Origin: Malaciobacter mytili LMG 24559 | GTDB taxonomy: Bacteria; Campylobacterota; Campylobacteria; Campylobacterales; Arcobacteraceae | Length of the DNA stretch: 64,000 bases | Direction of reading: 5' to 3' | Assembly (NCBI RefSeq): GCF_003346775.1 | Contig: NZ_CP031219.1 | Location: forward strand, 124,001-188,000 | In this document: positions 1 to 64,000 of the stretch, piece by piece | How the letters are laid out: each line of letters begins with the position of its first letter | Numbering within the stretch: the stretch's first letter is position 1 | Notes under the pieces: generated by a model | Databases searched by the model: none | The model's input: the letters and a program-made list of their open reading frames with translations, nothing else | What the model was told of the DNA's origin: nothing | Made by a program: the position numbers and the translations under genes

Positions 1-1
1 T

Positions 2-145
2 TGGGAAAGGTTTAGTTTTAAAGAGCAAGAAGAATATATAAAGAATGCTATTAAGTTACAATCTGTAGTTGCTGAGAAATTCGATATTGAAATAAATGAT
101 AGAATTTTAGAATCATTATTAAATAGACTTCAGAAAGTTTATTAA
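2..145 (+). CDS. C-terminal fragment of an unidentified protein
   Basis: An open frame enters from the left edge and ends at a TAA at 143-145, giving 47 residues of a C-terminus (begins WERFSFKEQEEYIK, ends LLNRLQKVY). It is hydrophilic and helical-looking, with charge and codon use like the neighbouring genes, so I take it as a real gene tail. No family is recognisable from this piece. A tRNA-end-like sequence about 250 bases downstream means it could belong to an integrated element, but that is inference only. Confidence 0.5.
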   Translation, partial: WERFSFKEQEEYIKNAIKLQSVVAEKFDIEINDRILESLLNRLQKVY

Positions 146-160
146 AACAAAAAATTTTAG

Positions 161-310
161 GTTAAATATAATGATTATAAAAGAAAAGTATTTAAAAATC
201 ATTCCAATATTAGAGATAGCTACTCTCATTATATGTATATATTTTCATACTTATGGACACATGACCCTGATGGTAATTATGAATTCTTAAAGATTTTTGG
301 TGTCAAATAG
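161..310 (+). other. Possible decayed coding remnant in a gene-free stretch
   Basis: Between the truncated gene and the tRNA-like end there is no convincing gene. One frame stays open from the stop at 158-160 to a TAG at 308-310 and reads as plausible protein near its end (THDPDGNYEFLKIFGVK). It has no good start except an ATG at 233, which would give only 25 residues, and no ribosome binding site. It could be the remains of a gene, or chance. The rest of 146-449 shows nothing else beyond the tRNA-like end. Confidence 0.2.
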
Positions 311-394
311 GTGACATTTATTACTATTTAATAAGTCTTTTAAATGAAATAGTAAAATTCTAAAGTCTGTATTTATGGTATTAAGTGGTATTTA

Positions 395-429
395 GTTCGA
401 CTCCTGATAAAATCCTACCAGGCGTGCCA
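395..429 (+). other. tRNA-3'-end-like sequence, possible attachment-site remnant
   Basis: The stretch starts with GTTCGACTCC, which resembles a T-arm and T-loop, and ends in AGGCGTGCCA, which resembles an acceptor strand with its CCA. No complete tRNA can be folded upstream: the T-stem does not pair and the spacing is too long. This is what the tRNA-end duplicate left by an integrase can look like when the intact tRNA lies elsewhere. The evidence is only resemblance, so treat it as a pointer to an island border. Confidence 0.25.
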
Positions 430-449
430 TTTAAACTATATATAATTTA

Positions 450-1103
450 TTACCCTCTAAACTTATCCGATAAGTCTCTTTTTTCTTTTTCAATTAGAAC
501 TTCATTTAAAGTAACTTTCTTTTTAAACTTGTTATATAATTTATATTGAATAAAAATAGCAAAAATACCTAAGCTTCCCACATATATAAGTAGATTTGAA
601 AGTTTTATATTTAAGTAGTCAAAAAACATAGCACTTATACTTCCAAAGATAATAGCTAGTGAAATCATAAAAGACCTAAGTATTAAATAGTCTTTTAATT
701 GTATCTCTTCTTCTTGCATAAAATCCACAGTATGAACCCTTGCTATTTCAAAAGTAATAGCTTGCAAAGTAAAAATACAAAGAATAATATATGTGAAGAT
801 TAAAATAGAGTGGCTTATTAAAAAATATGAGCTAATTTGCACAATATCTAAAACAATAGTAAATAAATAGATATTATAAATTTTTATATTTTTAAATAAA
901 GGTTGAATAATCCCATCAAGAGCCCCTAAAAGCATAAAAAAACTTATCATAAAAACAGGAAGATAAGTTCCTTCTAGTTTTGTAATATAAGGAAGCAATG
1001 TCCAATCAATATATGTAACCAAAAATAAAACAACAGACTGTAAAGATAAAAAATATGACTTTTTAAGCTCTTTAAAGATGCTTTTATAGTTTTTTAAAGC
1101 CAT
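450..1103 (-). CDS. Multi-pass inner-membrane protein of unknown function
   Basis: The 217-residue protein has about six hydrophobic segments (roughly residues 18-34, 48-62, 76-92, 98-116, 141-160 and 168-186). It starts with a basic N-terminus and ends in a charged tail rich in Lys and Glu. The segment pattern is loosely like half of a major-facilitator transporter, but I see no diagnostic motif and do not assign a substrate. The ATG at 1103-1101 is the first in frame. It lies downstream of, and on the same strand as, the CBS-domain gene, with an 84-base gap, so the two could share a transcript. Function unknown; the membrane location is well supported. Confidence 0.7.
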   Translation of the reverse strand: MALKNYKSIFKELKKSYFLSLQSVVLFLVTYIDWTLLPYITKLEGTYLPVFMISFFMLLGALDGIIQPLFKNIKIYNIYLFTIVLDIVQISSYFLISHSILIFTYIILCIFTLQAITFEIARVHTVDFMQEEEIQLKDYLILRSFMISLAIIFGSISAMFFDYLNIKLSNLLIYVGSLGIFAIFIQYKLYNKFKKKVTLNEVLIEKEKRDLSDKFRG

Positions 1104-1187
1104 AGAAAAGTAGCCTTTCTTGCAAATATAAAATTCGCAATTGTACTACTTTTTTAAGAATTTGCGTAAAAATTAGAAAAATATTTT

Positions 1188-1832
1188 TTAAGACCAAAGT
1201 TGTAGTTTTGGTAGGTGCGATACAGCTTTAATTATATCTGTTTTAGATACCATTCCCACTACTATATCTTCTTGATTTACAACTGGCATAGCATCAAGTT
1301 TTAAATCAATCATTACTTGACAAACTCTTCTTATATCTGCAATAGGATCAGCTGTAATTACTTCACTTAAAGATAAATCTTTTAGTTTTCTATTTAAAAT
1401 AGCTCTACTATTATCCAAATCATCTATTAAAAGATTTAGAATAATTTTTTTACTAATCAGTCCTATAATTTTTTTGCCAAAGGATACAATAGGTATTTGG
1501 CTTACTTTTTTCTCTTTTAGCATATCATAGGCATCTTTGATACTTGCTTCATGGTCAAGATAAAAAATATCTCTAGTCATAATATCTTCCACATGATAAA
1601 CAGCTTCACTTATATCTAAATTTGCCATTTGTTTATATGCATTTACAGCTTGTTCTTTTACTGCTGGATTTTCACCATTTTTCTTTTTTTCTTTATTTAA
1701 ATAGTCTTGAAAAAGTGTATCATCATCAGGTTTTAAAAAAGCAGCTGAGGGAGCATCTAAATTCTTAATTTGGTATAGATTATCTGCTGTACTTCTAAAT
1801 CCTACACTTCCATTATTATATATAGCAAACAT
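1188..1832 (-). CDS. CBS-domain-pair protein
   Basis: A cytoplasmic protein of 214 residues with two CBS motifs in tandem, about 81-136 (VEDIMTRDIFYLDHEASI to GLISKK) and 148-205 (LSEVITADPIADIRRV to GMVSKTDI). Such pairs (Bateman modules) bind adenosine nucleotides and regulate a partner. The first 80 residues are a linker-like region with no recognised domain, so the partner is unknown. An upstream in-frame ATG at 1862 would add ten residues, but only the ATG at 1832 has a strong ribosome binding site (AAAGGACGAG directly before it), so I start there. The two CBS motifs are clear; the role is not. Confidence 0.85.
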   Translation of the reverse strand: MFAIYNNGSVGFRSTADNLYQIKNLDAPSAAFLKPDDDTLFQDYLNKEKKKNGENPAVKEQAVNAYKQMANLDISEAVYHVEDIMTRDIFYLDHEASIKDAYDMLKEKKVSQIPIVSFGKKIIGLISKKIILNLLIDDLDNSRAILNRKLKDLSLSEVITADPIADIRRVCQVMIDLKLDAMPVVNQEDIVVGMVSKTDIIKAVSHLPKLQLWS

Positions 1833-1893
1833 CTCTCGTCCTTTATATGATACCAATATCATATAATAGCATAATTAATAGTTTTTTAATATA

Positions 1894-3687
1894 TTAATTA
1901 GAACAGACTTTATTTCTACCTTTTTCTTTTGCTTCATATAATAATTTATCTGTTTGTTTATATAAATCCTCCAAATCTTGTATACAAGAAGCTTTTAAAG
2001 TTATCACTCCAAATGAAGCAGTCACATAAGGTGAAGTTGTATTTTCTTTATGCTCAATTTTAAGATTTTCAATTGTACTTTTAATCTTTTCTATAAAAGC
2101 TTTTGCTTTTCCCTCTTTACCATCTTTAAATAAAATCCCAAACTCTTCACCTCCCAACCTAAAGCAATAATCATCTGCCCTATGCAAAGAGTTTTTTACA
2201 GTTAGGGAAACTTTTTTTAAAACTTCATCTCCTTTTAGATGACCATAAGTATCGTTATAGAGTTTAAAATAGTCTATATCAAACATTGCAAAAGTAATAT
2301 ATTCATCTTTTCTTTTTGCTGCATTTATTACTTTTGGAAGAAGTTCATTAAAAAATCTTTTATTATAAAGTTGAGTCAATTCATCAGTCACTGATAACTC
2401 TTCAAGTCTTTTTTTTACTGTGATGTTTTCTTGAAGAGAGGTATAGCCTATTTTTTTATTATTCTCATCAAAAGTAGGTGAGATTAGTATTCTTACCCAA
2501 TAAATAGAGCCATCTTTGGCTTTATTTTTTAGTTCTCCTTCCCATTTTTTATTATTGTTTAAACTCTCCCACAATTGAGCATATACTTTTTTATTATTAT
2601 CTTTGGATTTTATAATAGAGTGACTTTTCCCTATTAATTCCCTTTTTGAATATTTTGAGACTTTACAAAAAGCTTTTGATACAGCTTTAATTTTACCATC
2701 CAAATCTGTAAAAGAAGTTATAATATTTTCATCCACAAGTTTTACATAATCTTTTAATTTTTTTTCTATAATTAGTCTTTTTCTTATCTCTTTATTTAGC
2801 TTTTTATTTACTCCCATAATTATAAATAAAATAGAAGCAAAGATAAGAGTAATTAAACCTATCCATCTAAAAATTAAGAGATAATCAACTTTAGCTTCAT
2901 ATTTTACAGCTACCCACTTATTTAAAATTGATTGATGTTCTTCTGTTGAGATTTTAGAAATAGCTTTATTAAAAATATCTTTTAAAATAGGTTCATCATT
3001 TCTTGTTCCTATTCCCAGCTGTAAAATTTCATCAAAATTTCCTGAAATTTTAAGTTCTCCAAAATATTTTTTTTGAATATAATAACCTGTTGTAGGTACT
3101 GTATCAATAAAAGCAAAAAGTTTACCCTCTTTTACTTTTTGTAAACCCTCTTGTACATTTTTTACATCTACTAAGTTTAAATTTGGGTGTTTCTTTTTTA
3201 AAAACTCTTTAAAAGCATAACCTTTAACAATCCCTATTTCTTTCGTAAGAGAGGAAAATTCTGAGATATAAACTTCTTGCATTTTTGTTACAATTACTAA
3301 AGGGATATTTAAATAAGCAGTGGGAAAGTCTAAATATTTTGCTCTTTGTTCAGTTAGAAGTAATAAAGAGATAATATCGCACTTTCTACTTTTTGCAAAT
3401 TCAAGAGTTTCTGTCCAAGTTTTTGTTTTAACTAATAGTATAGGAATATTTAAAAGCTTTTCAATTACTTTTATATACTCAGCAGCCATTCCTATATGTT
3501 TATTATTTTCTATTTTTTCAAGTGGCATCCAATTTGGATCTACACACATCAAAATATTTTTTTTATTTTTTAAATATTCTATTTCTTTAAAAGTCAAATT
3601 ATTTAAGACATTATTATTTTGAGGTATTTCGATAGTTTTAGAGAATAGAAAAGTTATTATTGTTAAATATAAAAATAGATACTTCAT
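1894..3687 (-). CDS. Diguanylate cyclase with periplasmic solute-binding-type sensor and PAS domain
   Basis: This predicted inner-membrane enzyme makes cyclic di-GMP from two GTP. Order: signal peptide or first membrane anchor (1-17), a bacterial extracellular solute-binding family 3 domain (about 45-262) facing the periplasm, a membrane segment (about 270-293), a PAS domain (about 310-425, GELKNKAKDGSIYWVRI then a PAC-like end), and a GGDEF domain (about 430-597). The active-site motif is GGEEF at 512-516. An inhibitory-site RxxD (RADD) sits five residues before it, so product inhibition is expected. The binding domain resembles amino-acid-binding proteins, so a small amino acid or related ligand is likely, but this is inference. 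It is divergent from the PhnA gene across a 155-base gap. Confidence 0.93.
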   Translation of the reverse strand: MKYLFLYLTIITFLFSKTIEIPQNNNVLNNLTFKEIEYLKNKKNILMCVDPNWMPLEKIENNKHIGMAAEYIKVIEKLLNIPILLVKTKTWTETLEFAKSRKCDIISLLLLTEQRAKYLDFPTAYLNIPLVIVTKMQEVYISEFSSLTKEIGIVKGYAFKEFLKKKHPNLNLVDVKNVQEGLQKVKEGKLFAFIDTVPTTGYYIQKKYFGELKISGNFDEILQLGIGTRNDEPILKDIFNKAISKISTEEHQSILNKWVAVKYEAKVDYLLIFRWIGLITLIFASILFIIMGVNKKLNKEIRKRLIIEKKLKDYVKLVDENIITSFTDLDGKIKAVSKAFCKVSKYSKRELIGKSHSIIKSKDNNKKVYAQLWESLNNNKKWEGELKNKAKDGSIYWVRILISPTFDENNKKIGYTSLQENITVKKRLEELSVTDELTQLYNKRFFNELLPKVINAAKRKDEYITFAMFDIDYFKLYNDTYGHLKGDEVLKKVSLTVKNSLHRADDYCFRLGGEEFGILFKDGKEGKAKAFIEKIKSTIENLKIEHKENTTSPYVTASFGVITLKASCIQDLEDLYKQTDKLLYEAKEKGRNKVCSN

Positions 3688-3842
3688 TTGATTCTTTTCC
3701 CTTTTAAATTATTTTAACATAAAAAAGACACTATTTTTAAAAAATAATTGTATAAATATTAAAAAAATTACTTCTATTTGAAATCTAACCTTATTTTATA
3801 AACTAAATAGATAAAATAAGAAAAATAAAAAAAAGGTATTTT

Positions 3843-4406
3843 ATGAGTATTTTAGAGCAATTGATGAATAGAAGTGAATCATCATGCGAATTATGTAAAT
3901 CAACAGAAAATTTATCAGTTTTTGAAGTTTCACCAAGTGATGGTTCTGTTGATAAATCTATTTTAGTTTGTTCTACATGTAAAGAGCAATTAGAAGATGA
4001 AAGTAAAATAGATGTAAATCATTGGCATTGTTTAAATGATAGTATGTGGAGCCAAGAACCAGCAGTTCAAGTAGTAGCTTATAGAATGTTAAATAAAATA
4101 GCAAATGAGGGATGGCCACAAGATTTACTAGATATGATGTATTTAGATGATGAGGTAAAAGCTTGGGCAAATGAGGGTATCTCAACAGGAAATGAGGTTA
4201 TTCAAAAAGATTCAAATGGTGTAGTTTTACAAGCAGGTGATAGTGTTACTTTAATAAAAGATTTAGAAGTAAAAGGTGCTGGATTTACTGCAAAAAGAGG
4301 AACAGTTGTAAAAGGTATTTCTTTAACAGATAACCCTGAGCATATTGAGGGTAAAATCAATGGAATAAAAATAGTTTTAAAAACTTGTTTTCTTAAAAAA
4401 GTTTAA
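3843..4406 (+). CDS. phnA: PhnA/YjdM family zinc-ribbon protein
   Basis: 187 residues. The N-terminal part carries a zinc ribbon formed by two CxxC pairs (C15/C18 and C43/C46). The C-terminal part (about 120-187, DSNGVVLQAGDSVTLIKDL to GIKIVLKTCFLKK) is the typical PhnA domain, an SH3-like barrel. The family name comes from the alkylphosphonate operon, but no phn genes for phosphonate breakdown lie nearby and the biochemical role of the family is unsettled. The start ATG follows AAAAAAGGTATTTT, a usable ribosome binding site. The gene is alone on the plus strand and ends in a hairpin shared with the convergent histidine kinase. Confidence 0.9.
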   Translation: MSILEQLMNRSESSCELCKSTENLSVFEVSPSDGSVDKSILVCSTCKEQLEDESKIDVNHWHCLNDSMWSQEPAVQVVAYRMLNKIANEGWPQDLLDMMYLDDEVKAWANEGISTGNEVIQKDSNGVVLQAGDSVTLIKDLEVKGAGFTAKRGTVVKGISLTDNPEHIEGKINGIKIVLKTCFLKKV

Positions 4407-4407
4407 T

Positions 4408-4431
4408 ACTAAAGAGTTTTTACTCTTTAGT
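4408..4431. terminator. Bidirectional intrinsic terminator
   Basis: A perfect 10-base stem, ACTAAAGAGT and its complement, with a TTTT loop, lies between the convergent phnA and histidine kinase genes. On the minus strand it overlaps the kinase's last codons. U-tracts are short, so efficiency is uncertain. Confidence 0.6.
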
Positions 4432-6042
4432 TATAGGAAGTTTTATAATAAACTTTGCACCATCTTTTGTATTTTCTACTTCTAGTTTCCCATACATACT
4501 ATTTTCAATAATAGTTTTTGTCATATATAAACCAATTCCTGTACCTTTTCCTTCTTCTTTTGTAGTAAAATAAGGTTCAAATATTTTATTTTTTATTTTA
4601 TCCTCTATTCCTCCTGCATTATCTTCTATTTCAATAATAGCAGTCTCATTTTTTTTATAGCTTTTTACAACTATTTTTTTATTTTCAAGAGTAGTTTCTA
4701 TTAGAGCATCTTTGGCATTTGATAAAATATTTAAAATACTTTGTGAAAATTCACTTGAAAAACCAAATAACTCTATATCTTCTGCTAAATCTCTTTGGAT
4801 TTTAATATTATAGTGTTCAAATGTTGATTCTAATAAGAAGATAGTTTTTTCTATAGTTTCATTTATTTTAAAATAGCTTTTTGTTTTATTAGGTTTAAAA
4901 AAGTTTCTAAAATCATCTATGGTTTTAGACATATTTGTAGTTAAAGTATTTGTTTTTTCAACAGCTTTATTCATAAAGTTATTATCAAGTTCTCCTATTT
5001 GATATGCAAATTGAATATTTTGCATAACCAAACCTAAGGCATTTAAAGGTTGTCTCCATTGATGAGCAATATTTCCTATCATTTCCCCCATTGCTGCAAG
5101 TTTACTTTGTTGAATTAACAGTTGTTCTTGTTCTCTTTGTTTTTTTATCTCTTTTTCCACTTCAATTTGCAGTTTTTTATTTAATTTTTGTTGATATTGC
5201 ATATATGAAAAAAGAATATAAATTAAAATTACAAAAAGAATAGAGATTATTAGATTAAAAAATAAGATATTTTTTTTACCTTTTTGATAAATTTCCCTTT
5301 TATCTACTGTTTTAATACTAAGTTTAAAAGTATTGTTTTTATTAAAAAAGTCTATATAATTTATTAGATTTTCTTCATTATGCAATAAGGCTATTTTTAT
5401 ATTATCCAAATAAGAGCTAATAAAGTTAATATTATAGTGCTTATTTTCCACATCCGAAAAAGATATATTATCAAAAAGTGCAAAATTTAATTCTTCAAGT
5501 TTTAGTTTTCTACCACTTATTATATACCCTTTTGACTCTCCTGAAGAATCACTTTTTACAATAGGTAATTTTGCTAAATAAAAATGGCCATTTTGATATT
5601 TCATTATATCAGCAGTATGGGTTTTTGAAAAATTATTTAATATATAATAGATAAAGTTTTCTTTATTGTATATAGAATTTTCTTCTAAAAATTTAGAATA
5701 AATAATTTTGTTTTTCTGATTGATAAAAACCATAAATTCTAAACCTAAATCCTCTAAAGTAGAACTATTTTCTCTAAAGTTTTCATAGATATAATTATTA
5801 TATTTAGTTTCTATAAAATTATAAGTTTCATCCCACTTTGCGTAGTCATTAGTTGTTTGCTCTATCTTTTGTAGTTCTTTATCTATTTTTTTTGCAAAGG
5901 AATACAAACTTTTTATGTTTTCATTGTATTCTAACTCTTTAAAGTCTTTAATAAAGTAGTTATAACTTAAAAAATTAAATATAAAAAGATAAATAATTAA
6001 AATACTTAAAATTAGATAACTGTTTTGAAATATCTTTTTCAA
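4420..6042 (-). CDS. Sensor histidine kinase with CHASE4-type periplasmic domain
   Basis: 540 residues. A first membrane segment (about 9-28) is followed by a periplasmic domain (about 35-255) bearing the CHASE4 hallmark DYAKWDETYNF (67-77). A second segment (about 259-280) and a coiled coil follow, then the dimerisation helix with phospho-acceptor H327 in IAHQWRQPL. The ATPase domain has NILSNAKDAL (438-447), EIEDNAGGI (471-479), FEPYFTTK and GTGIGLYM (500-507), so all catalytic boxes are present. The H-box is of the DctB/NtrB-like type common in Campylobacterota. No response regulator adjoins, so this is an orphan kinase. CHASE4 ligands are mostly unknown. Confidence 0.92.
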   Translation of the reverse strand: MKKIFQNSYLILSILIIYLFIFNFLSYNYFIKDFKELEYNENIKSLYSFAKKIDKELQKIEQTTNDYAKWDETYNFIETKYNNYIYENFRENSSTLEDLGLEFMVFINQKNKIIYSKFLEENSIYNKENFIYYILNNFSKTHTADIMKYQNGHFYLAKLPIVKSDSSGESKGYIISGRKLKLEELNFALFDNISFSDVENKHYNINFISSYLDNIKIALLHNEENLINYIDFFNKNNTFKLSIKTVDKREIYQKGKKNILFFNLIISILFVILIYILFSYMQYQQKLNKKLQIEVEKEIKKQREQEQLLIQQSKLAAMGEMIGNIAHQWRQPLNALGLVMQNIQFAYQIGELDNNFMNKAVEKTNTLTTNMSKTIDDFRNFFKPNKTKSYFKINETIEKTIFLLESTFEHYNIKIQRDLAEDIELFGFSSEFSQSILNILSNAKDALIETTLENKKIVVKSYKKNETAIIEIEDNAGGIEDKIKNKIFEPYFTTKEEGKGTGIGLYMTKTIIENSMYGKLEVENTKDGAKFIIKLPITKE

Positions 6043-6245
6043 GATTATTCCTTATTTTCTTTTAATTATACACTTAATTATAAAACTATGCAAATTTAAA
6101 AAAAAAATTAAAAAATAAATAGATTTTTTAGGTAAATAAGAAGCAAAATTAAAATTTTTTTTTAAATTTAAATCCTAAAAAAGGCACTTCAGAAAAATTT
6201 TATTTCATTTAAGATTTTTTTTAGATTTTTTCTTTTTTTATTGAT

Positions 6246-6251
6246 TATAAT
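6246..6251 (+). promoter_or_regulatory. Candidate -10 element for the structured RNA
   Basis: A perfect TATAAT sits seven bases before the predicted 5' end of the RNA at about 6258. Upstream is T-rich rather than a clear -35 box, as is common for sigma-70 promoters of Campylobacterota. No other gene starts close by, which supports transcription of the RNA as its own unit. Confidence 0.55.
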
Positions 6252-6257
6252 TCGAAT

Positions 6258-6366
6258 GTAGAATAAGGGAAAAGTCCAAGGGAACCTGAAAACTCAAATA
6301 ATGCATAGACCGTGCTTTTGTAAAAGTTTTCAGGCTTGTTTATACTCTAAAAAAAGAGTATTTTAT
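6258..6366 (+). ncRNA. Structured non-coding RNA or 5' leader element, family not recognised
   Basis: About 105 bases bounded by a TATAAT (6246-6251) and an intrinsic terminator (TACTCT, six A, AGAGTA, then TTTTA; 6343-6364). Inside, CCTGAAAACT pairs with AGTTTTCAGG. The stem continues on its outer side as CAAG/CTTG after a four-base GGAA bulge on the 5' strand. A small GCAT/GTGC helix can form in the loop. The folding is specific and is punctuated like an independent sRNA. It does not match the signatures I know for SRP RNA, 6S RNA, tmRNA, RNase P RNA or common riboswitches. It could also be an attenuator for the gene at 6410, since the terminator lies just before that gene. Confidence 0.5.
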
Positions 6367-6409
6367 ACTAACAAATTAAACTTAACTAAGAAGTTAAATA
6401 GGAGCATGG

Positions 6410-6649
6410 ATGTTAAAATTTATATTTATTGCACTTACAGCAATTACACTATCTTTATGGGCAAATAATGACGTAATAGAAAGTGAAGATATTCCAGCAG
6501 TAAATATTTGCGATAAAGTTTATGATGATTGCGCACTAAAATGTGAAGGTAGTGATGTTACAAATGTTGAACAATGCTATGCAAATTGTGAAAAACTTTA
6601 TGATCAATGTCTTGAAGAAAAATCAACAGTACAACCAGAAGAGAAATAA
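6410..6649 (+). CDS. Exported cysteine-patterned mini-protein
   Basis: 79 residues starting at an ATG with GGAG five bases upstream. Residues 1-18 are a signal peptide (LKFIFIALTAITLSLWA, cleavage likely after Ala). The mature part of about 60 residues carries six cysteines with the mirror-image spacing C-x6-C-x3-C-x10-C-x3-C-x6-C (C34, C41, C45, C56, C60, C67). Its sequence is acidic and helix-favouring. The pattern predicts a disulfide-locked helical hairpin in the periplasm, similar in logic to twin-CX3C proteins. I recognise no family. It lies downstream of the structured RNA and 43 bases before the next small gene, so it may head that operon. Confidence 0.75.
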   Translation: MLKFIFIALTAITLSLWANNDVIESEDIPAVNICDKVYDDCALKCEGSDVTNVEQCYANCEKLYDQCLEEKSTVQPEEK

Positions 6650-6692
6650 TTAAATTATCTCCTTATTCTACTAATTATTTAGGAGAAGTACT

Positions 6693-6914
6693 TTGAGTTA
6701 TTTAAAGAATTTAGCAAATAGTCAACCTAAAGACCCTCTTATTGATGTTGTTTATGAAATTACAAATTGTATAAAAACAAAAAAAGATTTTGAACAAGCA
6801 TCATTAATGGTTAAACAAAATAATCTAACTTTAGAAGGAGTGATAAAAAGAACTTCTAAATTAGATTTAGAGGATTTAGCACTTTTAGCAGATAAAGTTA
6901 TAGCATTAAGCTAA
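6693..6914 (+). CDS. Small helical protein, paralogue of the gene at 8050
   Basis: 73 residues starting at a TTG, chosen because AGGAGAAG stands six bases upstream; there is no better ATG. No signal peptide or membrane segment, so cytoplasmic. Its core aligns with the 79-residue product at 8050-8289: PLIDVVYEI / NIQDSVYQI, KKDFEQAS / KEDYESAA and LALLADKVI / FAKLADVVI are equivalent blocks. Function unknown. The ribosome binding site can pair with TCTCCT at 6658-6663 (complement AGGAGA at 6681-6686), so translation may be modulated by that hairpin. It is followed after 24 bases by the SnoaL-like gene. Confidence 0.75.
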   Translation: MSYLKNLANSQPKDPLIDVVYEITNCIKTKKDFEQASLMVKQNNLTLEGVIKRTSKLDLEDLALLADKVIALS

Positions 6915-6938
6915 AAGATTGAAGATTAGAAGGACGAG

Positions 6939-7343
6939 ATGAAGACAAAAACAAATAAAGAGTTAGTAAAACTCTATTATGATGAGTTATGGAATAAACA
7001 AAATAAAGAGTATATAGATATTTTGTTTGATGATAATATTACATTTCATGGTTCATTGGATATTCAAACAACAGGTAAAAAAGAGTTTGAAGAGTATATG
7101 GATAAAATTTTAGAAGGTATTCCTAATCTTTATCATGGTGTAGAACTTATGGTAAATGAAGGAAATGTTGTAGCTGTAAGAGCAGTATATAACGGAACTC
7201 ATAAAGGAAAAATTTTCGAATATGAAGCTACAAATAAAAGAATAAAATATAATGGAGCTTCTTTTTTTAAATTTGATAATGGAAAAATAGTTGATATATG
7301 GGTTTTAGGAGATTTAGCAAATCTTCTTAAACAGTTAAAATAG
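6939..7343 (+). CDS. SnoaL-like / NTF2-fold protein
   Basis: 134 residues. N-terminal helix NKELVKLYYDELWNKQNKEY, then DNITFHGSL, GKKEFEEYM and a final strand FFKFDNGKIVDIWVLGD are typical of the SnoaL-like polyketide-cyclase or ester-cyclase branch of the NTF2 fold. Members bind small hydrophobic molecules in a cone-shaped pocket, and some are enzymes. No polyketide pathway is present here, so the ligand is unknown. The ATG follows AAGGACGAG, a strong ribosome binding site. The gene ends five bases before the dioxygenase start, which implies cotranscription and perhaps a shared substrate. Confidence 0.82.
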   Translation: MKTKTNKELVKLYYDELWNKQNKEYIDILFDDNITFHGSLDIQTTGKKEFEEYMDKILEGIPNLYHGVELMVNEGNVVAVRAVYNGTHKGKIFEYEATNKRIKYNGASFFKFDNGKIVDIWVLGDLANLLKQLK

Positions 7344-7348
7344 ATTTT

Positions 7349-8041
7349 ATGTATCAAATAAGTAATAATATCTATTGTCAAAAAGATATTTTAGATTTGG
7401 AAATACCAACTAAACTATTGACCAATCCATATTATGATTATCCATATTTAATAATAGAGAATTTTTTTTCACAAAAAATATTAAAAGAACTTTGTGAAAT
7501 GCTAAAGTCAAATAGTGATGTTGAAGATGCCAAAATTAGAAAAATAAATGATTTAAATATTCTTGATAAGAAATTAGATAAGAGTATTCGAAAAACAAAG
7601 ATTCATAAATTGCCTAAAAGATATTTAAATATTTATGAAAAAAAATTTATTTTTCATCAAAAAAAAATTGAAGAATTTTTCAAATTAGCTTTAACAACAT
7701 CAACCAAAGTTCAAGTTCTTCAATATACCGAAGGTTGTTTTTATAAAGCTCATAGTGATGATTCAAATATGATAGTTAAGGATGATAAACTAGTAGGCTT
7801 TTTACCTGTTGCATTACAAAGAAAAATTACAACAGTACTTTTTTTAGATGATGAGTATGAAGGTGGAGAGTTAGTATTTAATTATTTATATGACAAAGAC
7901 GGAAATGTTGTACAACTAAAAGGTAGAAGTGGAGATATGATAGTTTTTCTAAGTAATCCTGTTTACACCCATGAAGTAAAAGAGGTGATAAGTGGTAATA
8001 GGTTTACTCTAGTGCAATGGCATGATGCTATAATAAATTAA
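7349..8041 (+). CDS. 2-oxoglutarate/Fe(II)-dependent dioxygenase (prolyl-hydroxylase type)
   Basis: 230 residues. The C-terminal double-stranded beta-helix fold shows the iron triad H135-x-D137 (in AHSDD) and H208 (in YTHEV), plus the 2-oxoglutarate-binding R218 (in NRFTLVQW). VLFLDDEYEGGELVF is the usual strand of the prolyl 4-hydroxylase-like group. The first 110 residues contain a helical part with RKTKIHKLPKR, poorly conserved in the family. It should hydroxylate a protein or small-molecule substrate using O2 and 2-oxoglutarate in the cytoplasm. No substrate can be read from the sequence. The two paralogous small proteins on each side are candidates by context only. Confidence 0.9.
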   Translation: MYQISNNIYCQKDILDLEIPTKLLTNPYYDYPYLIIENFFSQKILKELCEMLKSNSDVEDAKIRKINDLNILDKKLDKSIRKTKIHKLPKRYLNIYEKKFIFHQKKIEEFFKLALTTSTKVQVLQYTEGCFYKAHSDDSNMIVKDDKLVGFLPVALQRKITTVLFLDDEYEGGELVFNYLYDKDGNVVQLKGRSGDMIVFLSNPVYTHEVKEVISGNRFTLVQWHDAIIN

Positions 8042-8049
8042 GGTTTAAT

Positions 8050-8289
8050 ATGCACAACGAAGAATTAGAGATGATTGGAAGTTTAAAAGAAAAGAGTATG
8101 AATATACAAGATAGTGTTTATCAAATAATCTTCTTTATTCATAATAAAGAAGATTATGAAAGTGCAGCACAAGTTATAATTAGACATAAAATTTCAATGT
8201 CAAAACTAGCAAAAAATACTTTTAAACTTACACTTTTACAATTTGCAAAACTTGCAGATGTAGTTATTAAAATAAAAAGGGGTAAGTAA
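8050..8289 (+). CDS. Small helical protein, paralogue of the gene at 6693
   Basis: 79 residues, cytoplasmic, with start ATG preceded by AAGG. It aligns over about 57 residues with the product at 6693-6914 (VYQIIFFIHNKEDYESAA / VYEITNCIKTKKDFEQAS, LADVVIKI / LADKVIAL), so the two arose by duplication and now flank the SnoaL-like and dioxygenase genes. Predicted all-helical. No domain recognised. It is the last gene of the apparent operon and ends in a hairpin shared with trxB. Confidence 0.75.
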   Translation: MHNEELEMIGSLKEKSMNIQDSVYQIIFFIHNKEDYESAAQVIIRHKISMSKLAKNTFKLTLLQFAKLADVVIKIKRGK

Positions 8290-8300
8290 AATACTTACCC
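8280..8300. terminator. Bidirectional intrinsic terminator
   Basis: Perfect 9-base stem GGGTAAGTA / TACTTACCC with an AAA loop between convergent genes. On the minus strand it is followed by a run of five T, so it mainly terminates trxB. The plus-strand tail is weaker. Confidence 0.7.
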
Positions 8301-9224
8301 TAAAAATTCAATAATATTAACAGCAGCAGTAGCACCATCACCAGCAGCACAAACCACTTGCTTAGCAGCATCAATTCTAACATCACCAGCAGCATATAAA
8401 CCAGGAACAGAAGTTTTCATTTTTAAATCAACAATAACTTCCCCTTGCTCATTTACTTCACATAAAAATGAACCATCTTCTTGTTTAATTGGCTCATTTA
8501 ATACATCCCTTCCTACAAATACAAATACTCCTGGTACATTTAAATCTCTTATACTTCCATCTTCTTTACTCTTTACTTTTAGTCCTAATACCCCTGTATT
8601 ATCACCATATACCTCTTCTACACTTACATTTGTAACTTCTTCAATATTTTGTGTATGTTTCATATGCTCTATTGTACTAGGTGCAGCTTTATATGTATCT
8701 CTTCTATGTACTAAATAAACTTTACTACAAATTTTTGATAAATAAACAGCCTCTTCTAAAGCAGAATCCCCACCACCAATAACAGCAACTTCTTTATTCT
8801 TATAAAAAAATCCATCACAAGTAGCACAAGTAGAGATACCTCTACCAAAGAACTCTTTTTCACCTTTAAAACCAGCTTTCTTAGGAACAGAACCAGTAGC
8901 TAATAAAACCGCTTTAGATTCAAAAGTCTTACCATCAGAAGTAGTTAAAGTAAAAATATCATTATTCTTAGAAACAGAAGAAACTAAAGACATTTCATGC
9001 TTTAAACCAAACTTCATAGCTTGAGCAGGCCAAGACTGCATTAAATCTAAACCAGACATAACTTTATCTTGACCCGGGTAATTTTCAATTTCAGAAGAAC
9101 CAGTGATTTGACCACCAGGCATACCCATTTCGAACATAATAACGTTTTTTAAGCCACCTCTAGTTGCATATAAACCAGCTGTTAATCCTGCTGGTCCTCC
9201 TCCTATTATCGCTAAATCTAACAT
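8295..9224 (-). CDS. trxB: Thioredoxin-disulfide reductase
   Basis: 309 residues, the usual family length. It transfers electrons from NADPH through FAD to thioredoxin in the cytoplasm. The FAD-binding motif is [13 protein letters not shown] (8-20), the redox-active pair is C133/C136 in TCATCDGFF, the NADPH-binding motif is [10 protein letters not shown], and the C-terminal FAD motif is [20 protein letters not shown]. The gene is divergent from a 2-Cys peroxiredoxin, a natural partner because reduced thioredoxin regenerates such peroxiredoxins. The 194-base gap between them probably carries both promoters; I could not identify a clear operator. Confidence 0.97.
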
Positions 9225-9418
9225 TTTTTAATCCTTATTATTGTATATTTATGATGGAATTATAGTCAGTAAAGGATAAAAATTATCTTAAGAAAAAGAT
9301 TATAAATAAATAAAACTTTTCTTAAAAATAAAATCTAAAAAAAAATCCATTAAATTACTTAAATAAAAATCATTATACTTCCACCATCAAAACAAAAAAA
9401 TATATTAAAGGAAAAAAA

Positions 9419-10015
9419 ATGTTAGTAACAAAAAAAGCTCCAGATTTTACAGCAACAGCTGTTTTAGCAGATGGACAAATTGTAGAGGATTTTAATTTAT
9501 ATGATAATATCGGAGAAAAAGGTGCAGTATTATTCTTTTATCCATTAGATTTTACATTTGTATGCCCATCAGAAATTATCGCTTTTTCAAAAAGAGCAGA
9601 TGAATTTAGAGAAAGAGGAGTAAATGTAATTGGTGTTTCTGTTGATTCTCAATTTTCTCACTTTGCATGGAGAGAAACTCCTGTTGAATTAGGTGGAATT
9701 GGAAGAGTTAAATATCCATTAGTGGCAGACCTTACAAAACAAATTGCAAGAGATTATGATGTATTATTTGAAGAATCAGTTGCTTTAAGAGGGTCTTTCT
9801 TAATTGACAAAGATGGGACTGTAAGACATGCTGTAATCAATGACTTACCATTAGGAAGAAATATTGATGAAATGATTAGAATGGTAGATACAATGTTATT
9901 TACTAATGAACATGGAGAAGTTTGTCCTGCTGGATGGAATAAAGGTGATGAAGGTATGAAAGCAGATAAAAGTGGTGTTGCTGAATACTTAGCTAAAAAT
10001 GAGGGTAAACTATAA
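9419..10015 (+). CDS. Typical 2-Cys peroxiredoxin (AhpC/TSA family)
   Basis: 198 residues. It reduces hydrogen peroxide, organic peroxides and possibly peroxynitrite in the cytoplasm. The peroxidatic cysteine is C49 in DFTFVCPSE and the resolving cysteine is C169 in GEVCPAGW. The GGIG element (92-95), found in peroxiredoxins that are inactivated by over-oxidation, is present. Regeneration is likely by thioredoxin and the TrxB encoded divergently. ATG is preceded by AAAGGAAAAAAA, a fair ribosome binding site. TATACT at 9374-9379 is a candidate -10 box. In Campylobacterota this gene is often annotated ahpC or tsaA; I leave the symbol open. Confidence 0.95.
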   Translation: MLVTKKAPDFTATAVLADGQIVEDFNLYDNIGEKGAVLFFYPLDFTFVCPSEIIAFSKRADEFRERGVNVIGVSVDSQFSHFAWRETPVELGGIGRVKYPLVADLTKQIARDYDVLFEESVALRGSFLIDKDGTVRHAVINDLPLGRNIDEMIRMVDTMLFTNEHGEVCPAGWNKGDEGMKADKSGVAEYLAKNEGKL

Positions 10016-10020
10016 TATAT

Positions 10021-10047
10021 AAAGAGTAAGATTTTTTCTTACTCTTT
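10021..10047. terminator. Bidirectional intrinsic terminator
   Basis: An 11-base perfect stem, AAAGAGTAAGA and its complement, with a T5 loop, lies between the convergent peroxiredoxin and histidine kinase genes and overlaps the kinase's last codons. T-rich on the plus strand after the stem. Confidence 0.7.
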
Positions 10048-11955
10048 TATAAGTGAAATAGGAATGATTATTTCAAAAACTGCTCCAAAATACTTTTGTT
10101 GTTTATATAAAAAATTTTCATTATAGGCTTTTATCTCTCCTTTCATACTTCTTACAATAATTTGTTCACTCATATAAAGTCCAATTCCTGTACCTTGGCT
10201 TTGATGTTTTGTTGTAAAATATGGCTCAAAAATTCTATTTATAATTTTTTCTTTTATTCCGCCAGCATTATCTTTTATCTTAATAATTGCCATATGATTA
10301 TCTTTTTTTATTTCAATTAATATTATCTTATCTTTAGTGTTATTATTTGAAAATGCATCTTTTGCATTATTTAAAATATTAATTAATACTTGAATAAGTT
10401 CATTTTTTATTGTATTAAAATTAAACTCTTCAACCTCTTTAATAACTTTAATATTTCTATTTTTTAAAACTATATTTATTAACTCTAAAGTTTTATTTAT
10501 TATCTCTTTTGAAGAAAAGATACTTATTTCTTTATTGTTTTTATAAAAATCACTAAAGTCATTAATTGTTTTTGAGAGATATTGTGCTGTATGATTTATA
10601 TTATCTAACCCTTCTTCTAACTCTTCATCAGTTAAAGAATAAAACTCTTTTTTAAATTTTAATCCAGTAGAAACAGTACTTATTAATGAAAGAGGCTGTC
10701 TCCATTGATGAGCAATATTGCCTAACATTTCTCCCATACTTGCAAGTTTTGATTGCTGTGCTAGATATTCTTGCTGTTTAGAGTGTTCTTTTATATATTC
10801 ATTTATAGATTTTTTATATTTTTTAAAAACATTTTCAAGTGTTTTTGAAATAAAAATACTAATTAATAAAATAAAAATAGTTGAAAATAAAAATATTAAA
10901 ATGATATTTTTTAAATAGTGGTCAAATTGTTTATCAAGAATATTTTTTCTTTCTTTTATGATTTTATTTACTTCATCTTCATAAAAGCCTTTTCCAATTA
11001 TCCAATCCCAATTTGTAATTATTTCAAAATAAGTAGTTTTAGTTTTATTTTTTTGATTATCAAATCTTTTATTTTGAGTATAAGTTATATATCCACTTTT
11101 TTTATTTAATGAAGTATCTATTATATACTGTAAAGACTTAGTTGAAATATTTTTTATCTCCTTAGCATTTTTTTGTATATACTCTTTAGTAGGATGATAT
11201 AAATAGTTCCCTTTTGTATCTAAAACAAAAATATACTCATTTTTATATTGTTGCTTTTTTATATAATTTAATACTTTTTGTTTTACTGTATTTTCATAAT
11301 CAATAAAATACTCTCCTGTTCCAATAAACCAATCAAAAGGCTCAAAGTGTTTATTAAAACCTATTTTTTTATATTGATTTGTCATATCACTAGGTTTATG
11401 ATACCACCATTTTAAAAAACCTTCTTTTTCTTCTTTTACTTGGGAAACGATTTGCCTTGTTAGATAATTTCCTTTTCCTTCTTTAAAATTATAAAAATTA
11501 GTTCCTTCAAGATGTCTAGCAACGGGCAGCAAAATACATTTATAATCAAAAGTATAAATATAAAAATAACCTCTTCCTTCTAAAAATTTAATATCTACTA
11601 AAGCATCTTTTATCATCTTTATAATTTCATTTTTAGGTTTAGTTTTATTTTCAAGATAGATTCTATTTGCAATATTATAAGCTTCATAAACTCTGTTTTT
11701 TAGTTGAGCTTTTAACTCTTCTTCCATCTCTTCTTGAATTTTAAAGATATAATTATTGATTTTTTGGATATCTGATTTAAGTTGTTCTTTTTTTTGTTGG
11801 ATATATTTTTCTTCTATTTCTTTTTTCTCTTTTTTAAAATTATTTTTATAATCCATATATAAAAATATTGAAATAATAATAAATATTGAAAAAGAAAATA
11901 AAAAAGGAGCATACTTTATAAATTTAAGTATTATATTTTCATATTTATATTTCAT
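10039..11955 (-). CDS. Sensor histidine kinase with double Cache periplasmic domain
   Basis: 638 residues. Membrane segments at about 16-33 and 349-370 enclose a periplasmic sensor with two Cache modules. The first ends in WFIGTGEYFIDYE (209-221) after GRGYFYIY (127-134). The second, shorter one runs EYIFVLDTKGNYLYHP (240-255) to WDWIIGKGFYEDEV (316-329). The cytoplasmic part has a coiled coil, phospho-acceptor H416 in IAHQWRQPL, and complete ATPase boxes ([35 protein letters not shown]). Cache domains commonly bind small carboxylates or amino acids. It is a paralogue of the kinase at 12070 on the opposite strand, and no regulator adjoins. Confidence 0.92.
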   Translation of the reverse strand: MKYKYENIILKFIKYAPFLFSFSIFIIISIFLYMDYKNNFKKEKKEIEEKYIQQKKEQLKSDIQKINNYIFKIQEEMEEELKAQLKNRVYEAYNIANRIYLENKTKPKNEIIKMIKDALVDIKFLEGRGYFYIYTFDYKCILLPVARHLEGTNFYNFKEGKGNYLTRQIVSQVKEEKEGFLKWWYHKPSDMTNQYKKIGFNKHFEPFDWFIGTGEYFIDYENTVKQKVLNYIKKQQYKNEYIFVLDTKGNYLYHPTKEYIQKNAKEIKNISTKSLQYIIDTSLNKKSGYITYTQNKRFDNQKNKTKTTYFEIITNWDWIIGKGFYEDEVNKIIKERKNILDKQFDHYLKNIILIFLFSTIFILLISIFISKTLENVFKKYKKSINEYIKEHSKQQEYLAQQSKLASMGEMLGNIAHQWRQPLSLISTVSTGLKFKKEFYSLTDEELEEGLDNINHTAQYLSKTINDFSDFYKNNKEISIFSSKEIINKTLELINIVLKNRNIKVIKEVEEFNFNTIKNELIQVLINILNNAKDAFSNNNTKDKIILIEIKKDNHMAIIKIKDNAGGIKEKIINRIFEPYFTTKHQSQGTGIGLYMSEQIIVRSMKGEIKAYNENFLYKQQKYFGAVFEIIIPISLIKE

Positions 11956-12069
11956 AAAATCTTTTTTAAAAAATTATAACAAAAAAGGGATAGATATAAT
12001 ATAAATATTTTAAAAAGTTTAAACATAAAGTACTATTGTGTATAATAAATAAAAATAAAGAATTCGGTG

Positions 12070-13977
12070 ATGTTATCAGAAAAAGAAAAATCAATATTAA
12101 AAATAATAAAATTATTTCCTTTATTTCTTATTATAACTTTTTCAATAATATGTTCTTATATATTTTTTATAGAGCATAATAAACATTATGTAAAAGAGAC
12201 AAATGCCTTAAAAGAAAAGTTTATTTATACTGAAAAAACAAAAATAAAAAATGAAGTAGAAAGAATCTATGAATATATTAGTTTTCATAAATCAAATAGT
12301 GAAAATGAACTAAAAGAACTTATAAAAAATCAAGTGGAAGAAGCTCATTTTATGATGAGTGGAATTTATGAAACTTATAAAAATGAAAAATCAAAAGATG
12401 AAATCATAAAAATAATCAAAGCCTCTTTAAATAAGATGAGATATTTAGATGGAAGAGGATATTTTTATATCTATGATTTAAAAGGAAATAATATTTTTCA
12501 TCCCATATTAAAGTTTTTAGAGGGTAAAAGTTTATGGGAGTATAGAGATATTACGGGAAAATTGATTATTCAAAATGGTATAAAAATATTAAAAGAGAAA
12601 AAAGAAACCTTTGATGAGTGGTATTGGGAAGAACCAACTACAAAAAAAGTAAAAAGAAAAATCGGTTTTCATAAAATGTTTGAACCTTATAATATTTTTA
12701 TAGGTTCAGGAGAATATATAGAAGATTTTGAAGAAGAGTTAAAAGATAAAATCTTAGAATATATTGGAAAAATCAAATATATAGATAATCAAGGTATAAC
12801 TATTATAAATCAAATAGGAACAATTTTAACACATACAAATAAAGACTTAATTGGAAAAAATGTATTTAATTTAAAAAACTCAAAAGATTTTAGTATTTAT
12901 AAAGAGATAATTGCTTTATCTAAAACTCAAAGTGGTTATTTAAGCTATGAAGATACTAGCCTTATAAATAAAACAGAATTTATAAATAAAATTAGTTATA
13001 TAAAAGCCTTAGAAAATTGGAATTGGATTATCTTTAGTTCTTTTTATAAAGATTCAGTAAATAAGCAAATACAAGATAGAGTTGAAAATTTAGAAAAAGA
13101 TGATAAGCAAACAGTTACTTCTTTTATCGTTTTAGCAATAATTTTAACTTTATTGATGCTTCTAATTTCTTATAGAATTACTAAAATTTTAGAAAAAAAC
13201 TTTTTAGAATATAGAAAAAGAATTTTAGAAAAAATTGAAGAAAATCGTGAAAAAGATAATATACTAGCACAACAATCAAAAATGGCAGCTATGGGAGAAA
13301 TGATAGCAAATATTGCCCATCAATGGAAACAACCCCTTTCGGTTATTTCAACTGCTGTTACAGGTTTGAAATTTGAAAAAGAGATGGGACTTTTAAAAGA
13401 TGAAGATTTTAATAGGGGATTAGATAGTATTTATAACTCTGTTATTCATCTTTCTTCTACAATAGATGATTTTAGAAACTTTTTTAAACCTAATAAAGAA
13501 AAAAAAGTATTTGATTTAAAAAATATAGTAGAAAAAACTTCAAAATTAATTAGTTCTCAATTTGATATTTATAATATTTATTTTGTAAAAAATATTCAAA
13601 ATGTAAAAATATTTGGTCAAGAAAATGAACTAGTTCAAGTAATGATAAATCTTTTAAATAATGCTAAAGATGCTTTAAAAGATAAAGAAGGGAAAAGACT
13701 TATATTTATTGATATTTATAAAGAAGATAAAAAAGCTTTTATTGTTATAAAGGATACAGCAGGTGGAATTCCTTCAAAAAATATAAATAAAATATTTAAT
13801 GCTTATTTTACAACAAAGGGTGAAGAGGGTACTGGTATAGGACTTTATATGTCAAAAAATATTATAGAAAAAAGCTTTGAGTCTACTATTAAAGTAGAAA
13901 ATAGCACCTTTATATATGAAAAAGAGCAGTTTTCAGGTGCTAAATTTACTATAGCTTTTTCTTGTGTGGAAGATTAG
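12070..13977 (+). CDS. Sensor histidine kinase with double Cache periplasmic domain
   Basis: About 635 residues, similar to the divergent gene at 10039-11955 along its whole length. Membrane segment at about 16-33, Cache module with GRGYFYIYDLKGNNIFHP and FIGSGEYIEDFE, a second module ending NWNWIIFSSFYKD, and a second membrane segment at about 352-369. Phospho-acceptor is about H417 in IAHQWKQPL, where Lys replaces the usual Arg of the group. ATPase boxes NLLNNAKDAL, VIKDTAGGI, FNAYFTTK and GTGIGLYM are present. I start at the ATG at 12070 rather than the GTG one codon earlier. The 3' end overlaps the convergent GP88-like gene by four bases. No cognate regulator is adjacent. Confidence 0.92.
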   Translation: MLSEKEKSILKIIKLFPLFLIITFSIICSYIFFIEHNKHYVKETNALKEKFIYTEKTKIKNEVERIYEYISFHKSNSENELKELIKNQVEEAHFMMSGIYETYKNEKSKDEIIKIIKASLNKMRYLDGRGYFYIYDLKGNNIFHPILKFLEGKSLWEYRDITGKLIIQNGIKILKEKKETFDEWYWEEPTTKKVKRKIGFHKMFEPYNIFIGSGEYIEDFEEELKDKILEYIGKIKYIDNQGITIINQIGTILTHTNKDLIGKNVFNLKNSKDFSIYKEIIALSKTQSGYLSYEDTSLINKTEFINKISYIKALENWNWIIFSSFYKDSVNKQIQDRVENLEKDDKQTVTSFIVLAIILTLLMLLISYRITKILEKNFLEYRKRILEKIEENREKDNILAQQSKMAAMGEMIANIAHQWKQPLSVISTAVTGLKFEKEMGLLKDEDFNRGLDSIYNSVIHLSSTIDDFRNFFKPNKEKKVFDLKNIVEKTSKLISSQFDIYNIYFVKNIQNVKIFGQENELVQVMINLLNNAKDALKDKEGKRLIFIDIYKEDKKAFIVIKDTAGGIPSKNINKIFNAYFTTKGEEGTGIGLYMSKNIIEKSFESTIKVENSTFIYEKEQFSGAKFTIAFSCVED

Positions 13978-14828
13978 TTTAAATACTCTTGCAAATCTTT
14001 ATGTTCTTCCAATACAAAAGCACTATTTTTATTAATATTTGTACCTCTTTTTGCTTCATGAATTAAAATATATCCTTCAAGGGAATTTCTTTTATATTCA
14101 AAAGCATTTTGTTCTGCAACTTCTGCTTCTAAAACTTTATATGAGTTATAGCTATTTAAAGATAAAAGATACTCTTTAATTGAAGAAGAACAAACAATAG
14201 CCACATCTATATTATTATCCAATAGAGTTTTTAACTCATCCCAAGTTTCAACTAATTTACCTTTATTTAAACCTGCCCTTGAGTAAATTAATGTGTAGTT
14301 TGCAGGAACTTTTTTCCTATTTTTTAAAATATTATATTTTGTATAATCAAAAAATTGAACATCTGGAAAAAGTTGCATAATATTTTGATACTCTTTTTCT
14401 TTATAAGTAAAACTCTCTTTTTCCCATAAAATATCTGAAGTTTTATTTAATTGAATTAATAGTTTAAAATTCTCTTTTTTTGCTTTTCTTTGTAGAGTTT
14501 TTATCTCTTTTATTAATTTTTCAAAAAAATCATCTTTTTGAACTAAAAACAAAAAAGTTCTTTTTATTCTTGCTTGTTTAATTTTATTTTTACTAAAGTG
14601 AGAGTTTTGAAATAATCCATTATGATAAATACAGGCAGTTACACAGCCATTTGTAGCATTTTTACATAAGTTGATTTTACTTAAATTAATAGCCTTATTA
14701 TCGTATTGTATACCATACATAGGTGCATGCATTATATTTTTTTGTGCAGCTAAATATAGTGTAGCTAATATTGTATTTCCTTCAATTTTTTTTGATAATA
14801 GATTTGTTGTATTGTAGTTATATTGCAA
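13974..14828 (-). CDS. GP88-like protein (phage gene product 88 family)
   Basis: 284 residues. The pattern CKNATNGCVTACIYHNG (three cysteines), then RIKRTFLFLVQKDDFFEKLIKEI, IQLNKTSDILWE, then LFPDVQFFDYTKY and PANYTLIYSRAGLNKG matches what I recall of the GP88 family, found mainly in phages and some bacterial genomes. The biochemical role is unknown. The start is a TTG with AAAGGAAAAGTT just upstream. No other phage gene is nearby, so it looks like a lone, domesticated or transferred gene. It sits between two sensor kinases and overlaps one by four bases tail to tail. The family call is from memory of its motifs and should be verified. Confidence 0.65.
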   Translation of the reverse strand: MQYNYNTTNLLSKKIEGNTILATLYLAAQKNIMHAPMYGIQYDNKAINLSKINLCKNATNGCVTACIYHNGLFQNSHFSKNKIKQARIKRTFLFLVQKDDFFEKLIKEIKTLQRKAKKENFKLLIQLNKTSDILWEKESFTYKEKEYQNIMQLFPDVQFFDYTKYNILKNRKKVPANYTLIYSRAGLNKGKLVETWDELKTLLDNNIDVAIVCSSSIKEYLLSLNSYNSYKVLEAEVAEQNAFEYKRNSLEGYILIHEAKRGTNINKNSAFVLEEHKDLQEYLN

Positions 14829-14888
14829 AACTTTTCCTTTTAAAGATTAAGTAGGGCGCGTATTATATAAAGATAAAGTTAAATAACA

Positions 14889-14894
14889 TATAAT
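14889..14894 (+). promoter_or_regulatory. Candidate -10 element of the frameshifted regulator and kinase pair
   Basis: TATAAT stands 21 bases before the ATG at 14915, which itself has AAAAGGG seven to eight bases upstream. An intact-looking promoter and ribosome binding site precede a reading frame that is broken after eight codons, suggesting a recent or reversible mutation. Confidence 0.5.
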
Positions 14895-14914
14895 AGAGTT
14901 ATAAAAGGGTTAGA

Positions 14915-15494
14915 ATGAAAAGAGTATTATTATATTGTTGAACAACTTGCTAATGAACTTATAAACCTTTCTTTTGATGTATTTAAGAGTACTTCTTATG
15001 AAGAATCAATCAATAAATATCTAAAAGAAAATTATGATTTTATTATTATTGATTTAGATACTTTTGATGCGCCAAAATTTTTAAATAAAATATTAAAATT
15101 AAATCCTAAACAAAGAATTATTAATCTAAGCAACTCTTTAGAACTTACAACTAAAGAAGGTTGTGAAACATGTATAAAAAATTATAATAAAAAAAGATTA
15201 CTTAAGCCATATGATTTAAGAATGATTTATGATTATTTAATAAACTTTGATGAAAGAGTTTGTTTAGATTACAACAAAGATTTAGAAAGTAGAAAATTAT
15301 CCCATGCTTTAAGTGAAATTTCTGAATTTGAGAGTTTTAAAATAAAAGAAGATGAACTGCTGATTTTTTTAGAAGAGCAAGATAAAAATGCTTTAACTTT
15401 AAGGGAGTTTTTCTTAATTATTGAAATTTTAAATAAATATGAAATTAATTATAAAATATTAGAACAATATAGCTTGCAAATATTAAGGAATTAG
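14915..15494 (+). pseudogene. Receiver-type response regulator, frameshifted near its start
   Basis: The ATG at 14915 reads MKRVLLYC and stops at 14939-14941. The frame that follows (from about 14937) is open to TAG at 15492-15494 but has no start codon in its first 90 codons. Restoring two bases in the TTATTATATT run near 14925-14936 joins the two parts into one protein of about 192 residues. It has receiver features: DFIIIDLDTF (acceptor Asp region), a switch Ser/Thr in INLSNS and the invariant KP in RLLKPYDLR. An unrecognised helical C-terminus of about 85 residues follows, ending SLQILRN. It abuts the PAS kinase gene, which would be its partner. A sequencing error, slippage or true pseudogene are all possible. 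Confidence 0.7.
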
Positions 15495-17402
15495 ATGACT
15501 AATCAAGTTTTAAAAGAAGATATTTATAAGTATTTAAATATTGCAAAAGGCATATATGTAGTTTTAGAAGTAGATTCTACAATACTTTTTGCAAATGATT
15601 ATGCATGTAATTTATTGGGTGTTCCTTTAGAAAAACTAGTAGGTATGAAGTGGATTGAACATTTTTTACCAGAAGAACTTAAAACTTATATATCAAATGT
15701 ATTTATTGAAATTTCTAAAAAAAATATGCAAATTAACGAATATGTTGAAAATGAAATTATTACTTTAAATGGAGAAAAAAAATTTATCTCTTGGAGAAAC
15801 TCTTATATTGAAGAAAATAAAAAAGTTTCAAAAATTGTATGTTTTGGTGAAGATATTGCAGAAAAAAGAGAAATTCAAAAATATATTGAAGAAAAAGAAG
15901 AGAGACTTAAAGCAATATTTGATTTTTCACCTTTAGGAATTTTAATCTCAGATAAAACAGGAAAAATGATAGAAGCTAACTTATCTTTTTTAAATATGTT
16001 AGGCTATTGTCAAGATGAGATAATTGGCAAATCTTATTTAGATATTACTCATAAAGATATAATTAGTTTAAATGAAGAGTATTTTAATAAACTTATTGAT
16101 AATGAAATAGGAATGTATAAAATTACTAAAAAATATATAACAAAAAATAATGAACTAATTTGGGGAAATGTAACAGTATCTACAATAAAAGATGATTATA
16201 ATGAGATTTTATATGTTTTAGCAATAATAGAAGATATTACTGAGATGAAAAAAAGAGAAGAAGATATTATTGCTCAAAGAAAATTTCTACATACTATTAT
16301 CGATGAAAATCCAAATATTATTATGGTAAAAGATTATGATGGGAAGTTTGTTTTAGCAAATCAAGCTATAGCAAAACTTTATAATACCACTACTGAGAAC
16401 CTAATTGGTAAAACAGATGAAGATTTTAATCCAAATAAAGAACAAGTTGAACATTATTTATCAAATGTTAGGGAAATAATGCATTCAGATGAAACAAAAG
16501 TAGTATATGAAGAATCAACAGATAGCTTAACAGGAAAAGTAAAATATTATCAATCTATTAAAAAACCAATAGTTGATAAATATGGTAATAAACAGATTTT
16601 AATTATTGCAAATGATATTACAGAGATAAAAGAGACACAAAAAAAATTAAAAGATAATGAAGAGATGATTCATCATCAATCAAAAATGGCAGCTATGGGT
16701 GAAATGCTTGAAAATATTGCTCACCAATGGAGACAACCTTTATCTGTAATTACAACAAGTGCAAGTAGCGTAAAAATTCATAAAGAGATGGAAACTTTAA
16801 CAGATGAGTTTTTAGATGAGGTATTAGATGCAATAGTAAAATCAGGAAATCATCTTTCTCAAACAATTGATGATTTTAGAGACTTTTTCAAACCAGATAA
16901 AGAAAAAGTTGAATTTAATATAGCAATTACATATAAAAAAGCGTTATTTTTAGTAAGTTCAAAATTAAAAAATAGAGAAATTAAAATTATTGAAAATATT
17001 AAAGATATAAAACTATATGGTTTTGATAATGAATTAATTCAAGTAATTATGAATCTTATAAATAATGCAAGAGATGCCTTAGAAGAGAAAAAAATAGAAT
17101 ATAAACTTATTTTTATAGATATTTATAAAGATGAAGAAAATAATGCAGTATTGAAAATATTGGATAATGCAGGAGGAATCCCTGTTAATATTATTGGAAA
17201 AATTTTTGACCCTTACTTTACAACAAAACACAAAAGTTTAGGTACAGGAATAGGCCTTTATATGTGTGAAGAGATTTTAGTAAAACATATGAATGGACAA
17301 ATTCGTGTAAAAAATAAAGAGTATGAATATAAAAATAAGCAATATAAAGGTGCAGAGTTTACTTTAAAAATACCTATTTTAGAAAAACAAGAGGAGATAT
17401 AA
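15495..17402 (+). CDS. Cytoplasmic sensor histidine kinase with three PAS domains
   Basis: 635 residues without membrane segments. PAS domains lie at about 10-128, 138-252 (DFSPLGILISDKTGKMIEANLSFL) and 263-380 (ENPNIIMVKDYDGKFVLANQA), each ending in a PAC-like strand and DIAEKRE, DITEMKK or DITEIKE. The phospho-acceptor is H410 in IAHQWRQPL. ATPase boxes [27 protein letters not shown] and GTGIGLYM are complete. It should sense a cytoplasmic or redox cue, as PAS domains often bind haem, flavin or small molecules; no ligand-binding signature is obvious. It begins directly after the stop of the frameshifted regulator, with AAGGAATTAG as ribosome binding site, so the two formed one operon. Confidence 0.92.
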   Translation: MTNQVLKEDIYKYLNIAKGIYVVLEVDSTILFANDYACNLLGVPLEKLVGMKWIEHFLPEELKTYISNVFIEISKKNMQINEYVENEIITLNGEKKFISWRNSYIEENKKVSKIVCFGEDIAEKREIQKYIEEKEERLKAIFDFSPLGILISDKTGKMIEANLSFLNMLGYCQDEIIGKSYLDITHKDIISLNEEYFNKLIDNEIGMYKITKKYITKNNELIWGNVTVSTIKDDYNEILYVLAIIEDITEMKKREEDIIAQRKFLHTIIDENPNIIMVKDYDGKFVLANQAIAKLYNTTTENLIGKTDEDFNPNKEQVEHYLSNVREIMHSDETKVVYEESTDSLTGKVKYYQSIKKPIVDKYGNKQILIIANDITEIKETQKKLKDNEEMIHHQSKMAAMGEMLENIAHQWRQPLSVITTSASSVKIHKEMETLTDEFLDEVLDAIVKSGNHLSQTIDDFRDFFKPDKEKVEFNIAITYKKALFLVSSKLKNREIKIIENIKDIKLYGFDNELIQVIMNLINNARDALEEKKIEYKLIFIDIYKDEENNAVLKILDNAGGIPVNIIGKIFDPYFTTKHKSLGTGIGLYMCEEILVKHMNGQIRVKNKEYEYKNKQYKGAEFTLKIPILEKQEEI

Positions 17403-17414
17403 ACTCCTTTTGTT

Positions 17415-18581
17415 TTAATCTTTAAAGTTTTCTATTAACTCTTTTGCTTTTTGTAAAGCTTTATCACTACTTTCTTTATCAAAAGTTAAGGCAACAGCCA
17501 TTCTTCTTCCCACATGGCTTTGTGGTTTTCCAAATACTCTTACGAAAGAAGTTTTAGTAAATACATTTTCTTGTATATCAATTACAGGATTAAAAGTATC
17601 TCCTTTTGCTTTATATGCAGCACTTGCTCCTGCTCCATAATCTATAAAATCTAAAGGTAAGCCTAATACTGCTCTTACATGTAAAGCAAACTCACTTTGA
17701 GATTGTGTAATCATAGTAACCATACCAGTATCATGAGGTCTAGGGCTTACTTCGCTAAAGTAAACTTCATCACCTTTTACAAATAATTCAACTCCAAAAA
17801 TCCCTCTTCCGCCTAAACCATCAGTGATAATTTTTGCAATTTCTTGAGATCTTTTTTTAGCTGTTTCACTCATATTCATTGGTTGCCAAGAAAAAATATA
17901 ATCTCCATCTTGTTGAATATGACCTATTGGTTCACAAAATGCTGTTTGATTTTCATTTCTTGCTGTAAGCATAGTAATCTCATAATCAAAAGTAATAAAC
18001 TCTTCAACGATTAATTCACTAGCATCACCTCTTGCTTCTTTTGCCAATTCCCAAGATTTTTCTAAGTCAGCTTTGCTTCTTGCAATACTTTGTCCATGTC
18101 CAGAAGAACTCATAACAGGTTTAATTACACAAGGAAAACCTATTTTTAAAGCTGCATTTTGTAAACCTTCAAAAGTAGTTACAAATTCATATTTTGAAGT
18201 TGGAAGTTTTAATTCTACGGCTGCAAATTCTCTAATATTTTTTCTATTCATTGTTTTATTTACTGCATCAGCATTTGGAATTACATGAAAACCTTCTTTT
18301 TCTGCTGTAAATAAAGCTTCAATATTAATAGCTTCAACTTCTGGTAAGATATAAGTTGGTTTTTCTCTTCTAATTACATCTAAAATTTCATTTTTATTTT
18401 TCATATTTATAGTATATGATTTATTTGCAACTAATTGAGCTGGTGCATTATTATAACTATCAACTGCAATTGTTTCAATACCTAATCTTTGAGCTTCTAT
18501 AATAACTTCTTTACCTAATTCTCCACTTCCTAAAAGCATAATTTTAATTGAATCAGATTTTAATGGTGCACTAAATTTCAT
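17415..18581 (-). CDS. purT: Formate-dependent phosphoribosylglycinamide formyltransferase (GAR transformylase 2)
   Basis: 388 residues, the typical PurT length. It forms formyl-GAR from GAR, formate and ATP, the third step of purine synthesis. The N-terminal domain starts with [21 protein letters not shown]. The ATP-grasp region includes [17 protein letters not shown], and [27 protein letters not shown] holds the magnesium and substrate residues. The ATG follows AAAGAGGAAAAAT. It is followed after 17 bases by an unrelated lysine-pathway gene reading from upstream, so the order on the minus strand is coaE, dapF, purT only by position from 19926 down to 17415, and these probably form one transcript. 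Confidence 0.96.
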
Positions 18582-18598
18582 ATTTTTCCTCTTTGTAA

Positions 18599-19339
18599 TT
18601 AATTTATTGATGTTGTAAAAACTTTTTTTACAGCACCTTTAAAGTATAGTGTTTCATCTTTTTTTGTAAGTGTTAATTCTTCTTTACTCTTTGGATAAAC
18701 TTTAGCAATATTTCCAACTAACCCTAAGCTATTTGCTCTTAAAAAACAAGCAGCCATACCTGTTCCACAAGCTAGGGTTTCACCCTCAACACCTCTTTCA
18801 TAAGTTCTTACATAAACTTTACCATCTTGTATTTTTGCAAAGTTTACATTTGCATTATGTTCATATCTCATTTTAGAAGCAAGATTATGGTCATATTTTT
18901 CTAAATCTTCAACAATAGTAACTAAGTGTGGAACGCCTGTATCAACTATATACCAAGTAAACCCTTCTTGTTCAAACTCCTCTTTAAGTATAACTGGTTT
19001 AGTAAGTTGTGTTTCAACAATATTTTCTTCAACTGTTGATTCAATTACTCCTGCACCTGTTAAAAACTGCATTTTAGAAGAAGCTAAACCATTTGTATAA
19101 GCATAATGTGCACAAGCTCTTGTACCATTCCCACACATAGCTGCATGGCTACCATCACTATTATAAAAAAGCCACTCAAAATCATATTTTTCATGTGGAA
19201 CTAAAACTATAAGTCCATCTGCACCAATACCTTCAGTTCTATTACATAATTTAATAGCTTCTTGTGAATAATCTTTTTTTATAAATGAGTGGAAAATTAC
19301 AAAGTCATTCCCACTTGCACTATATTTTGTATAAGTCAT
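18599..19339 (-). CDS. dapF: Diaminopimelate epimerase
   Basis: 246 residues. It interconverts LL- and meso-diaminopimelate for lysine and peptidoglycan synthesis. The two catalytic cysteines are C69 in [10 protein letters not shown] and C191 in [12 protein letters not shown]. The N-terminal [10 protein letters not shown] is the usual beginning. The start ATG overlaps the coaE stop by four bases (ATGA), so translation is likely coupled. Slightly shorter than the approximately 274-residue E. coli enzyme, as is common in this phylum. Confidence 0.96.
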
Positions 19340-19926
19340 ATTATCTCCCCAATAACTCTTTCAACTTCATTTTGTAAATTTTTTAAATCTTTAGAATTAT
19401 CTATTACAAAATCAGCCAATTGTTTTTTCTTTTCAATATCCATTTGATTTGAGATTTTTAATATTGCTTCTTTTTCATCAATATTATCTCTTTTCATTAG
19501 TCTTTGTATTTGTAACTCTTTTGGAGTATAAATTACTAAAGATTTAGGAATTGGATAGTGCATTTTTTCAAAAAATAGAGGTATATCTATAAAGTAGGGT
19601 TTATTTGCCTCTTCAAAAATTCTTGACTCTTTAATAATTTCATCTTTGATTTTAGGATGTAATAAAGCTTCAAGTTTTAGTTTATTATCTTCATTTGAAA
19701 AGATTATTTTTCCTAACTCTTTTCTTAAAACTTTTCCATCTTTTACATACTGTTCCCCAAACATTTTGATAATTTCATTACTATTCTCATCTAAAAGTTT
19801 ATGGGCGATTTTATCTGCATCAATTGTTAAAAATCCATGAAGTTTTAAAAGGTTACAAACTGTACTTTTACCTGTTGAAATTCCACCTGTTAAGGCTATT
19901 GCATTTTTAAATAAATCATTACTCAT
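19336..19926 (-). CDS. coaE: Dephospho-CoA kinase
   Basis: 196 residues. It phosphorylates dephospho-CoA in the last step of coenzyme A synthesis. The P-loop is TGGISTGKSTV (13-23), followed by IDADKIAHKLL (dephospho-CoA-binding Asp) and HPKIKDEI, then the lid region with QIQRLMKRDN. It heads the coaE-dapF-purT run and is separated from the SpeE-like gene by 47 bases. ATG start, with only a weak ribosome binding site visible. Confidence 0.95.
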   Translation of the reverse strand: MSNDLFKNAIALTGGISTGKSTVCNLLKLHGFLTIDADKIAHKLLDENSNEIIKMFGEQYVKDGKVLRKELGKIIFSNEDNKLKLEALLHPKIKDEIIKESRIFEEANKPYFIDIPLFFEKMHYPIPKSLVIYTPKELQIQRLMKRDNIDEKEAILKISNQMDIEKKKQLADFVIDNSKDLKNLQNEVERVIGEII

Positions 19927-19973
19927 AGTAAGATTTTACTATAATAATGATTTATTTTAGTTTTAATTGTAGA

Positions 19974-20528
19974 TTATCTTCTTGCTATTCCTGTTAATGC
20001 TTTGTGAATAGCTGCAGGAAATACAAATGAAGCTTGGTGCATCTCTGATGAGTAGTATTCTAAATCATCTAATAAATCTGATCTTTGTAAAACTAAATCA
20101 GCCGTTGGATGATATTTTTTAGAGGCAATTATTGAAGTATTGTGTCCAAATCTAAATGGCATAGCTATCCAAAATTTAGATCCTACTAATTGTAAATCTT
20201 CTTTTAATTTATCTTCATCACTTTGAAAACTTTGAGTAGAAAATGTAATTAGTCCATCATCTTTTAAAATTCTATCAATATTTGCTAAAACTAATTCATC
20301 TAGTTTTACATCTGTTAAAATAATTGCATCAATATTTTTTTCATTTTTAGAATTTAAAAAAGTAATATCTCCATATTCAATATTTGCATTGTGTTTTTCT
20401 GCTTCTTTTTTTAAAGCAGGACTTGTTTGACCAATTATTAAAATATTTGAAGGTTCTTTATGTGTACATAAAGGAATATGTACCATCATTTCATTAAAAG
20501 CTTGGTTATCATTCATTGAACACGACAT
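19974..20528 (-). CDS. SpeE-like protein, short and degenerate (spermidine-synthase family)
   Basis: 184 residues from the chosen start. The open frame extends 54 codons further upstream, but the ATG at 20528 (MSCSMNDNQAFNEMMVHIP) is preceded by AAAGGACGG at good distance, while the upstream part is low-complexity and lacks a ribosome binding site. The Rossmann-like core ILIIGQTSPALKKEA and GDITFLNSKNEKNIDAIILTD resembles the spermidine synthases of Campylobacterota. The usual glycine-rich GGGDG motif is missing, and the protein is shorter than the approximately 260-residue H. pylori enzyme. Enzyme activity is therefore doubtful. The family assignment is tentative. Confidence 0.55.
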   Translation of the reverse strand: MSCSMNDNQAFNEMMVHIPLCTHKEPSNILIIGQTSPALKKEAEKHNANIEYGDITFLNSKNEKNIDAIILTDVKLDELVLANIDRILKDDGLITFSTQSFQSDEDKLKEDLQLVGSKFWIAMPFRFGHNTSIIASKKYHPTADLVLQRSDLLDDLEYYSSEMHQASFVFPAAIHKALTGIARR

Positions 20529-20704
20529 TAAATCCGTCCTTTTATTAATTTTTCGATATAATACCAAAAATAATTTAAAGTAAATAGATATATTTGTATG
20601 TGCTAAAAAATCACAGAAAGTTTTAATAACAAATGTGCTAGGAAGTTTTTTATAGATACAAGTATATATTGCTTCGAACTTAAAAAACATATAAAAGGTA
20701 AAGA

Positions 20705-21700
20705 ATGTCTAAAGTTAGCTATAAAGACGCAGGTGTAGATATTGATGCTGGAAACCAGTTTGTAGAAAATATTAAACCACATGTAAAATCAACTCTAATT
20801 CCAGGTGTATTAGGTGGTATTGGTTCATTTGCAGGTGCATTTGAATTACCAACTGGATATAAAAATCCTGTATTACTTTCAGGAACAGATGGTGTTGGAA
20901 CAAAATTAAAATTAGCAATTGATTCTAAGAAGTTTGATACAGTAGGTATAGATTTAGTTGCTATGTGTACTAATGACTTATTATGTAATTTTGGTGAGCC
21001 ATTATTTTTCTTAGATTATTATGCAACAGCAAAATTAAATGTAGAAGAAGCAACAGATGTTGTAAAAGGTATTGCAAAGGGTTGTGTTTTAAGTGAGTGT
21101 GCATTAGTTGGTGGAGAGACTGCTGAAATGCCAGGAATGTATAAAGAAGGTGATTTTGACTTAGCTGGTTTTTGTGTTGGAATAGCAGAGAAAGAAGAAT
21201 TAAATAGAATTGAAAAGGTACAAGCTGGAGATGTTTTAATCGCATTACCAAGTTCAGGAATTCACTCAAATGGATTTTCACTTGTAAGAAAATTACTTTT
21301 AGAAAAACTAGGTATGTCTTTAGATGATGATTTTCAAGGAAAAGCACTTAAAGATGTATTATTAGAACCAACAAGAATTTATGTTAAAGAGTTTAAAGCA
21401 AATAAAGAAAATATTAATGCATTAGCTCATATTACAGGTGGAGGAATTACTGAAAACTTACCAAGAGTTCTTCCCGAAGATTTAAAAGCAGTAATTAAAA
21501 GAGATAGTATAAGAGTTTTACCAATTTTTGAATTTATGTCACAACATGTGGAACTTGAAGAGATGTATAGAACATTTAATATGGGGGTTGGAATGATTTT
21601 AGTTGTAAACCCTGCAAATGTTGATGCAGTTTTAGCAAATACTGATGGTTATATAATTGGAGAATTAGCAAGTGGTGCTAAAGGTGTAGAATATATTTAA
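20705..21700 (+). CDS. purM: Phosphoribosylformylglycinamidine cyclo-ligase (AIR synthetase)
   Basis: 331 residues. It closes the imidazole ring in purine synthesis, making AIR from FGAM and [19 protein letters not shown] is the family N-terminus. [26 protein letters not shown] and [11 protein letters not shown] are the nucleotide and substrate motifs. [15 protein letters not shown] is present near the end. The gene is divergent from the SpeE-like gene across about 176 bases and ends in a strong terminator. The ATG follows AAAAGGTAAAGA. With purT and purA nearby, purine genes are clustered but not in a single operon. Confidence 0.97.
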
Positions 21701-21720
21701 TAAAAAATATTAAATATTAT

Positions 21721-21753
21721 AAAAAAGGCAAGAAGTTTTTTCTTGCCTTTTTT
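21721..21753. terminator. Strong bidirectional intrinsic terminator
   Basis: A 14-base perfect stem (AAAAAAGGCAAGAA and its complement) with a GTTTT loop and T-runs on both strands separates purM from the convergent LysE-type gene. Confidence 0.88.
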
Positions 21754-22376
21754 TATACTTTTTTTGTAGTTGAAACAAATAGTGCTGCAATTAATAAAAA
21801 AGTCCCTGTTACTCTATTTTGAATCTTCATTGCTTTTACATCTTTTACTAAAAATCTAAGTTTTGAAGCCAAAGAAGAATACCCTGTCATAACAATAATA
21901 TCTATTACACATAAAGTTATAGAAATAATTATAAATTGTATCCATAGAGATTCATTTGGGTTTAAAAATTGAGGTATAAAGGCAACTAAAAAAATAGTAG
22001 CTTTAGGATTTGTTAAATTAATTAAGGTTGCAGTTAAAAAAGCCTTTTTCATATTGTATTTATCAATTTTTTCTATCTCTTCATTAATTTCAACTTTTTC
22101 AAAAATTTTACTTAAGCCTAAATAGACTAGATAAATAACTCCAACATATTTAATAATATTAAATAAAAGTACAGACTTTATAATAAGTGCCCCAAGACCA
22201 ATTACAACTATAAAAGTTTGAGCTAATAATCCTAATTGAAGGCCAAAAATTGTAGCATAGGATTTTTTAAGTCCATATTTTAAACCATAATTCATAGAAA
22301 CAACAGCACCAGCTCCAGGTGAAACTGAAATAGCAATTCCTGCTAAAACAAGGGTAATCCATAAATCAAATTGCAT
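21753..22376 (-). CDS. LysE/RhtB family amino-acid exporter
   Basis: 207 residues with about six membrane segments. The family hallmark near the N-terminus is AISVSPGAGAVVSMNYGLKYG, and LTNPKATIFLVAFIPQFL in the middle is equally typical. The family exports amino acids such as lysine, homoserine or threonine; the substrate cannot be deduced here. ATG start with AAGG upstream. The stop codon lies within the shared terminator with purM. Confidence 0.9.
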   Translation of the reverse strand: MQFDLWITLVLAGIAISVSPGAGAVVSMNYGLKYGLKKSYATIFGLQLGLLAQTFIVVIGLGALIIKSVLLFNIIKYVGVIYLVYLGLSKIFEKVEINEEIEKIDKYNMKKAFLTATLINLTNPKATIFLVAFIPQFLNPNESLWIQFIIISITLCVIDIIVMTGYSSLASKLRFLVKDVKAMKIQNRVTGTFLLIAALFVSTTKKV

Positions 22377-22436
22377 AAAAAAACCTTGAAAATTAAATAA
22401 GTGAGATTATATAAAATAGAAGTAGTTATGAAGTTT

Positions 22437-22461
22437 AAGTAGTAGCTTTTTGCTACTACTT
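22437..22461. terminator. Perfect hairpin after the lysine-rich gene
   Basis: A 10-base stem, AAGTAGTAGC / GCTACTACTT, with a T5 loop lies 8 bases after the lysine-rich gene's stop. There is no U-tract on the minus strand, so it may stabilise the mRNA end or pause polymerase rather than act as a classical terminator. Confidence 0.5.
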
Positions 22462-22468
22462 ATAAAAT

Positions 22469-22657
22469 TTATGCAGCTTTTTTAGCAATTTTTTTAGCAG
22501 CTTTTTTAGCTTTTTTAACTTTTGATAATTTTAAATTTGTAACTTTTTTAGCAACTTTTTTTGTTAATTTTTTAATATCATCTTTTTTCTTTGCAACTTT
22601 TTTTACAGCTTTTTTAGCAATTTTAGCAACTTTTTTTTCTTTTAATTCTTTTGACAT
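22469..22657 (-). CDS. Lysine/alanine-rich histone-H1-like small protein
   Basis: 62 residues, about 40 percent Lys and 20 percent Ala, built from repeats of the AKKAxKKxxKK type (KKVAKIAKKAVKKVAKKK, KKAKKAAKKIAKKAA). Such tails resemble eukaryotic H1 and bacterial Hc1/AlgP-like proteins, and bind DNA or RNA through charge. The ATG follows AAAGGAAAGAGAC. Immediately upstream, a perfect inverted repeat ATTATATAA / TTATATAAT (22681-22703) could be an operator or a 5' UTR hairpin. The DNA itself is internally repetitive, so length variation between strains is expected. Nucleoid association is inference; the composition is seen directly. Confidence 0.7.
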   Translation of the reverse strand: MSKELKEKKVAKIAKKAVKKVAKKKDDIKKLTKKVAKKVTNLKLSKVKKAKKAAKKIAKKAA

Positions 22658-22680
22658 GTCTCTTTCCTTTTTCTATTTAT

Positions 22681-22703
22681 ATTATATAAAAAAGTTATAT
22701 AAT
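22681..22703. promoter_or_regulatory. Perfect inverted repeat upstream of the lysine-rich gene
   Basis: ATTATATAA, a five-base AAAAG spacer and TTATATAAT form a perfect 9-base inverted repeat about 24 bases before the start codon. Being TATA-rich it could contain the -10 box, serve as an operator, or fold in the leader. No binding protein is suggested by the sequence alone. Confidence 0.4.
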
Positions 22704-22866
22704 ATGGTGATTATACATAAGAAAAATAGAAAAGTCAATAGTTTAATTGTAAAAATTCTGAAAACTTATAAATCATTGTAAAATAGAGTACTTAACCTCT
22801 TCATAATAAACATTTGGATATAATATTGAGTTTTACTAAAAAGATATATTTTTTAAGGATAAGTAA

Positions 22867-23973
22867 ATGTTATTAACACCAGGTCCAACTCCTGTACCAG
22901 AGTTTGTAAGAAAAGCAATGGCTGATATAACTATTCACCATAGAACGCCAGAATTTGAAGCAATATTTGCACAAACAAGAGAGTTACTTTTTGAACTATT
23001 TGGAATGGATGAGGTAGTTATGCTTGCTTCTAGTGGTTCAGGTGCTATGGAAGCTTGTGTTACAAACTTGACTCACAAAAAAGCATTAACTATTAGTTCA
23101 GGGAAATTTGGTGAGAGATTTGGAAAAATCTGTAAAGCATTTGATATTGCATATACAGAAATAACTAACGAATGGAACACTCCTGTAAGTGTTGAAGCTG
23201 TTGTTGAAGCTGTAAAAAATGATAGTGAAATTGACGCTATTTTTATTCAACTTTGTGAAAGTGCTGGAGGGTTAAGACATCCAGTTGAAGAGATTGCACA
23301 AGAAGTTAAAAAAATCAATAAAGATATTATGATTATTGCAGATGGAATTACTGCAATTGGTGTAGAAAAAATTGATACAACAAATTTAGACGCTGTAATT
23401 ACAGGAAGTCAAAAAGCTTTAATGTTACCTCCTGGATTGGCAATTATTGGATTAAGTAATGCTGCTGTTTCAAAAATTGAGACAAAAGCAAGAGGTTTTT
23501 ATTTTAATTTAGCAACAGAAATTAAAAAACAAAAAACAAATACTACTGCTTGGACAGCTGCAACTACTTTAATTATTGGATTAAAAGAGATTTTAGTTTA
23601 TATTAAAGAAAATGTAGGCTTTGATAATTTATTTAAATCAACTGCATTAAGAGCAGAAGCAACACTTGAAGCTTTAAAAGCTATTGGATTTGAAATTTAT
23701 CCAAAAGTTCCTGCAAAGGCTATGACAACAGTTTATACTGAGCAATCAAATCAAATTAGAAAAATTTTAAAAACTAAATACAATGTTAATATTGCAGGTG
23801 GACAAGATCACTTAAGTGGAAAAATCTTTAGAATTAATCATATGGGATTAGTTGAAGATTTTGAAGCTGCATGGGTTGTAAACGCTATTGAATTAACTTT
23901 AGATGAATTAAATATTAGAACATTTGATGGAACAGCAAATAGAGTGTTTGTAGAGAAAATGTTTAAGGCTTAA
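22867..23973 (+). CDS. Class V pyridoxal-phosphate aminotransferase (serine/alanine-glyoxylate type)
   Basis: 368 residues. LLTPGPTPVPEFVRKAM is the classical N-terminus. The PLP lysine is K183 in TGSQKALMLPPG and the pyridine-nitrogen Asp is D159 in IIADGITAIG. Members transfer amino groups between serine, alanine or aspartate and glyoxylate or pyruvate. In this phylum the exact substrate is not settled. The ATG follows AAGGATAAGTA. It begins a plus-strand run of five closely spaced genes (aminotransferase, hisZ, purA, DUF507, carA), with gaps of 1 to 3 bases, so one operon. Confidence 0.9.
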   Translation: MLLTPGPTPVPEFVRKAMADITIHHRTPEFEAIFAQTRELLFELFGMDEVVMLASSGSGAMEACVTNLTHKKALTISSGKFGERFGKICKAFDIAYTEITNEWNTPVSVEAVVEAVKNDSEIDAIFIQLCESAGGLRHPVEEIAQEVKKINKDIMIIADGITAIGVEKIDTTNLDAVITGSQKALMLPPGLAIIGLSNAAVSKIETKARGFYFNLATEIKKQKTNTTAWTAATTLIIGLKEILVYIKENVGFDNLFKSTALRAEATLEALKAIGFEIYPKVPAKAMTTVYTEQSNQIRKILKTKYNVNIAGGQDHLSGKIFRINHMGLVEDFEAAWVVNAIELTLDELNIRTFDGTANRVFVEKMFKA

Positions 23974-23975
23974 TT

Positions 23976-26074
<2,099 letters not shown>

Positions 26075-26077
26075 GCT

Positions 26078-26629
26078 ATGAGAATTAAGTTACATCATAC
26101 AAAATATATAGCAAGAAGAGTAGCTAGGGATTTAGTTAACTGTGACTTTGTTGAAGTAAGAAAAACAAAGGACGAAATAACTCAAGAGATTCAAAGAATC
26201 TTAACAGAAGATATTGAAAAAGAACATGATTTAGATGAAAAAGTTGCAGAGATTCTTGAAGCACAAGAAGCTGAAATTGAGTTTTTAAATGCAGATTATA
26301 GACAGCTATTTTGGATGACAAAAAAAAGAATGGCTAATGAGTTTGGTGTAATTTTAAATAATGAAGATAGATTTTCGGATATAGCGCACAAAATGTTAGA
26401 TTATTTATGGGAAGAAGACTATATCCATTACACTTGTTCTGATAATCAAGTGAAAAATGTTATTTTTACATCAATTGATGAGTTTTTAAAAGGGTTTGAA
26501 GAGTCAGATAGTGCAGTACTTGAAAAAATAAAACACTATAAAAGAAAATTGATACCAGGTACTGAAGAGTACGATATTGTTTATAATAGACTTTATGAAG
26601 AAGAATTAATAAAACGAGGGTTAATGTAA
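26078..26629 (+). CDS. DUF507 family protein
   Basis: 183 residues, highly charged and largely helical, beginning MRIKLHHTKYIARRVARDL and containing EEDYIHYT and a Lys-rich end. This matches the DUF507 family, widespread in Campylobacterota and Aquificota and of unknown function. No membrane segments. It is embedded between purA and carA with gaps of three bases and one base, so it is cotranscribed with nucleotide-biosynthesis genes, though no biochemical link is known. Confidence 0.88.
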   Translation: MRIKLHHTKYIARRVARDLVNCDFVEVRKTKDEITQEIQRILTEDIEKEHDLDEKVAEILEAQEAEIEFLNADYRQLFWMTKKRMANEFGVILNNEDRFSDIAHKMLDYLWEEDYIHYTCSDNQVKNVIFTSIDEFLKGFEESDSAVLEKIKHYKRKLIPGTEEYDIVYNRLYEEELIKRGLM

Positions 26630-26630
26630 A

Positions 26631-27755
26631 ATGCAAAAAGTTTGGATTTATTTAGAAAACGGGGTATATTTAGAGGCGAACTCTTTTGGTGCAACAGGAA
26701 CAAGTGTTGGAGAAATTGTATTTAATACTTCATTAACAGGATACCAAGAAATTATTTCTGATCCTTCATATGCTGGACAATTTATTACTTTTACTATGCC
26801 AGAAATTGGTAATGTTGGAGTTAATAAAGATGATATGGAAAGTATTACTTGCCATTGTAAAGGAATTTTAGTTAGAAACTATCATCATGAATACTCTAAC
26901 TTTAGAGCTCAAAAAGACTTAGATGCTTTATTAAAAGAGCATAATGTATTAGGTATTTGTGATATTGATACTAGATATTTAACTAAAATGGTAAGAGATG
27001 AAGGTGCAATGATGATGATTGCATCAACAGAAATTCATGATAAAGATGAGTTAAGAAAACTATTACAAGAAAGTCCAAGAATTGAAGATATTAATTATAT
27101 TGAAGAAGTAACAACAAAAGAGCCATATATTCATAAGTTTGGTGCATGGAATCATAGTACATTATCATATAATAAAGCAGTTATGAGTGATAAAAAAGTT
27201 GTGGTTATTGATTTTGGTGTAAAAAGAAATATCTTAAATGAATTAGTTGAAGTGGGATTAGAAGTTGAAGTTGTTCCTGCAAGTTTTAAAGCTGATGATT
27301 TAATTGCTAGATTTGAAGCTGGTGAAATTGGAGGTATCTTTTTATCAAATGGACCAGGGGACCCTCTTACACTTAAAAGTGAAAAAGAGCAAGTTCAAAA
27401 ACTAATAAATGCAAATATTCCAATGTTTGCTATTTGTTTAGGTCACCAAATGCTTTCAATTGCACATGGACATGATACATATAAATTAAAATTTGGTCAG
27501 CATGGTGGTAACCATCCTGTTGCAAATCCAAATACTAAAATTGTGGAAATTACTGCTCAAAATCATAATTATAATGTTCCTGATAGCATTACTGAAATTG
27601 CAGATGTAACACATATAAATTTATTTGATAATACTATTGAAGGGGTTAAATATAAAAATAAAGATATTTTCTCTGTTCAACATCACCCTGAGGCAAGTCC
27701 TGGACCACACGAGTCTAAATATATTTTTAAACAATTTGCACAAATTGTAAAATAG
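26631..27755 (+). CDS. carA: Carbamoyl-phosphate synthase small subunit
   Basis: 374 residues. The glutaminase subunit supplies ammonia to CarB for arginine and pyrimidine synthesis. The N-terminal CarA domain contains GEIVFNTSLTGYQEIISDPSYAGQ motifs. The class I amidotransferase domain has the nucleophile C269 in FAICLGHQM and the His/Glu pair in QHHPEASPGP. carB is not in this window. It ends the five-gene run and is followed by a hairpin at 27780-27804. Confidence 0.98.
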   Translation: MQKVWIYLENGVYLEANSFGATGTSVGEIVFNTSLTGYQEIISDPSYAGQFITFTMPEIGNVGVNKDDMESITCHCKGILVRNYHHEYSNFRAQKDLDALLKEHNVLGICDIDTRYLTKMVRDEGAMMMIASTEIHDKDELRKLLQESPRIEDINYIEEVTTKEPYIHKFGAWNHSTLSYNKAVMSDKKVVVIDFGVKRNILNELVEVGLEVEVVPASFKADDLIARFEAGEIGGIFLSNGPGDPLTLKSEKEQVQKLINANIPMFAICLGHQMLSIAHGHDTYKLKFGQHGGNHPVANPNTKIVEITAQNHNYNVPDSITEIADVTHINLFDNTIEGVKYKNKDIFSVQHHPEASPGPHESKYIFKQFAQIVK

Positions 27756-27779
27756 ATTTGCAAACTTTAAGTAATAAAT

Positions 27780-27804
27780 AGAAATTCAAAATAAATGAAT
27801 TTCT
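27780..27804 (+). terminator. Intrinsic terminator after carA
   Basis: A 9-base perfect stem AGAAATTCA / TGAATTTCT with an AAATAAA loop, followed by GTTTTGCTTT. It is 24 bases past the carA stop. Confidence 0.6.
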
Positions 27805-27891
27805 GTTTTGCTTTAATATCAAACTAATTAAATCAAACTAGCAATTTTATGAATAATACATTTTAATAAGAAATTTTAGAAAATAAAAAAT

Positions 27892-27914
27892 ATAGCCAGT
27901 TTAAAACTGGCTAT
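27892..27914. terminator. Terminator-like hairpin at the end of pgpA
   Basis: ATAGCCAGTT pairs perfectly with AACTGGCTAT around a short TAA-type loop, ending at the pgpA stop. On the minus strand it is followed by ATATTTTTTATTTTC, a T-rich tail suitable for termination of the HP1021-type regulator and pgpA transcript. Confidence 0.75.
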
Positions 27915-28384
27915 TATAAGATAAAGTTTTGTAGTAAGTAATAAGTTCCCGCACTTGCAATTCCAGCAGCAATTCCAGCTAATAAGTCATCCCCCATAAC
28001 TCCCCAGCCACCTTTTACATTTTTATCAATTCTTCCAATAATTGAAGGCTTCCAAATATCAAAGATTCTAAAAAATATAAAAGCTAAAGCACCTAAAATT
28101 ATCATATTTGATTCATTAATTCCACAAATTGAAAGGGCAATCCACATTCCAGCTAGTTCATCAATAACTATTTCTTTACTATCATGAATACCAACTTGTT
28201 CTTCATATTTATCTATTTCTTTTGCAGCAATAACACTAATTAACAGTGCCAACAAAAATAGTGTTGATACATGAATATATTGTAATAAAAATAAACCCAT
28301 AAGAAGTGAAACAAAACTTCCTACAGTTCCTGGTGCTTTAGGGCTTAATCCACTAAAACCCACAGTTAAGAAAAATTTTCTCAA
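27914..28384 (-). CDS. pgpA: Phosphatidylglycerophosphatase A
   Basis: About 156 residues from the chosen start. It dephosphorylates phosphatidylglycerol phosphate in the inner membrane. GFSGLSPKAPGTVGSF and VIDELAGMWIAL are the family signatures; three to four membrane segments follow. A longer frame begins at a TTG at 28411, but that lies inside the preceding gene, whereas the TTG at 28384 (MRKFFLTVG) has AAGGAC seven bases upstream and follows the previous stop by 11 bases, so I use it. Last gene of the ispDF, regulator, pgpA run. Confidence 0.9.
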   Translation of the reverse strand: MRKFFLTVGFSGLSPKAPGTVGSFVSLLMGLFLLQYIHVSTLFLLALLISVIAAKEIDKYEEQVGIHDSKEIVIDELAGMWIALSICGINESNMIILGALAFIFFRIFDIWKPSIIGRIDKNVKGGWGVMGDDLLAGIAAGIASAGTYYLLQNFIL

Positions 28385-28394
28385 AATATAGTCC

Positions 28395-29279
28395 TTATTT
28401 TTTCTTTTCAATACCTAATTTTTTTCTTTTTTCCCAAAGAGATTTTCTAGAAATACCAAGTTTTTTACTTAATTCTGTATCTGGATATTTCCCTTGAAAT
28501 GATAAAACCATCATTTTTACATAATCATTTATAGTCATAATATTATTATTTAAAACTACTAAATCAGGTCTATTAAATTCTAGTTTTCTATATGGGAAAT
28601 CTTCTTCTTTTTCTAAAGAAGTAATAATACATTTTTTATCTTCAATTAGCTTTATTAAGTTATCTTTTGCATTTTTCTTTAAAGTATGATAATCAGTTAA
28701 ATAAACAATTCCTTTAAAAGGATTTGTAAGCTCTTTTTGCCAATTATCTGAATTTAATGAAACAAATTTTACACCCAAATCCATCTTTCTTGCTAATTCA
28801 AAAACTAATTTATCTGCACATTTTTGTGAGTTTGATTCAATCAAAGTTGGAAAAGATGGAGGAAGAGACTGCTCTTCTAAATCAATTTCTTGAAAAATAA
28901 AATCTAAATATCTTCTCATTGTATTTAGTTCTTGTCTTAATGATCTACACTCTTTATAATGATAGATTTTTCTTACTAGTTCATCCATTATAAATGGCTT
29001 CATAATATAATCTTTTGCACCATCTTTAATAGGATTAGTAACTGTTTCATCTGAAATATATGAAACAAGTAAGATAACAATAGAATCTTTATATCTTTTT
29101 ATAATATTTTTACATTGTAATGAAGGCAATGAAGTTGATAACAATACAATATCATACTCTTTTGTTAAACTATCAATATTTGGTGATTCTACATAATCAC
29201 AACTATGACCATCATCAAGTAGTCTTGAAACAACTTTTTGAGCTAAATAGATTTCACTTTCAATAATTAATATATTCAT
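28395..29279 (-). CDS. HP1021-type atypical (orphan) response regulator
   Basis: 294 residues. The N-terminal receiver-like domain (1-110) has lost the phosphorylation site: the acceptor position is S48 in DIVLLSTSLP, and the acidic pair is reduced (IIESE). KP at 94-95 is kept. The C-terminus is a Fis-type helix-turn-helix (about 265-290, TELSKKLGISRKSLWEKRKKLG). Length, architecture and position next to ispDF match H. pylori HP1021 (HP1020 is ispDF) and C. jejuni Cj1608, regulators reported to bind oriC and many promoters and to respond to redox. Five cysteines (27, 56, 111, 154, 217) could serve that. The start ATG overlaps the ispDF stop as ATGA; a TTG four codons earlier is less likely. 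Confidence 0.88.
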   Translation of the reverse strand: MNILIIESEIYLAQKVVSRLLDDGHSCDYVESPNIDSLTKEYDIVLLSTSLPSLQCKNIIKRYKDSIVILLVSYISDETVTNPIKDGAKDYIMKPFIMDELVRKIYHYKECRSLRQELNTMRRYLDFIFQEIDLEEQSLPPSFPTLIESNSQKCADKLVFELARKMDLGVKFVSLNSDNWQKELTNPFKGIVYLTDYHTLKKNAKDNLIKLIEDKKCIITSLEKEEDFPYRKLEFNRPDLVVLNNNIMTINDYVKMMVLSFQGKYPDTELSKKLGISRKSLWEKRKKLGIEKKK

Positions 29280-30400
29280 ACTTTTTTCCAATCATAATAT
29301 TTTAGTGTTGCTATACTTTGCACAGCAACTCCTTCTTTTCTTCCAATAAATCCAAGTTTTTCAGCAGTTGTTGCTTTTATATTTACAAATTGTTTTTCAA
29401 TATTTAAAAGTTCTGCTAATTTTGATTTTATTTGAGATTTATAAGGATTGATTTTTGGTTGTTGAGCAATTATTGTTAAATCAATATTTACTATTTCATA
29501 ACCTACATTGTAGATAAATTTTACAATATCTTTTAATAAGATTTTTGAATCTACATTTTTATATTTTTCATCAGTATCAGGGAAAAACTCTCCAATATCT
29601 CCTGCACCACATGCCCCTAAAAGAGCATCTATAACAGAGTGGATTAATACATCTCCATCACTATGTGCTTTAAATCCATAATCAACATCTATTTCTATTC
29701 CACCAAGGTACATCTTTTTATTTTCTTCAAAAGGATGAATATCAAAACCCGTACCTGTAAAAAAGTTTTTAGAAGGAGCTTGAAACTCTTTTAAAATTTC
29801 TATATCATTTTCAAAAGTTAATTTTTTACTTCTATTTGAACCTTGAATATATTTTATTTTTCCACCATTTGCTTTAATAGCAGAGCTATCATCAGTATAT
29901 TCAATTTGAGTTTTTAAAGCTTGTTTTAGGATTTTAGTATTTGAAAGTTGAGGAGTTTGAATTAGTTTTACATTTTCTCTATTAATTGTCTCTTCATTAT
30001 AAATTACTGTATCAGAAACATTGAGTATAGGCACAATACAGTCTGCTTCATTTTTGAGTTTAATTAAGCTAGTAATTACTTCTTTGGGAATATCAACTCT
30101 TGCCACATCTGTAATCATTATATAATCAGTTTCTACTTCAGCTAGAGCATTTTTTATAGAGTTTTGTCTTGTATCTCCACCTTCTATAAAAGTTATCTCA
30201 TCACTAAAATTTTTCATATAATTTAGTTCATCTTTATGAGAAGTAACAATCACTTTATCAAAGTTATAATAAGAAGTGAGTTTTTTTGAAACATGAAGCC
30301 ACATAGGTTCATTCCCCACTCTCAACCACTGTTTTTTGGAACTTAAAGCAAATCTAGAAGATGTTCCAGCACAAAGAATTAATAAGGTTACATTAGACAA
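29276..30400 (-). CDS. ispDF: Bifunctional IspD/IspF isoprenoid enzyme
   Basis: 374 residues. The N-terminal IspD half (about 1-205) is the CDP-methylerythritol synthase, with LILCAGTSSRFALSSKKQW. The C-terminal IspF half (about 215-374) is the MECDP synthase, with metal ligands in GTGFDIHPF and HSDGDVLIHS. The fusion is usual in Campylobacterota. The start is a TTG at 30400 preceded by AAGGGGAAT at seven bases. An inverted repeat spans this start (see separate entry). It overlaps the downstream regulator by four bases, so the two are translationally coupled. It acts in the cytoplasmic methylerythritol-phosphate pathway. Confidence 0.97.
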   Translation of the reverse strand: MSNVTLLILCAGTSSRFALSSKKQWLRVGNEPMWLHVSKKLTSYYNFDKVIVTSHKDELNYMKNFSDEITFIEGGDTRQNSIKNALAEVETDYIMITDVARVDIPKEVITSLIKLKNEADCIVPILNVSDTVIYNEETINRENVKLIQTPQLSNTKILKQALKTQIEYTDDSSAIKANGGKIKYIQGSNRSKKLTFENDIEILKEFQAPSKNFFTGTGFDIHPFEENKKMYLGGIEIDVDYGFKAHSDGDVLIHSVIDALLGACGAGDIGEFFPDTDEKYKNVDSKILLKDIVKFIYNVGYEIVNIDLTIIAQQPKINPYKSQIKSKLAELLNIEKQFVNIKATTAEKLGFIGRKEGVAVQSIATLKYYDWKKV

Positions 30401-30447
30401 TTGTATTCCCCTTGTGTAAAAAAGTTACAAATTATAGTCTAATGTAA
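30387..30447 (-). promoter_or_regulatory. 12-base inverted repeat over the ispDF ribosome binding site and start
   Basis: GTTACATTAGAC (30387-30398) and GTCTAATGTAAC (30436-30447) are perfect complements 37 bases apart. In the mRNA the stem would hold the ispDF start codon's last base and codons two to four, with the ribosome binding site in the loop. The upstream arm can instead pair as AAGTTACA / TGTAACTT followed by TTTTT, a terminator-like alternative. A TATAAT lies in the loop, so if transcription starts there the first arm is absent and the repeat is a DNA site. GTTACA occurs three times here, reminiscent of the HP1021 box, which suggests autoregulation by the downstream regulator. Confidence 0.55.
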
Positions 30448-30459
30448 CTTATGCGAAAT

Positions 30460-31278
30460 TTAAGGTTCTTTACTAATTTTTACTTTCAAGGAATCTATTG
30501 CATTTACTAAAGGTTCAATATCAAAATTATATTCAATTGCTTTTGCAATTGCTCTTTTAATAGTCCCATCACTTAGGGGCTCTGTAATATCACATAGTAT
30601 TTTTACTATCTGTAAAATTTGAGCTTTTTTTATGAATTCTTTTGGGCATGAATCTAAATCATTAACAAAACCTATTGTGAAAATTAAGTTAGGACTAAGA
30701 TTCCAGTGTTTAAATATATTTGCAGTTATCCTAGAACATGAAAATCCCATAAACTCTTTTTCTACATTTTCAATATCATTTTCTTTTAATTTATCTTGAA
30801 ATTCTTGAATAAGATTGTTTTCTACTATTAAATCTGAAATAATAAACTTTCCAATTTCTTGTAAAAATGCAGCAAGCATTAGTTCATCTTTTAACCCCTC
30901 ATCAACTGAAGAAATCCATGCATTAATTAGCATTGACGAAAGATTTGAAATAAATAAAAAATCATCAGTAGTTGCATCATAAGCTTCAAGATTTGATTTT
31001 ATTAAGTTTTGAACAACAGAGCCTAAAGCAATAGAGATACAAAAGTTTGTACCTAATAATGAAATAGCTCTACTTGGTGTTTCTACTTTATCTTTAAAAG
31101 CAAACATAGCAGAATTTGCAACTCTTAAAATAGTAGTAATCATTAAGGGGTCTTTTTCTATTATTGAACGCAATTCTCTAGGGTCTTTATTAGGAAGTTT
31201 TCTAAACTTTTCTAATTCCAAAACACTTTTTGGAAGGGGAGGCAGGGAGTCGATTTTTTCAATAATTAGTTCTTTCAT
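30460..31278 (-). CDS. HDOD-domain signalling protein
   Basis: 272 residues. An HDOD domain (a degenerate HD-like output domain) covers about 8-205: IDSLPPLPKSVLELEKF, IIEKDPLMITTILRVANSA and SRAISLLGTNFCISIALG are characteristic. The protein lacks metal-binding HD residues needed for phosphodiesterase activity, as normal for the family. Such proteins link signalling to motility or gene expression, but the partner is unknown. ATG with GGAAAAATT upstream. Same strand as ispDF with a 59-base gap that contains the inverted repeat. Confidence 0.9.
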   Translation of the reverse strand: MKELIIEKIDSLPPLPKSVLELEKFRKLPNKDPRELRSIIEKDPLMITTILRVANSAMFAFKDKVETPSRAISLLGTNFCISIALGSVVQNLIKSNLEAYDATTDDFLFISNLSSMLINAWISSVDEGLKDELMLAAFLQEIGKFIISDLIVENNLIQEFQDKLKENDIENVEKEFMGFSCSRITANIFKHWNLSPNLIFTIGFVNDLDSCPKEFIKKAQILQIVKILCDITEPLSDGTIKRAIAKAIEYNFDIEPLVNAIDSLKVKISKEP

Positions 31279-31420
31279 AATTTTTCCTAAAAGTTTATTG
31301 TTAAAATTATAGCAAGTTATAATTGAACTAAAAGAAAAGTCTTAATTTAATATTATCTACACTTAATCTTAATAAAGTCAATTTAGATAAAATACTTAAG
31401 GTTATATAATAATAATTTGA

Positions 31421-31426
31421 TATAAT
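31421..31426 (+). promoter_or_regulatory. Candidate -10 box of thiC
   Basis: TATAAT stands 30 bases before the thiC start codon. It implies a leader of only about 23 bases, too short for a TPP riboswitch. TTAGGATTTT before the ATG serves as ribosome binding site. Confidence 0.5.
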
Positions 31427-31446
31427 CAGAGCAAACTTTATATTAG

Positions 31447-32805
<1,359 letters not shown>

Positions 32806-32820
32806 AGCAATAAAAATTTA

Positions 32821-32851
32821 AAAGAGAGTGACTTTTCACTCTCTTTTTTTT
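32821..32851 (+). terminator. Intrinsic terminator after thiC
   Basis: Perfect 11-base stem (AAAGAGAGTGA and complement) with a CTTT loop followed by a run of eight or more T. A classical rho-independent terminator 16 bases past the stop. Confidence 0.88.
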
Positions 32852-32964
32852 AGTCTAAATTTTTTGGGTAAATTTTTTTTTACTTAAAATAAAGTATAAA
32901 ATTAAGACAAAAATTATCCTATTTGTTTTATAATACATAAAATTTTTAAAATTAAGGAATTAAT

Positions 32965-34119
32965 ATGGCAACAATAGCAGATATTAAAAGTGCATTAGAA
33001 AATGTAAAATATCCTGGGTTTGCTAAATCTATTGTAGATTTTGGATTTGTAAAAGATGTTCAAGTAGAAGGTTCTGCCTGTATTATTACACTTGAAATTA
33101 CTTCAAGTGCACCTGAAGTTGAAGAAAACTTAAGAAAAGATATTCATTCTTCATTAGTAGGAGTTGTTGAAAATATAACATTAAATATAAAAAAACCTGA
33201 AGCACCATCTCAACAAAGTAATAGTGTAAGTGGAAAAAATATAGCACCTCAAATTAAAAACTTTGTAATGGTAAGTTCTGGAAAAGGTGGAGTTGGTAAA
33301 TCAACAACAACTGTAAACTTAGCAGTAGCAGCAGCTATGCAAGGCAAAAGAGTAGGTATCTTAGATGCTGATATTTATGGACCAAATATTCCAAGAATGA
33401 TGGGAATAAATGGAAAAGAAGTAGAAGTTATTGGAAATAAAGCAAGACCATTTAAAGCTTATGGTGTTGATGTTATGTCTATGGGATCATTAATGGAAGA
33501 AGGTCAAGCCCTTATTTGGAGAGGTGCTATGATTATGAAGGCTATTCAACAATTATTAAGAGATATTTTATGGGAAGACTTAGATATTTTATTTATTGAT
33601 ATGCCTCCAGGAACAGGAGATGCTCAATTAACTTTAGCTCAAAGTGTACCTGTAACTTGTGGTATAAATGTTACTACTCCTCAACATGTTGCCCTTGATG
33701 ATAGTAGAAGAAGTTTAGATATGTTTAAAAAACTTCATATACCAATTGGTGGAATTATTGAAAATATGAGTGGATTTATTTGTCCAAAATGTAATGAAGA
33801 ATCAGATATTTTTGGAATGGGAACTTGTAATGAATTAGCAGAGCAATATAATACTCAAGTTTTAGGTCATTTACCAATTGAACCTGCTATTAGACAAGGT
33901 GGAGATAATGGTAAACCAATAGTATATTTCCAACCAGAATCACAAACTGCAAAAAGATATATGCAATCTGCACAAAAATTAATTGCATATATTGATGATA
34001 TAACAGGAACAGTATCAAATGCTTCTATTCAGCCAACAACACCTCCAGGGGTGAGTGCTTGCAGTAGTGCAGGTGCTTCATCTTCTTCTCACAATGGTGG
34101 TGGATGTGGTTGCCATTAA
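32965..34119 (+). CDS. mrp: Mrp/NBP35-type iron-sulfur carrier ATPase
   Basis: 384 residues. An N-terminal DUF59 (MIP18-like) domain (about 1-80) precedes a deviant Walker A GKGGVGKS (106-113). DADIYGPNIPRMMG and the CPKC pair (C274, C277) for dimeric Fe-S binding follow. The tail is low-complexity with Cys and His (CSSAGASSSSHNGGGCGCH), possibly an extra metal site. It delivers Fe-S clusters to apo-enzymes, and its neighbour ThiC is such an enzyme. ATG follows TTAAGGAATTAAT. Located next to the ispDF-HP1021 area also in related bacteria, by my recollection. Confidence 0.95.
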   Translation: MATIADIKSALENVKYPGFAKSIVDFGFVKDVQVEGSACIITLEITSSAPEVEENLRKDIHSSLVGVVENITLNIKKPEAPSQQSNSVSGKNIAPQIKNFVMVSSGKGGVGKSTTTVNLAVAAAMQGKRVGILDADIYGPNIPRMMGINGKEVEVIGNKARPFKAYGVDVMSMGSLMEEGQALIWRGAMIMKAIQQLLRDILWEDLDILFIDMPPGTGDAQLTLAQSVPVTCGINVTTPQHVALDDSRRSLDMFKKLHIPIGGIIENMSGFICPKCNEESDIFGMGTCNELAEQYNTQVLGHLPIEPAIRQGGDNGKPIVYFQPESQTAKRYMQSAQKLIAYIDDITGTVSNASIQPTTPPGVSACSSAGASSSSHNGGGCGCH

Positions 34120-34150
34120 GTAAAGAGTTTTTACTCTTTACTTCTTTTTT
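34118..34150 (+). terminator. Intrinsic terminator after mrp
   Basis: An 11-base stem AAGTAAAGAGT / ACTCTTTACTT with TTTT loop begins in the stop codon and is followed by CTTTTTT. Confidence 0.88.
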
Positions 34151-34197
34151 AATAAATCTTCTATATATTATATTCATATTATAAAAAAGGCTTTTAT

Positions 34198-34542
34198 ATG
34201 AATATGGAAAAAATCCAACAACAAATTAAAGAGTTTTCAAAACAAAGAGATTGGGATAAACACCACAATCCAAAAAATCTAGTAATGGCTTTAAGTGTAG
34301 AAGCTTCTGAACTTTTAGAAATTTTTCAATGGCTAGAAAGTAATCAAACTTTAAATTTAAGTGAAGAAAAATTAACTCATGTAAAAGAAGAAGTTGCTGA
34401 TATTGCTATTTATCTAATAAGAGTTTGTATGGCTTATAATATTGATTTAGAAAATGCTATATTTGAAAAGATGAAAAAAAATGAATTAAAATATCCCTTA
34501 GTTGATAAAGAAGGCAATAAAATAAATTATAAGAAAAACTAA
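34198..34542 (+). CDS. MazG-like nucleotide pyrophosphohydrolase
   Basis: 114 residues, all-helical. LVMALSVEASELLEIFQWLE and VKEEVADIAIYLIRVC give the two E-x2-E / E-x2-D metal-binding motifs of the MazG / RS21-C6 (dCTPase-like) superfamily. It likely hydrolyses (d)NTPs to monophosphates to clean the nucleotide pool; the exact base preference is not deducible. Two ATGs (first and third codon) are possible; AAAAAGG lies eight bases before the first. It is followed by a small membrane peptide gene after 70 bases. Confidence 0.85.
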   Translation: MNMEKIQQQIKEFSKQRDWDKHHNPKNLVMALSVEASELLEIFQWLESNQTLNLSEEKLTHVKEEVADIAIYLIRVCMAYNIDLENAIFEKMKKNELKYPLVDKEGNKINYKKN

Positions 34543-34612
34543 TTATAAAAGTTAATATCTAGCTTATTTTTAATGCTATATAATTTTTATATATAACATA
34601 TAAGGAGAAGAT

Positions 34613-34711
34613 ATGTTTTTAGGAAAAATAGCACTTTTAATAGTGGGTGGATTACTTATATTTATGGGATTAAGTTTTATTGTAAAAACATTTTTAAGAA
34701 AAGAGGAGTAA
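34613..34711 (+). CDS. 32-residue single-pass membrane peptide
   Basis: A short frame with an excellent ribosome binding site (AAGGAGAAG, two bases before the ATG) encodes MFLGKIALLIVGGLLIFMG followed by LSFIVKTFLRKEE. One hydrophobic helix (about residues 5-24) with small Gly residues is followed by a basic end (KTFLRK), so it should sit in the inner membrane with the C-terminus in the cytoplasm. TATATAA upstream (34580s) could be a -10 box. Function unknown; its size makes it easy to miss in automatic annotation. Confidence 0.65.
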   Translation: MFLGKIALLIVGGLLIFMGLSFIVKTFLRKEE

Positions 34712-34714
34712 AAT

Positions 34715-35398
34715 TTACTCTTCTATTCTTGAGTTTTTCTCTTCTATTCCAGAAATACCAAATCTTCTAGCTAACTCTTGTTTTACCCTATCAGGGCTTA
34801 TATTTTTGCTTGCAAGTGCTACTAAGCAGTGATATAATAAATCAGCACTTTCATATACAATTTCTTCTTCATTATTATCTTTAACTGCAAAAGTTAGCTC
34901 TCCTGCTTCTTCTACAATTTTTTTAAGCATTGAGTTTTGTTTACCTTTTAATAGTTTTGCTGTATAAGATTTTGACGGGTCATCATTTTTTCTTTCAAGT
35001 ATAGTATGATAAAGTGTCTCTATTATTCCATAAGCAGCAGTTGTATCAACTTCAACTTTTAAAACCTCTTTTGTTGTTTCTAAATTAGTAAAAAAACATG
35101 ATTTTCTTCCAGTATGACAAGCAACACCAATTTGTTCAACTTTTAATAAAATTGTATCATTATCACAATCTAATAAAATCTCTTTAATATTTTGAAGATG
35201 TCCTGAACTTTCACCTTTTTTCCAAAGTCTTTGTTTACTTCTACTAAAGTAGTGAGCTATTTTTGTTTCAAGTGTTAATTCTAGTGCTTCTTTATTCATA
35301 TATGCAAGCATTAATACTTCATTTGTTTTTGCTTCTTGAGTAATAACAGGAATTAGATTATTCATCTTCTCCCAATCAATTTTATCTACCATACTCAT
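34715..35398 (-). CDS. hisIE: Bifunctional phosphoribosyl-AMP cyclohydrolase / phosphoribosyl-ATP pyrophosphatase
   Basis: 227 residues. The N-terminal HisI half (about 1-120) has [42 protein letters not shown] and the Cys-rich [11 protein letters not shown]. The C-terminal HisE half (about 130-215) has [14 protein letters not shown] and [12 protein letters not shown], a MazG-like fold. It catalyses steps two and three of histidine synthesis, after HisG-HisZ; hisZ is at 23976. ATG at 35398 with GGAAATC upstream. Convergent with the membrane peptide gene. Confidence 0.96.
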
Positions 35399-35465
35399 TT
35401 GATTTCCTTATTCTGCTTTGATTTTTGGGCATTTTACAAAAAAAGTGCTTTTGTTTCAATGCCAA

Positions 35466-35807
35466 TTAAAACTTTTTACCTACTTCAACTTCTATTTTTT
35501 CTATCTCTTTTGTCTCTTCATTTATTTTAAAATTACTTTTAAAATTATCGTGGTTTTCTTTAAAAGGTTGTTGTAACTCTTCTTGGGCATTGTTTTTATA
35601 TGTAACAATACTCTCTTTGTGTTTTGGGGCCTCTTGCAATTTTTGTTTTATATTTTCATATTTATCTAAATCATCTTCTTTGTAGTTTTTTTCTTTTGGA
35701 AGTTCAGTAATTAGTTTTTTTTGTTCTATTTGAATATTTGAGTAGTCAATTTTATCTTTAGCGTTTAAAGCTAGAAATAGTAAGCTTATTAGTAATATAT
35801 ATTTCAT
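35466..35807 (-). CDS. Exported hydrophilic protein of unknown function
   Basis: 113 residues. Residues 1-16 are a signal peptide (KYILLISLLFLALNA, cleaved before KDKIDYS). The mature part is highly charged, without cysteine, and rich in Lys, Glu and Asn, with probable disordered or coiled-coil character. No family recognised. There is no good ribosome binding site upstream; instead a strong hairpin (35816-35843) ends just before the ATG, so expression may depend on the upstream SPFH gene or be low. Probably periplasmic. Confidence 0.65.
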   Translation of the reverse strand: MKYILLISLLFLALNAKDKIDYSNIQIEQKKLITELPKEKNYKEDDLDKYENIKQKLQEAPKHKESIVTYKNNAQEELQQPFKENHDNFKSNFKINEETKEIEKIEVEVGKKF

Positions 35808-35815
35808 TTTAATAA

Positions 35816-35843
35816 AATAAGAAGTAAAAAATTACTTCTTATT
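35816..35843 (-). terminator. Intrinsic terminator between the SPFH gene and the exported protein gene
   Basis: A 12-base perfect stem, AATAAGAAGTAA and complement, with an AAAA loop. On the minus strand it is followed by TTATTTTATT. It lies 6 bases after the SPFH stop and 8 bases before the next start codon. Confidence 0.75.
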
Positions 35844-35849
35844 CTCCTT

Positions 35850-36926
35850 TTATTTATTGTTTATTGCTGTGTCCCTTGTTTTATCTTTAGTATCAACCCA
35901 GATATTAGGAGTAGAACCACCAGGTGTTAAGAAAATTTTAGCATCTTTGTTTTCTTTAAGTGCATCATTAAATTTCCCTTGAATTTGGATTTGTTGCATC
36001 TCTAATAGGTTTCTAGTTAAAGAATCAGCAATTACTTTATTTGCTGCAGCTTGTGCTTTTGCTTCAATAGTTACAGCATCTGCTCTACCTTGAGCTTCAA
36101 TTCTGTTTTTATCTGCTTCCCCTTTAGCTAAGGCAGCTTTTTTCTCAGCTTCTTGTTTAGCTCTTTGAACTTCGTATCTTACTCTTTCTGCTTCTTGATT
36201 TGCTATTTGAACTCTTTCAATTTGATCTTTAATTTTTTGAGGTAATACAATCTCTCTTAATTGAACTGATTCAATAGATACAGGTTTTGTCTCTAAAGCT
36301 TCAATTTGAGTTCTAATTCCATCTTCAATCATAGTTGCAATTTCATTTCTTTTTGTAGGAAGTGTTTCAGCATTAAATCCACCAACAACATTTCTTACAA
36401 TATTTCTTACAACTGGGTCAACAATTTTATCTTCCCATCTAAGACCCCAAGTAGCAATAGTATTTGGTGCACCCTCTGCTGTTAATCTATATTGAACTGT
36501 TAATTCAATAGAAACAGGTAATCCCCTTGCATCTAGAATATTAATTGCAGGATAGCTTCTAATACTTTGGTCAAAAGCACCCATATCTTCAAAAGTTTTA
36601 TAGTTGATTAATCTAACTTTAGTATCAACAATAATAACTTTTTGGAATACTGGAATATATAAATGAAATCCCGGTCTTAATGGAGTATCACTATATTTAC
36701 CTGTTGTTGATTTAATACCTACTTGTCCTGATTCAATGATTACAAATGGTTTAAAAACAAATAGCAAAATAATTGCAATTATAATTGCATAAATAAATCC
36801 TGCTTTTTTCCCAAAATTTTTGAAAAACTCAGGAGTTTCAAATGGTGGTTGATAGTTTCCACCATTTCCTCCTCCTGAATTATTGTTTTGTTGTCTATTT
36901 TTAAAATAGTCGTTATCAATTGGCAT
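35850..36926 (-). CDS. SPFH/prohibitin (Band 7) family membrane protein
   Basis: 358 residues. A glycine/asparagine-rich N-terminus, one membrane segment (about 43-61, FIYAIIIAIILLFVFKPF), then the SPFH domain (about 62-260: IESGQVGIKSTTGKYSDTPLRPGFHLYIPVF) and a coiled coil rich in Ala, Glu and Lys (AKQEAEKKAALAKGEADKNR). Resembles prohibitins and HflC, which form large membrane cages and modulate proteases such as FtsH. The ATG follows AAAAGGAATAAT, 13 bases after ilvE. Cytoplasm- or periplasm-facing orientation is not certain. Confidence 0.93.
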   Translation of the reverse strand: MPIDNDYFKNRQQNNNSGGGNGGNYQPPFETPEFFKNFGKKAGFIYAIIIAIILLFVFKPFVIIESGQVGIKSTTGKYSDTPLRPGFHLYIPVFQKVIIVDTKVRLINYKTFEDMGAFDQSIRSYPAINILDARGLPVSIELTVQYRLTAEGAPNTIATWGLRWEDKIVDPVVRNIVRNVVGGFNAETLPTKRNEIATMIEDGIRTQIEALETKPVSIESVQLREIVLPQKIKDQIERVQIANQEAERVRYEVQRAKQEAEKKAALAKGEADKNRIEAQGRADAVTIEAKAQAAANKVIADSLTRNLLEMQQIQIQGKFNDALKENKDAKIFLTPGGSTPNIWVDTKDKTRDTAINNK

Positions 36927-36939
36927 ATTATTCCTTTTA

Positions 36940-37860
36940 TTAGTTTATATATGTCAAATATTTTAAATACTTTTCATTTTTTCCGCTTACTGCATCAAAA
37001 TATGCAGTTTGTAATTTTTCTGTAATTGGTCCTCTCGCACCATTTCCAATAATTCTCGCGTCCACATCCCTTATTGGAGTAACTTCAGCAGCAGTTCCTG
37101 TAAAGAATGCTTCATCAGCAATATAAATCTCTTCTCTTGTAACTCTTCTTCTTACTACTTCAATACCCATATCTTTTGCTAAATCAATAATTGTAGCTTG
37201 TGTAATTGATTCTAAAGAGTTATCATTTGGTGGAGAGATTAAAACTTCATCTCTAACAATAAAGAAACAAGCACCACTTGCTTCTGCAATATACCCTTGG
37301 TCATCTCTTAATAAAGCTTCATCATAACCAGCCTCAACAGCTTCATATTTAGCCATTTGAGAATTTAAATAATTTGCAACAGCTTTTGCTTTACCCATTC
37401 CTGAAGTATTTGGAGTTCTTGTCATTGAAGATATTTTTACTCTAACACCTTTTCTTAAGCCTTCTTCTCCTAAATATGCACCCCATTCCCAAGCTGCAAC
37501 AGAAACTTTTACAGGAGCCTCTTTATGATATAATCCCATAACACCATACCCAAGGTAAACTAAAGGTCTAATATAAGCTCCATTGAAAAGTTCATTTTTT
37601 TGAAGTAATTCAACTTGAGCTTTATTTAACTCTTCAACGCTAAAAGGTACATTCATTAATGTCATCTTTGCAGAATTAATTAATCTTTTTGTGTGCTCAT
37701 TTAATTTGAAAATTGCACATCTACCATCAACAGTTTTATATGCTTTTGTACCCTCAATAGCACCATTACCATAATGTAACGTATGACTTAGAATATGTGT
37801 GTTCGCTTCATGCCAAGCAACATATTCACCATCCATCCATATATATTTAGCTTCTGTCAT
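36940..37860 (-). CDS. ilvE: Branched-chain amino-acid aminotransferase
   Basis: 306 residues, class IV PLP enzyme. It makes Leu, Ile and Val from their keto acids. The PLP lysine is probably K159 in GKAKAVANYL. YIWMDGEYVAWHEANTHILSHTLHYGNG is typical, and FFTGTAAEVTPIRDVDAR holds the phosphate-binding region. The start ATG is at 37860. Upstream, ATCC(C)AAATAAAATT occurs twice, 30 bases apart (37869 and 37899), a direct repeat of unknown meaning. First gene of ilvE-SPFH. Confidence 0.95.
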   Translation of the reverse strand: MTEAKYIWMDGEYVAWHEANTHILSHTLHYGNGAIEGTKAYKTVDGRCAIFKLNEHTKRLINSAKMTLMNVPFSVEELNKAQVELLQKNELFNGAYIRPLVYLGYGVMGLYHKEAPVKVSVAAWEWGAYLGEEGLRKGVRVKISSMTRTPNTSGMGKAKAVANYLNSQMAKYEAVEAGYDEALLRDDQGYIAEASGACFFIVRDEVLISPPNDNSLESITQATIIDLAKDMGIEVVRRRVTREEIYIADEAFFTGTAAEVTPIRDVDARIIGNGARGPITEKLQTAYFDAVSGKNEKYLKYLTYIN

Positions 37861-38053
37861 TTTAATTTATCCCAAATAAAATTTTTAGTTAATATTCTAT
37901 CCAAATAAAATTAAAATAACCTCTTATTGCTATTTTAACTTTTTTTATACTATATTTATTAATTGCAACTTAGTGGCATACAAAAGCTATTTTATATAAT
38001 TTTATATTAAAGCAAAACATAGTAAAAGATATAAATTTATTATTAGGATTATT

Positions 38054-38653
38054 ATGAGTCAGCAACAATTTTGGAATGAAAAATTTACAAAGGATGGATA
38101 TTTGTATGGAATTAATCCAAATGAGTTTTTAGCTTCAAAACTAAATTTGTTTAAAAAAGATTCAAAACTTTTATGTTTAGGAGAAGGAGAGGGAAGAAAT
38201 GCCATTTTTTTTGCAAAAAATGGTTTTAAAGTAAAAGCAATTGATGTTTCTAATATTGGTTTAGAAAAATTACAAAAAAGAGCAAAAGAGCAAAATTTAG
38301 ATATTAATACTTTATGTATAGATTTAAATCATTGGCAAGCTAATGAAAAGTATGATGTAATTATCGCTTCATATTTACATATGTATAAAAATGAAAGAGA
38401 AGAGTTATTTTTAAAAATAGAAAACTCTTTAAATATAAAAGGCTATTTTGTTGCTGAATTTTTTTCACAAAATCAATTATCGTATAATAGTGGAGGTCCA
38501 AAAGATACTGAACTTTTATACACAATAGAAGATTTTAAAAATAATTTTAACTCTTGTACAAAACAAATAAGTGAAGAAATAGTTTTTCTAAATGAAGGTA
38601 GAGGACATCAAGGCAAAGCAAGTGTTATTAGAGTAGTTATTCAAAAGAGCTAG
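38054..38653 (+). CDS. SAM-dependent methyltransferase (TehB-like)
   Basis: 199 residues. Starts with QQFWNEKFTKDGYLYG, then the SAM-binding motif LLCLGEGEGRNAIFFAKNG (motif I) and IDVSNIGLEKLQKRAK, followed by YDVIIASYLHMYKNER. This arrangement is found in TehB-type methyltransferases, some of which act on tellurite or thiols; substrate unknown. TTAGGATT before the ATG is the ribosome binding site. Monocistronic; 78 bases upstream of metH on the same strand. Confidence 0.88.
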   Translation: MSQQQFWNEKFTKDGYLYGINPNEFLASKLNLFKKDSKLLCLGEGEGRNAIFFAKNGFKVKAIDVSNIGLEKLQKRAKEQNLDINTLCIDLNHWQANEKYDVIIASYLHMYKNEREELFLKIENSLNIKGYFVAEFFSQNQLSYNSGGPKDTELLYTIEDFKNNFNSCTKQISEEIVFLNEGRGHQGKASVIRVVIQKS

Positions 38654-38731
38654 TTTACCTACTCTTCAACTACTTTTATATATACTATCTAATAATAATT
38701 TATATCAACAATAATTATACTAGAGAAAAGA

Positions 38732-41700
38732 ATGAGAAAAAAAATAGAAGATCTTATAGATAATAGAGTTTTAGTAATTGATGGTGCGATGGGAACACAG
38801 CTTCAGGTTGCTGAAATAAAAGACGAATATTGGTACTATGAAGGGGAGAATTTAGAAGGATGTAATGAACTTTTAAATTTAACTGCTCCTAATGTAATAG
38901 AAAAAATATATAGTGCATATGCTTATGCAGATGCAAACCTTATAAGTACAAATACTTTTGGCTCAATGCCTTGGGTTTTAGATGAGTATGGAATAGGACA
39001 TATGTCTTATGAACTTTCAAGACTTGGAGCAAAAATTGCAAGGGAAGTTTGTGATAGCTATCAAAGTGATGAAAAGCCTAGATTTGTCCTTGCTTCAATA
39101 GGACCTGGAACAAAATTACCCTCTTTAGGGCATATTGAATATGATGAAATGTTTGAGGGTTATAAAACAATGGCTAAAGGTTTACTTGATGGAGGTGCAG
39201 ATATTTTCCTTCTTGAAACATGCCAAGACCCTTTACAAATTAAAGCAGCTATTCATGCTTTAAATGAAGTAGCACCACATATTCCTATTATGGTATCTGT
39301 TACAATTGAATTAAGTGGAACAATGCTAATTGGAACTGATGCTTCTACAATTGCTACAATTTTAGAACCTTTTAATATTTTATCTCTTGGATTTAATTGT
39401 GGTACGGGACCAAAGCAAGTACATAAACATGTGAAAACTTTAAGTGAAGTATCAAAGTTTCCTATTTCTGTTCATGCAAATGCTGGACTTCCTCAAAATA
39501 AAGGGGGATATACATATTATCCAATGGGACCAAAAGAGTTTGTAGAATTACAAAAAGAGTTTTTACAAATAAATGGAGTTTGCTTTTTAGGCGGATGTTG
39601 TGGAACAACTCCTCAACACATTAAAGCCTTAGCAGATGCAATAAAAGGAATTAAACCAAAAAAACCAACAGGAAAGCATGAGCCTTCACTTGCTTCATTA
39701 TTTAATAGTGTTCCTTTAGTTCAAGAATCAACTGCTCTTTTAATTGGAGAAAGAAGTAATGCTACGGGAAGTAAAGCCTTTAGAGAATTATTAAAAGCAG
39801 AAGATTATGAAGGAACTTTAAGTGTAGGACAACAACAAGTAAGAGCAGGAGCGCATGTTATTGATGTTAGTGTTGGTTTTGCTGGGCGTGATGAGAGTAA
39901 AGATATGCATGAAGTTATCTCTTTATACTCACAAAAAATTGCTTTACCTTTAATGCCTGATTCAACACAAATAAAAGCTTTAGAAACTGCACTTAAAAAA
40001 ATTGGTGGAAGAGCTATTATTAACTCTGTAAATTTAGAAGATGGAGAAGAAAAGTTTGATGAGGTATGTAAATTAGCTAAAAAATTTGGTGCAGCTTTAG
40101 TTTGTTTAGTTATTGATGAAGTAGGAATGGCAAAAACTAAAGAAAGAAAAGTAGAAGTTGCCCAAAGAATATATGATTTAGCAACAACAAGACATGGCTT
40201 TAGACCTGAAGATTTAGTTTTTGATATGTTAGTATTTACCGTTGGTTCAGGAGATGATGAGTATAGAACAGCTGCTATTGAAACAATTGAAGCTATAAGG
40301 GAGTTTCAAAATAGACATCCAAAAGTAGGTACAACTTTAGGTTTATCAAATATCTCGTTTGGTCTTGATGCAAAAGCTAGAATATATTTAAACTCAATGT
40401 TTTTACATCATTGTGTACAAGCAGGTCTTACAAGTGCTATTGTAAATGTTAAACATATTTTACCTATAAATAAAATAAGTGAAGAAGATAGAATAGCTTG
40501 TGATGATTTATTATTTAATAATCAAGAAAAAGGTGATCCTTTATTTAAATTTATAGATCATTTTTCTAATATTGAAGAACAAGCTGAAGAGAGTGATGAA
40601 GAGTTTCAAAAATTAAAGCCAATTGATAAAGTGAAAAAACTTTTATTAGATGGTGACAAAGATAGAATGTTACCACTAGTTGAAGAATTAAGACATACTG
40701 TAAATCCAGAAATTATTGTAAATGAGTGGTTAATTGATGGAATGAAAGTTATTGGAGAACTTTTTGGAAGTGGTCAAATGCAATTGCCATTTGTTCTTCA
40801 AAGTGCAGAAACAATGAAAGCAACAGTTGATGCTTTAAATCCATATTTACCAAAAGAAGATAAAGCAACTGAAACTGTTTTAGTTTTAGGAACTGTAAAA
40901 GGCGATGTTCATGATGTTGGTAAAAACTTAGTTGATATTATTTTAAGTAATAATGGTTTTAAAGTTATAAATATTGGTATAAAAGCAGATATTAATGATT
41001 TTATTATTGCAGTAAAAGAACATAAAGCTCAAGCTATTGGTATGAGTGGACTTTTAGTAAAAAGTACAGCTGTTATGAAAGAAAATCTTGAAGAATTACA
41101 AAGACAAGGGATAAATATCCCTGTATTGCTTGGAGGGGCTGCTCTTACTAAAGCTTTTATAAATGATTTTTGTAGACCTATATATGATGGCCCAATTTTT
41201 TATTGTAGAGATGCTTTTGATGGAGTTGTTTCTATGCAAAGAATTGAAGTTGGAGATGTTAATAATACCGCTTTAGCTGCTGATTTAATTGAAATTGAGG
41301 ATACTTCAAATAAAAAAGAAGAAGTTGAAGTTGTAATTCCTCCTTATGAACAAATACAATTACCTTCTAAAACAAAGTTTACTTTTCCACCTTTTTGGGG
41401 AAGAGTTGCAAAAACAAGTGATAAAATTGATAATGACTTAGTATTTAAATGGATTAATCATAGAGTATTATTTAGACAAAGATGGGGATATAAAAGAGCA
41501 GGTCAAAAAACAGAAGAGTTTATAAAACATGAAGAAGAAGTAGTTAAACCTTTATATGAAAGATTAAAAGATGAACTAATTTCAAAAAAGATTTTTAACC
41601 CTATTTCTATAATGGCTTATTATCCTTGTATTTCTTATGATAACAAACTATATATATTTGATGCACAAAAATATGGTTTTCACTCTTTGGAAGAAGCAAA

Positions 41701-42211
41701 AAAAGTTCCTTCTTTAGATGAAGCTATAAAAGTATTAGAATTCCCAAGACAAAAAAGAAAACCACATAGATGTATTGCTGATTTTTTTGCAAATGATAGA
41801 TTAGATGTGGTTGCTTTTACTCTTGCAAGTGCAGGATTAGAAATAACTCCTTATGAAAGAGAACTATATAATAAAGGAAAATTTACTGAATATTATCAAG
41901 TTCATGGATTAGGAGTAGAATTAGCTGAAGCTTTAGCTGAAGTAATACATAAACAAATAAGACTTGATTTAGATATTGTTCCAAAAGAAGGACCAACATT
42001 AAATGATGTTCAAATGAAACAATATATAGGATGTAGATACTCTCCAGGATATGCTGCTTGTCCAGAATTAAGTCAAAATAGAGATTTTTATGATTTATTA
42101 AGCCCTGAAGAGTTTGGAATTACACTTAGTGAAACCTTCCAAATGGACCCAGAACAAACTACTTGTGCTATTGTAGTGCATCACCCTGAAGCAAATTACT
42201 ATAATATTTAA
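38732..42211 (+). CDS. metH: Cobalamin-dependent methionine synthase
   Basis: 1159 residues with all four modules. Homocysteine domain about 1-300 (IDGAMGTQLQ, zinc cysteines in GFNCGTG and GGCCGTTP). Pterin domain about 320-600 (LIGERSNATGSKAFRELL). Cobalamin module about 630-850 with the cobalt-ligand His H727 in DVHDVGKN. SAM-dependent reactivation domain about 880-1159 (FFANDRLDVVAFTLAS, YELYNKGKF region, CRYSPGYAACPE). It methylates homocysteine from methyl-tetrahydrofolate. The ATG has only AGAGAAAAGA upstream. TATACT 20 bases before it may be the -10. There is no room for a cobalamin or SAM riboswitch. Confidence 0.98.
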   Translation: MRKKIEDLIDNRVLVIDGAMGTQLQVAEIKDEYWYYEGENLEGCNELLNLTAPNVIEKIYSAYAYADANLISTNTFGSMPWVLDEYGIGHMSYELSRLGAKIAREVCDSYQSDEKPRFVLASIGPGTKLPSLGHIEYDEMFEGYKTMAKGLLDGGADIFLLETCQDPLQIKAAIHALNEVAPHIPIMVSVTIELSGTMLIGTDASTIATILEPFNILSLGFNCGTGPKQVHKHVKTLSEVSKFPISVHANAGLPQNKGGYTYYPMGPKEFVELQKEFLQINGVCFLGGCCGTTPQHIKALADAIKGIKPKKPTGKHEPSLASLFNSVPLVQESTALLIGERSNATGSKAFRELLKAEDYEGTLSVGQQQVRAGAHVIDVSVGFAGRDESKDMHEVISLYSQKIALPLMPDSTQIKALETALKKIGGRAIINSVNLEDGEEKFDEVCKLAKKFGAALVCLVIDEVGMAKTKERKVEVAQRIYDLATTRHGFRPEDLVFDMLVFTVGSGDDEYRTAAIETIEAIREFQNRHPKVGTTLGLSNISFGLDAKARIYLNSMFLHHCVQAGLTSAIVNVKHILPINKISEEDRIACDDLLFNNQEKGDPLFKFIDHFSNIEEQAEESDEEFQKLKPIDKVKKLLLDGDKDRMLPLVEELRHTVNPEIIVNEWLIDGMKVIGELFGSGQMQLPFVLQSAETMKATVDALNPYLPKEDKATETVLVLGTVKGDVHDVGKNLVDIILSNNGFKVINIGIKADINDFIIAVKEHKAQAIGMSGLLVKSTAVMKENLEELQRQGINIPVLLGGAALTKAFINDFCRPIYDGPIFYCRDAFDGVVSMQRIEVGDVNNTALAADLIEIEDTSNKKEEVEVVIPPYEQIQLPSKTKFTFPPFWGRVAKTSDKIDNDLVFKWINHRVLFRQRWGYKRAGQKTEEFIKHEEEVVKPLYERLKDELISKKIFNPISIMAYYPCISYDNKLYIFDAQKYGFHSLEEAKKVPSLDEAIKVLEFPRQKRKPHRCIADFFANDRLDVVAFTLASAGLEITPYERELYNKGKFTEYYQVHGLGVELAEALAEVIHKQIRLDLDIVPKEGPTLNDVQMKQYIGCRYSPGYAACPELSQNRDFYDLLSPEEFGITLSETFQMDPEQTTCAIVVHHPEANYYNI

Positions 42212-42228
42212 GTTAAACAATAAAAAAA

Positions 42229-42246
42229 CACCCCCAAAGTGGGGTG
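42229..42246 (+). terminator. GC-rich hairpin after metH
   Basis: CACCCC and GGGGTG form a stem with a CAAAGT loop 17 bases past metH. No T-run follows; the GC-rich stem stands out from the AT-rich background and may terminate metH or insulate the rRNA promoter. Confidence 0.45.
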
Positions 42247-42301
42247 ATAAAATAAAAGCCCAAAGAATTTAAAAATTTAAGTTAAATTTTAGGAAAAACC
42301 C

Positions 42302-42330
42302 TTGACAAGGGGTAAAAAATCTATTATAAT
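42302..42330 (+). promoter_or_regulatory. Consensus rRNA operon promoter
   Basis: A perfect -35 box TTGACA (42302-42307) and perfect -10 box TATAAT (42325-42330) are separated by exactly 17 bases. The discriminator TCCCGTCC is GC-rich, as in promoters under stringent control. Transcription should start near 42337, giving a leader of about 230 bases before the 16S rRNA. Confidence 0.92.
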
Positions 42331-42379
42331 TCCCGTCCAAATTCGCTGGAACGCTTAAGAAGCGGGAGAGATAGAAATT

Positions 42380-42392
42380 GAGTTCTTTAAAA
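42380..42392 (+). promoter_or_regulatory. boxA-like antitermination element
   Basis: GAGTTCTTTAAAAAC in the rRNA leader resembles the boxA sequence bound by NusB/NusE. The match is partial and no clear boxB or boxC was found, so the call is moderate. Confidence 0.45.
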
Positions 42393-42569
42393 ACAAAAAG
42401 TTTATAAGGAAAGTAATCTTTATAAACTGAATATATATGACAATGAAAAACAAGAAGAATAGAAAATTCTTCGTCTATAACAAAAATTTAATTAATTAAT
42501 TTTAATTAAAAAACAATGAGTGATAATTTTGTAACAAATAGAGTTACATAATTAGTCAGTTTCAAACAC

Positions 42570-44086
<1,517 letters not shown>

Positions 44087-44171
44087 CAGAGAAAAAACAG
44101 ATTAAGATTCAATTCTTAATCTGAAAGTCAATATATTCAGTTTATAAAGATTATTTAAAGATAGGTGAAAG

Positions 44172-44248
44172 GGGCCTATAGCTCAGCTGGCTAGAGCGCT
44201 CGACTGATAATCGTGAGGTCACAGGTTCAAGTCCTGTTAGGCCCACCA
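44172..44248 (+). tRNA. tRNA-Ile (anticodon GAT)
   Basis: 77 bases in the 16S-23S spacer. Acceptor GGGCCTA pairs with TAGGCCC, discriminator A and encoded CCA. D-arm AGCTCAGCTGGCTAGAGC, anticodon loop CTGATAA, T-loop TTCAAGT. The usual spacer tRNA. Confidence 0.97.
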
Positions 44249-44267
44249 TAAGAAAGATAATCTTTAT

Positions 44268-44343
44268 GGGGAATTAGCTCAGCTGGGAGAGCGCCTGCCT
44301 TGCACGCAGGAGGTCAGCGGTTCGATCCCGCTATTCTCCACCA
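44268..44343 (+). tRNA. tRNA-Ala (anticodon TGC)
   Basis: 76 bases. Acceptor GGGGAAT pairs with ATTCTCC (one G-U), discriminator A, encoded CCA. Anticodon loop CTTGCACG region with TGC, T-loop TTCGATC. It lies 19 bases after tRNA-Ile. Confidence 0.97.
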
Positions 44344-44619
44344 ACTTATAAATAAAAAAGAAGAAAATAAGGTGAGAAAAGAAACTTAATATAAGAACTA
44401 AAAGAGATTAGTTTTTATATTAGGTTTAAAAAACCTAAAAGTTATTTAAAAACACAATGTTAAAGTCTTTAAATTTTTCGAAAGAGTTTTATTGAAACGA
44501 AAGTTTTAATAAAAAATAAAATTTCAAAAAAGAAAACACAACTATCTTATGTTTAATAAGATAGTAGCCAAGGAATAATTATCAAAGGTAGATTAAATAG
44601 GAATATTTAATTTATACAA

Positions 44620-47528
<2,909 letters not shown>

Positions 47529-47644
47529 TTTTTACAATTCTTTGGTTTACTATCTTATTAAATATAAAAGTTGTGTAAAAGACTTTAACAAAAAACTCAC
47601 AAAGTTGAGTGTTAAGAATAGAAGAACTATTTTTATCACTCAAC

Positions 47645-47763
47645 TTGCTGGTGGATATAGCGAAGTGGAAATACCCAGACCCATACCGAACCTGGAAGTC
47701 AAGCACTTCAGCGCTGATAATACTGCAGCTTTCAGTTGTGGAAACGTAGGTCTCTGCCAGCTC
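47645..47763 (+). rRNA. rrf: 5S ribosomal RNA
   Basis: About 119 bases. The terminal stem includes GCTGG (47647-47651) with CCAGC (47757-47761). Core features ACCCAGACCCATACCGAACCTGG and GAAGTCAAGCACTTC are canonical. Flanking ACTCAA and TTGAGT extend the stem in the precursor, and TTTTTT after it may contribute to termination. Between 23S and 5S, GTTGAGTG and CACTCAAC (about 47600-47644) can pair, probably a processing structure. Confidence 0.95.
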
Positions 47764-47787
47764 TTGAGTTTTTTATATAACAATTTA

Positions 47788-47838
47788 GCCTTTATCTAAG
47801 TCAATATTTACTGTTGATTTCGATAGAGGCTTTTTTTT
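47788..47838 (+). terminator. rRNA operon terminator
   Basis: GCCTTTATC pairs with GATAGAGGC (one G-U) around a loop that holds a second short TCAA/TTGA helix, followed by eight or more T. Placed 25 bases after 5S, as expected for the operon end. Confidence 0.85.
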
Positions 47839-47955
47839 TACCTTGTTTTTTTATATATTTTACTTTTATCTTTTATTACTAGAAAAAGAGCCAGACTTTA
47901 TTGAAGCCAAAAATAGGAAGATAATTTTCGAGAAAGCCTGAGGATTGTTTGAAAT

Positions 47956-47982
47956 AAAAAGAGTGATAAATTCACTCTTTTT
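47956..47982 (+). terminator. Strong intrinsic hairpin with T-run
   Basis: An 11-base perfect stem AAAAAGAGTGA / TCACTCTTTTT with a TAAAT loop. It looks like a terminator, but no gene precedes it, so it may end a small RNA starting after 47840, or act as a second rRNA terminator. Confidence 0.6.
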
Positions 47983-48064
47983 ATAAGTTCCGCAAGGCAG
48001 AAAATTAGAATAATATTTTTGGGAAGCATTTATGCCTTCAATAACTTGTCTGGGAGTTTCTTTG

Positions 48065-48092
48065 TACCTTTCTTTACGGTTAAAGAAAGGTA
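48065..48092. repeat. Perfect 12-base palindrome with CGGT loop
   Basis: TACCTTTCTTTA, loop CGGT, TAAAGAAAGGTA. Motifs of the kind GTACCTTTCTTT / AAAGAAAGGTA recur as extragenic repeats in several bacteria. Only this one copy is in the window, apart from the related T/A hairpin about 120 bases on. Confidence 0.6.
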
Positions 48093-48233
48093 ATTAAAAA
48101 AAGAAATATAAAATATAAGATAAAAGTTTTATTCTCTTATAGTATTTTCTACTTATAAATATATATTTCTATAATTAATATTTAGACTGAAATACTTTTT
48201 TTTTATAAAAAAAGTAAACAAAAAAAATCGTTC

Positions 48234-48381
48234 ACTAGATGAAAAATTACGCTAAATCTTTTTTAAAATCCTAAAATTGTAAGACTCGGCAAATTCTTGC
48301 CTCAAACAAGTTACAATTTCTTTACGAATTTTAAAAAATATTCTTTACGCTATTTTTCAAATGCTCACCCTTTTATCTAGT
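48234..48381. repeat. 148-base nested inverted-repeat element
   Basis: Bounded by ACTAGAT (48234-48240) and ATCTAGT (48375-48381). Inside, TTTTTTAAAAT pairs with ATTTTAAAAAA (48259-48269 and 48328-48338), AAATTGTAA with TTACAATTT (48274-48282 and 48311-48319), and GGCAA with TTGCC (48288-48292 and 48297-48301) closes an ATTC loop. The nested pairing spans the entire element like a miniature transposable or extragenic palindromic element. It contains no frame for a protein, and no target duplication was identified. Confidence 0.6.
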
Positions 48382-48632
48382 AATTTAACTTTATTGAACT
48401 AAAAAGTATAAGTTGTGTAAAGAGTCATTAAAATAAAGCTTTAAATGGATTAATTTATAAAAAATAAGTAAATATACTTATCTCTCTTTTCTTTTTCTTC
48501 TAGACATCTTATAGGGCTTTTATATAAAGCTAGGTTTCTTTTGATTTTTTTTATTAAAGGCTTTATTTACTAAATTAACATACTATTAATTAAAATTGGG
48601 TAGAATTACACATATTTTAATAAGGAAAATTG

Positions 48633-49121
48633 ATGCTTTCATCTTTTAAACAAAAGATTATAGATTATGTATTTACAGTTTCAAAACAACCTATATTATT
48701 AAAAGATTTACTAATTGCAAATGCTCAATATAATGAAAAATTGCATGTTGATCCAGTAAAACTTGGATTTAGATTAAAAGTTGCTAGAGCTTATTTGGTA
48801 TATATAATACTTGTAATTCTTTTTCTAATTCCTTTTACAATTGTTTCTCATGGTGCATTTGTAAAAATGGATTCACATGTTTCTATTGTTGCAGGGATGC
48901 TTTTAACAGCAGTAATTTTTATCTTTTTTAATTTCTTTAGAGTTTGGTTAGTTGACCAAGTTGCTTTAAGTCAAATAAAAAAAGGTTGGAAAACACATTT
49001 CCCATTTTTTCCATATAAAGATTATAATAAAAAAATTGATGAGATTTTTCAAAAAGCTAGTAAATTAGAGCTTCCAAAAAAAGAACTTCAAAAATATATC
49101 TTAGATAATCTAGTAGAATAG
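48633..49121 (+). CDS. Two-pass membrane protein of unknown function
   Basis: 162 residues from the ATG at 48633, which has AAGGA six bases upstream; the TTG one codon earlier is too close to it. Two hydrophobic helices at about 51-71 (AYLVYIILVILFLIPFTIV) and 82-105 (VSIVAGMLLTAVIFIFFNFF) are flanked by soluble, charged ends, and the C-terminus is helical. No domain recognised. Its stop lies inside a perfect 12-base hairpin shared with the convergent methyltransferase gene. Confidence 0.7.
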   Translation: MLSSFKQKIIDYVFTVSKQPILLKDLLIANAQYNEKLHVDPVKLGFRLKVARAYLVYIILVILFLIPFTIVSHGAFVKMDSHVSIVAGMLLTAVIFIFFNFFRVWLVDQVALSQIKKGWKTHFPFFPYKDYNKKIDEIFQKASKLELPKKELQKYILDNLVE

Positions 49122-49131
49122 ATTATCTAAT
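49102..49131. terminator. Bidirectional hairpin between convergent genes
   Basis: TTAGATAATCTA and TAGATTATCTAA form a 12-base perfect stem with a GTAGAA loop overlapping both gene ends. T-runs are missing, so it may act as an mRNA-end stabiliser. Confidence 0.55.
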
Positions 49132-49858
49132 CTCTTAAAGCTTTTGCTTGAGGATTTCTTTGCTTTTTTAATTGCATATCTACAAATTTTCCTAATAATT
49201 CTTGTTTTTCTTTAAAAGCTAAAGTTTGCTTTTTAATCTCAGGAATATATTCATAAATATTAAAACCTGCTTCATACATAGATAATCTAACAGGAGTAGC
49301 AATAGAATAAGTTGTAATAATTGTATTTTTATTTGAAAGTCTATATAAAATATCAAAATATTCTTTAGTCCACAATTCATTATTAACGTCACTTGAAAAA
49401 GCATCTTGATAAATTATATCAAAATTTATTTCTAATGAATTTAGATATTCTCTTGCATCACCAATTTTAATAATTATATTAAATTGAGTATCCTTATAAT
49501 ATTTATCTTCACATAGCTTTATAATAATAGATTTTAATTCTTCAAACTCTTTAGGGTATTCAAACTCTTTTAATGATGAAATAAGCACTTCATCTAGTTC
49601 AGGAGAGTATATATTTATTTTAGCATTAATATTATACTTTTTTACATAATAAATAGTTGCTAAAGTATTATATCCTAATCCAAAACAAATATCTAAAATA
49701 TTTAATTCATTTTTATTTTGATGAAAAGTAAAGGCTGGAATAATATGTTTTGATAAGCTTTCAAAAATTGCACCATCATTTATACTATGATAGTGCTGAT
49801 TATATTGTTGGGAAAAAAGAGTTTTAGACCCATCTCTTGTAGTAACTACTTTATACAT
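49127..49858 (-). CDS. MnmC-like methyltransferase domain protein
   Basis: 243 residues. ILDICFGLGYNTLATIYY is SAM motif I, followed by SPELDEVL, GDAREYLNSL, FDIIYQDAFSSDVNNELWTKEYFD and ITTYSIATPVRLSMYEAGF. These are the blocks of the methyltransferase half of MnmC, which finishes the 5-methylaminomethyl group on tRNA wobble uridine. The oxidoreductase half is absent, as in stand-alone MnmD proteins. It starts 4 bases after luxS on the same strand, hence cotranscribed. Confidence 0.85.
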   Translation of the reverse strand: MYKVVTTRDGSKTLFSQQYNQHYHSINDGAIFESLSKHIIPAFTFHQNKNELNILDICFGLGYNTLATIYYVKKYNINAKINIYSPELDEVLISSLKEFEYPKEFEELKSIIIKLCEDKYYKDTQFNIIIKIGDAREYLNSLEINFDIIYQDAFSSDVNNELWTKEYFDILYRLSNKNTIITTYSIATPVRLSMYEAGFNIYEYIPEIKKQTLAFKEKQELLGKFVDMQLKKQRNPQAKALRD

Positions 49859-49862
49859 AAAA

Positions 49863-50378
49863 TTAGATTTCTAACTCTTTTAATTTTTCTTCAGGTAAAA
49901 ATAAATCTTTATTAGACATTACTCCAATTCCATTATTTAAAACCTCTTGTGCAATTTGTTTTGCTTCTTCTAATGAGTGCATTTTATATGTACCACATTG
50001 ATATTCATTTAATTCTGGAATATCATTTTGAGATTTTACTTTAATTACATCTTCCATAGATTTTTTCCAAGCAGTAGCAACTACTTCTTCACTTGGATTT
50101 CCTAATAAACTCATATAAAATCCTGTTCTACACCCCATAGGAGAAACGTCAATAATTTCAACTTTATCAGAATTTAAATGATTTCTTATAAATCCTGCAA
50201 AAAGATGTTCTAAAGTATGAATACCTTTTTCTCCTAACATTTTTTTATTTGGAATACAGAATCTTAAATCATAAACAGTAATAACATCTCCCGAAGGTGA
50301 TTTCATAGTTTTTGCAACTCTAACAGCAGGTGCTGGCATAATAGTGTGGTCTACTCTAAAACTATCTAGTAGTGGCAT
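49863..50378 (-). CDS. luxS: S-ribosylhomocysteine lyase (autoinducer-2 synthesis)
   Basis: 171 residues. Metal ligands H54 and H58 in HTLEH with E57, plus C128 in [10 protein letters not shown], and catalytic C83 in GCRTGFY. It cleaves S-ribosylhomocysteine to homocysteine and DPD, the precursor of AI-2, recycling SAM by-products. Homocysteine can then be used by MetH (38732). ATG with AAAAGGAACAAA upstream. First gene of the luxS / MnmC-like pair. Confidence 0.97.
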
Positions 50379-50490
50379 TTTGTTCCTTTTAGATTTAATT
50401 ATTTTGAATTTTATCCTAAAATTACTAAAGAGGTATTTATAAATAATAAGCTTTAATATTTTAACAGTATTTCTAAAGTAAAGAAAAAAC

Positions 50491-52662
50491 TTAAACTGTA
50501 ATTGAAAATATTGCTCCTTTTATTGAATTTTCAACTTTTATTTCTCCATTCATTTTTTCTTCAATAATTAGTTTTGTCATATAAAGCCCTATGCCAGTTC
50601 CATAATTACATTTTGTAGTAAAATATGGATCAAATATTTTATCTAAGATATTTTTATCTACTCCTCCTGCATTATCTTCAATATATAAAGTATTGTGTTT
50701 TTCTTCTTTTATATAGATTTTTATTTTGGGATTTGTCACTTTTCTATCTACTAATATATCTTTTGCATTTGAAATAATATTAACTATAGCTTGTGCATAT
50801 TCATTTTTAAACCCATAAATTTTAAAGTCTTTTCCTTTTTTTATTTTAACTTTTATTTTATAGAAGCTTAATGTAGAATTTAATATTTTTAAAGCATTTT
50901 CAACAGCTTCAAAGATATAAAACTCTTCTTTTTTGCTATTTGGGTCAAAAAAATTTCTAAAATCATCTATAGTTTTTGACATATATTCTGTTAAATCATT
51001 TGCTTCATTTATTCTATTTATAAGATATTTTTTAGTTAATTCATTATATTCGTACGCTGATTGAATATCAAAAAATAATCCTGAAATTTGCGATAAAGGT
51101 TGTCTCCATTGGTGAGCAATATTTTCTATCATTTCACCCATTGCCGCCATTTTTGATTTTTGTATTAAAAGTTGTTCTTGTCTTCTTTTTTGTTTTTTTA
51201 AATAAGTTCTTTCTGTAATATCTTTAAGTGATGAAAAAAGTAGATTTTCATCATAATTATTATAATTAACAATTTGAAGTTCAATGATTTTAATATTATT
51301 ATTTTTATCTTTTAATTTTATAGTTTTTTCAAAAGAAGATTTATTTAAAACCATTTCTTTATCTAAATTTATAAATAATTCAAAAAAATTTCTATTTAGT
51401 AATTCTGAATGTTTATAAGAAGTAAGTTTTAATGCAGTATTATTAAAACTTAAAATTTCACCTTTATGTTTATTTGAAATAATAAAAGCATTATTACTAT
51501 GATTAAAAAGAAGTTTAAATTTTTGTTCATTAGAAATAACTCTTTTTTTATAGTTTTTAAATAAAGAATCAATCTTTTTTGTAAATAAAAGAGAAATAAT
51601 AAAGAAAAATATAGTTATTACACTAATAGAAATAGAGAGTTTAGTTATATTTTTTATTAAATTTTTATAAGAGATATTTCTTTCATTTTTAATAATATTA
51701 TTAATAGTATTTAAATTTGTAACATTTGCAATAAAATATCTATACTCTTGTATAAAACTTCCATACATTAGTTTTTCAGAATCTTCATAAAATATAAAAT
51801 CATTACCTTTATAATTTGTTTTTATAAGTAAATCTTTTATAGCTTCTTTATCAAACTTATTTGCAATTACATGTTTTTGTATAATTAAATCACTATTTAA
51901 AATATCATTTAAACTAGTTACATTGTATATTAAAATAAAGTCTTCTTTATTAGAACTTTGCTTAAAAATCTTTTCTTTAATTTTACTAGTAATATTTTCT
52001 TTTATTTTTTCTAAAAAAGTAGTAGAACCAATAATAATATCTAATTCATCTAATGCTCTTGCAAAAAGTATTTTTTTTGATAATATATTACTTTTGGGTT
52101 TATACCAAAAATATTCATGAAAAGTTTGTTTTTTATTATTAGAATGAATGATTTCGTTTATAAATTTTTTTCCAGAGATATCTTGAATATTTAAATAATT
52201 TTCTCCTTCTATTTTTTTATATTCAGTATTTAAAATAATAGTTCCTTTTTTATCTAAAATAAAATAATTTATATCATTTTCTTTATTTGAGATTTGAGTA
52301 AGAGCGTCTTTTATAAATTTTAATTTTTCCTCTTTTGTAAGATTTTTTGATTTTTTATATATGGCCTTAGCTAAATTATATGCTATTATTGATTGATTTT
52401 TAATTCTATATTTTTTATTTTTTAAAATAGAAAATTCTTCAATTTTTATATCATTTATTAGATTCTCAACAGATGTTTTTAGAGTAAATTTTTTTCTTTC
52501 AATAATAGTATTTTTAAAATTATTTATATGATTATTAAAATTTGTAAATTCAGTTTGTATAAGAATAATACCTATTATTGTAGCAACTAATAGAATAATT
52601 ATTGTAGAACTTAAAAGTGTAATTTTTTTTATTTTTTTTTCAGTGTTTGTATATTTATTCAA
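50491..52662 (-). CDS. Sensor histidine kinase with Cache and PAS domains
   Basis: 723 residues. Membrane segments at about 13-35 and 340-361 enclose a periplasmic Cache-type sensor ([16 protein letters not shown] at 130-145, [14 protein letters not shown] at 207-220). A PAS domain follows (about 375-485, [22 protein letters not shown]). The phospho-acceptor is H517 in IAHQWRQPL. ATPase boxes [27 protein letters not shown] and GTGIGLYM are complete. The start overlaps the upstream regulator's stop by eight bases. The pair follows a tripartite tricarboxylate transporter, so it likely controls that transporter, sensing a carboxylate. Confidence 0.92.
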
Positions 52663-53332
52663 TATTTAATTTATATCCTATATTTGAAATATTTTTAATG
52701 CATTTTATAGGAAGTTTTTTCCTTAAAAAACCTATTGTAGTTCGAAGAGAGTATATGCTCATATATTTTTCATTCCATACAACTCTTTCAATCTCTTCAT
52801 AAGAAATTATTCTGTTTCTATTTTTTACTAATAGTTCTAAAAATAAAAATTCTTTTTTTGTAAGAGTTAATGGTGAGTCTTTATAATAAAAAAGTAAATT
52901 CTTACAATCAAAATAAAAATTTGCATTTAGATATATCTTTTTATCTTTGCTTTCTTCAATTTTTTTTACTGCTTTTTTTAAAGCAGGATATAAATTTTTA
53001 CTTGAAAGAGGTTTTATAATATATTTTTCAAGGTTTAATTCAATAGCCTCTAATAAATAATCTTTATTACTAAAAGCTGTTGAAATAATAATTTTTGTAT
53101 TAAGATCATTTTCTCTAATTTTTTTTGAAAGTGAAATTCCATCTAGTTTTGGTAAATTTATATCTGTTAAAATAATATGAGGTTTATATTTTTTATAAAG
53201 TTTAAAGCCCTCAAAGCCATCTTTAGCTTCAATAAGAGTTTTAAACATCCTTTTTAGAATTCTTGAATTGATTTTTCTTACTTCTTCATCATCTTCAATA
53301 TATAAAATAGTATATGCTTTAAAATTTTGCAT
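52655..53332 (-). CDS. OmpR-type response regulator, partner of the Cache/PAS kinase
   Basis: 225 residues. Receiver domain 1-120 with acidic pocket EDD (13-15), acceptor D57 in ILTDINLP and KP in YIIKPL. The winged-helix output domain (about 130-225) has SPLTLTKKEFLFLELLVKN, EEIERVVWNEKYMS and LRTTIGFLRKKLP. It starts immediately after the tctA stop with AAAAAAGGTC as ribosome binding site. Role inferred: transcriptional control of the tct operon, similar in placement to TctD/TctE, though the kinase is of a different type. Confidence 0.92.
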   Translation of the reverse strand: MQNFKAYTILYIEDDEEVRKINSRILKRMFKTLIEAKDGFEGFKLYKKYKPHIILTDINLPKLDGISLSKKIRENDLNTKIIISTAFSNKDYLLEAIELNLEKYIIKPLSSKNLYPALKKAVKKIEESKDKKIYLNANFYFDCKNLLFYYKDSPLTLTKKEFLFLELLVKNRNRIISYEEIERVVWNEKYMSIYSLRTTIGFLRKKLPIKCIKNISNIGYKLNIE

Positions 53333-54838
53333 TTAAGACCTTTTTTTAGATAGATATTTAAGTATTATAGGTGATAATATTATAACTATTATAATTATTA
53401 AAAGACTTAAAGTAATTGGTCTTTCCCAAAGAAAAGAGATAGAACCATCGCTTATTGTTAAAGATCTTCTTAAATTATCTTCAATCATCTTTCCTAAAAT
53501 AAATCCTAAAATCATAGGTGCCATAGGAAAATCTAAAATTCTTAAAAAAAGTGCAACAACAGCAAATAGTGTCATTATATAAATATCAAAATTATTAAAA
53601 GTAACTAGATATACCCCAATTAAAGAAAAAAAGATAATAAGAGGCAATAGCAATTGTTTAGGTAAAGTTAGTATTTTAGCTATATAAGGAATAAGAGGAA
53701 GATTTAAAATCAATAATACTAAATTTCCAATATACATAGAGATAATAACAGACCAAAATAAAATAGGATTATCAATATATAATGTTGGGCCTGGCTGAAT
53801 ACCATAAGATATTAAGGCTCCTAAAATAACAGCTGTAGTTCCAGAACCTGGAATGCCTAATGTTAATAATGGTACAAAAGAACCTGAAGAAGCAGCATTA
53901 TTGGCACTTTCTGGTCCAGCAAGACCTTGAAGAGAACCATTTCCAAATTTTTGTTTCTCTTTTTTACTTGCAAAGCTTCTTTCCATTCCATAAGCTAAGA
54001 ATGAAGCAATTGTAGCACCAGCTCCTGGTAAGATACCAACAAAAAAACCTAGAATAGAAGATCTTGCAATAGTTGGGGCAATTTGTCTAATTTCATTTTT
54101 TTGAAGTTTTAAACTACCAAGTTCATTTTTTAATTTTGTTTCTTCATCTTTATTAGTTCTTTTATTTTCTAAGATATTCATCATTGCTTCAGATAAAGCA
54201 AAAGCAGCCATTGCTAGAAGTAAAAAGGATATTCCATCAATTAAATCTAATCTTCCAAAAGTAAATCTTGGAATTCCAGAATCAGAATCTATACCAATAG
54301 TTGAGAGCATAATACCAAAAATTGTCATTATAGAAGCTTTTAGAAAATTGCCTCTTCCTGAAAATGCTGCTACTGCTGTAAGTCCTAATAACATCATTGC
54401 AAAATAGTCAGAAGATTGAAAACTTAATGAGATATTTGCCAAAATTGGTGCAGCAATAAGTAAAAAAATAGCTGCTATTGTTCCTCCTGAAAAAGAAGAA
54501 TATGCTGCAATTGCTAAGGCTTTACCTGCTTGTCCTTTTTTTGATAAAGGATAACCATCAAATGAACTAGCTACTGTTCCTGCTACTCCTGGAGCATTTA
54601 TTAAAATTGATGAAGTTGAGCCTCCAAAAACAGCACCATAATAAACTCCGGCAATTAAAATTAATCCAGAAGAAGGATCCATCCCATATGTAATAGGAAT
54701 CATAAGTGCAATGGCTGATATTGGTCCAAGCCCAGGAAGCATCCCAATAATAGTTCCTGCAAAACAACCTATAATTACCATTAGTATATTATAAAAAGAA
54801 AAAGCAGTTTGTGCTCCTTGTAAGATACCATCTATCAT
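53333..54838 (-). CDS. tctA: Tripartite tricarboxylate transporter, large membrane subunit TctA
   Basis: 501 residues, 11 to 12 membrane segments. GCFAGTIIGMLPGLGPISAIALMIP and GSTSSILINAPGVAGTVASSFDGYP are TctA signatures, and a second PGAGATIASFLAYG repeats the first, showing the family's internal duplication. It drives cation-coupled uptake of a carboxylate delivered by TctC. It overlaps tctB by four bases (ATGA). Confidence 0.96.
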   Translation of the reverse strand: MIDGILQGAQTAFSFYNILMVIIGCFAGTIIGMLPGLGPISAIALMIPITYGMDPSSGLILIAGVYYGAVFGGSTSSILINAPGVAGTVASSFDGYPLSKKGQAGKALAIAAYSSFSGGTIAAIFLLIAAPILANISLSFQSSDYFAMMLLGLTAVAAFSGRGNFLKASIMTIFGIMLSTIGIDSDSGIPRFTFGRLDLIDGISFLLLAMAAFALSEAMMNILENKRTNKDEETKLKNELGSLKLQKNEIRQIAPTIARSSILGFFVGILPGAGATIASFLAYGMERSFASKKEKQKFGNGSLQGLAGPESANNAASSGSFVPLLTLGIPGSGTTAVILGALISYGIQPGPTLYIDNPILFWSVIISMYIGNLVLLILNLPLIPYIAKILTLPKQLLLPLIIFFSLIGVYLVTFNNFDIYIMTLFAVVALFLRILDFPMAPMILGFILGKMIEDNLRRSLTISDGSISFLWERPITLSLLIIIIVIILSPIILKYLSKKRS

Positions 54839-55320
54839 AAGAATACTCCTTTAATATATTCTATAAAAAATCCAGGTACTATATATACCCCTAAAATATT
54901 ATTTAGGATAAGATAAAACCCAACAGATATACTAATAGAAATAATTAGTATTCTTTTAATGTTCCTTTCTTTTAAAAAAATAAAACTCAAAGCTAAAAAA
55001 ATTATAGTAGATAAAATAAATCCTAAAATTTTTATAATTAAGCCATATAAAAACATTAAAGTTATAAATAAAAAAATAGTTTTAAAATCTAATGATTTTA
55101 AATATTCTAGTGAAATTTTTTCATTGTGTTTTTCTTTGATTGCAAAAAATAACATTAGTAAAGAGATAATTATTCCAATAATTCCAATATAGAAAGGAAA
55201 TGTAGAAGGAGTCATCACTTCAAACTGAGCATTTGGCAACTCTTTTATATCAAATACATTATAAAAGTAAAAAGATGAAAGAGCTAAAAAGAAAATTGAA
55301 CCTATTATATTTTTTGACAT
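54835..55320 (-). CDS. tctB: Tripartite tricarboxylate transporter, small membrane subunit TctB
   Basis: 161 residues, four membrane segments (about 6-22, 43-61, 83-100 and 106-150 in two parts). YNVFDIKELPNAQFEVMTPSTFPFYIGIIGI is characteristic of TctB. Weakly conserved family; identity is supported mainly by position between tctC and tctA. Confidence 0.9.
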   Translation of the reverse strand: MSKNIIGSIFFLALSSFYFYNVFDIKELPNAQFEVMTPSTFPFYIGIIGIIISLLMLFFAIKEKHNEKISLEYLKSLDFKTIFLFITLMFLYGLIIKILGFILSTIIFLALSFIFLKERNIKRILIISISISVGFYLILNNILGVYIVPGFFIEYIKGVFL

Positions 55321-55352
55321 AAGATATTCCTTAATAACCTAGATAAATATTT

Positions 55353-56318
55353 TTATAAAAAGCCCATTTCTTTCATTAGAGAACTAATTATTTTTTCTTG
55401 GTTTTCAAGAAAAAGTTTAAACTCTTCTTTTGATTTATATAGGTTTTCCCAACCATTTCTTTTTCTTATTTTTTCCCATTCTTCAGTTTTATACATATCT
55501 TCTAGAATTTTTGCAAATTCGTCAATTTTTTTCTTTGGAAGATTAGGAGCAGCAAAGAAACCTCTCCAATTTACAAAATAAGCATCTACACCCATACTTT
55601 TAAAGCTTGGGATACCTTCAATACTCTTATTAGATGTAACTCCAATTATTTTTAATTCTTTCTTTTTATGTTTTTCTAAAACTTCACCAAGTCCAGTTGA
55701 TAAAATATCAACTTCTCCTGTTAATAATCCAGCTATTGCTTTACCTCCTGCATTGTAAGGTACATATCTCACATCTCTAGGATTTCCATTTGCAGCTTTA
55801 AATATTTGTGCTGCAACTAAGTGGTCCATACTTCCTCTTGAACTTCCTCCTGCAATTTTTATTTTTCCTGGATTTTTTTTAAAGGCTTTTTTAACATCTT
55901 CCCATGAATTATATTTTGAATCATTTTTTACTACTAAAACGCCAAAATCTGCAATAACTGTTGAAATTAAAGATAAATCTCTAAAAGATTGAGGAAATAT
56001 GCCTTGTAGTGATCTAATAACAATTGGAGTTGAATTTACCATTATTGTATTTTGTTGTTTATTAGCAGTTTCAATTAAATAAGCAATAGCTTTTCCACCT
56101 CCACCACCTGAAATATTTTCGTATGAAGCTTCTTTTATTAAATTTGATTTTAAAAGAGCTTCTCCTACCCCTCTTGCTGTACCATCCCAGCCACCACCTG
56201 CTCCTCCAGGTATTAAAAAGTGTATTTTTTCAATATTTGCTGCAAATAGAGTACTATTTACTATTAATAAACTAATAAAAAGATTTTTAAAAGTTTTTGT
56301 TAGCTTGTAATTTTTCAT
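55353..56318 (-). CDS. tctC: Tripartite tricarboxylate transporter, periplasmic binding protein TctC
   Basis: 321 residues. Signal peptide about 1-25 (LFISLLIVNSTLFA). IHFLIPGGAGGGWDGTARGVGEALLK and VNSTPIVIRSLQG, GSSRGSMDHLVAAQIFKAANG, and VRYVPYNAGGKAIAGLLTGEVD match the Bug/TctC fold that binds carboxylates such as citrate or tartrate; ligand unknown. The ATG is preceded by AAGGAGAAAAAG. First gene of tctC-tctB-tctA-regulator-kinase. Confidence 0.95.
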   Translation of the reverse strand: MKNYKLTKTFKNLFISLLIVNSTLFAANIEKIHFLIPGGAGGGWDGTARGVGEALLKSNLIKEASYENISGGGGGKAIAYLIETANKQQNTIMVNSTPIVIRSLQGIFPQSFRDLSLISTVIADFGVLVVKNDSKYNSWEDVKKAFKKNPGKIKIAGGSSRGSMDHLVAAQIFKAANGNPRDVRYVPYNAGGKAIAGLLTGEVDILSTGLGEVLEKHKKKELKIIGVTSNKSIEGIPSFKSMGVDAYFVNWRGFFAAPNLPKKKIDEFAKILEDMYKTEEWEKIRKRNGWENLYKSKEEFKLFLENQEKIISSLMKEMGFL

Positions 56319-56437
56319 CTTTTTCTCCTTAACTTTTTATATATTTAAAGTCTAGATAAAAAAAATGTAAAAAAAATAAAATATTAAATGATTTTTGAAA
56401 GTTTTTATATATTTGTAGGATAAATAGAAGCAGAGTT

Positions 56438-57394
56438 TTAAACTCTTGCTTCTTCTCTTCTTTGTAAATATTCCCATCTAGCATCAACTCTTTTTTGCCA
56501 TTCTTCTATAATATGCTCATTTTCAGGAGCAAATAGATGTTTAAATCTTGGTTGAAATGCTAAATAATCCCTTACTGGAACAATATTTTTAGGTCTATAT
56601 GTAATATTTAATTCAGTTCCATCAATTATTTCATAAAGAGGGAAAACTAATGAATCTGTTGCTAAATCAGAAGCTTCAATAGTTTGGTCAGGTTTAAATC
56701 TCCACTCAGTTGTACATGCACTCATCGCATTGATAAATACTGGACCTTCTGTATCAAATCCTCTTTGGATTTTTTTAACCATATCTTTCCATTTATTTGG
56801 AGCAACTTGTGCAACATAAGGAGAACCATGTGCTGCCATAATTGATAAAATATCTTTTTTATTTTTCTTTTCACCATAAGATACAGTTCCCGCAGGAGCA
56901 GTTGTAGTACTTGCTCCAATTGGAGTAGATGAAGATCTTTGACCTCCTGTATTTGCATAAACTTCATTGTCTAAACAAACATACATAAAATCATGTCCTC
57001 TTTCAAAACAACCTGAAATAAATTGAAAACCTATATCATAAGTTGCACCATCTCCACCAAATGCAACAAATTTTGGTTGTGGAGTATCAGCAGGAATTCT
57101 TCCTTTTTTTCTTAAAACTTTATTCATAGTTTCTGCACCTGCAATTGCTGTTGAAGCATTTTCAAATCCAATATGAATCCATGAACAGTCCCATGAAGTA
57201 TGAGGATAAATAGCTGTACAAACTTCTAAACAACCAGTTGCTGCAGAAACAACTAAATTATCATTTGTTGCATTTAAAACTTCTCTTACAATAATAGAGT
57301 GTGCACACCCTGGACATAAAACATGAGAACCTTCAAATCTTTCAGCAGCTGTTGAAAATGTTTTTAAGTTTTTTATCTCTTTTTGATTACTCAT
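56438..57394 (-). CDS. porB: 2-oxoacid (pyruvate):ferredoxin oxidoreductase, beta subunit
   Basis: 318 residues. Thiamine diphosphate and Fe-S binding: C27/C30 in LCPGCAHS, C55 and C59 in TGCLEVC, GDGATYDIG with the TPP motif (114-122) and DNEVYANTGGQRSS. Part of the four-subunit enzyme that splits pyruvate and CoA to acetyl-CoA and CO2, reducing ferredoxin or flavodoxin. Last gene of porCDAB; 11 bases after porA. Confidence 0.95.
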   Translation of the reverse strand: MSNQKEIKNLKTFSTAAERFEGSHVLCPGCAHSIIVREVLNATNDNLVVSAATGCLEVCTAIYPHTSWDCSWIHIGFENASTAIAGAETMNKVLRKKGRIPADTPQPKFVAFGGDGATYDIGFQFISGCFERGHDFMYVCLDNEVYANTGGQRSSSTPIGASTTTAPAGTVSYGEKKNKKDILSIMAAHGSPYVAQVAPNKWKDMVKKIQRGFDTEGPVFINAMSACTTEWRFKPDQTIEASDLATDSLVFPLYEIIDGTELNITYRPKNIVPVRDYLAFQPRFKHLFAPENEHIIEEWQKRVDARWEYLQRREEARV

Positions 57395-57405
57395 AACAAT
57401 CCTTC

Positions 57406-58632
57406 TTATAGTTCATAGAAGCTTAATTCTGGACCTCTAACACCTGTTAATTTTTGGATTTTTCCTGTTAGTTTACCAGCTTTTGCATCTTTATTTAAAT
57501 CTCTGTAAATATCGCATAATTCATTAATAGTCATATCTCTTCCACCTAAACCATAAATTAAATTTCTTAATACAGGCCTAGCAGAAGTGTTGAATAATGC
57601 ACCTGCTACTTCATTATATAAAGCACCCACAGTTCCTCCAGGTGCACTTCTATCCATACATGCAACAGCTTTAGCATTTTGTAAAGTTTGTGCAATTTCA
57701 ACTAAAGGAAAAGGTCTAAATAATCTTGGTGCAACAACACCAGCTTTAATTCCTTCTTCTTTTAACTTATCCACAGCTAATATAGCAGATTCATAAGTTG
57801 TTCCTAAACATACAATTGCAACTTCTGCATCTTCCATACCATATGATTCAACAATATTATATTTTCTTCCTGATACTTTTTCAAACTCTTCAAATACTTC
57901 TTTTACTACTTCTTTAGAAGCCATAAGAGCAGCATGTTGTTTTGCTTTGTGTTCAAAATGCCAATCATGTTCTGTTTGAACACCATGTGTTACAGGTTTA
58001 GAAAAATCAAGCATAGCATTTAATGGTTTATAATCACCAATAAAGTTATAAGCTACTTCATCACTTAGGGGTCTTACATTTTGTGCAGTATGTGAAGTCA
58101 TAAATCCATCTTGATTTGAAATTACTGGAAGTCTTACTTTTTCATGTTCAGAGATTTTAAAAGACATTAATGTCATATCATATGCTTCTTGTGGGCTAAA
58201 AGAATCTAAAGAAACCCATCCTGAATCCCTTGTTAAGTATAAATCTGAATGGTCACCATTTACATTTAATGGTGCAGCTAAAGCTCTATTTACTAGACAT
58301 AATACTACTGGTATTCTCATCCCTGATGCTTGGTATAATACTTCTATCATAAGAGCTAATCCTTGAGATGAAGTTGCCGTTGCAACTCTACCACCAGCAG
58401 CCCCTGCTCCTACACAACCAGACATTGCTGCATGCTCAGATTCAACCATAATTACTTCACCATCAACATACCCATTTGCATGCATTGAAGCATAGTTTTC
58501 AACTGTTGCAGTTGAAGGAGTAATAGGATATGCTGCAACAACATCAACAGCAGCTTGTCTTAAAGCTTGGGCATTTGCCATATTCCCATCCCAAACCTCT
58601 ACTGTATTTAATTCCATTTGTTTACTATTCAT
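57406..58632 (-). CDS. porA: 2-oxoacid (pyruvate):ferredoxin oxidoreductase, alpha subunit
   Basis: 408 residues from the ATG at 58632 (MNSKQMELNTVEVWDGN), preceded by AAGGGTGAAAG. A longer frame begins at 58698 but lies inside porD and is basic, unlike the family. The length equals H. pylori PorA (about 407). AYPITPSTATVENYASMHANG, ESEHAAMSGCVGAGAAGGR and GATATSSQGLALM-like TSSQGLALM are typical. It overlaps porD by eight bases. It binds pyruvate and CoA together with PorB. Confidence 0.95.
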   Translation of the reverse strand: MNSKQMELNTVEVWDGNMANAQALRQAAVDVVAAYPITPSTATVENYASMHANGYVDGEVIMVESEHAAMSGCVGAGAAGGRVATATSSQGLALMIEVLYQASGMRIPVVLCLVNRALAAPLNVNGDHSDLYLTRDSGWVSLDSFSPQEAYDMTLMSFKISEHEKVRLPVISNQDGFMTSHTAQNVRPLSDEVAYNFIGDYKPLNAMLDFSKPVTHGVQTEHDWHFEHKAKQHAALMASKEVVKEVFEEFEKVSGRKYNIVESYGMEDAEVAIVCLGTTYESAILAVDKLKEEGIKAGVVAPRLFRPFPLVEIAQTLQNAKAVACMDRSAPGGTVGALYNEVAGALFNTSARPVLRNLIYGLGGRDMTINELCDIYRDLNKDAKAGKLTGKIQKLTGVRGPELSFYEL

Positions 58633-59044
58633 TACTTTCACCCTTTTTCTTTTTCTCAGGCCATTTAGCAAGAGCATCTTCATTTTTTTCTGTTTCATTA
58701 AACATTAAAAGTGATTTTGGATTTGTAGGACATACACTTACACAGATACCACATCCTTTACAGTGATCATAATCAACTCCTTTCATCTCTTTATCTCTTG
58801 CAATAATAGATGAATCAGGACAGAATATCCAACAGTTTTGACAGTCAATACAGATTTCAGAATTCCATACTGGCTTTATTACTCTCCAATCACCCACATA
58901 GGCATTTTTTGAGTTAGTTTCTGCATATGTTCTATCTTCTGGTTGAACTTCTGCTATATTATAATTTACAGTTTGTTCAAAAGAAAATAGTGCTGCTCCT
59001 GGAACTAATTCATCCCATCCCATATCTTTTATTGATTTACTCAT
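58625..59044 (-). CDS. porD: 2-oxoacid:ferredoxin oxidoreductase, delta subunit (2 x 4Fe-4S ferredoxin)
   Basis: 139 residues. Two ferredoxin motifs: CIDCQNCWIFCPDSS and CKGCGICVSVCPTNP, each CxxCxxCxxxC, followed by a basic, Lys-rich end. It passes electrons between the catalytic subunits and the acceptor. The N-terminal 55 residues are the usual extension of PorD in Campylobacterota. Overlaps porA by eight bases. Confidence 0.95.
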   Translation of the reverse strand: MSKSIKDMGWDELVPGAALFSFEQTVNYNIAEVQPEDRTYAETNSKNAYVGDWRVIKPVWNSEICIDCQNCWIFCPDSSIIARDKEMKGVDYDHCKGCGICVSVCPTNPKSLLMFNETEKNEDALAKWPEKKKKGESNE

Positions 59045-59054
59045 AATACCACCT

Positions 59055-59618
59055 TTAATTTACTTCGTTGAAAGCTCTTTCAATAGCAATCATATTTGCA
59101 TCAATTACTTTTTGAGGTAGCTTTTTTAGTACAGCTTTCATTGCATCTTTGAAATATTCTAATTCAAACATTCCACTAATTTTCATAAATGCACCAAGCA
59201 TTGGAGTATTTGGGATAGGTCTTCCAATAGTTTCTTGAGAGATTTTAAGACAGTCAAGAATAAAAACTCTATCTTCTCTTCCTTGTAATGCTGGAATTAA
59301 ATTAATTAATTCATTTTTTTGTAAGTGTGTAGTAATTATATATTTAGTTTCTGGTTTTTCATTTGCAGTAAAATCATCTGTAAAGGCTAAACCTGGATCT
59401 AAAATAAAAACATAATCTGGAACCATATATTTTTCATGATTTATGATTTTTTTATCATCAATTCTATTATATGCAGTCATTGATGCACCTCTTTTTGCAG
59501 AACCATAAAATGCAAAAGCTTGCACTTCTTTTCCAGTTTCTGCAACAACTGAACCTAAACCTTTAGCTCCTGTCACAGCACCTTGACCAGCACGGCTATG
59601 CCATCTTATTTCTAGCAT
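59055..59618 (-). CDS. porC: 2-oxoacid:ferredoxin oxidoreductase, gamma subunit
   Basis: 187 residues. EIRWHSRAGQGAVTGAKGLG is the signature of the gamma subunit, and FYGSAKRGASMTAYNRID follows. First gene of the operon, in the order gamma, delta, alpha, beta as in H. pylori. The ATG is preceded by TTTAGGAGCTAAA, a strong ribosome binding site. In microaerophiles this enzyme replaces pyruvate dehydrogenase and is oxygen sensitive. Confidence 0.95.
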   Translation of the reverse strand: MLEIRWHSRAGQGAVTGAKGLGSVVAETGKEVQAFAFYGSAKRGASMTAYNRIDDKKIINHEKYMVPDYVFILDPGLAFTDDFTANEKPETKYIITTHLQKNELINLIPALQGREDRVFILDCLKISQETIGRPIPNTPMLGAFMKISGMFELEYFKDAMKAVLKKLPQKVIDANMIAIERAFNEVN

Positions 59619-59794
59619 TTTAGCTCCTAAAATTTAGTTAGTGTAAGACACCTCTTTTTTGTCTATACTTATTTTATGAGATAATTACTTATAGCAACCT
59701 TTTAAATTATAAATTTAATATGTAAAATTAATGTAAAAATCAGCTAAAATTATTTGCTGAACTTATTTTTAAGTATTAGTAAAGCCCAAAAAGT

Positions 59795-59823
59795 AAGAAT
59801 TATAAAATATTTTTATAATTCTT
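59795..59823 (-). terminator. Terminator-like hairpin after the HAD gene
   Basis: A 13-base perfect stem AAGAATTATAAAA / TTTTATAATTCTT with a TAT loop, three bases past the stop. On the minus strand it is followed by ACTTTTTGG. The rest of the 207-base gap to porC holds the por promoter region and no gene. Confidence 0.65.
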
Positions 59824-59825
59824 TA

Positions 59826-60491
59826 TTAATTTGAATAAGTTTTATTATAGATAAATTGAACAGCTTCTAATGCACTATTTTGTATATAATCTGTGTAGAT
59901 TTGTAACTCTTCTTGCTGTGCATAACCACAAAGCACTCCCACGCAATTTACATTTGCTTCTTGGGCACAAATTAGGTCAAGCTTTGTATCTCCTACCATC
60001 CATACTCTATGTTTTTCTTCATCATAATTCATTAATTCTAAAGTTTTTAAAATTGGCTCAGGATGAGGCTTTGGATTTTCAACATTTTCTCTTCCTGTAA
60101 TATATTCAAAGTAGTCTAAAATCTCTAAATGTTCTAAAAGAGGAGTGCTATATAAAGCAGTTTTTGTTGTAACTATAGCTAGTCTTGCAAATTTTGAAGC
60201 AAACTCTAAACACTCTTTTACATTTTCTAAAAGAAAAGTTTGTTCTTTTGATATAGTTCTATATCTATTTTTATAAGCATCTACAAAATCCCAAACTCTT
60301 TCATCTTCAACTCCTAAATCTTTATACATAATATCTAAAGGGTATCCAATTAGATTTTTAATATCTTCTTTTTTCCCTTTAAACTCAAAATTTAGTTCTT
60401 CAAAAGTATGATAAAAAGATGAAATAATTGCTTCTGTTGAGTCTATTAATGTTCCATCTAAATCAAATAGTATAATATTATTTTCTTTCAA
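59826..60491 (-). CDS. HAD-superfamily phosphatase (phosphoglycolate phosphatase/PpaX-like)
   Basis: 221 residues. Motif I FDLDGTLIDST (9-19, nucleophile D10), motif II in LAIVTTKTAL, motif III K in NPKPHPEPIL, motif IV WMVGDTKLDLICAQEA. A helical cap between I and II is of the Gph type. Substrate could be phosphoglycolate or pyrophosphate; not decidable. It overlaps the upstream binding-protein stop by four bases, so the pair is an operon. Confidence 0.9.
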   Translation of the reverse strand: MKENNIILFDLDGTLIDSTEAIISSFYHTFEELNFEFKGKKEDIKNLIGYPLDIMYKDLGVEDERVWDFVDAYKNRYRTISKEQTFLLENVKECLEFASKFARLAIVTTKTALYSTPLLEHLEILDYFEYITGRENVENPKPHPEPILKTLELMNYDEEKHRVWMVGDTKLDLICAQEANVNCVGVLCGYAQQEELQIYTDYIQNSALEAVQFIYNKTYSN

Positions 60492-62005
60492 TTTTTTTCC
60501 TTGTCTTCTTTTATCCAGTCAATTTGATTATGAAAAATACCTATAAAAGTAGGTTCAATATTTTTTATATTTTTATTTACAACGGTTATAGAATTTGGTA
60601 TAAATAAGAATAAATATGGCAAATCATTACTTATAATTGTAAAAATATTTTTATAAATTTCTGCTAATTTTTCTCTATTAACTGTAGTTGAACCAAGTTC
60701 TATTAATTTATCTAGTTGTTTATTTTTATAACCTACAAGATTAAATCTTCCAATTTTTGTTGAGTCACTATGCCAAAGAGGGTAAGCATCTGGCGTTAAA
60801 GCAAGAGACCAACCAAGTAATACAGTTTCAAATTTCCTTGGATGAACAACAGTATTTAAAAAAGCTTGCCATTCCATAACTCTTATTTTTACTTCTACTC
60901 CAATTTGTTTTAATTGATGTTGTAAAATTTGAGCTGCATTAACTCTTATTTCATTTCCTGTATTTGTAACAAGTTCAAAGCTTAAAGGATTTTTTTCATT
61001 ATATCCTGCTTCTTTTAAAAGCTGTTTTGCTTTTTTTATATCTTGAACTATAGGTTTAACTTTTTCATTATAAGCAAAAGTTCCAGGTAAAAATGGCCCA
61101 TTGGCAACTTTTGCATGTCCAAAATATAAAATATCAACTAACTCTTGTCTATTTATTGCTAAAGATAAGGCTTGCCTTACTTTTTTATCTTGAAATTTTT
61201 TATTATTTAAATTAAATCCCAAATAAGCATAAGAAAAACTTGTTGTTTCAATTATTTGGTAATTTTCATAAAATTCATTATTTAATTGTCTATCAACTTG
61301 AATAGGTGTAAGAGAAGCTATATCTAGTTTATTTTGTTTTAACATTAAAAAAGAAGTTGTTGGGTCTGGATAAAATTTATAATGAATTTTATCAATTTTA
61401 GGTTTACCTTTAAAATAGTTTTTATTGGCAGTTAAAATAATATCTGAGGCATTTTTAAAAGAGTTTAAAATATAAGGACCTGTTCCTATAGGATTTTTAT
61501 TAAATTTACTTGTCATTAAATCTTTATCATCTTTTAAAATATGATAAGGAAGTAAACCAATTAGCCAAATTTCTAAAGCTTTAAAATAAGGTTTTTTATA
61601 AATAATTTCAATAGTAAATTTATCTAAAGCCTTTACACTTTCAACTTCTTTATAATTTGAAGCAATTGAAGTAAAAACTTTTGGATTTAAAATCGTTTCA
61701 TAAGTAAAAAGTACATCTTGTGAAGTAACTTGTACCCCATCATGCCAAAATACATCTTCTCTTAGTTTAATAATAAGTTTTGTTTCATTTTCAAAATAAT
61801 ATGATTTTGCAATATCTGTTGTAATATTTGCATCTTTATCATATTTTAATAGACCATTAAAAAGCCATTGAGAGATTTCACTACTTGCCGTATCATTAGA
61901 TAAGATAGGATTTATTCTACTAGGGCTTGAAGTAATTGAAAGATTTAATGTACTTGCAAATAAAAAATTAAAAAATAAAGCTATTAATAGTATATGTTTT
62001 TTCAT
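60488..62005 (-). CDS. ABC transporter periplasmic peptide-binding protein (SBP family 5)
   Basis: 505 residues. Signal peptide 1-17 (HILLIALFFNFLFA). The SBP_bac_5 fold runs to the C-terminus: SSEISQWLFNGLLKYDKDANI, FHDGVQVTSQDVLFTYETIL-like WHDGVQVTSQDVLFTYE, and KVRQALSLAINRQELVD. Family members carry peptides, nickel or other ligands; no permease or ATPase genes are adjacent, so the substrate is unknown. Terminator of rpsI lies upstream. Confidence 0.92.
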   Translation of the reverse strand: MKKHILLIALFFNFLFASTLNLSITSSPSRINPILSNDTASSEISQWLFNGLLKYDKDANITTDIAKSYYFENETKLIIKLREDVFWHDGVQVTSQDVLFTYETILNPKVFTSIASNYKEVESVKALDKFTIEIIYKKPYFKALEIWLIGLLPYHILKDDKDLMTSKFNKNPIGTGPYILNSFKNASDIILTANKNYFKGKPKIDKIHYKFYPDPTTSFLMLKQNKLDIASLTPIQVDRQLNNEFYENYQIIETTSFSYAYLGFNLNNKKFQDKKVRQALSLAINRQELVDILYFGHAKVANGPFLPGTFAYNEKVKPIVQDIKKAKQLLKEAGYNEKNPLSFELVTNTGNEIRVNAAQILQHQLKQIGVEVKIRVMEWQAFLNTVVHPRKFETVLLGWSLALTPDAYPLWHSDSTKIGRFNLVGYKNKQLDKLIELGSTTVNREKLAEIYKNIFTIISNDLPYLFLFIPNSITVVNKNIKNIEPTFIGIFHNQIDWIKEDKEKN

Positions 62006-62040
62006 AAGATATTTTAGTATTTTTTTTTAAAAAAGTGCAT

Positions 62041-62070
62041 AAAAAAAGGAAGCAAAATTTTGCTTCCTTT
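62041..62070 (-). terminator. Intrinsic terminator after rpsI
   Basis: On the minus strand AAAGGAAGCA, an AAATTT loop, and TGCTTCCTTT form a perfect stem followed by a run of seven T. It ends the rplM-rpsI transcript. Confidence 0.88.
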
Positions 62071-62098
62071 GTAAAAAAATAGTATTGATAAAAAAATA

Positions 62099-62488
62099 TT
62101 ATCTTTTTGAGAACTGCGTAGATTTTCTCGCTTTTTTCTTTCCGTATTTTTTTCTTTCAACAGATCTTGCATCTCTTGTTAATAATCCATAAGGTTTTAA
62201 GATTGTTCTAAATTGCTCATCATAAGCAACTAATGCTCTTGAAATACCATGTCTTACAGCATCAGCTTGTGCAGAGTATCCTCCACCTAAAGTTTTAACA
62301 ATTACATTTACAGAAGTTTCTTGTTTTGCTACTTCTAATGGTTGCATAACTCTTTTTTTGATTGATTCTAATCCACCTAACCATGCATCTAAAGATTGAC
62401 CATTAATTGTAAGTTGACCATTACCATTTTCTAGCCATACTTTTGCGATAGCTGTTTTTCTTCTACCTGTTGCGTAAACTTTTGCCAT
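62099..62488 (-). CDS. rpsI: 30S ribosomal protein S9
   Basis: 129 residues. [19 protein letters not shown] and the basic end [29 protein letters not shown] are hallmarks; the final KR reaches the P-site tRNA. Five bases after rplM, the conserved pair. Confidence 0.98.
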
Positions 62489-62493
62489 TAGTC

Positions 62494-62913
62494 TTATCCT
62501 TTAATTTGCGCAGTATGAGGATGCTCAGAACCTGCATATACTTTTAATTTTTTTAACATTGTTTTACCAAGAGTAGTTTTAGGTAACATACCTCTTGTTG
62601 CTAATTTATATAATTTTTCTGGATTTTTTTCAAACATTTCAGACATTTTGTGAGTTTTAGTACTTCCAAAATAACCTGAGTGTGTAAAGTAGTTTTTAGT
62701 CTCTAATTTAGTTCCAGAAAATTTAGCTTTAGATGCATTGATAATTACAACATAATCTCCACAATCTACGTGAGGAGTATAAGAAGGTTTATGTTTACCT
62801 CTTAAGATAGTAGCAACTTCAGTAATAATTCTACCAAATACTTTATCAGTTGCATCTACTACTACCCAATCTCTCTCGATTTCGTTAGCTTTTGCCATTT
62901 GAGTAAATTTCAT
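62494..62913 (-). CDS. rplM: 50S ribosomal protein L13
   Basis: 139 residues. [41 protein letters not shown] and [19 protein letters not shown] are diagnostic. First gene of rplM-rpsI, with a 75-base gap to the kinase gene. ATG start; a second ATG at residue 6 (MAKANE) is an alternative with no better ribosome binding site. Confidence 0.98.
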
Positions 62914-62988
62914 TTATTTCTCCGATTTGATTAATGAGGTGGAATAATATACTAATAAAACTTAATAAATACTTAATTTAAGTATATT

Positions 62989-64000
62989 TTAATATTTTAT
63001 TATAAATTCAGAGCCTTTATGAATTTCACTTTTAATTTCAAGCTTAAAATTATGTAGTGATAAAATAGAATGAACAATAAAAAGTCCTAATCCTAAAGAG
63101 TTATTCCAACCGTTTTTTGATACTCTATAAAACTTTTTATTAATCTTATTTAACTCTTTTTCTTCTATTCCAATACCTTTATCAATTATACTTATTGACT
63201 CTTGTGTTAAAATAACTTTAACATTATCTTCTGAATACTTTAAGGCATTTTCTATTAGATTTCCTATTGCTATTTCCATTAAGGTTTCATCTGCTTTTAT
63301 TTTTATATCATTACCTTCAATAGTTACTTCATGATCTTTATATTTATCTTTTAAATCAGAAACTACTCTTTCACAAATTTTTTTTATTGAACAAGTTGTA
63401 AATAAAGTTTGTTGTTTTCCCTCTTCAAGTTTTAATGATAGTCTTAATTTATCAATAATTTGAGACATTTTTTCACCATTTGAACGAATTTTATTTAAAA
63501 ACTTCTCTCTCATACTATTTGGCAAATCTGTATCATTTAATAAAGTCTCACTATATCCTGAAATAATAGCAATAGGATTTTTAAATTCATGGGAGATAGC
63601 TGAAATAATCTCATCTTTTTGTCTATTTGCTAGTTTTAATTTTGCAGTTTGTTTTGCTTTTTGTTTCTCTTTTTTTGCTAATTTTAAAGCAACCTTATTT
63701 AAGAATCTAGTTATTTTATTAAACTCTAAAGTATAATTTGAAGTGATTTCATAGCTTGGTTTTTTATCACTTAATTCAATTAAAAATTTTAAAATATTAT
63801 CTGTTTCAGATTTAATTTTTATACTAATAAAATAAGTTATCATAAATGCAATAATTAAAAATATAGTAATAATTCCTATAATATGAAAAGATAACCTAAT
63901 AAAATTTTCTTGAATTTTATCAGTATAATCAGCAAGTCTTATATAATAAGTCTCTTCATTTATTTTAATTTTTTTAGCAACATATAAAAGTTCTTTATTT
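62989..64000 (-). CDS. Sensor histidine kinase, N-terminus beyond the window
   Basis: At least 337 residues; the frame continues upstream of the first ATG at 63843 to the right edge without a stop. The extra part reads KELLYVAKKIKINEETYYI, then a membrane helix (HIIGIITIFLIIAF), so a periplasmic sensor precedes. The phospho-acceptor His is in SHEFKNPIAIISG (classical HisKA type, unlike the IAHQWRQPL kinases of this window), and ATPase boxes NLIENALKY, IIDKGIGI and LGLGLFIVHSIL follow. No regulator is visible downstream. Confidence 0.9.
   Translation of the reverse strand, partial: NKELLYVAKKIKINEETYYIRLADYTDKIQENFIRLSFHIIGIITIFLIIAFMITYFISIKIKSETDNILKFLIELSDKKPSYEITSNYTLEFNKITRFLNKVALKLAKKEKQKAKQTAKLKLANRQKDEIISAISHEFKNPIAIISGYSETLLNDTDLPNSMREKFLNKIRSNGEKMSQIIDKLRLSLKLEEGKQQTLFTTCSIKKICERVVSDLKDKYKDHEVTIEGNDIKIKADETLMEIAIGNLIENALKYSEDNVKVILTQESISIIDKGIGIEEKELNKINKKFYRVSKNGWNNSLGLGLFIVHSILSLHNFKLEIKSEIHKGSEFIIKY

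Follow-up and report, generated by a model that had tools for sequence, protein, structure and literature searches.

A conserved leader RNA and a predicted long-range pairing between its 5' end and an intergenic site in a cysteine-rich protein operon of Arcobacteraceae

The window, that is, the whole stretch of 64,000 nt from Malaciobacter mytili LMG 24559 analyzed here, carries an rRNA operon at 42570-47762 (16S, tRNA-Ile, tRNA-Ala, 23S, 5S) and a short segment flanked by a divergent CHASE4 histidine kinase gene (4420-6042, minus strand) and the gene for a small cysteine-rich protein (6410-6649). A preliminary description had read this segment as an RNA of about 105 bases with its own promoter and terminator, either a small RNA or a leader with attenuation. 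The folding energy of the 121-nt segment is -28.2 kcal/mol, lower than in any of 200 dinucleotide shuffles (mean -17.5, z -3.3). What kind of RNA this is, and which gene it serves, is the question that we address here, beginning with the elements that place its 5' end.

6174-6189, plus strand: DNA element CCTAAAAAAGGCACTT, upstream of the promoter, with near-identical copies before the leaders of relatives
6246-6251, plus strand: -10 box TATAAT of the leader promoter, seen in the sequence; TATAAT lies 6 to 7 nt upstream of the 5' box in 26 of 26 aligned loci
6258-6268, plus strand: 5' box GUAGAAUAAGG, nucleotides 1 to 11 of the predicted transcript, identified as one half of a perfect 11-nt inverted repeat, by covariation and by its two genomic occurrences

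The promoter stood up to analysis, and the sequence upstream of the TATAAT is rich in T. Of the start sites in Campylobacter, 95.6% are found 4 to 8 nt past a -10 motif, and a periodic T-rich region replaces the -35 box (PMC3847290). Since this architecture is also present here, transcription is predicted to start at about G6258, meaning that base or an adjoining one. The element CCTAAAAAAGGCACTT is kept before the leaders of relatives whose upstream genes differ, has 16 near matches in its own genome versus 0 for the reversed control, and is possibly a regulator site. Two relatives (G092 and G099; loci L168 and L170) have the same promoter type directly before a SnoaL-like gene with no leader, cysteine-rich gene or boxes, an apparent empty version of the locus.

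6410-6649, plus strand: gene for a small exported protein with six invariant cysteines (C-x6-C-x3-C-xn-C-x3-C-x6-C), defined by protein alignment and AlphaFold2

The protein has 79 residues and a signal-like N terminus, and no Pfam or NCBIfam family was found for it. AlphaFold2 places helices at residues 33-45 and 53-73 with a mean pLDDT of about 85-89 over residues 31-70, and the protein is thus predicted to be a helical hairpin; its cysteine pattern resembles that of the alpha-hairpinins. One relative (G067) has the cysteine-rich domain duplicated in tandem. Homologues were sought in a family sample of 104 genomes from 20 genera, the named relatives being Arcobacter, Halarcobacter and uncultured Campylobacterales, with the cysteine-rich protein and then its alignment as query. 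This outperformed BLASTN of the leader, which across the family returned only short AT-rich noise except in G056 and G054, and a DNA pattern search of named genomes gave six relevant loci plus one unrelated planctomycete match. The gene is present in 33 of the 104 genomes, with protein identity among relatives falling to about 30%, and a homologous leader lies upstream of most of the genes found. Its ribosome-binding site and reading frame are kept right behind the leader in relatives, which bears out the placement before an exported cysteine-rich protein that had been pointed out earlier.

6278-6402, plus strand: P1-P2-P3 leader RNA motif, as matched by covariance model R1
6285-6334, plus strand: P1 hairpin with arms CCUGAAAACU and AGUUUUCAGG and apical GCAU-AGACC-GUGC (6303-6315), from folds and compensatory changes in 7 of 8 pairs
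6341-6360, plus strand: P2 hairpin AUACUCU-AAAAAA-AGAGUAU, from folds and covariation, not terminator-like
6363-6402, plus strand: conserved single strand UAUACUAACAAAUUAAACUUA and P3 hairpin, from alignment and folds, ending at the ribosome-binding site of the cysteine-rich gene

P1 contains the perfect 10-bp stem of the preliminary description (CCTGAAAACT/AGTTTTCAGG, 6285-6294/6325-6334) and, enclosed by that stem, the small GCAT/GTGC helix. The outer extension of CAAG with CTTG, bulged on one side by GGAA, can be seen in the sequence, but it is only partly predicted by the fold and is absent from relatives. The apical helix GCAU/GUGC, changed to ACAU/GUGU in G188 and G036, encloses UUGGCC in relatives and AGACC in the window, and the apical loop is highly conserved. 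Compensatory changes, which had been proposed as a check on the fold, were found in relatives for both hairpins. In P1, 92.4% of cells are paired with double-sided changes in 7 of the 8 pairs across 18 distinct sequences, giving a covariation score of 0.645 versus 0.19 in shuffles and only 26-59% pairing in slid controls; these figures are read from arms hand-picked from individual folds, which favors pairing, because RNAalifold on alignment A4 misses the outer helix, whose position shifts. In P2, 5 of 6 pairs change on both sides. Comparison among relatives thereby shows P1 and P2 to be hairpins under selection, retained even without the gene or the long-range box described below.

P2 is followed by UUUUAU in the window. 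In relatives, a CAUUUAUACUAAC-like sequence takes the place of the U-tract and leads into a gene, and a terminator pattern scan of 5500-7500 found none, so that the proposed terminator is not confirmed. The two forms of RNA that depend on it lack support: the terminated 105-base small RNA, with no terminator in the scan and no U-tract after P2 in relatives, and the transcription attenuator, since a terminator/antiterminator pair needs a terminator and none was found. With the ribosome-binding site and cysteine-rich gene kept behind the leader and the terminator not conserved, the part of the earlier suggestion that is retained is the leader.

Covariance model R1, built on alignment A4 of 18 leader copies including that of the window, matches 21 of the 104 family genomes in 9 of 20 genera (E <= 0.01), one match (G018, antisense to an unrelated gene) probably being due to chance. 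Among 399 sampled genomes of the order, R1 matches one that lies outside the family (G188). On the window, R1 gives a single match of 83.2 bits (E 3.2e-15) to a copy that is itself among the 18 model sequences, and a search of the rest of the same genome returned no significant second copy. Beyond the preliminary description, we observe a second P1-P2-P3 module 1 to 3 kb downstream, within the same cluster, in eight relatives. Behind these downstream copies (L121, L127, L102, L114 and others) the next frame is decayed (MLKLF or MLKFFGTCLSF, each followed by a stop) or absent; in G090 only a signal peptide is left behind the module, and three downstream copies have no promoter. Since they precede decayed or absent frames, the leader module is kept independently of the cysteine-rich gene. 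A search of Rfam 15 with 6200-6420 gave nothing above the gathering threshold, the best matches below it being eukaryotic or due to chance, in agreement with the earlier statement that the RNA fits no known family. Our literature search found no description of this leader, with Stav et al. 2019 (PMC6429828) compared by its text. We thus consider P1-P2-P3 a new RNA family outside Rfam 15, set apart from the motifs of PMC6429828 by their text description only.

Such a module might be an aptamer. In that case P1-P3 would form a translational riboswitch or a protein-binding leader, and any long-range pairing would be part of its expression platform. We consider this unlikely, although the apical loop is highly conserved, the module is duplicated in the cluster, sometimes promoterless, and in a subset of relatives a helix of 8 to 9 nt is possible between UUUAUACU and the start-codon region AGUAUAAAUG, which exceeds shuffled sequence; this helix is weak in the window. 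Against it, the apical motif or all of P1 is absent in three relatives of the same genus and in several others, with the remainder of the leader kept, which is unusual for an aptamer, and the P1 interior is inverted in G084. There, at locus L044, the inner part of P1 (CGCACCGCCAAATGCAT) lies reversed between intact arms, as though recombination at the arms had flipped it.

6661-6671, plus strand: intergenic box CCUUAUUCUAC, partner of the 5' box, from the inverted repeat, covariation and locus-wide preference
6680-6684, plus strand: Shine-Dalgarno (SD) sequence AGGAG of the next gene, able to pair with a UCUCCU that overlaps the intergenic box, from sequence and folding
6693-6914, plus strand: next gene, an open reading frame of 73 aa with a TTG start and without Pfam or NCBIfam family, the candidate regulated gene

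A further feature that the preliminary description had not covered is a pairing of the 5' end with a site behind the cysteine-rich gene. The intergenic box begins 12 nt past the stop codon of this gene, 9 nt ahead of the AGGAG of the next, and is exactly complementary to the 5' box over 11 bases at a distance of about 400 bases. In the 3.04-Mb genome, the 11-mer GUAGAAUAAGG has two sites only, which are the two boxes of its own operon. Across 25 genomes, 97.5% of 275 cells are standard pairs, with 42-57% paired in slid registers, and 13 cells are compensatory double changes versus 4.3 in shuffles, a count that 0 of 500 shuffles reach. These changes are seen at both variable ends, position +1 (G-C 15, A-U 6, U-A 1) and position +11 (G-C 17, A-U 6); G-U wobbles account for both of the single substitutions that remain in the core, and local disruption is found in one genome (G073). 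The core UAGAAUAAG is invariant, which is more than pairing alone demands. Duplex energies range from -10.7 to -19 kcal/mol (z -1.9 to -5.4), and the flanks lengthen the helix lineage by lineage, e.g., UAGAAUAAGAAGAAU with AUUCUUCUUAUUCUA in G097, reaching 15 bp in G036 and 14 bp in the outgroup-family genome G188.

The preference extends over the whole locus, the own intergenic region being the best-pairing stretch for the 5' box in 23 of 23 genomes. Both boxes are lost together in four gene copies (G085, G055, G067 and the second copy of G060), two of which have the shortest junctions, namely, a 9-nt spacer in G055 and overlapping genes in the second copy of G060. Of 23 mRNAs folded at full length, from the leader through the gene to the intergenic region, 19 have predicted ensembles dominated by the pairing; the mRNA of the window is among them, with 10.3 of the 11 box pairs formed. 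For the downstream leader copies without a cysteine-rich gene, box pairing is not significant, though two are suggestive. Comparison among relatives shows the pairing of the two boxes to be under selection, closing the first gene in a loop of about 400 nt.

A perfect 11-nt inverted repeat flanking one gene may also be a feature of the DNA: it could form the terminal repeats of a cassette that moves or inverts, or supply a looping regulator with two half-operators. The empty arrangement in G092 and G099, where the same promoter type stands before SnoaL, would suit this. We regard it as very improbable: the repeat pair is single-copy in each genome, where several copies would be expected of a mobile cassette, the promoter lies outside the repeat, and neither half-site is palindromic. 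Moreover, complementarity is kept by compensatory changes while the intervening protein falls to about 30% identity, and the core substitutions are compatible with G-U pairing. A somewhat better, yet still poor, case can be made for action in trans, whereby termination at P2 or a processing step would free the leader as a small RNA whose 5' seed binds the intergenic site. The seed does occupy the very 5' terminus, where the local fold leaves it unpaired, and UUUUAU follows P2 in the window. However, the terminator is not conserved, and since the 11-mer has a complement nowhere in the genome except in its own operon, such an RNA would have one target, its own mRNA.

The reading that we prefer, to which we give a probability of about one in two, is that the leader is the structured 5' end of a polycistronic mRNA encoding a periplasmic cysteine-rich protein and downstream genes, and that the pairing is a cis-acting long-range switch. 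The 5' box would pair in cis with the intergenic box on its own mRNA and so sequester a strand otherwise able to mask the SD of the second gene. In the window, UCUCCU and AGGAGA form a predicted masking helix of -6.4 kcal/mol, and local masking of the second SD is also strong in G056, G084 and G062. When the box pairing is imposed, predicted accessibility of the second SD rises from 0.35 to 0.55 (Wilcoxon p = 3e-4, in a comparison without shuffled control), and that of the first gene's SD stays flat (0.35 to 0.36). Locally, the intergenic box does not mask the second SD more strongly than shuffled spacers do (Fisher p = 0.15), and the SD effect may therefore be incidental. Because the 5' box would capture the masking strand, we propose that the second SD is free only on mRNAs with an intact 5' end; slower decay from the 5' end would also be expected, since the pairing buries the 5' terminus. 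P1-P3 would be a separate module beside the ribosome-binding site of the first gene, probably tuning its translation via a protein or ligand. More tentatively, the arrangement could amount to a check of message integrity coupled to the new leader family, with the second gene translated only from mRNAs whose 5' end is intact.

The gene that would be so controlled is not constant. Between genera, the cysteine-rich gene is followed by SnoaL, M42 peptidase, 2OG oxygenase or small unknown proteins, and the box stays with the cysteine-rich gene while the second gene changes. In the window, the products of 6693-6914 and 8050-8289 are related small proteins without a family that share the motif ...YEIT/...LADxV; such proteins accompany the cluster throughout the family, often in multiple copies. 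That the box travels with the first gene fits at least as well with the possibility that the pairing serves this gene only, burying the 5' end, marking the 3' boundary and locking or stabilizing the mRNA as in hok and aapA, with effects on the second gene incidental. This possibility, which we hold to be doubtful but not far-fetched, gains from several observations: in most genomes the predicted +1 base is the first to pair, box pairing is not significant in leader copies that lack a cysteine-rich gene, SD masking does not exceed that in shuffles, and a long-distance interaction between 5' and 3' ends is described for the H. pylori aapA3 mRNA (PMC6733600). It is at odds with the predicted SD accessibility of the first gene, which the pairing leaves unaffected, and with a polycistronic transcript for which the terminator scan gives no apparent 3' end at the intergenic box.

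Under the switch reading, expression of a downstream gene would depend on the integrity of the first bases of the message. The pairing is kept with compensatory changes in at least nine genera of one family and in one genome outside it, within an ordinary accessory operon, and its site between two genes would make an unusual link between the start of an mRNA and the expression of the next gene. What is new here is the combination of a leader RNA family, which comes with a ready covariance model, and a long-range pairing between the 5' end and an intergenic site.

To our knowledge, most bacterial mRNAs described with a long-range pairing of the 5' end come from type I toxin genes. In the mRNAs of hok/sok and aapA/IsoA, as here, a short exported or membrane open reading frame is spanned by a 5' end that pairs beyond it, and compensatory change reportedly conserves the long-distance pairing of hok (Gultyaev and colleagues, 1997, cited in PMC6733600). 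In contrast to those systems, the partner site here is intergenic, inside an operon, and in place of a hydrophobic peptide of about 30 residues the first gene encodes a predicted soluble six-cysteine helical hairpin. No promoter-like sites were listed on the minus strand of 6100-6700 by a scan that does not model Campylobacterota promoters, which have no -35 box. By analogy, then, the operon mRNA resembles a type I toxin mRNA in its 5'-3' interaction, without being established as one. Structured RNA candidates confined to Arcobacter are the unnamed intergenic motifs reported from Arcobacter sp. L by Stav et al. 2019 (PMC6429828); the text of that study, as distinct from its motif sequences, describes no motif with a cysteine-rich gene or a long-range pairing, and earlier detection of the leader hairpins among these motifs is conceivable. 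The riboswitch and leader motifs of Rfam 15 are likewise structured 5' leaders with covarying helices that end at a ribosome-binding site, but none matches at gathering scores and none convincingly below. For polycistronic mRNAs, both translational coupling and SD-sequestering intergenic hairpins are known. The latter have, as here, an intergenic strand able to mask the SD of the next gene, and whereas in translational coupling the freeing agent is a translating ribosome, here it would be the 5' end of the mRNA itself, about 400 nt upstream.
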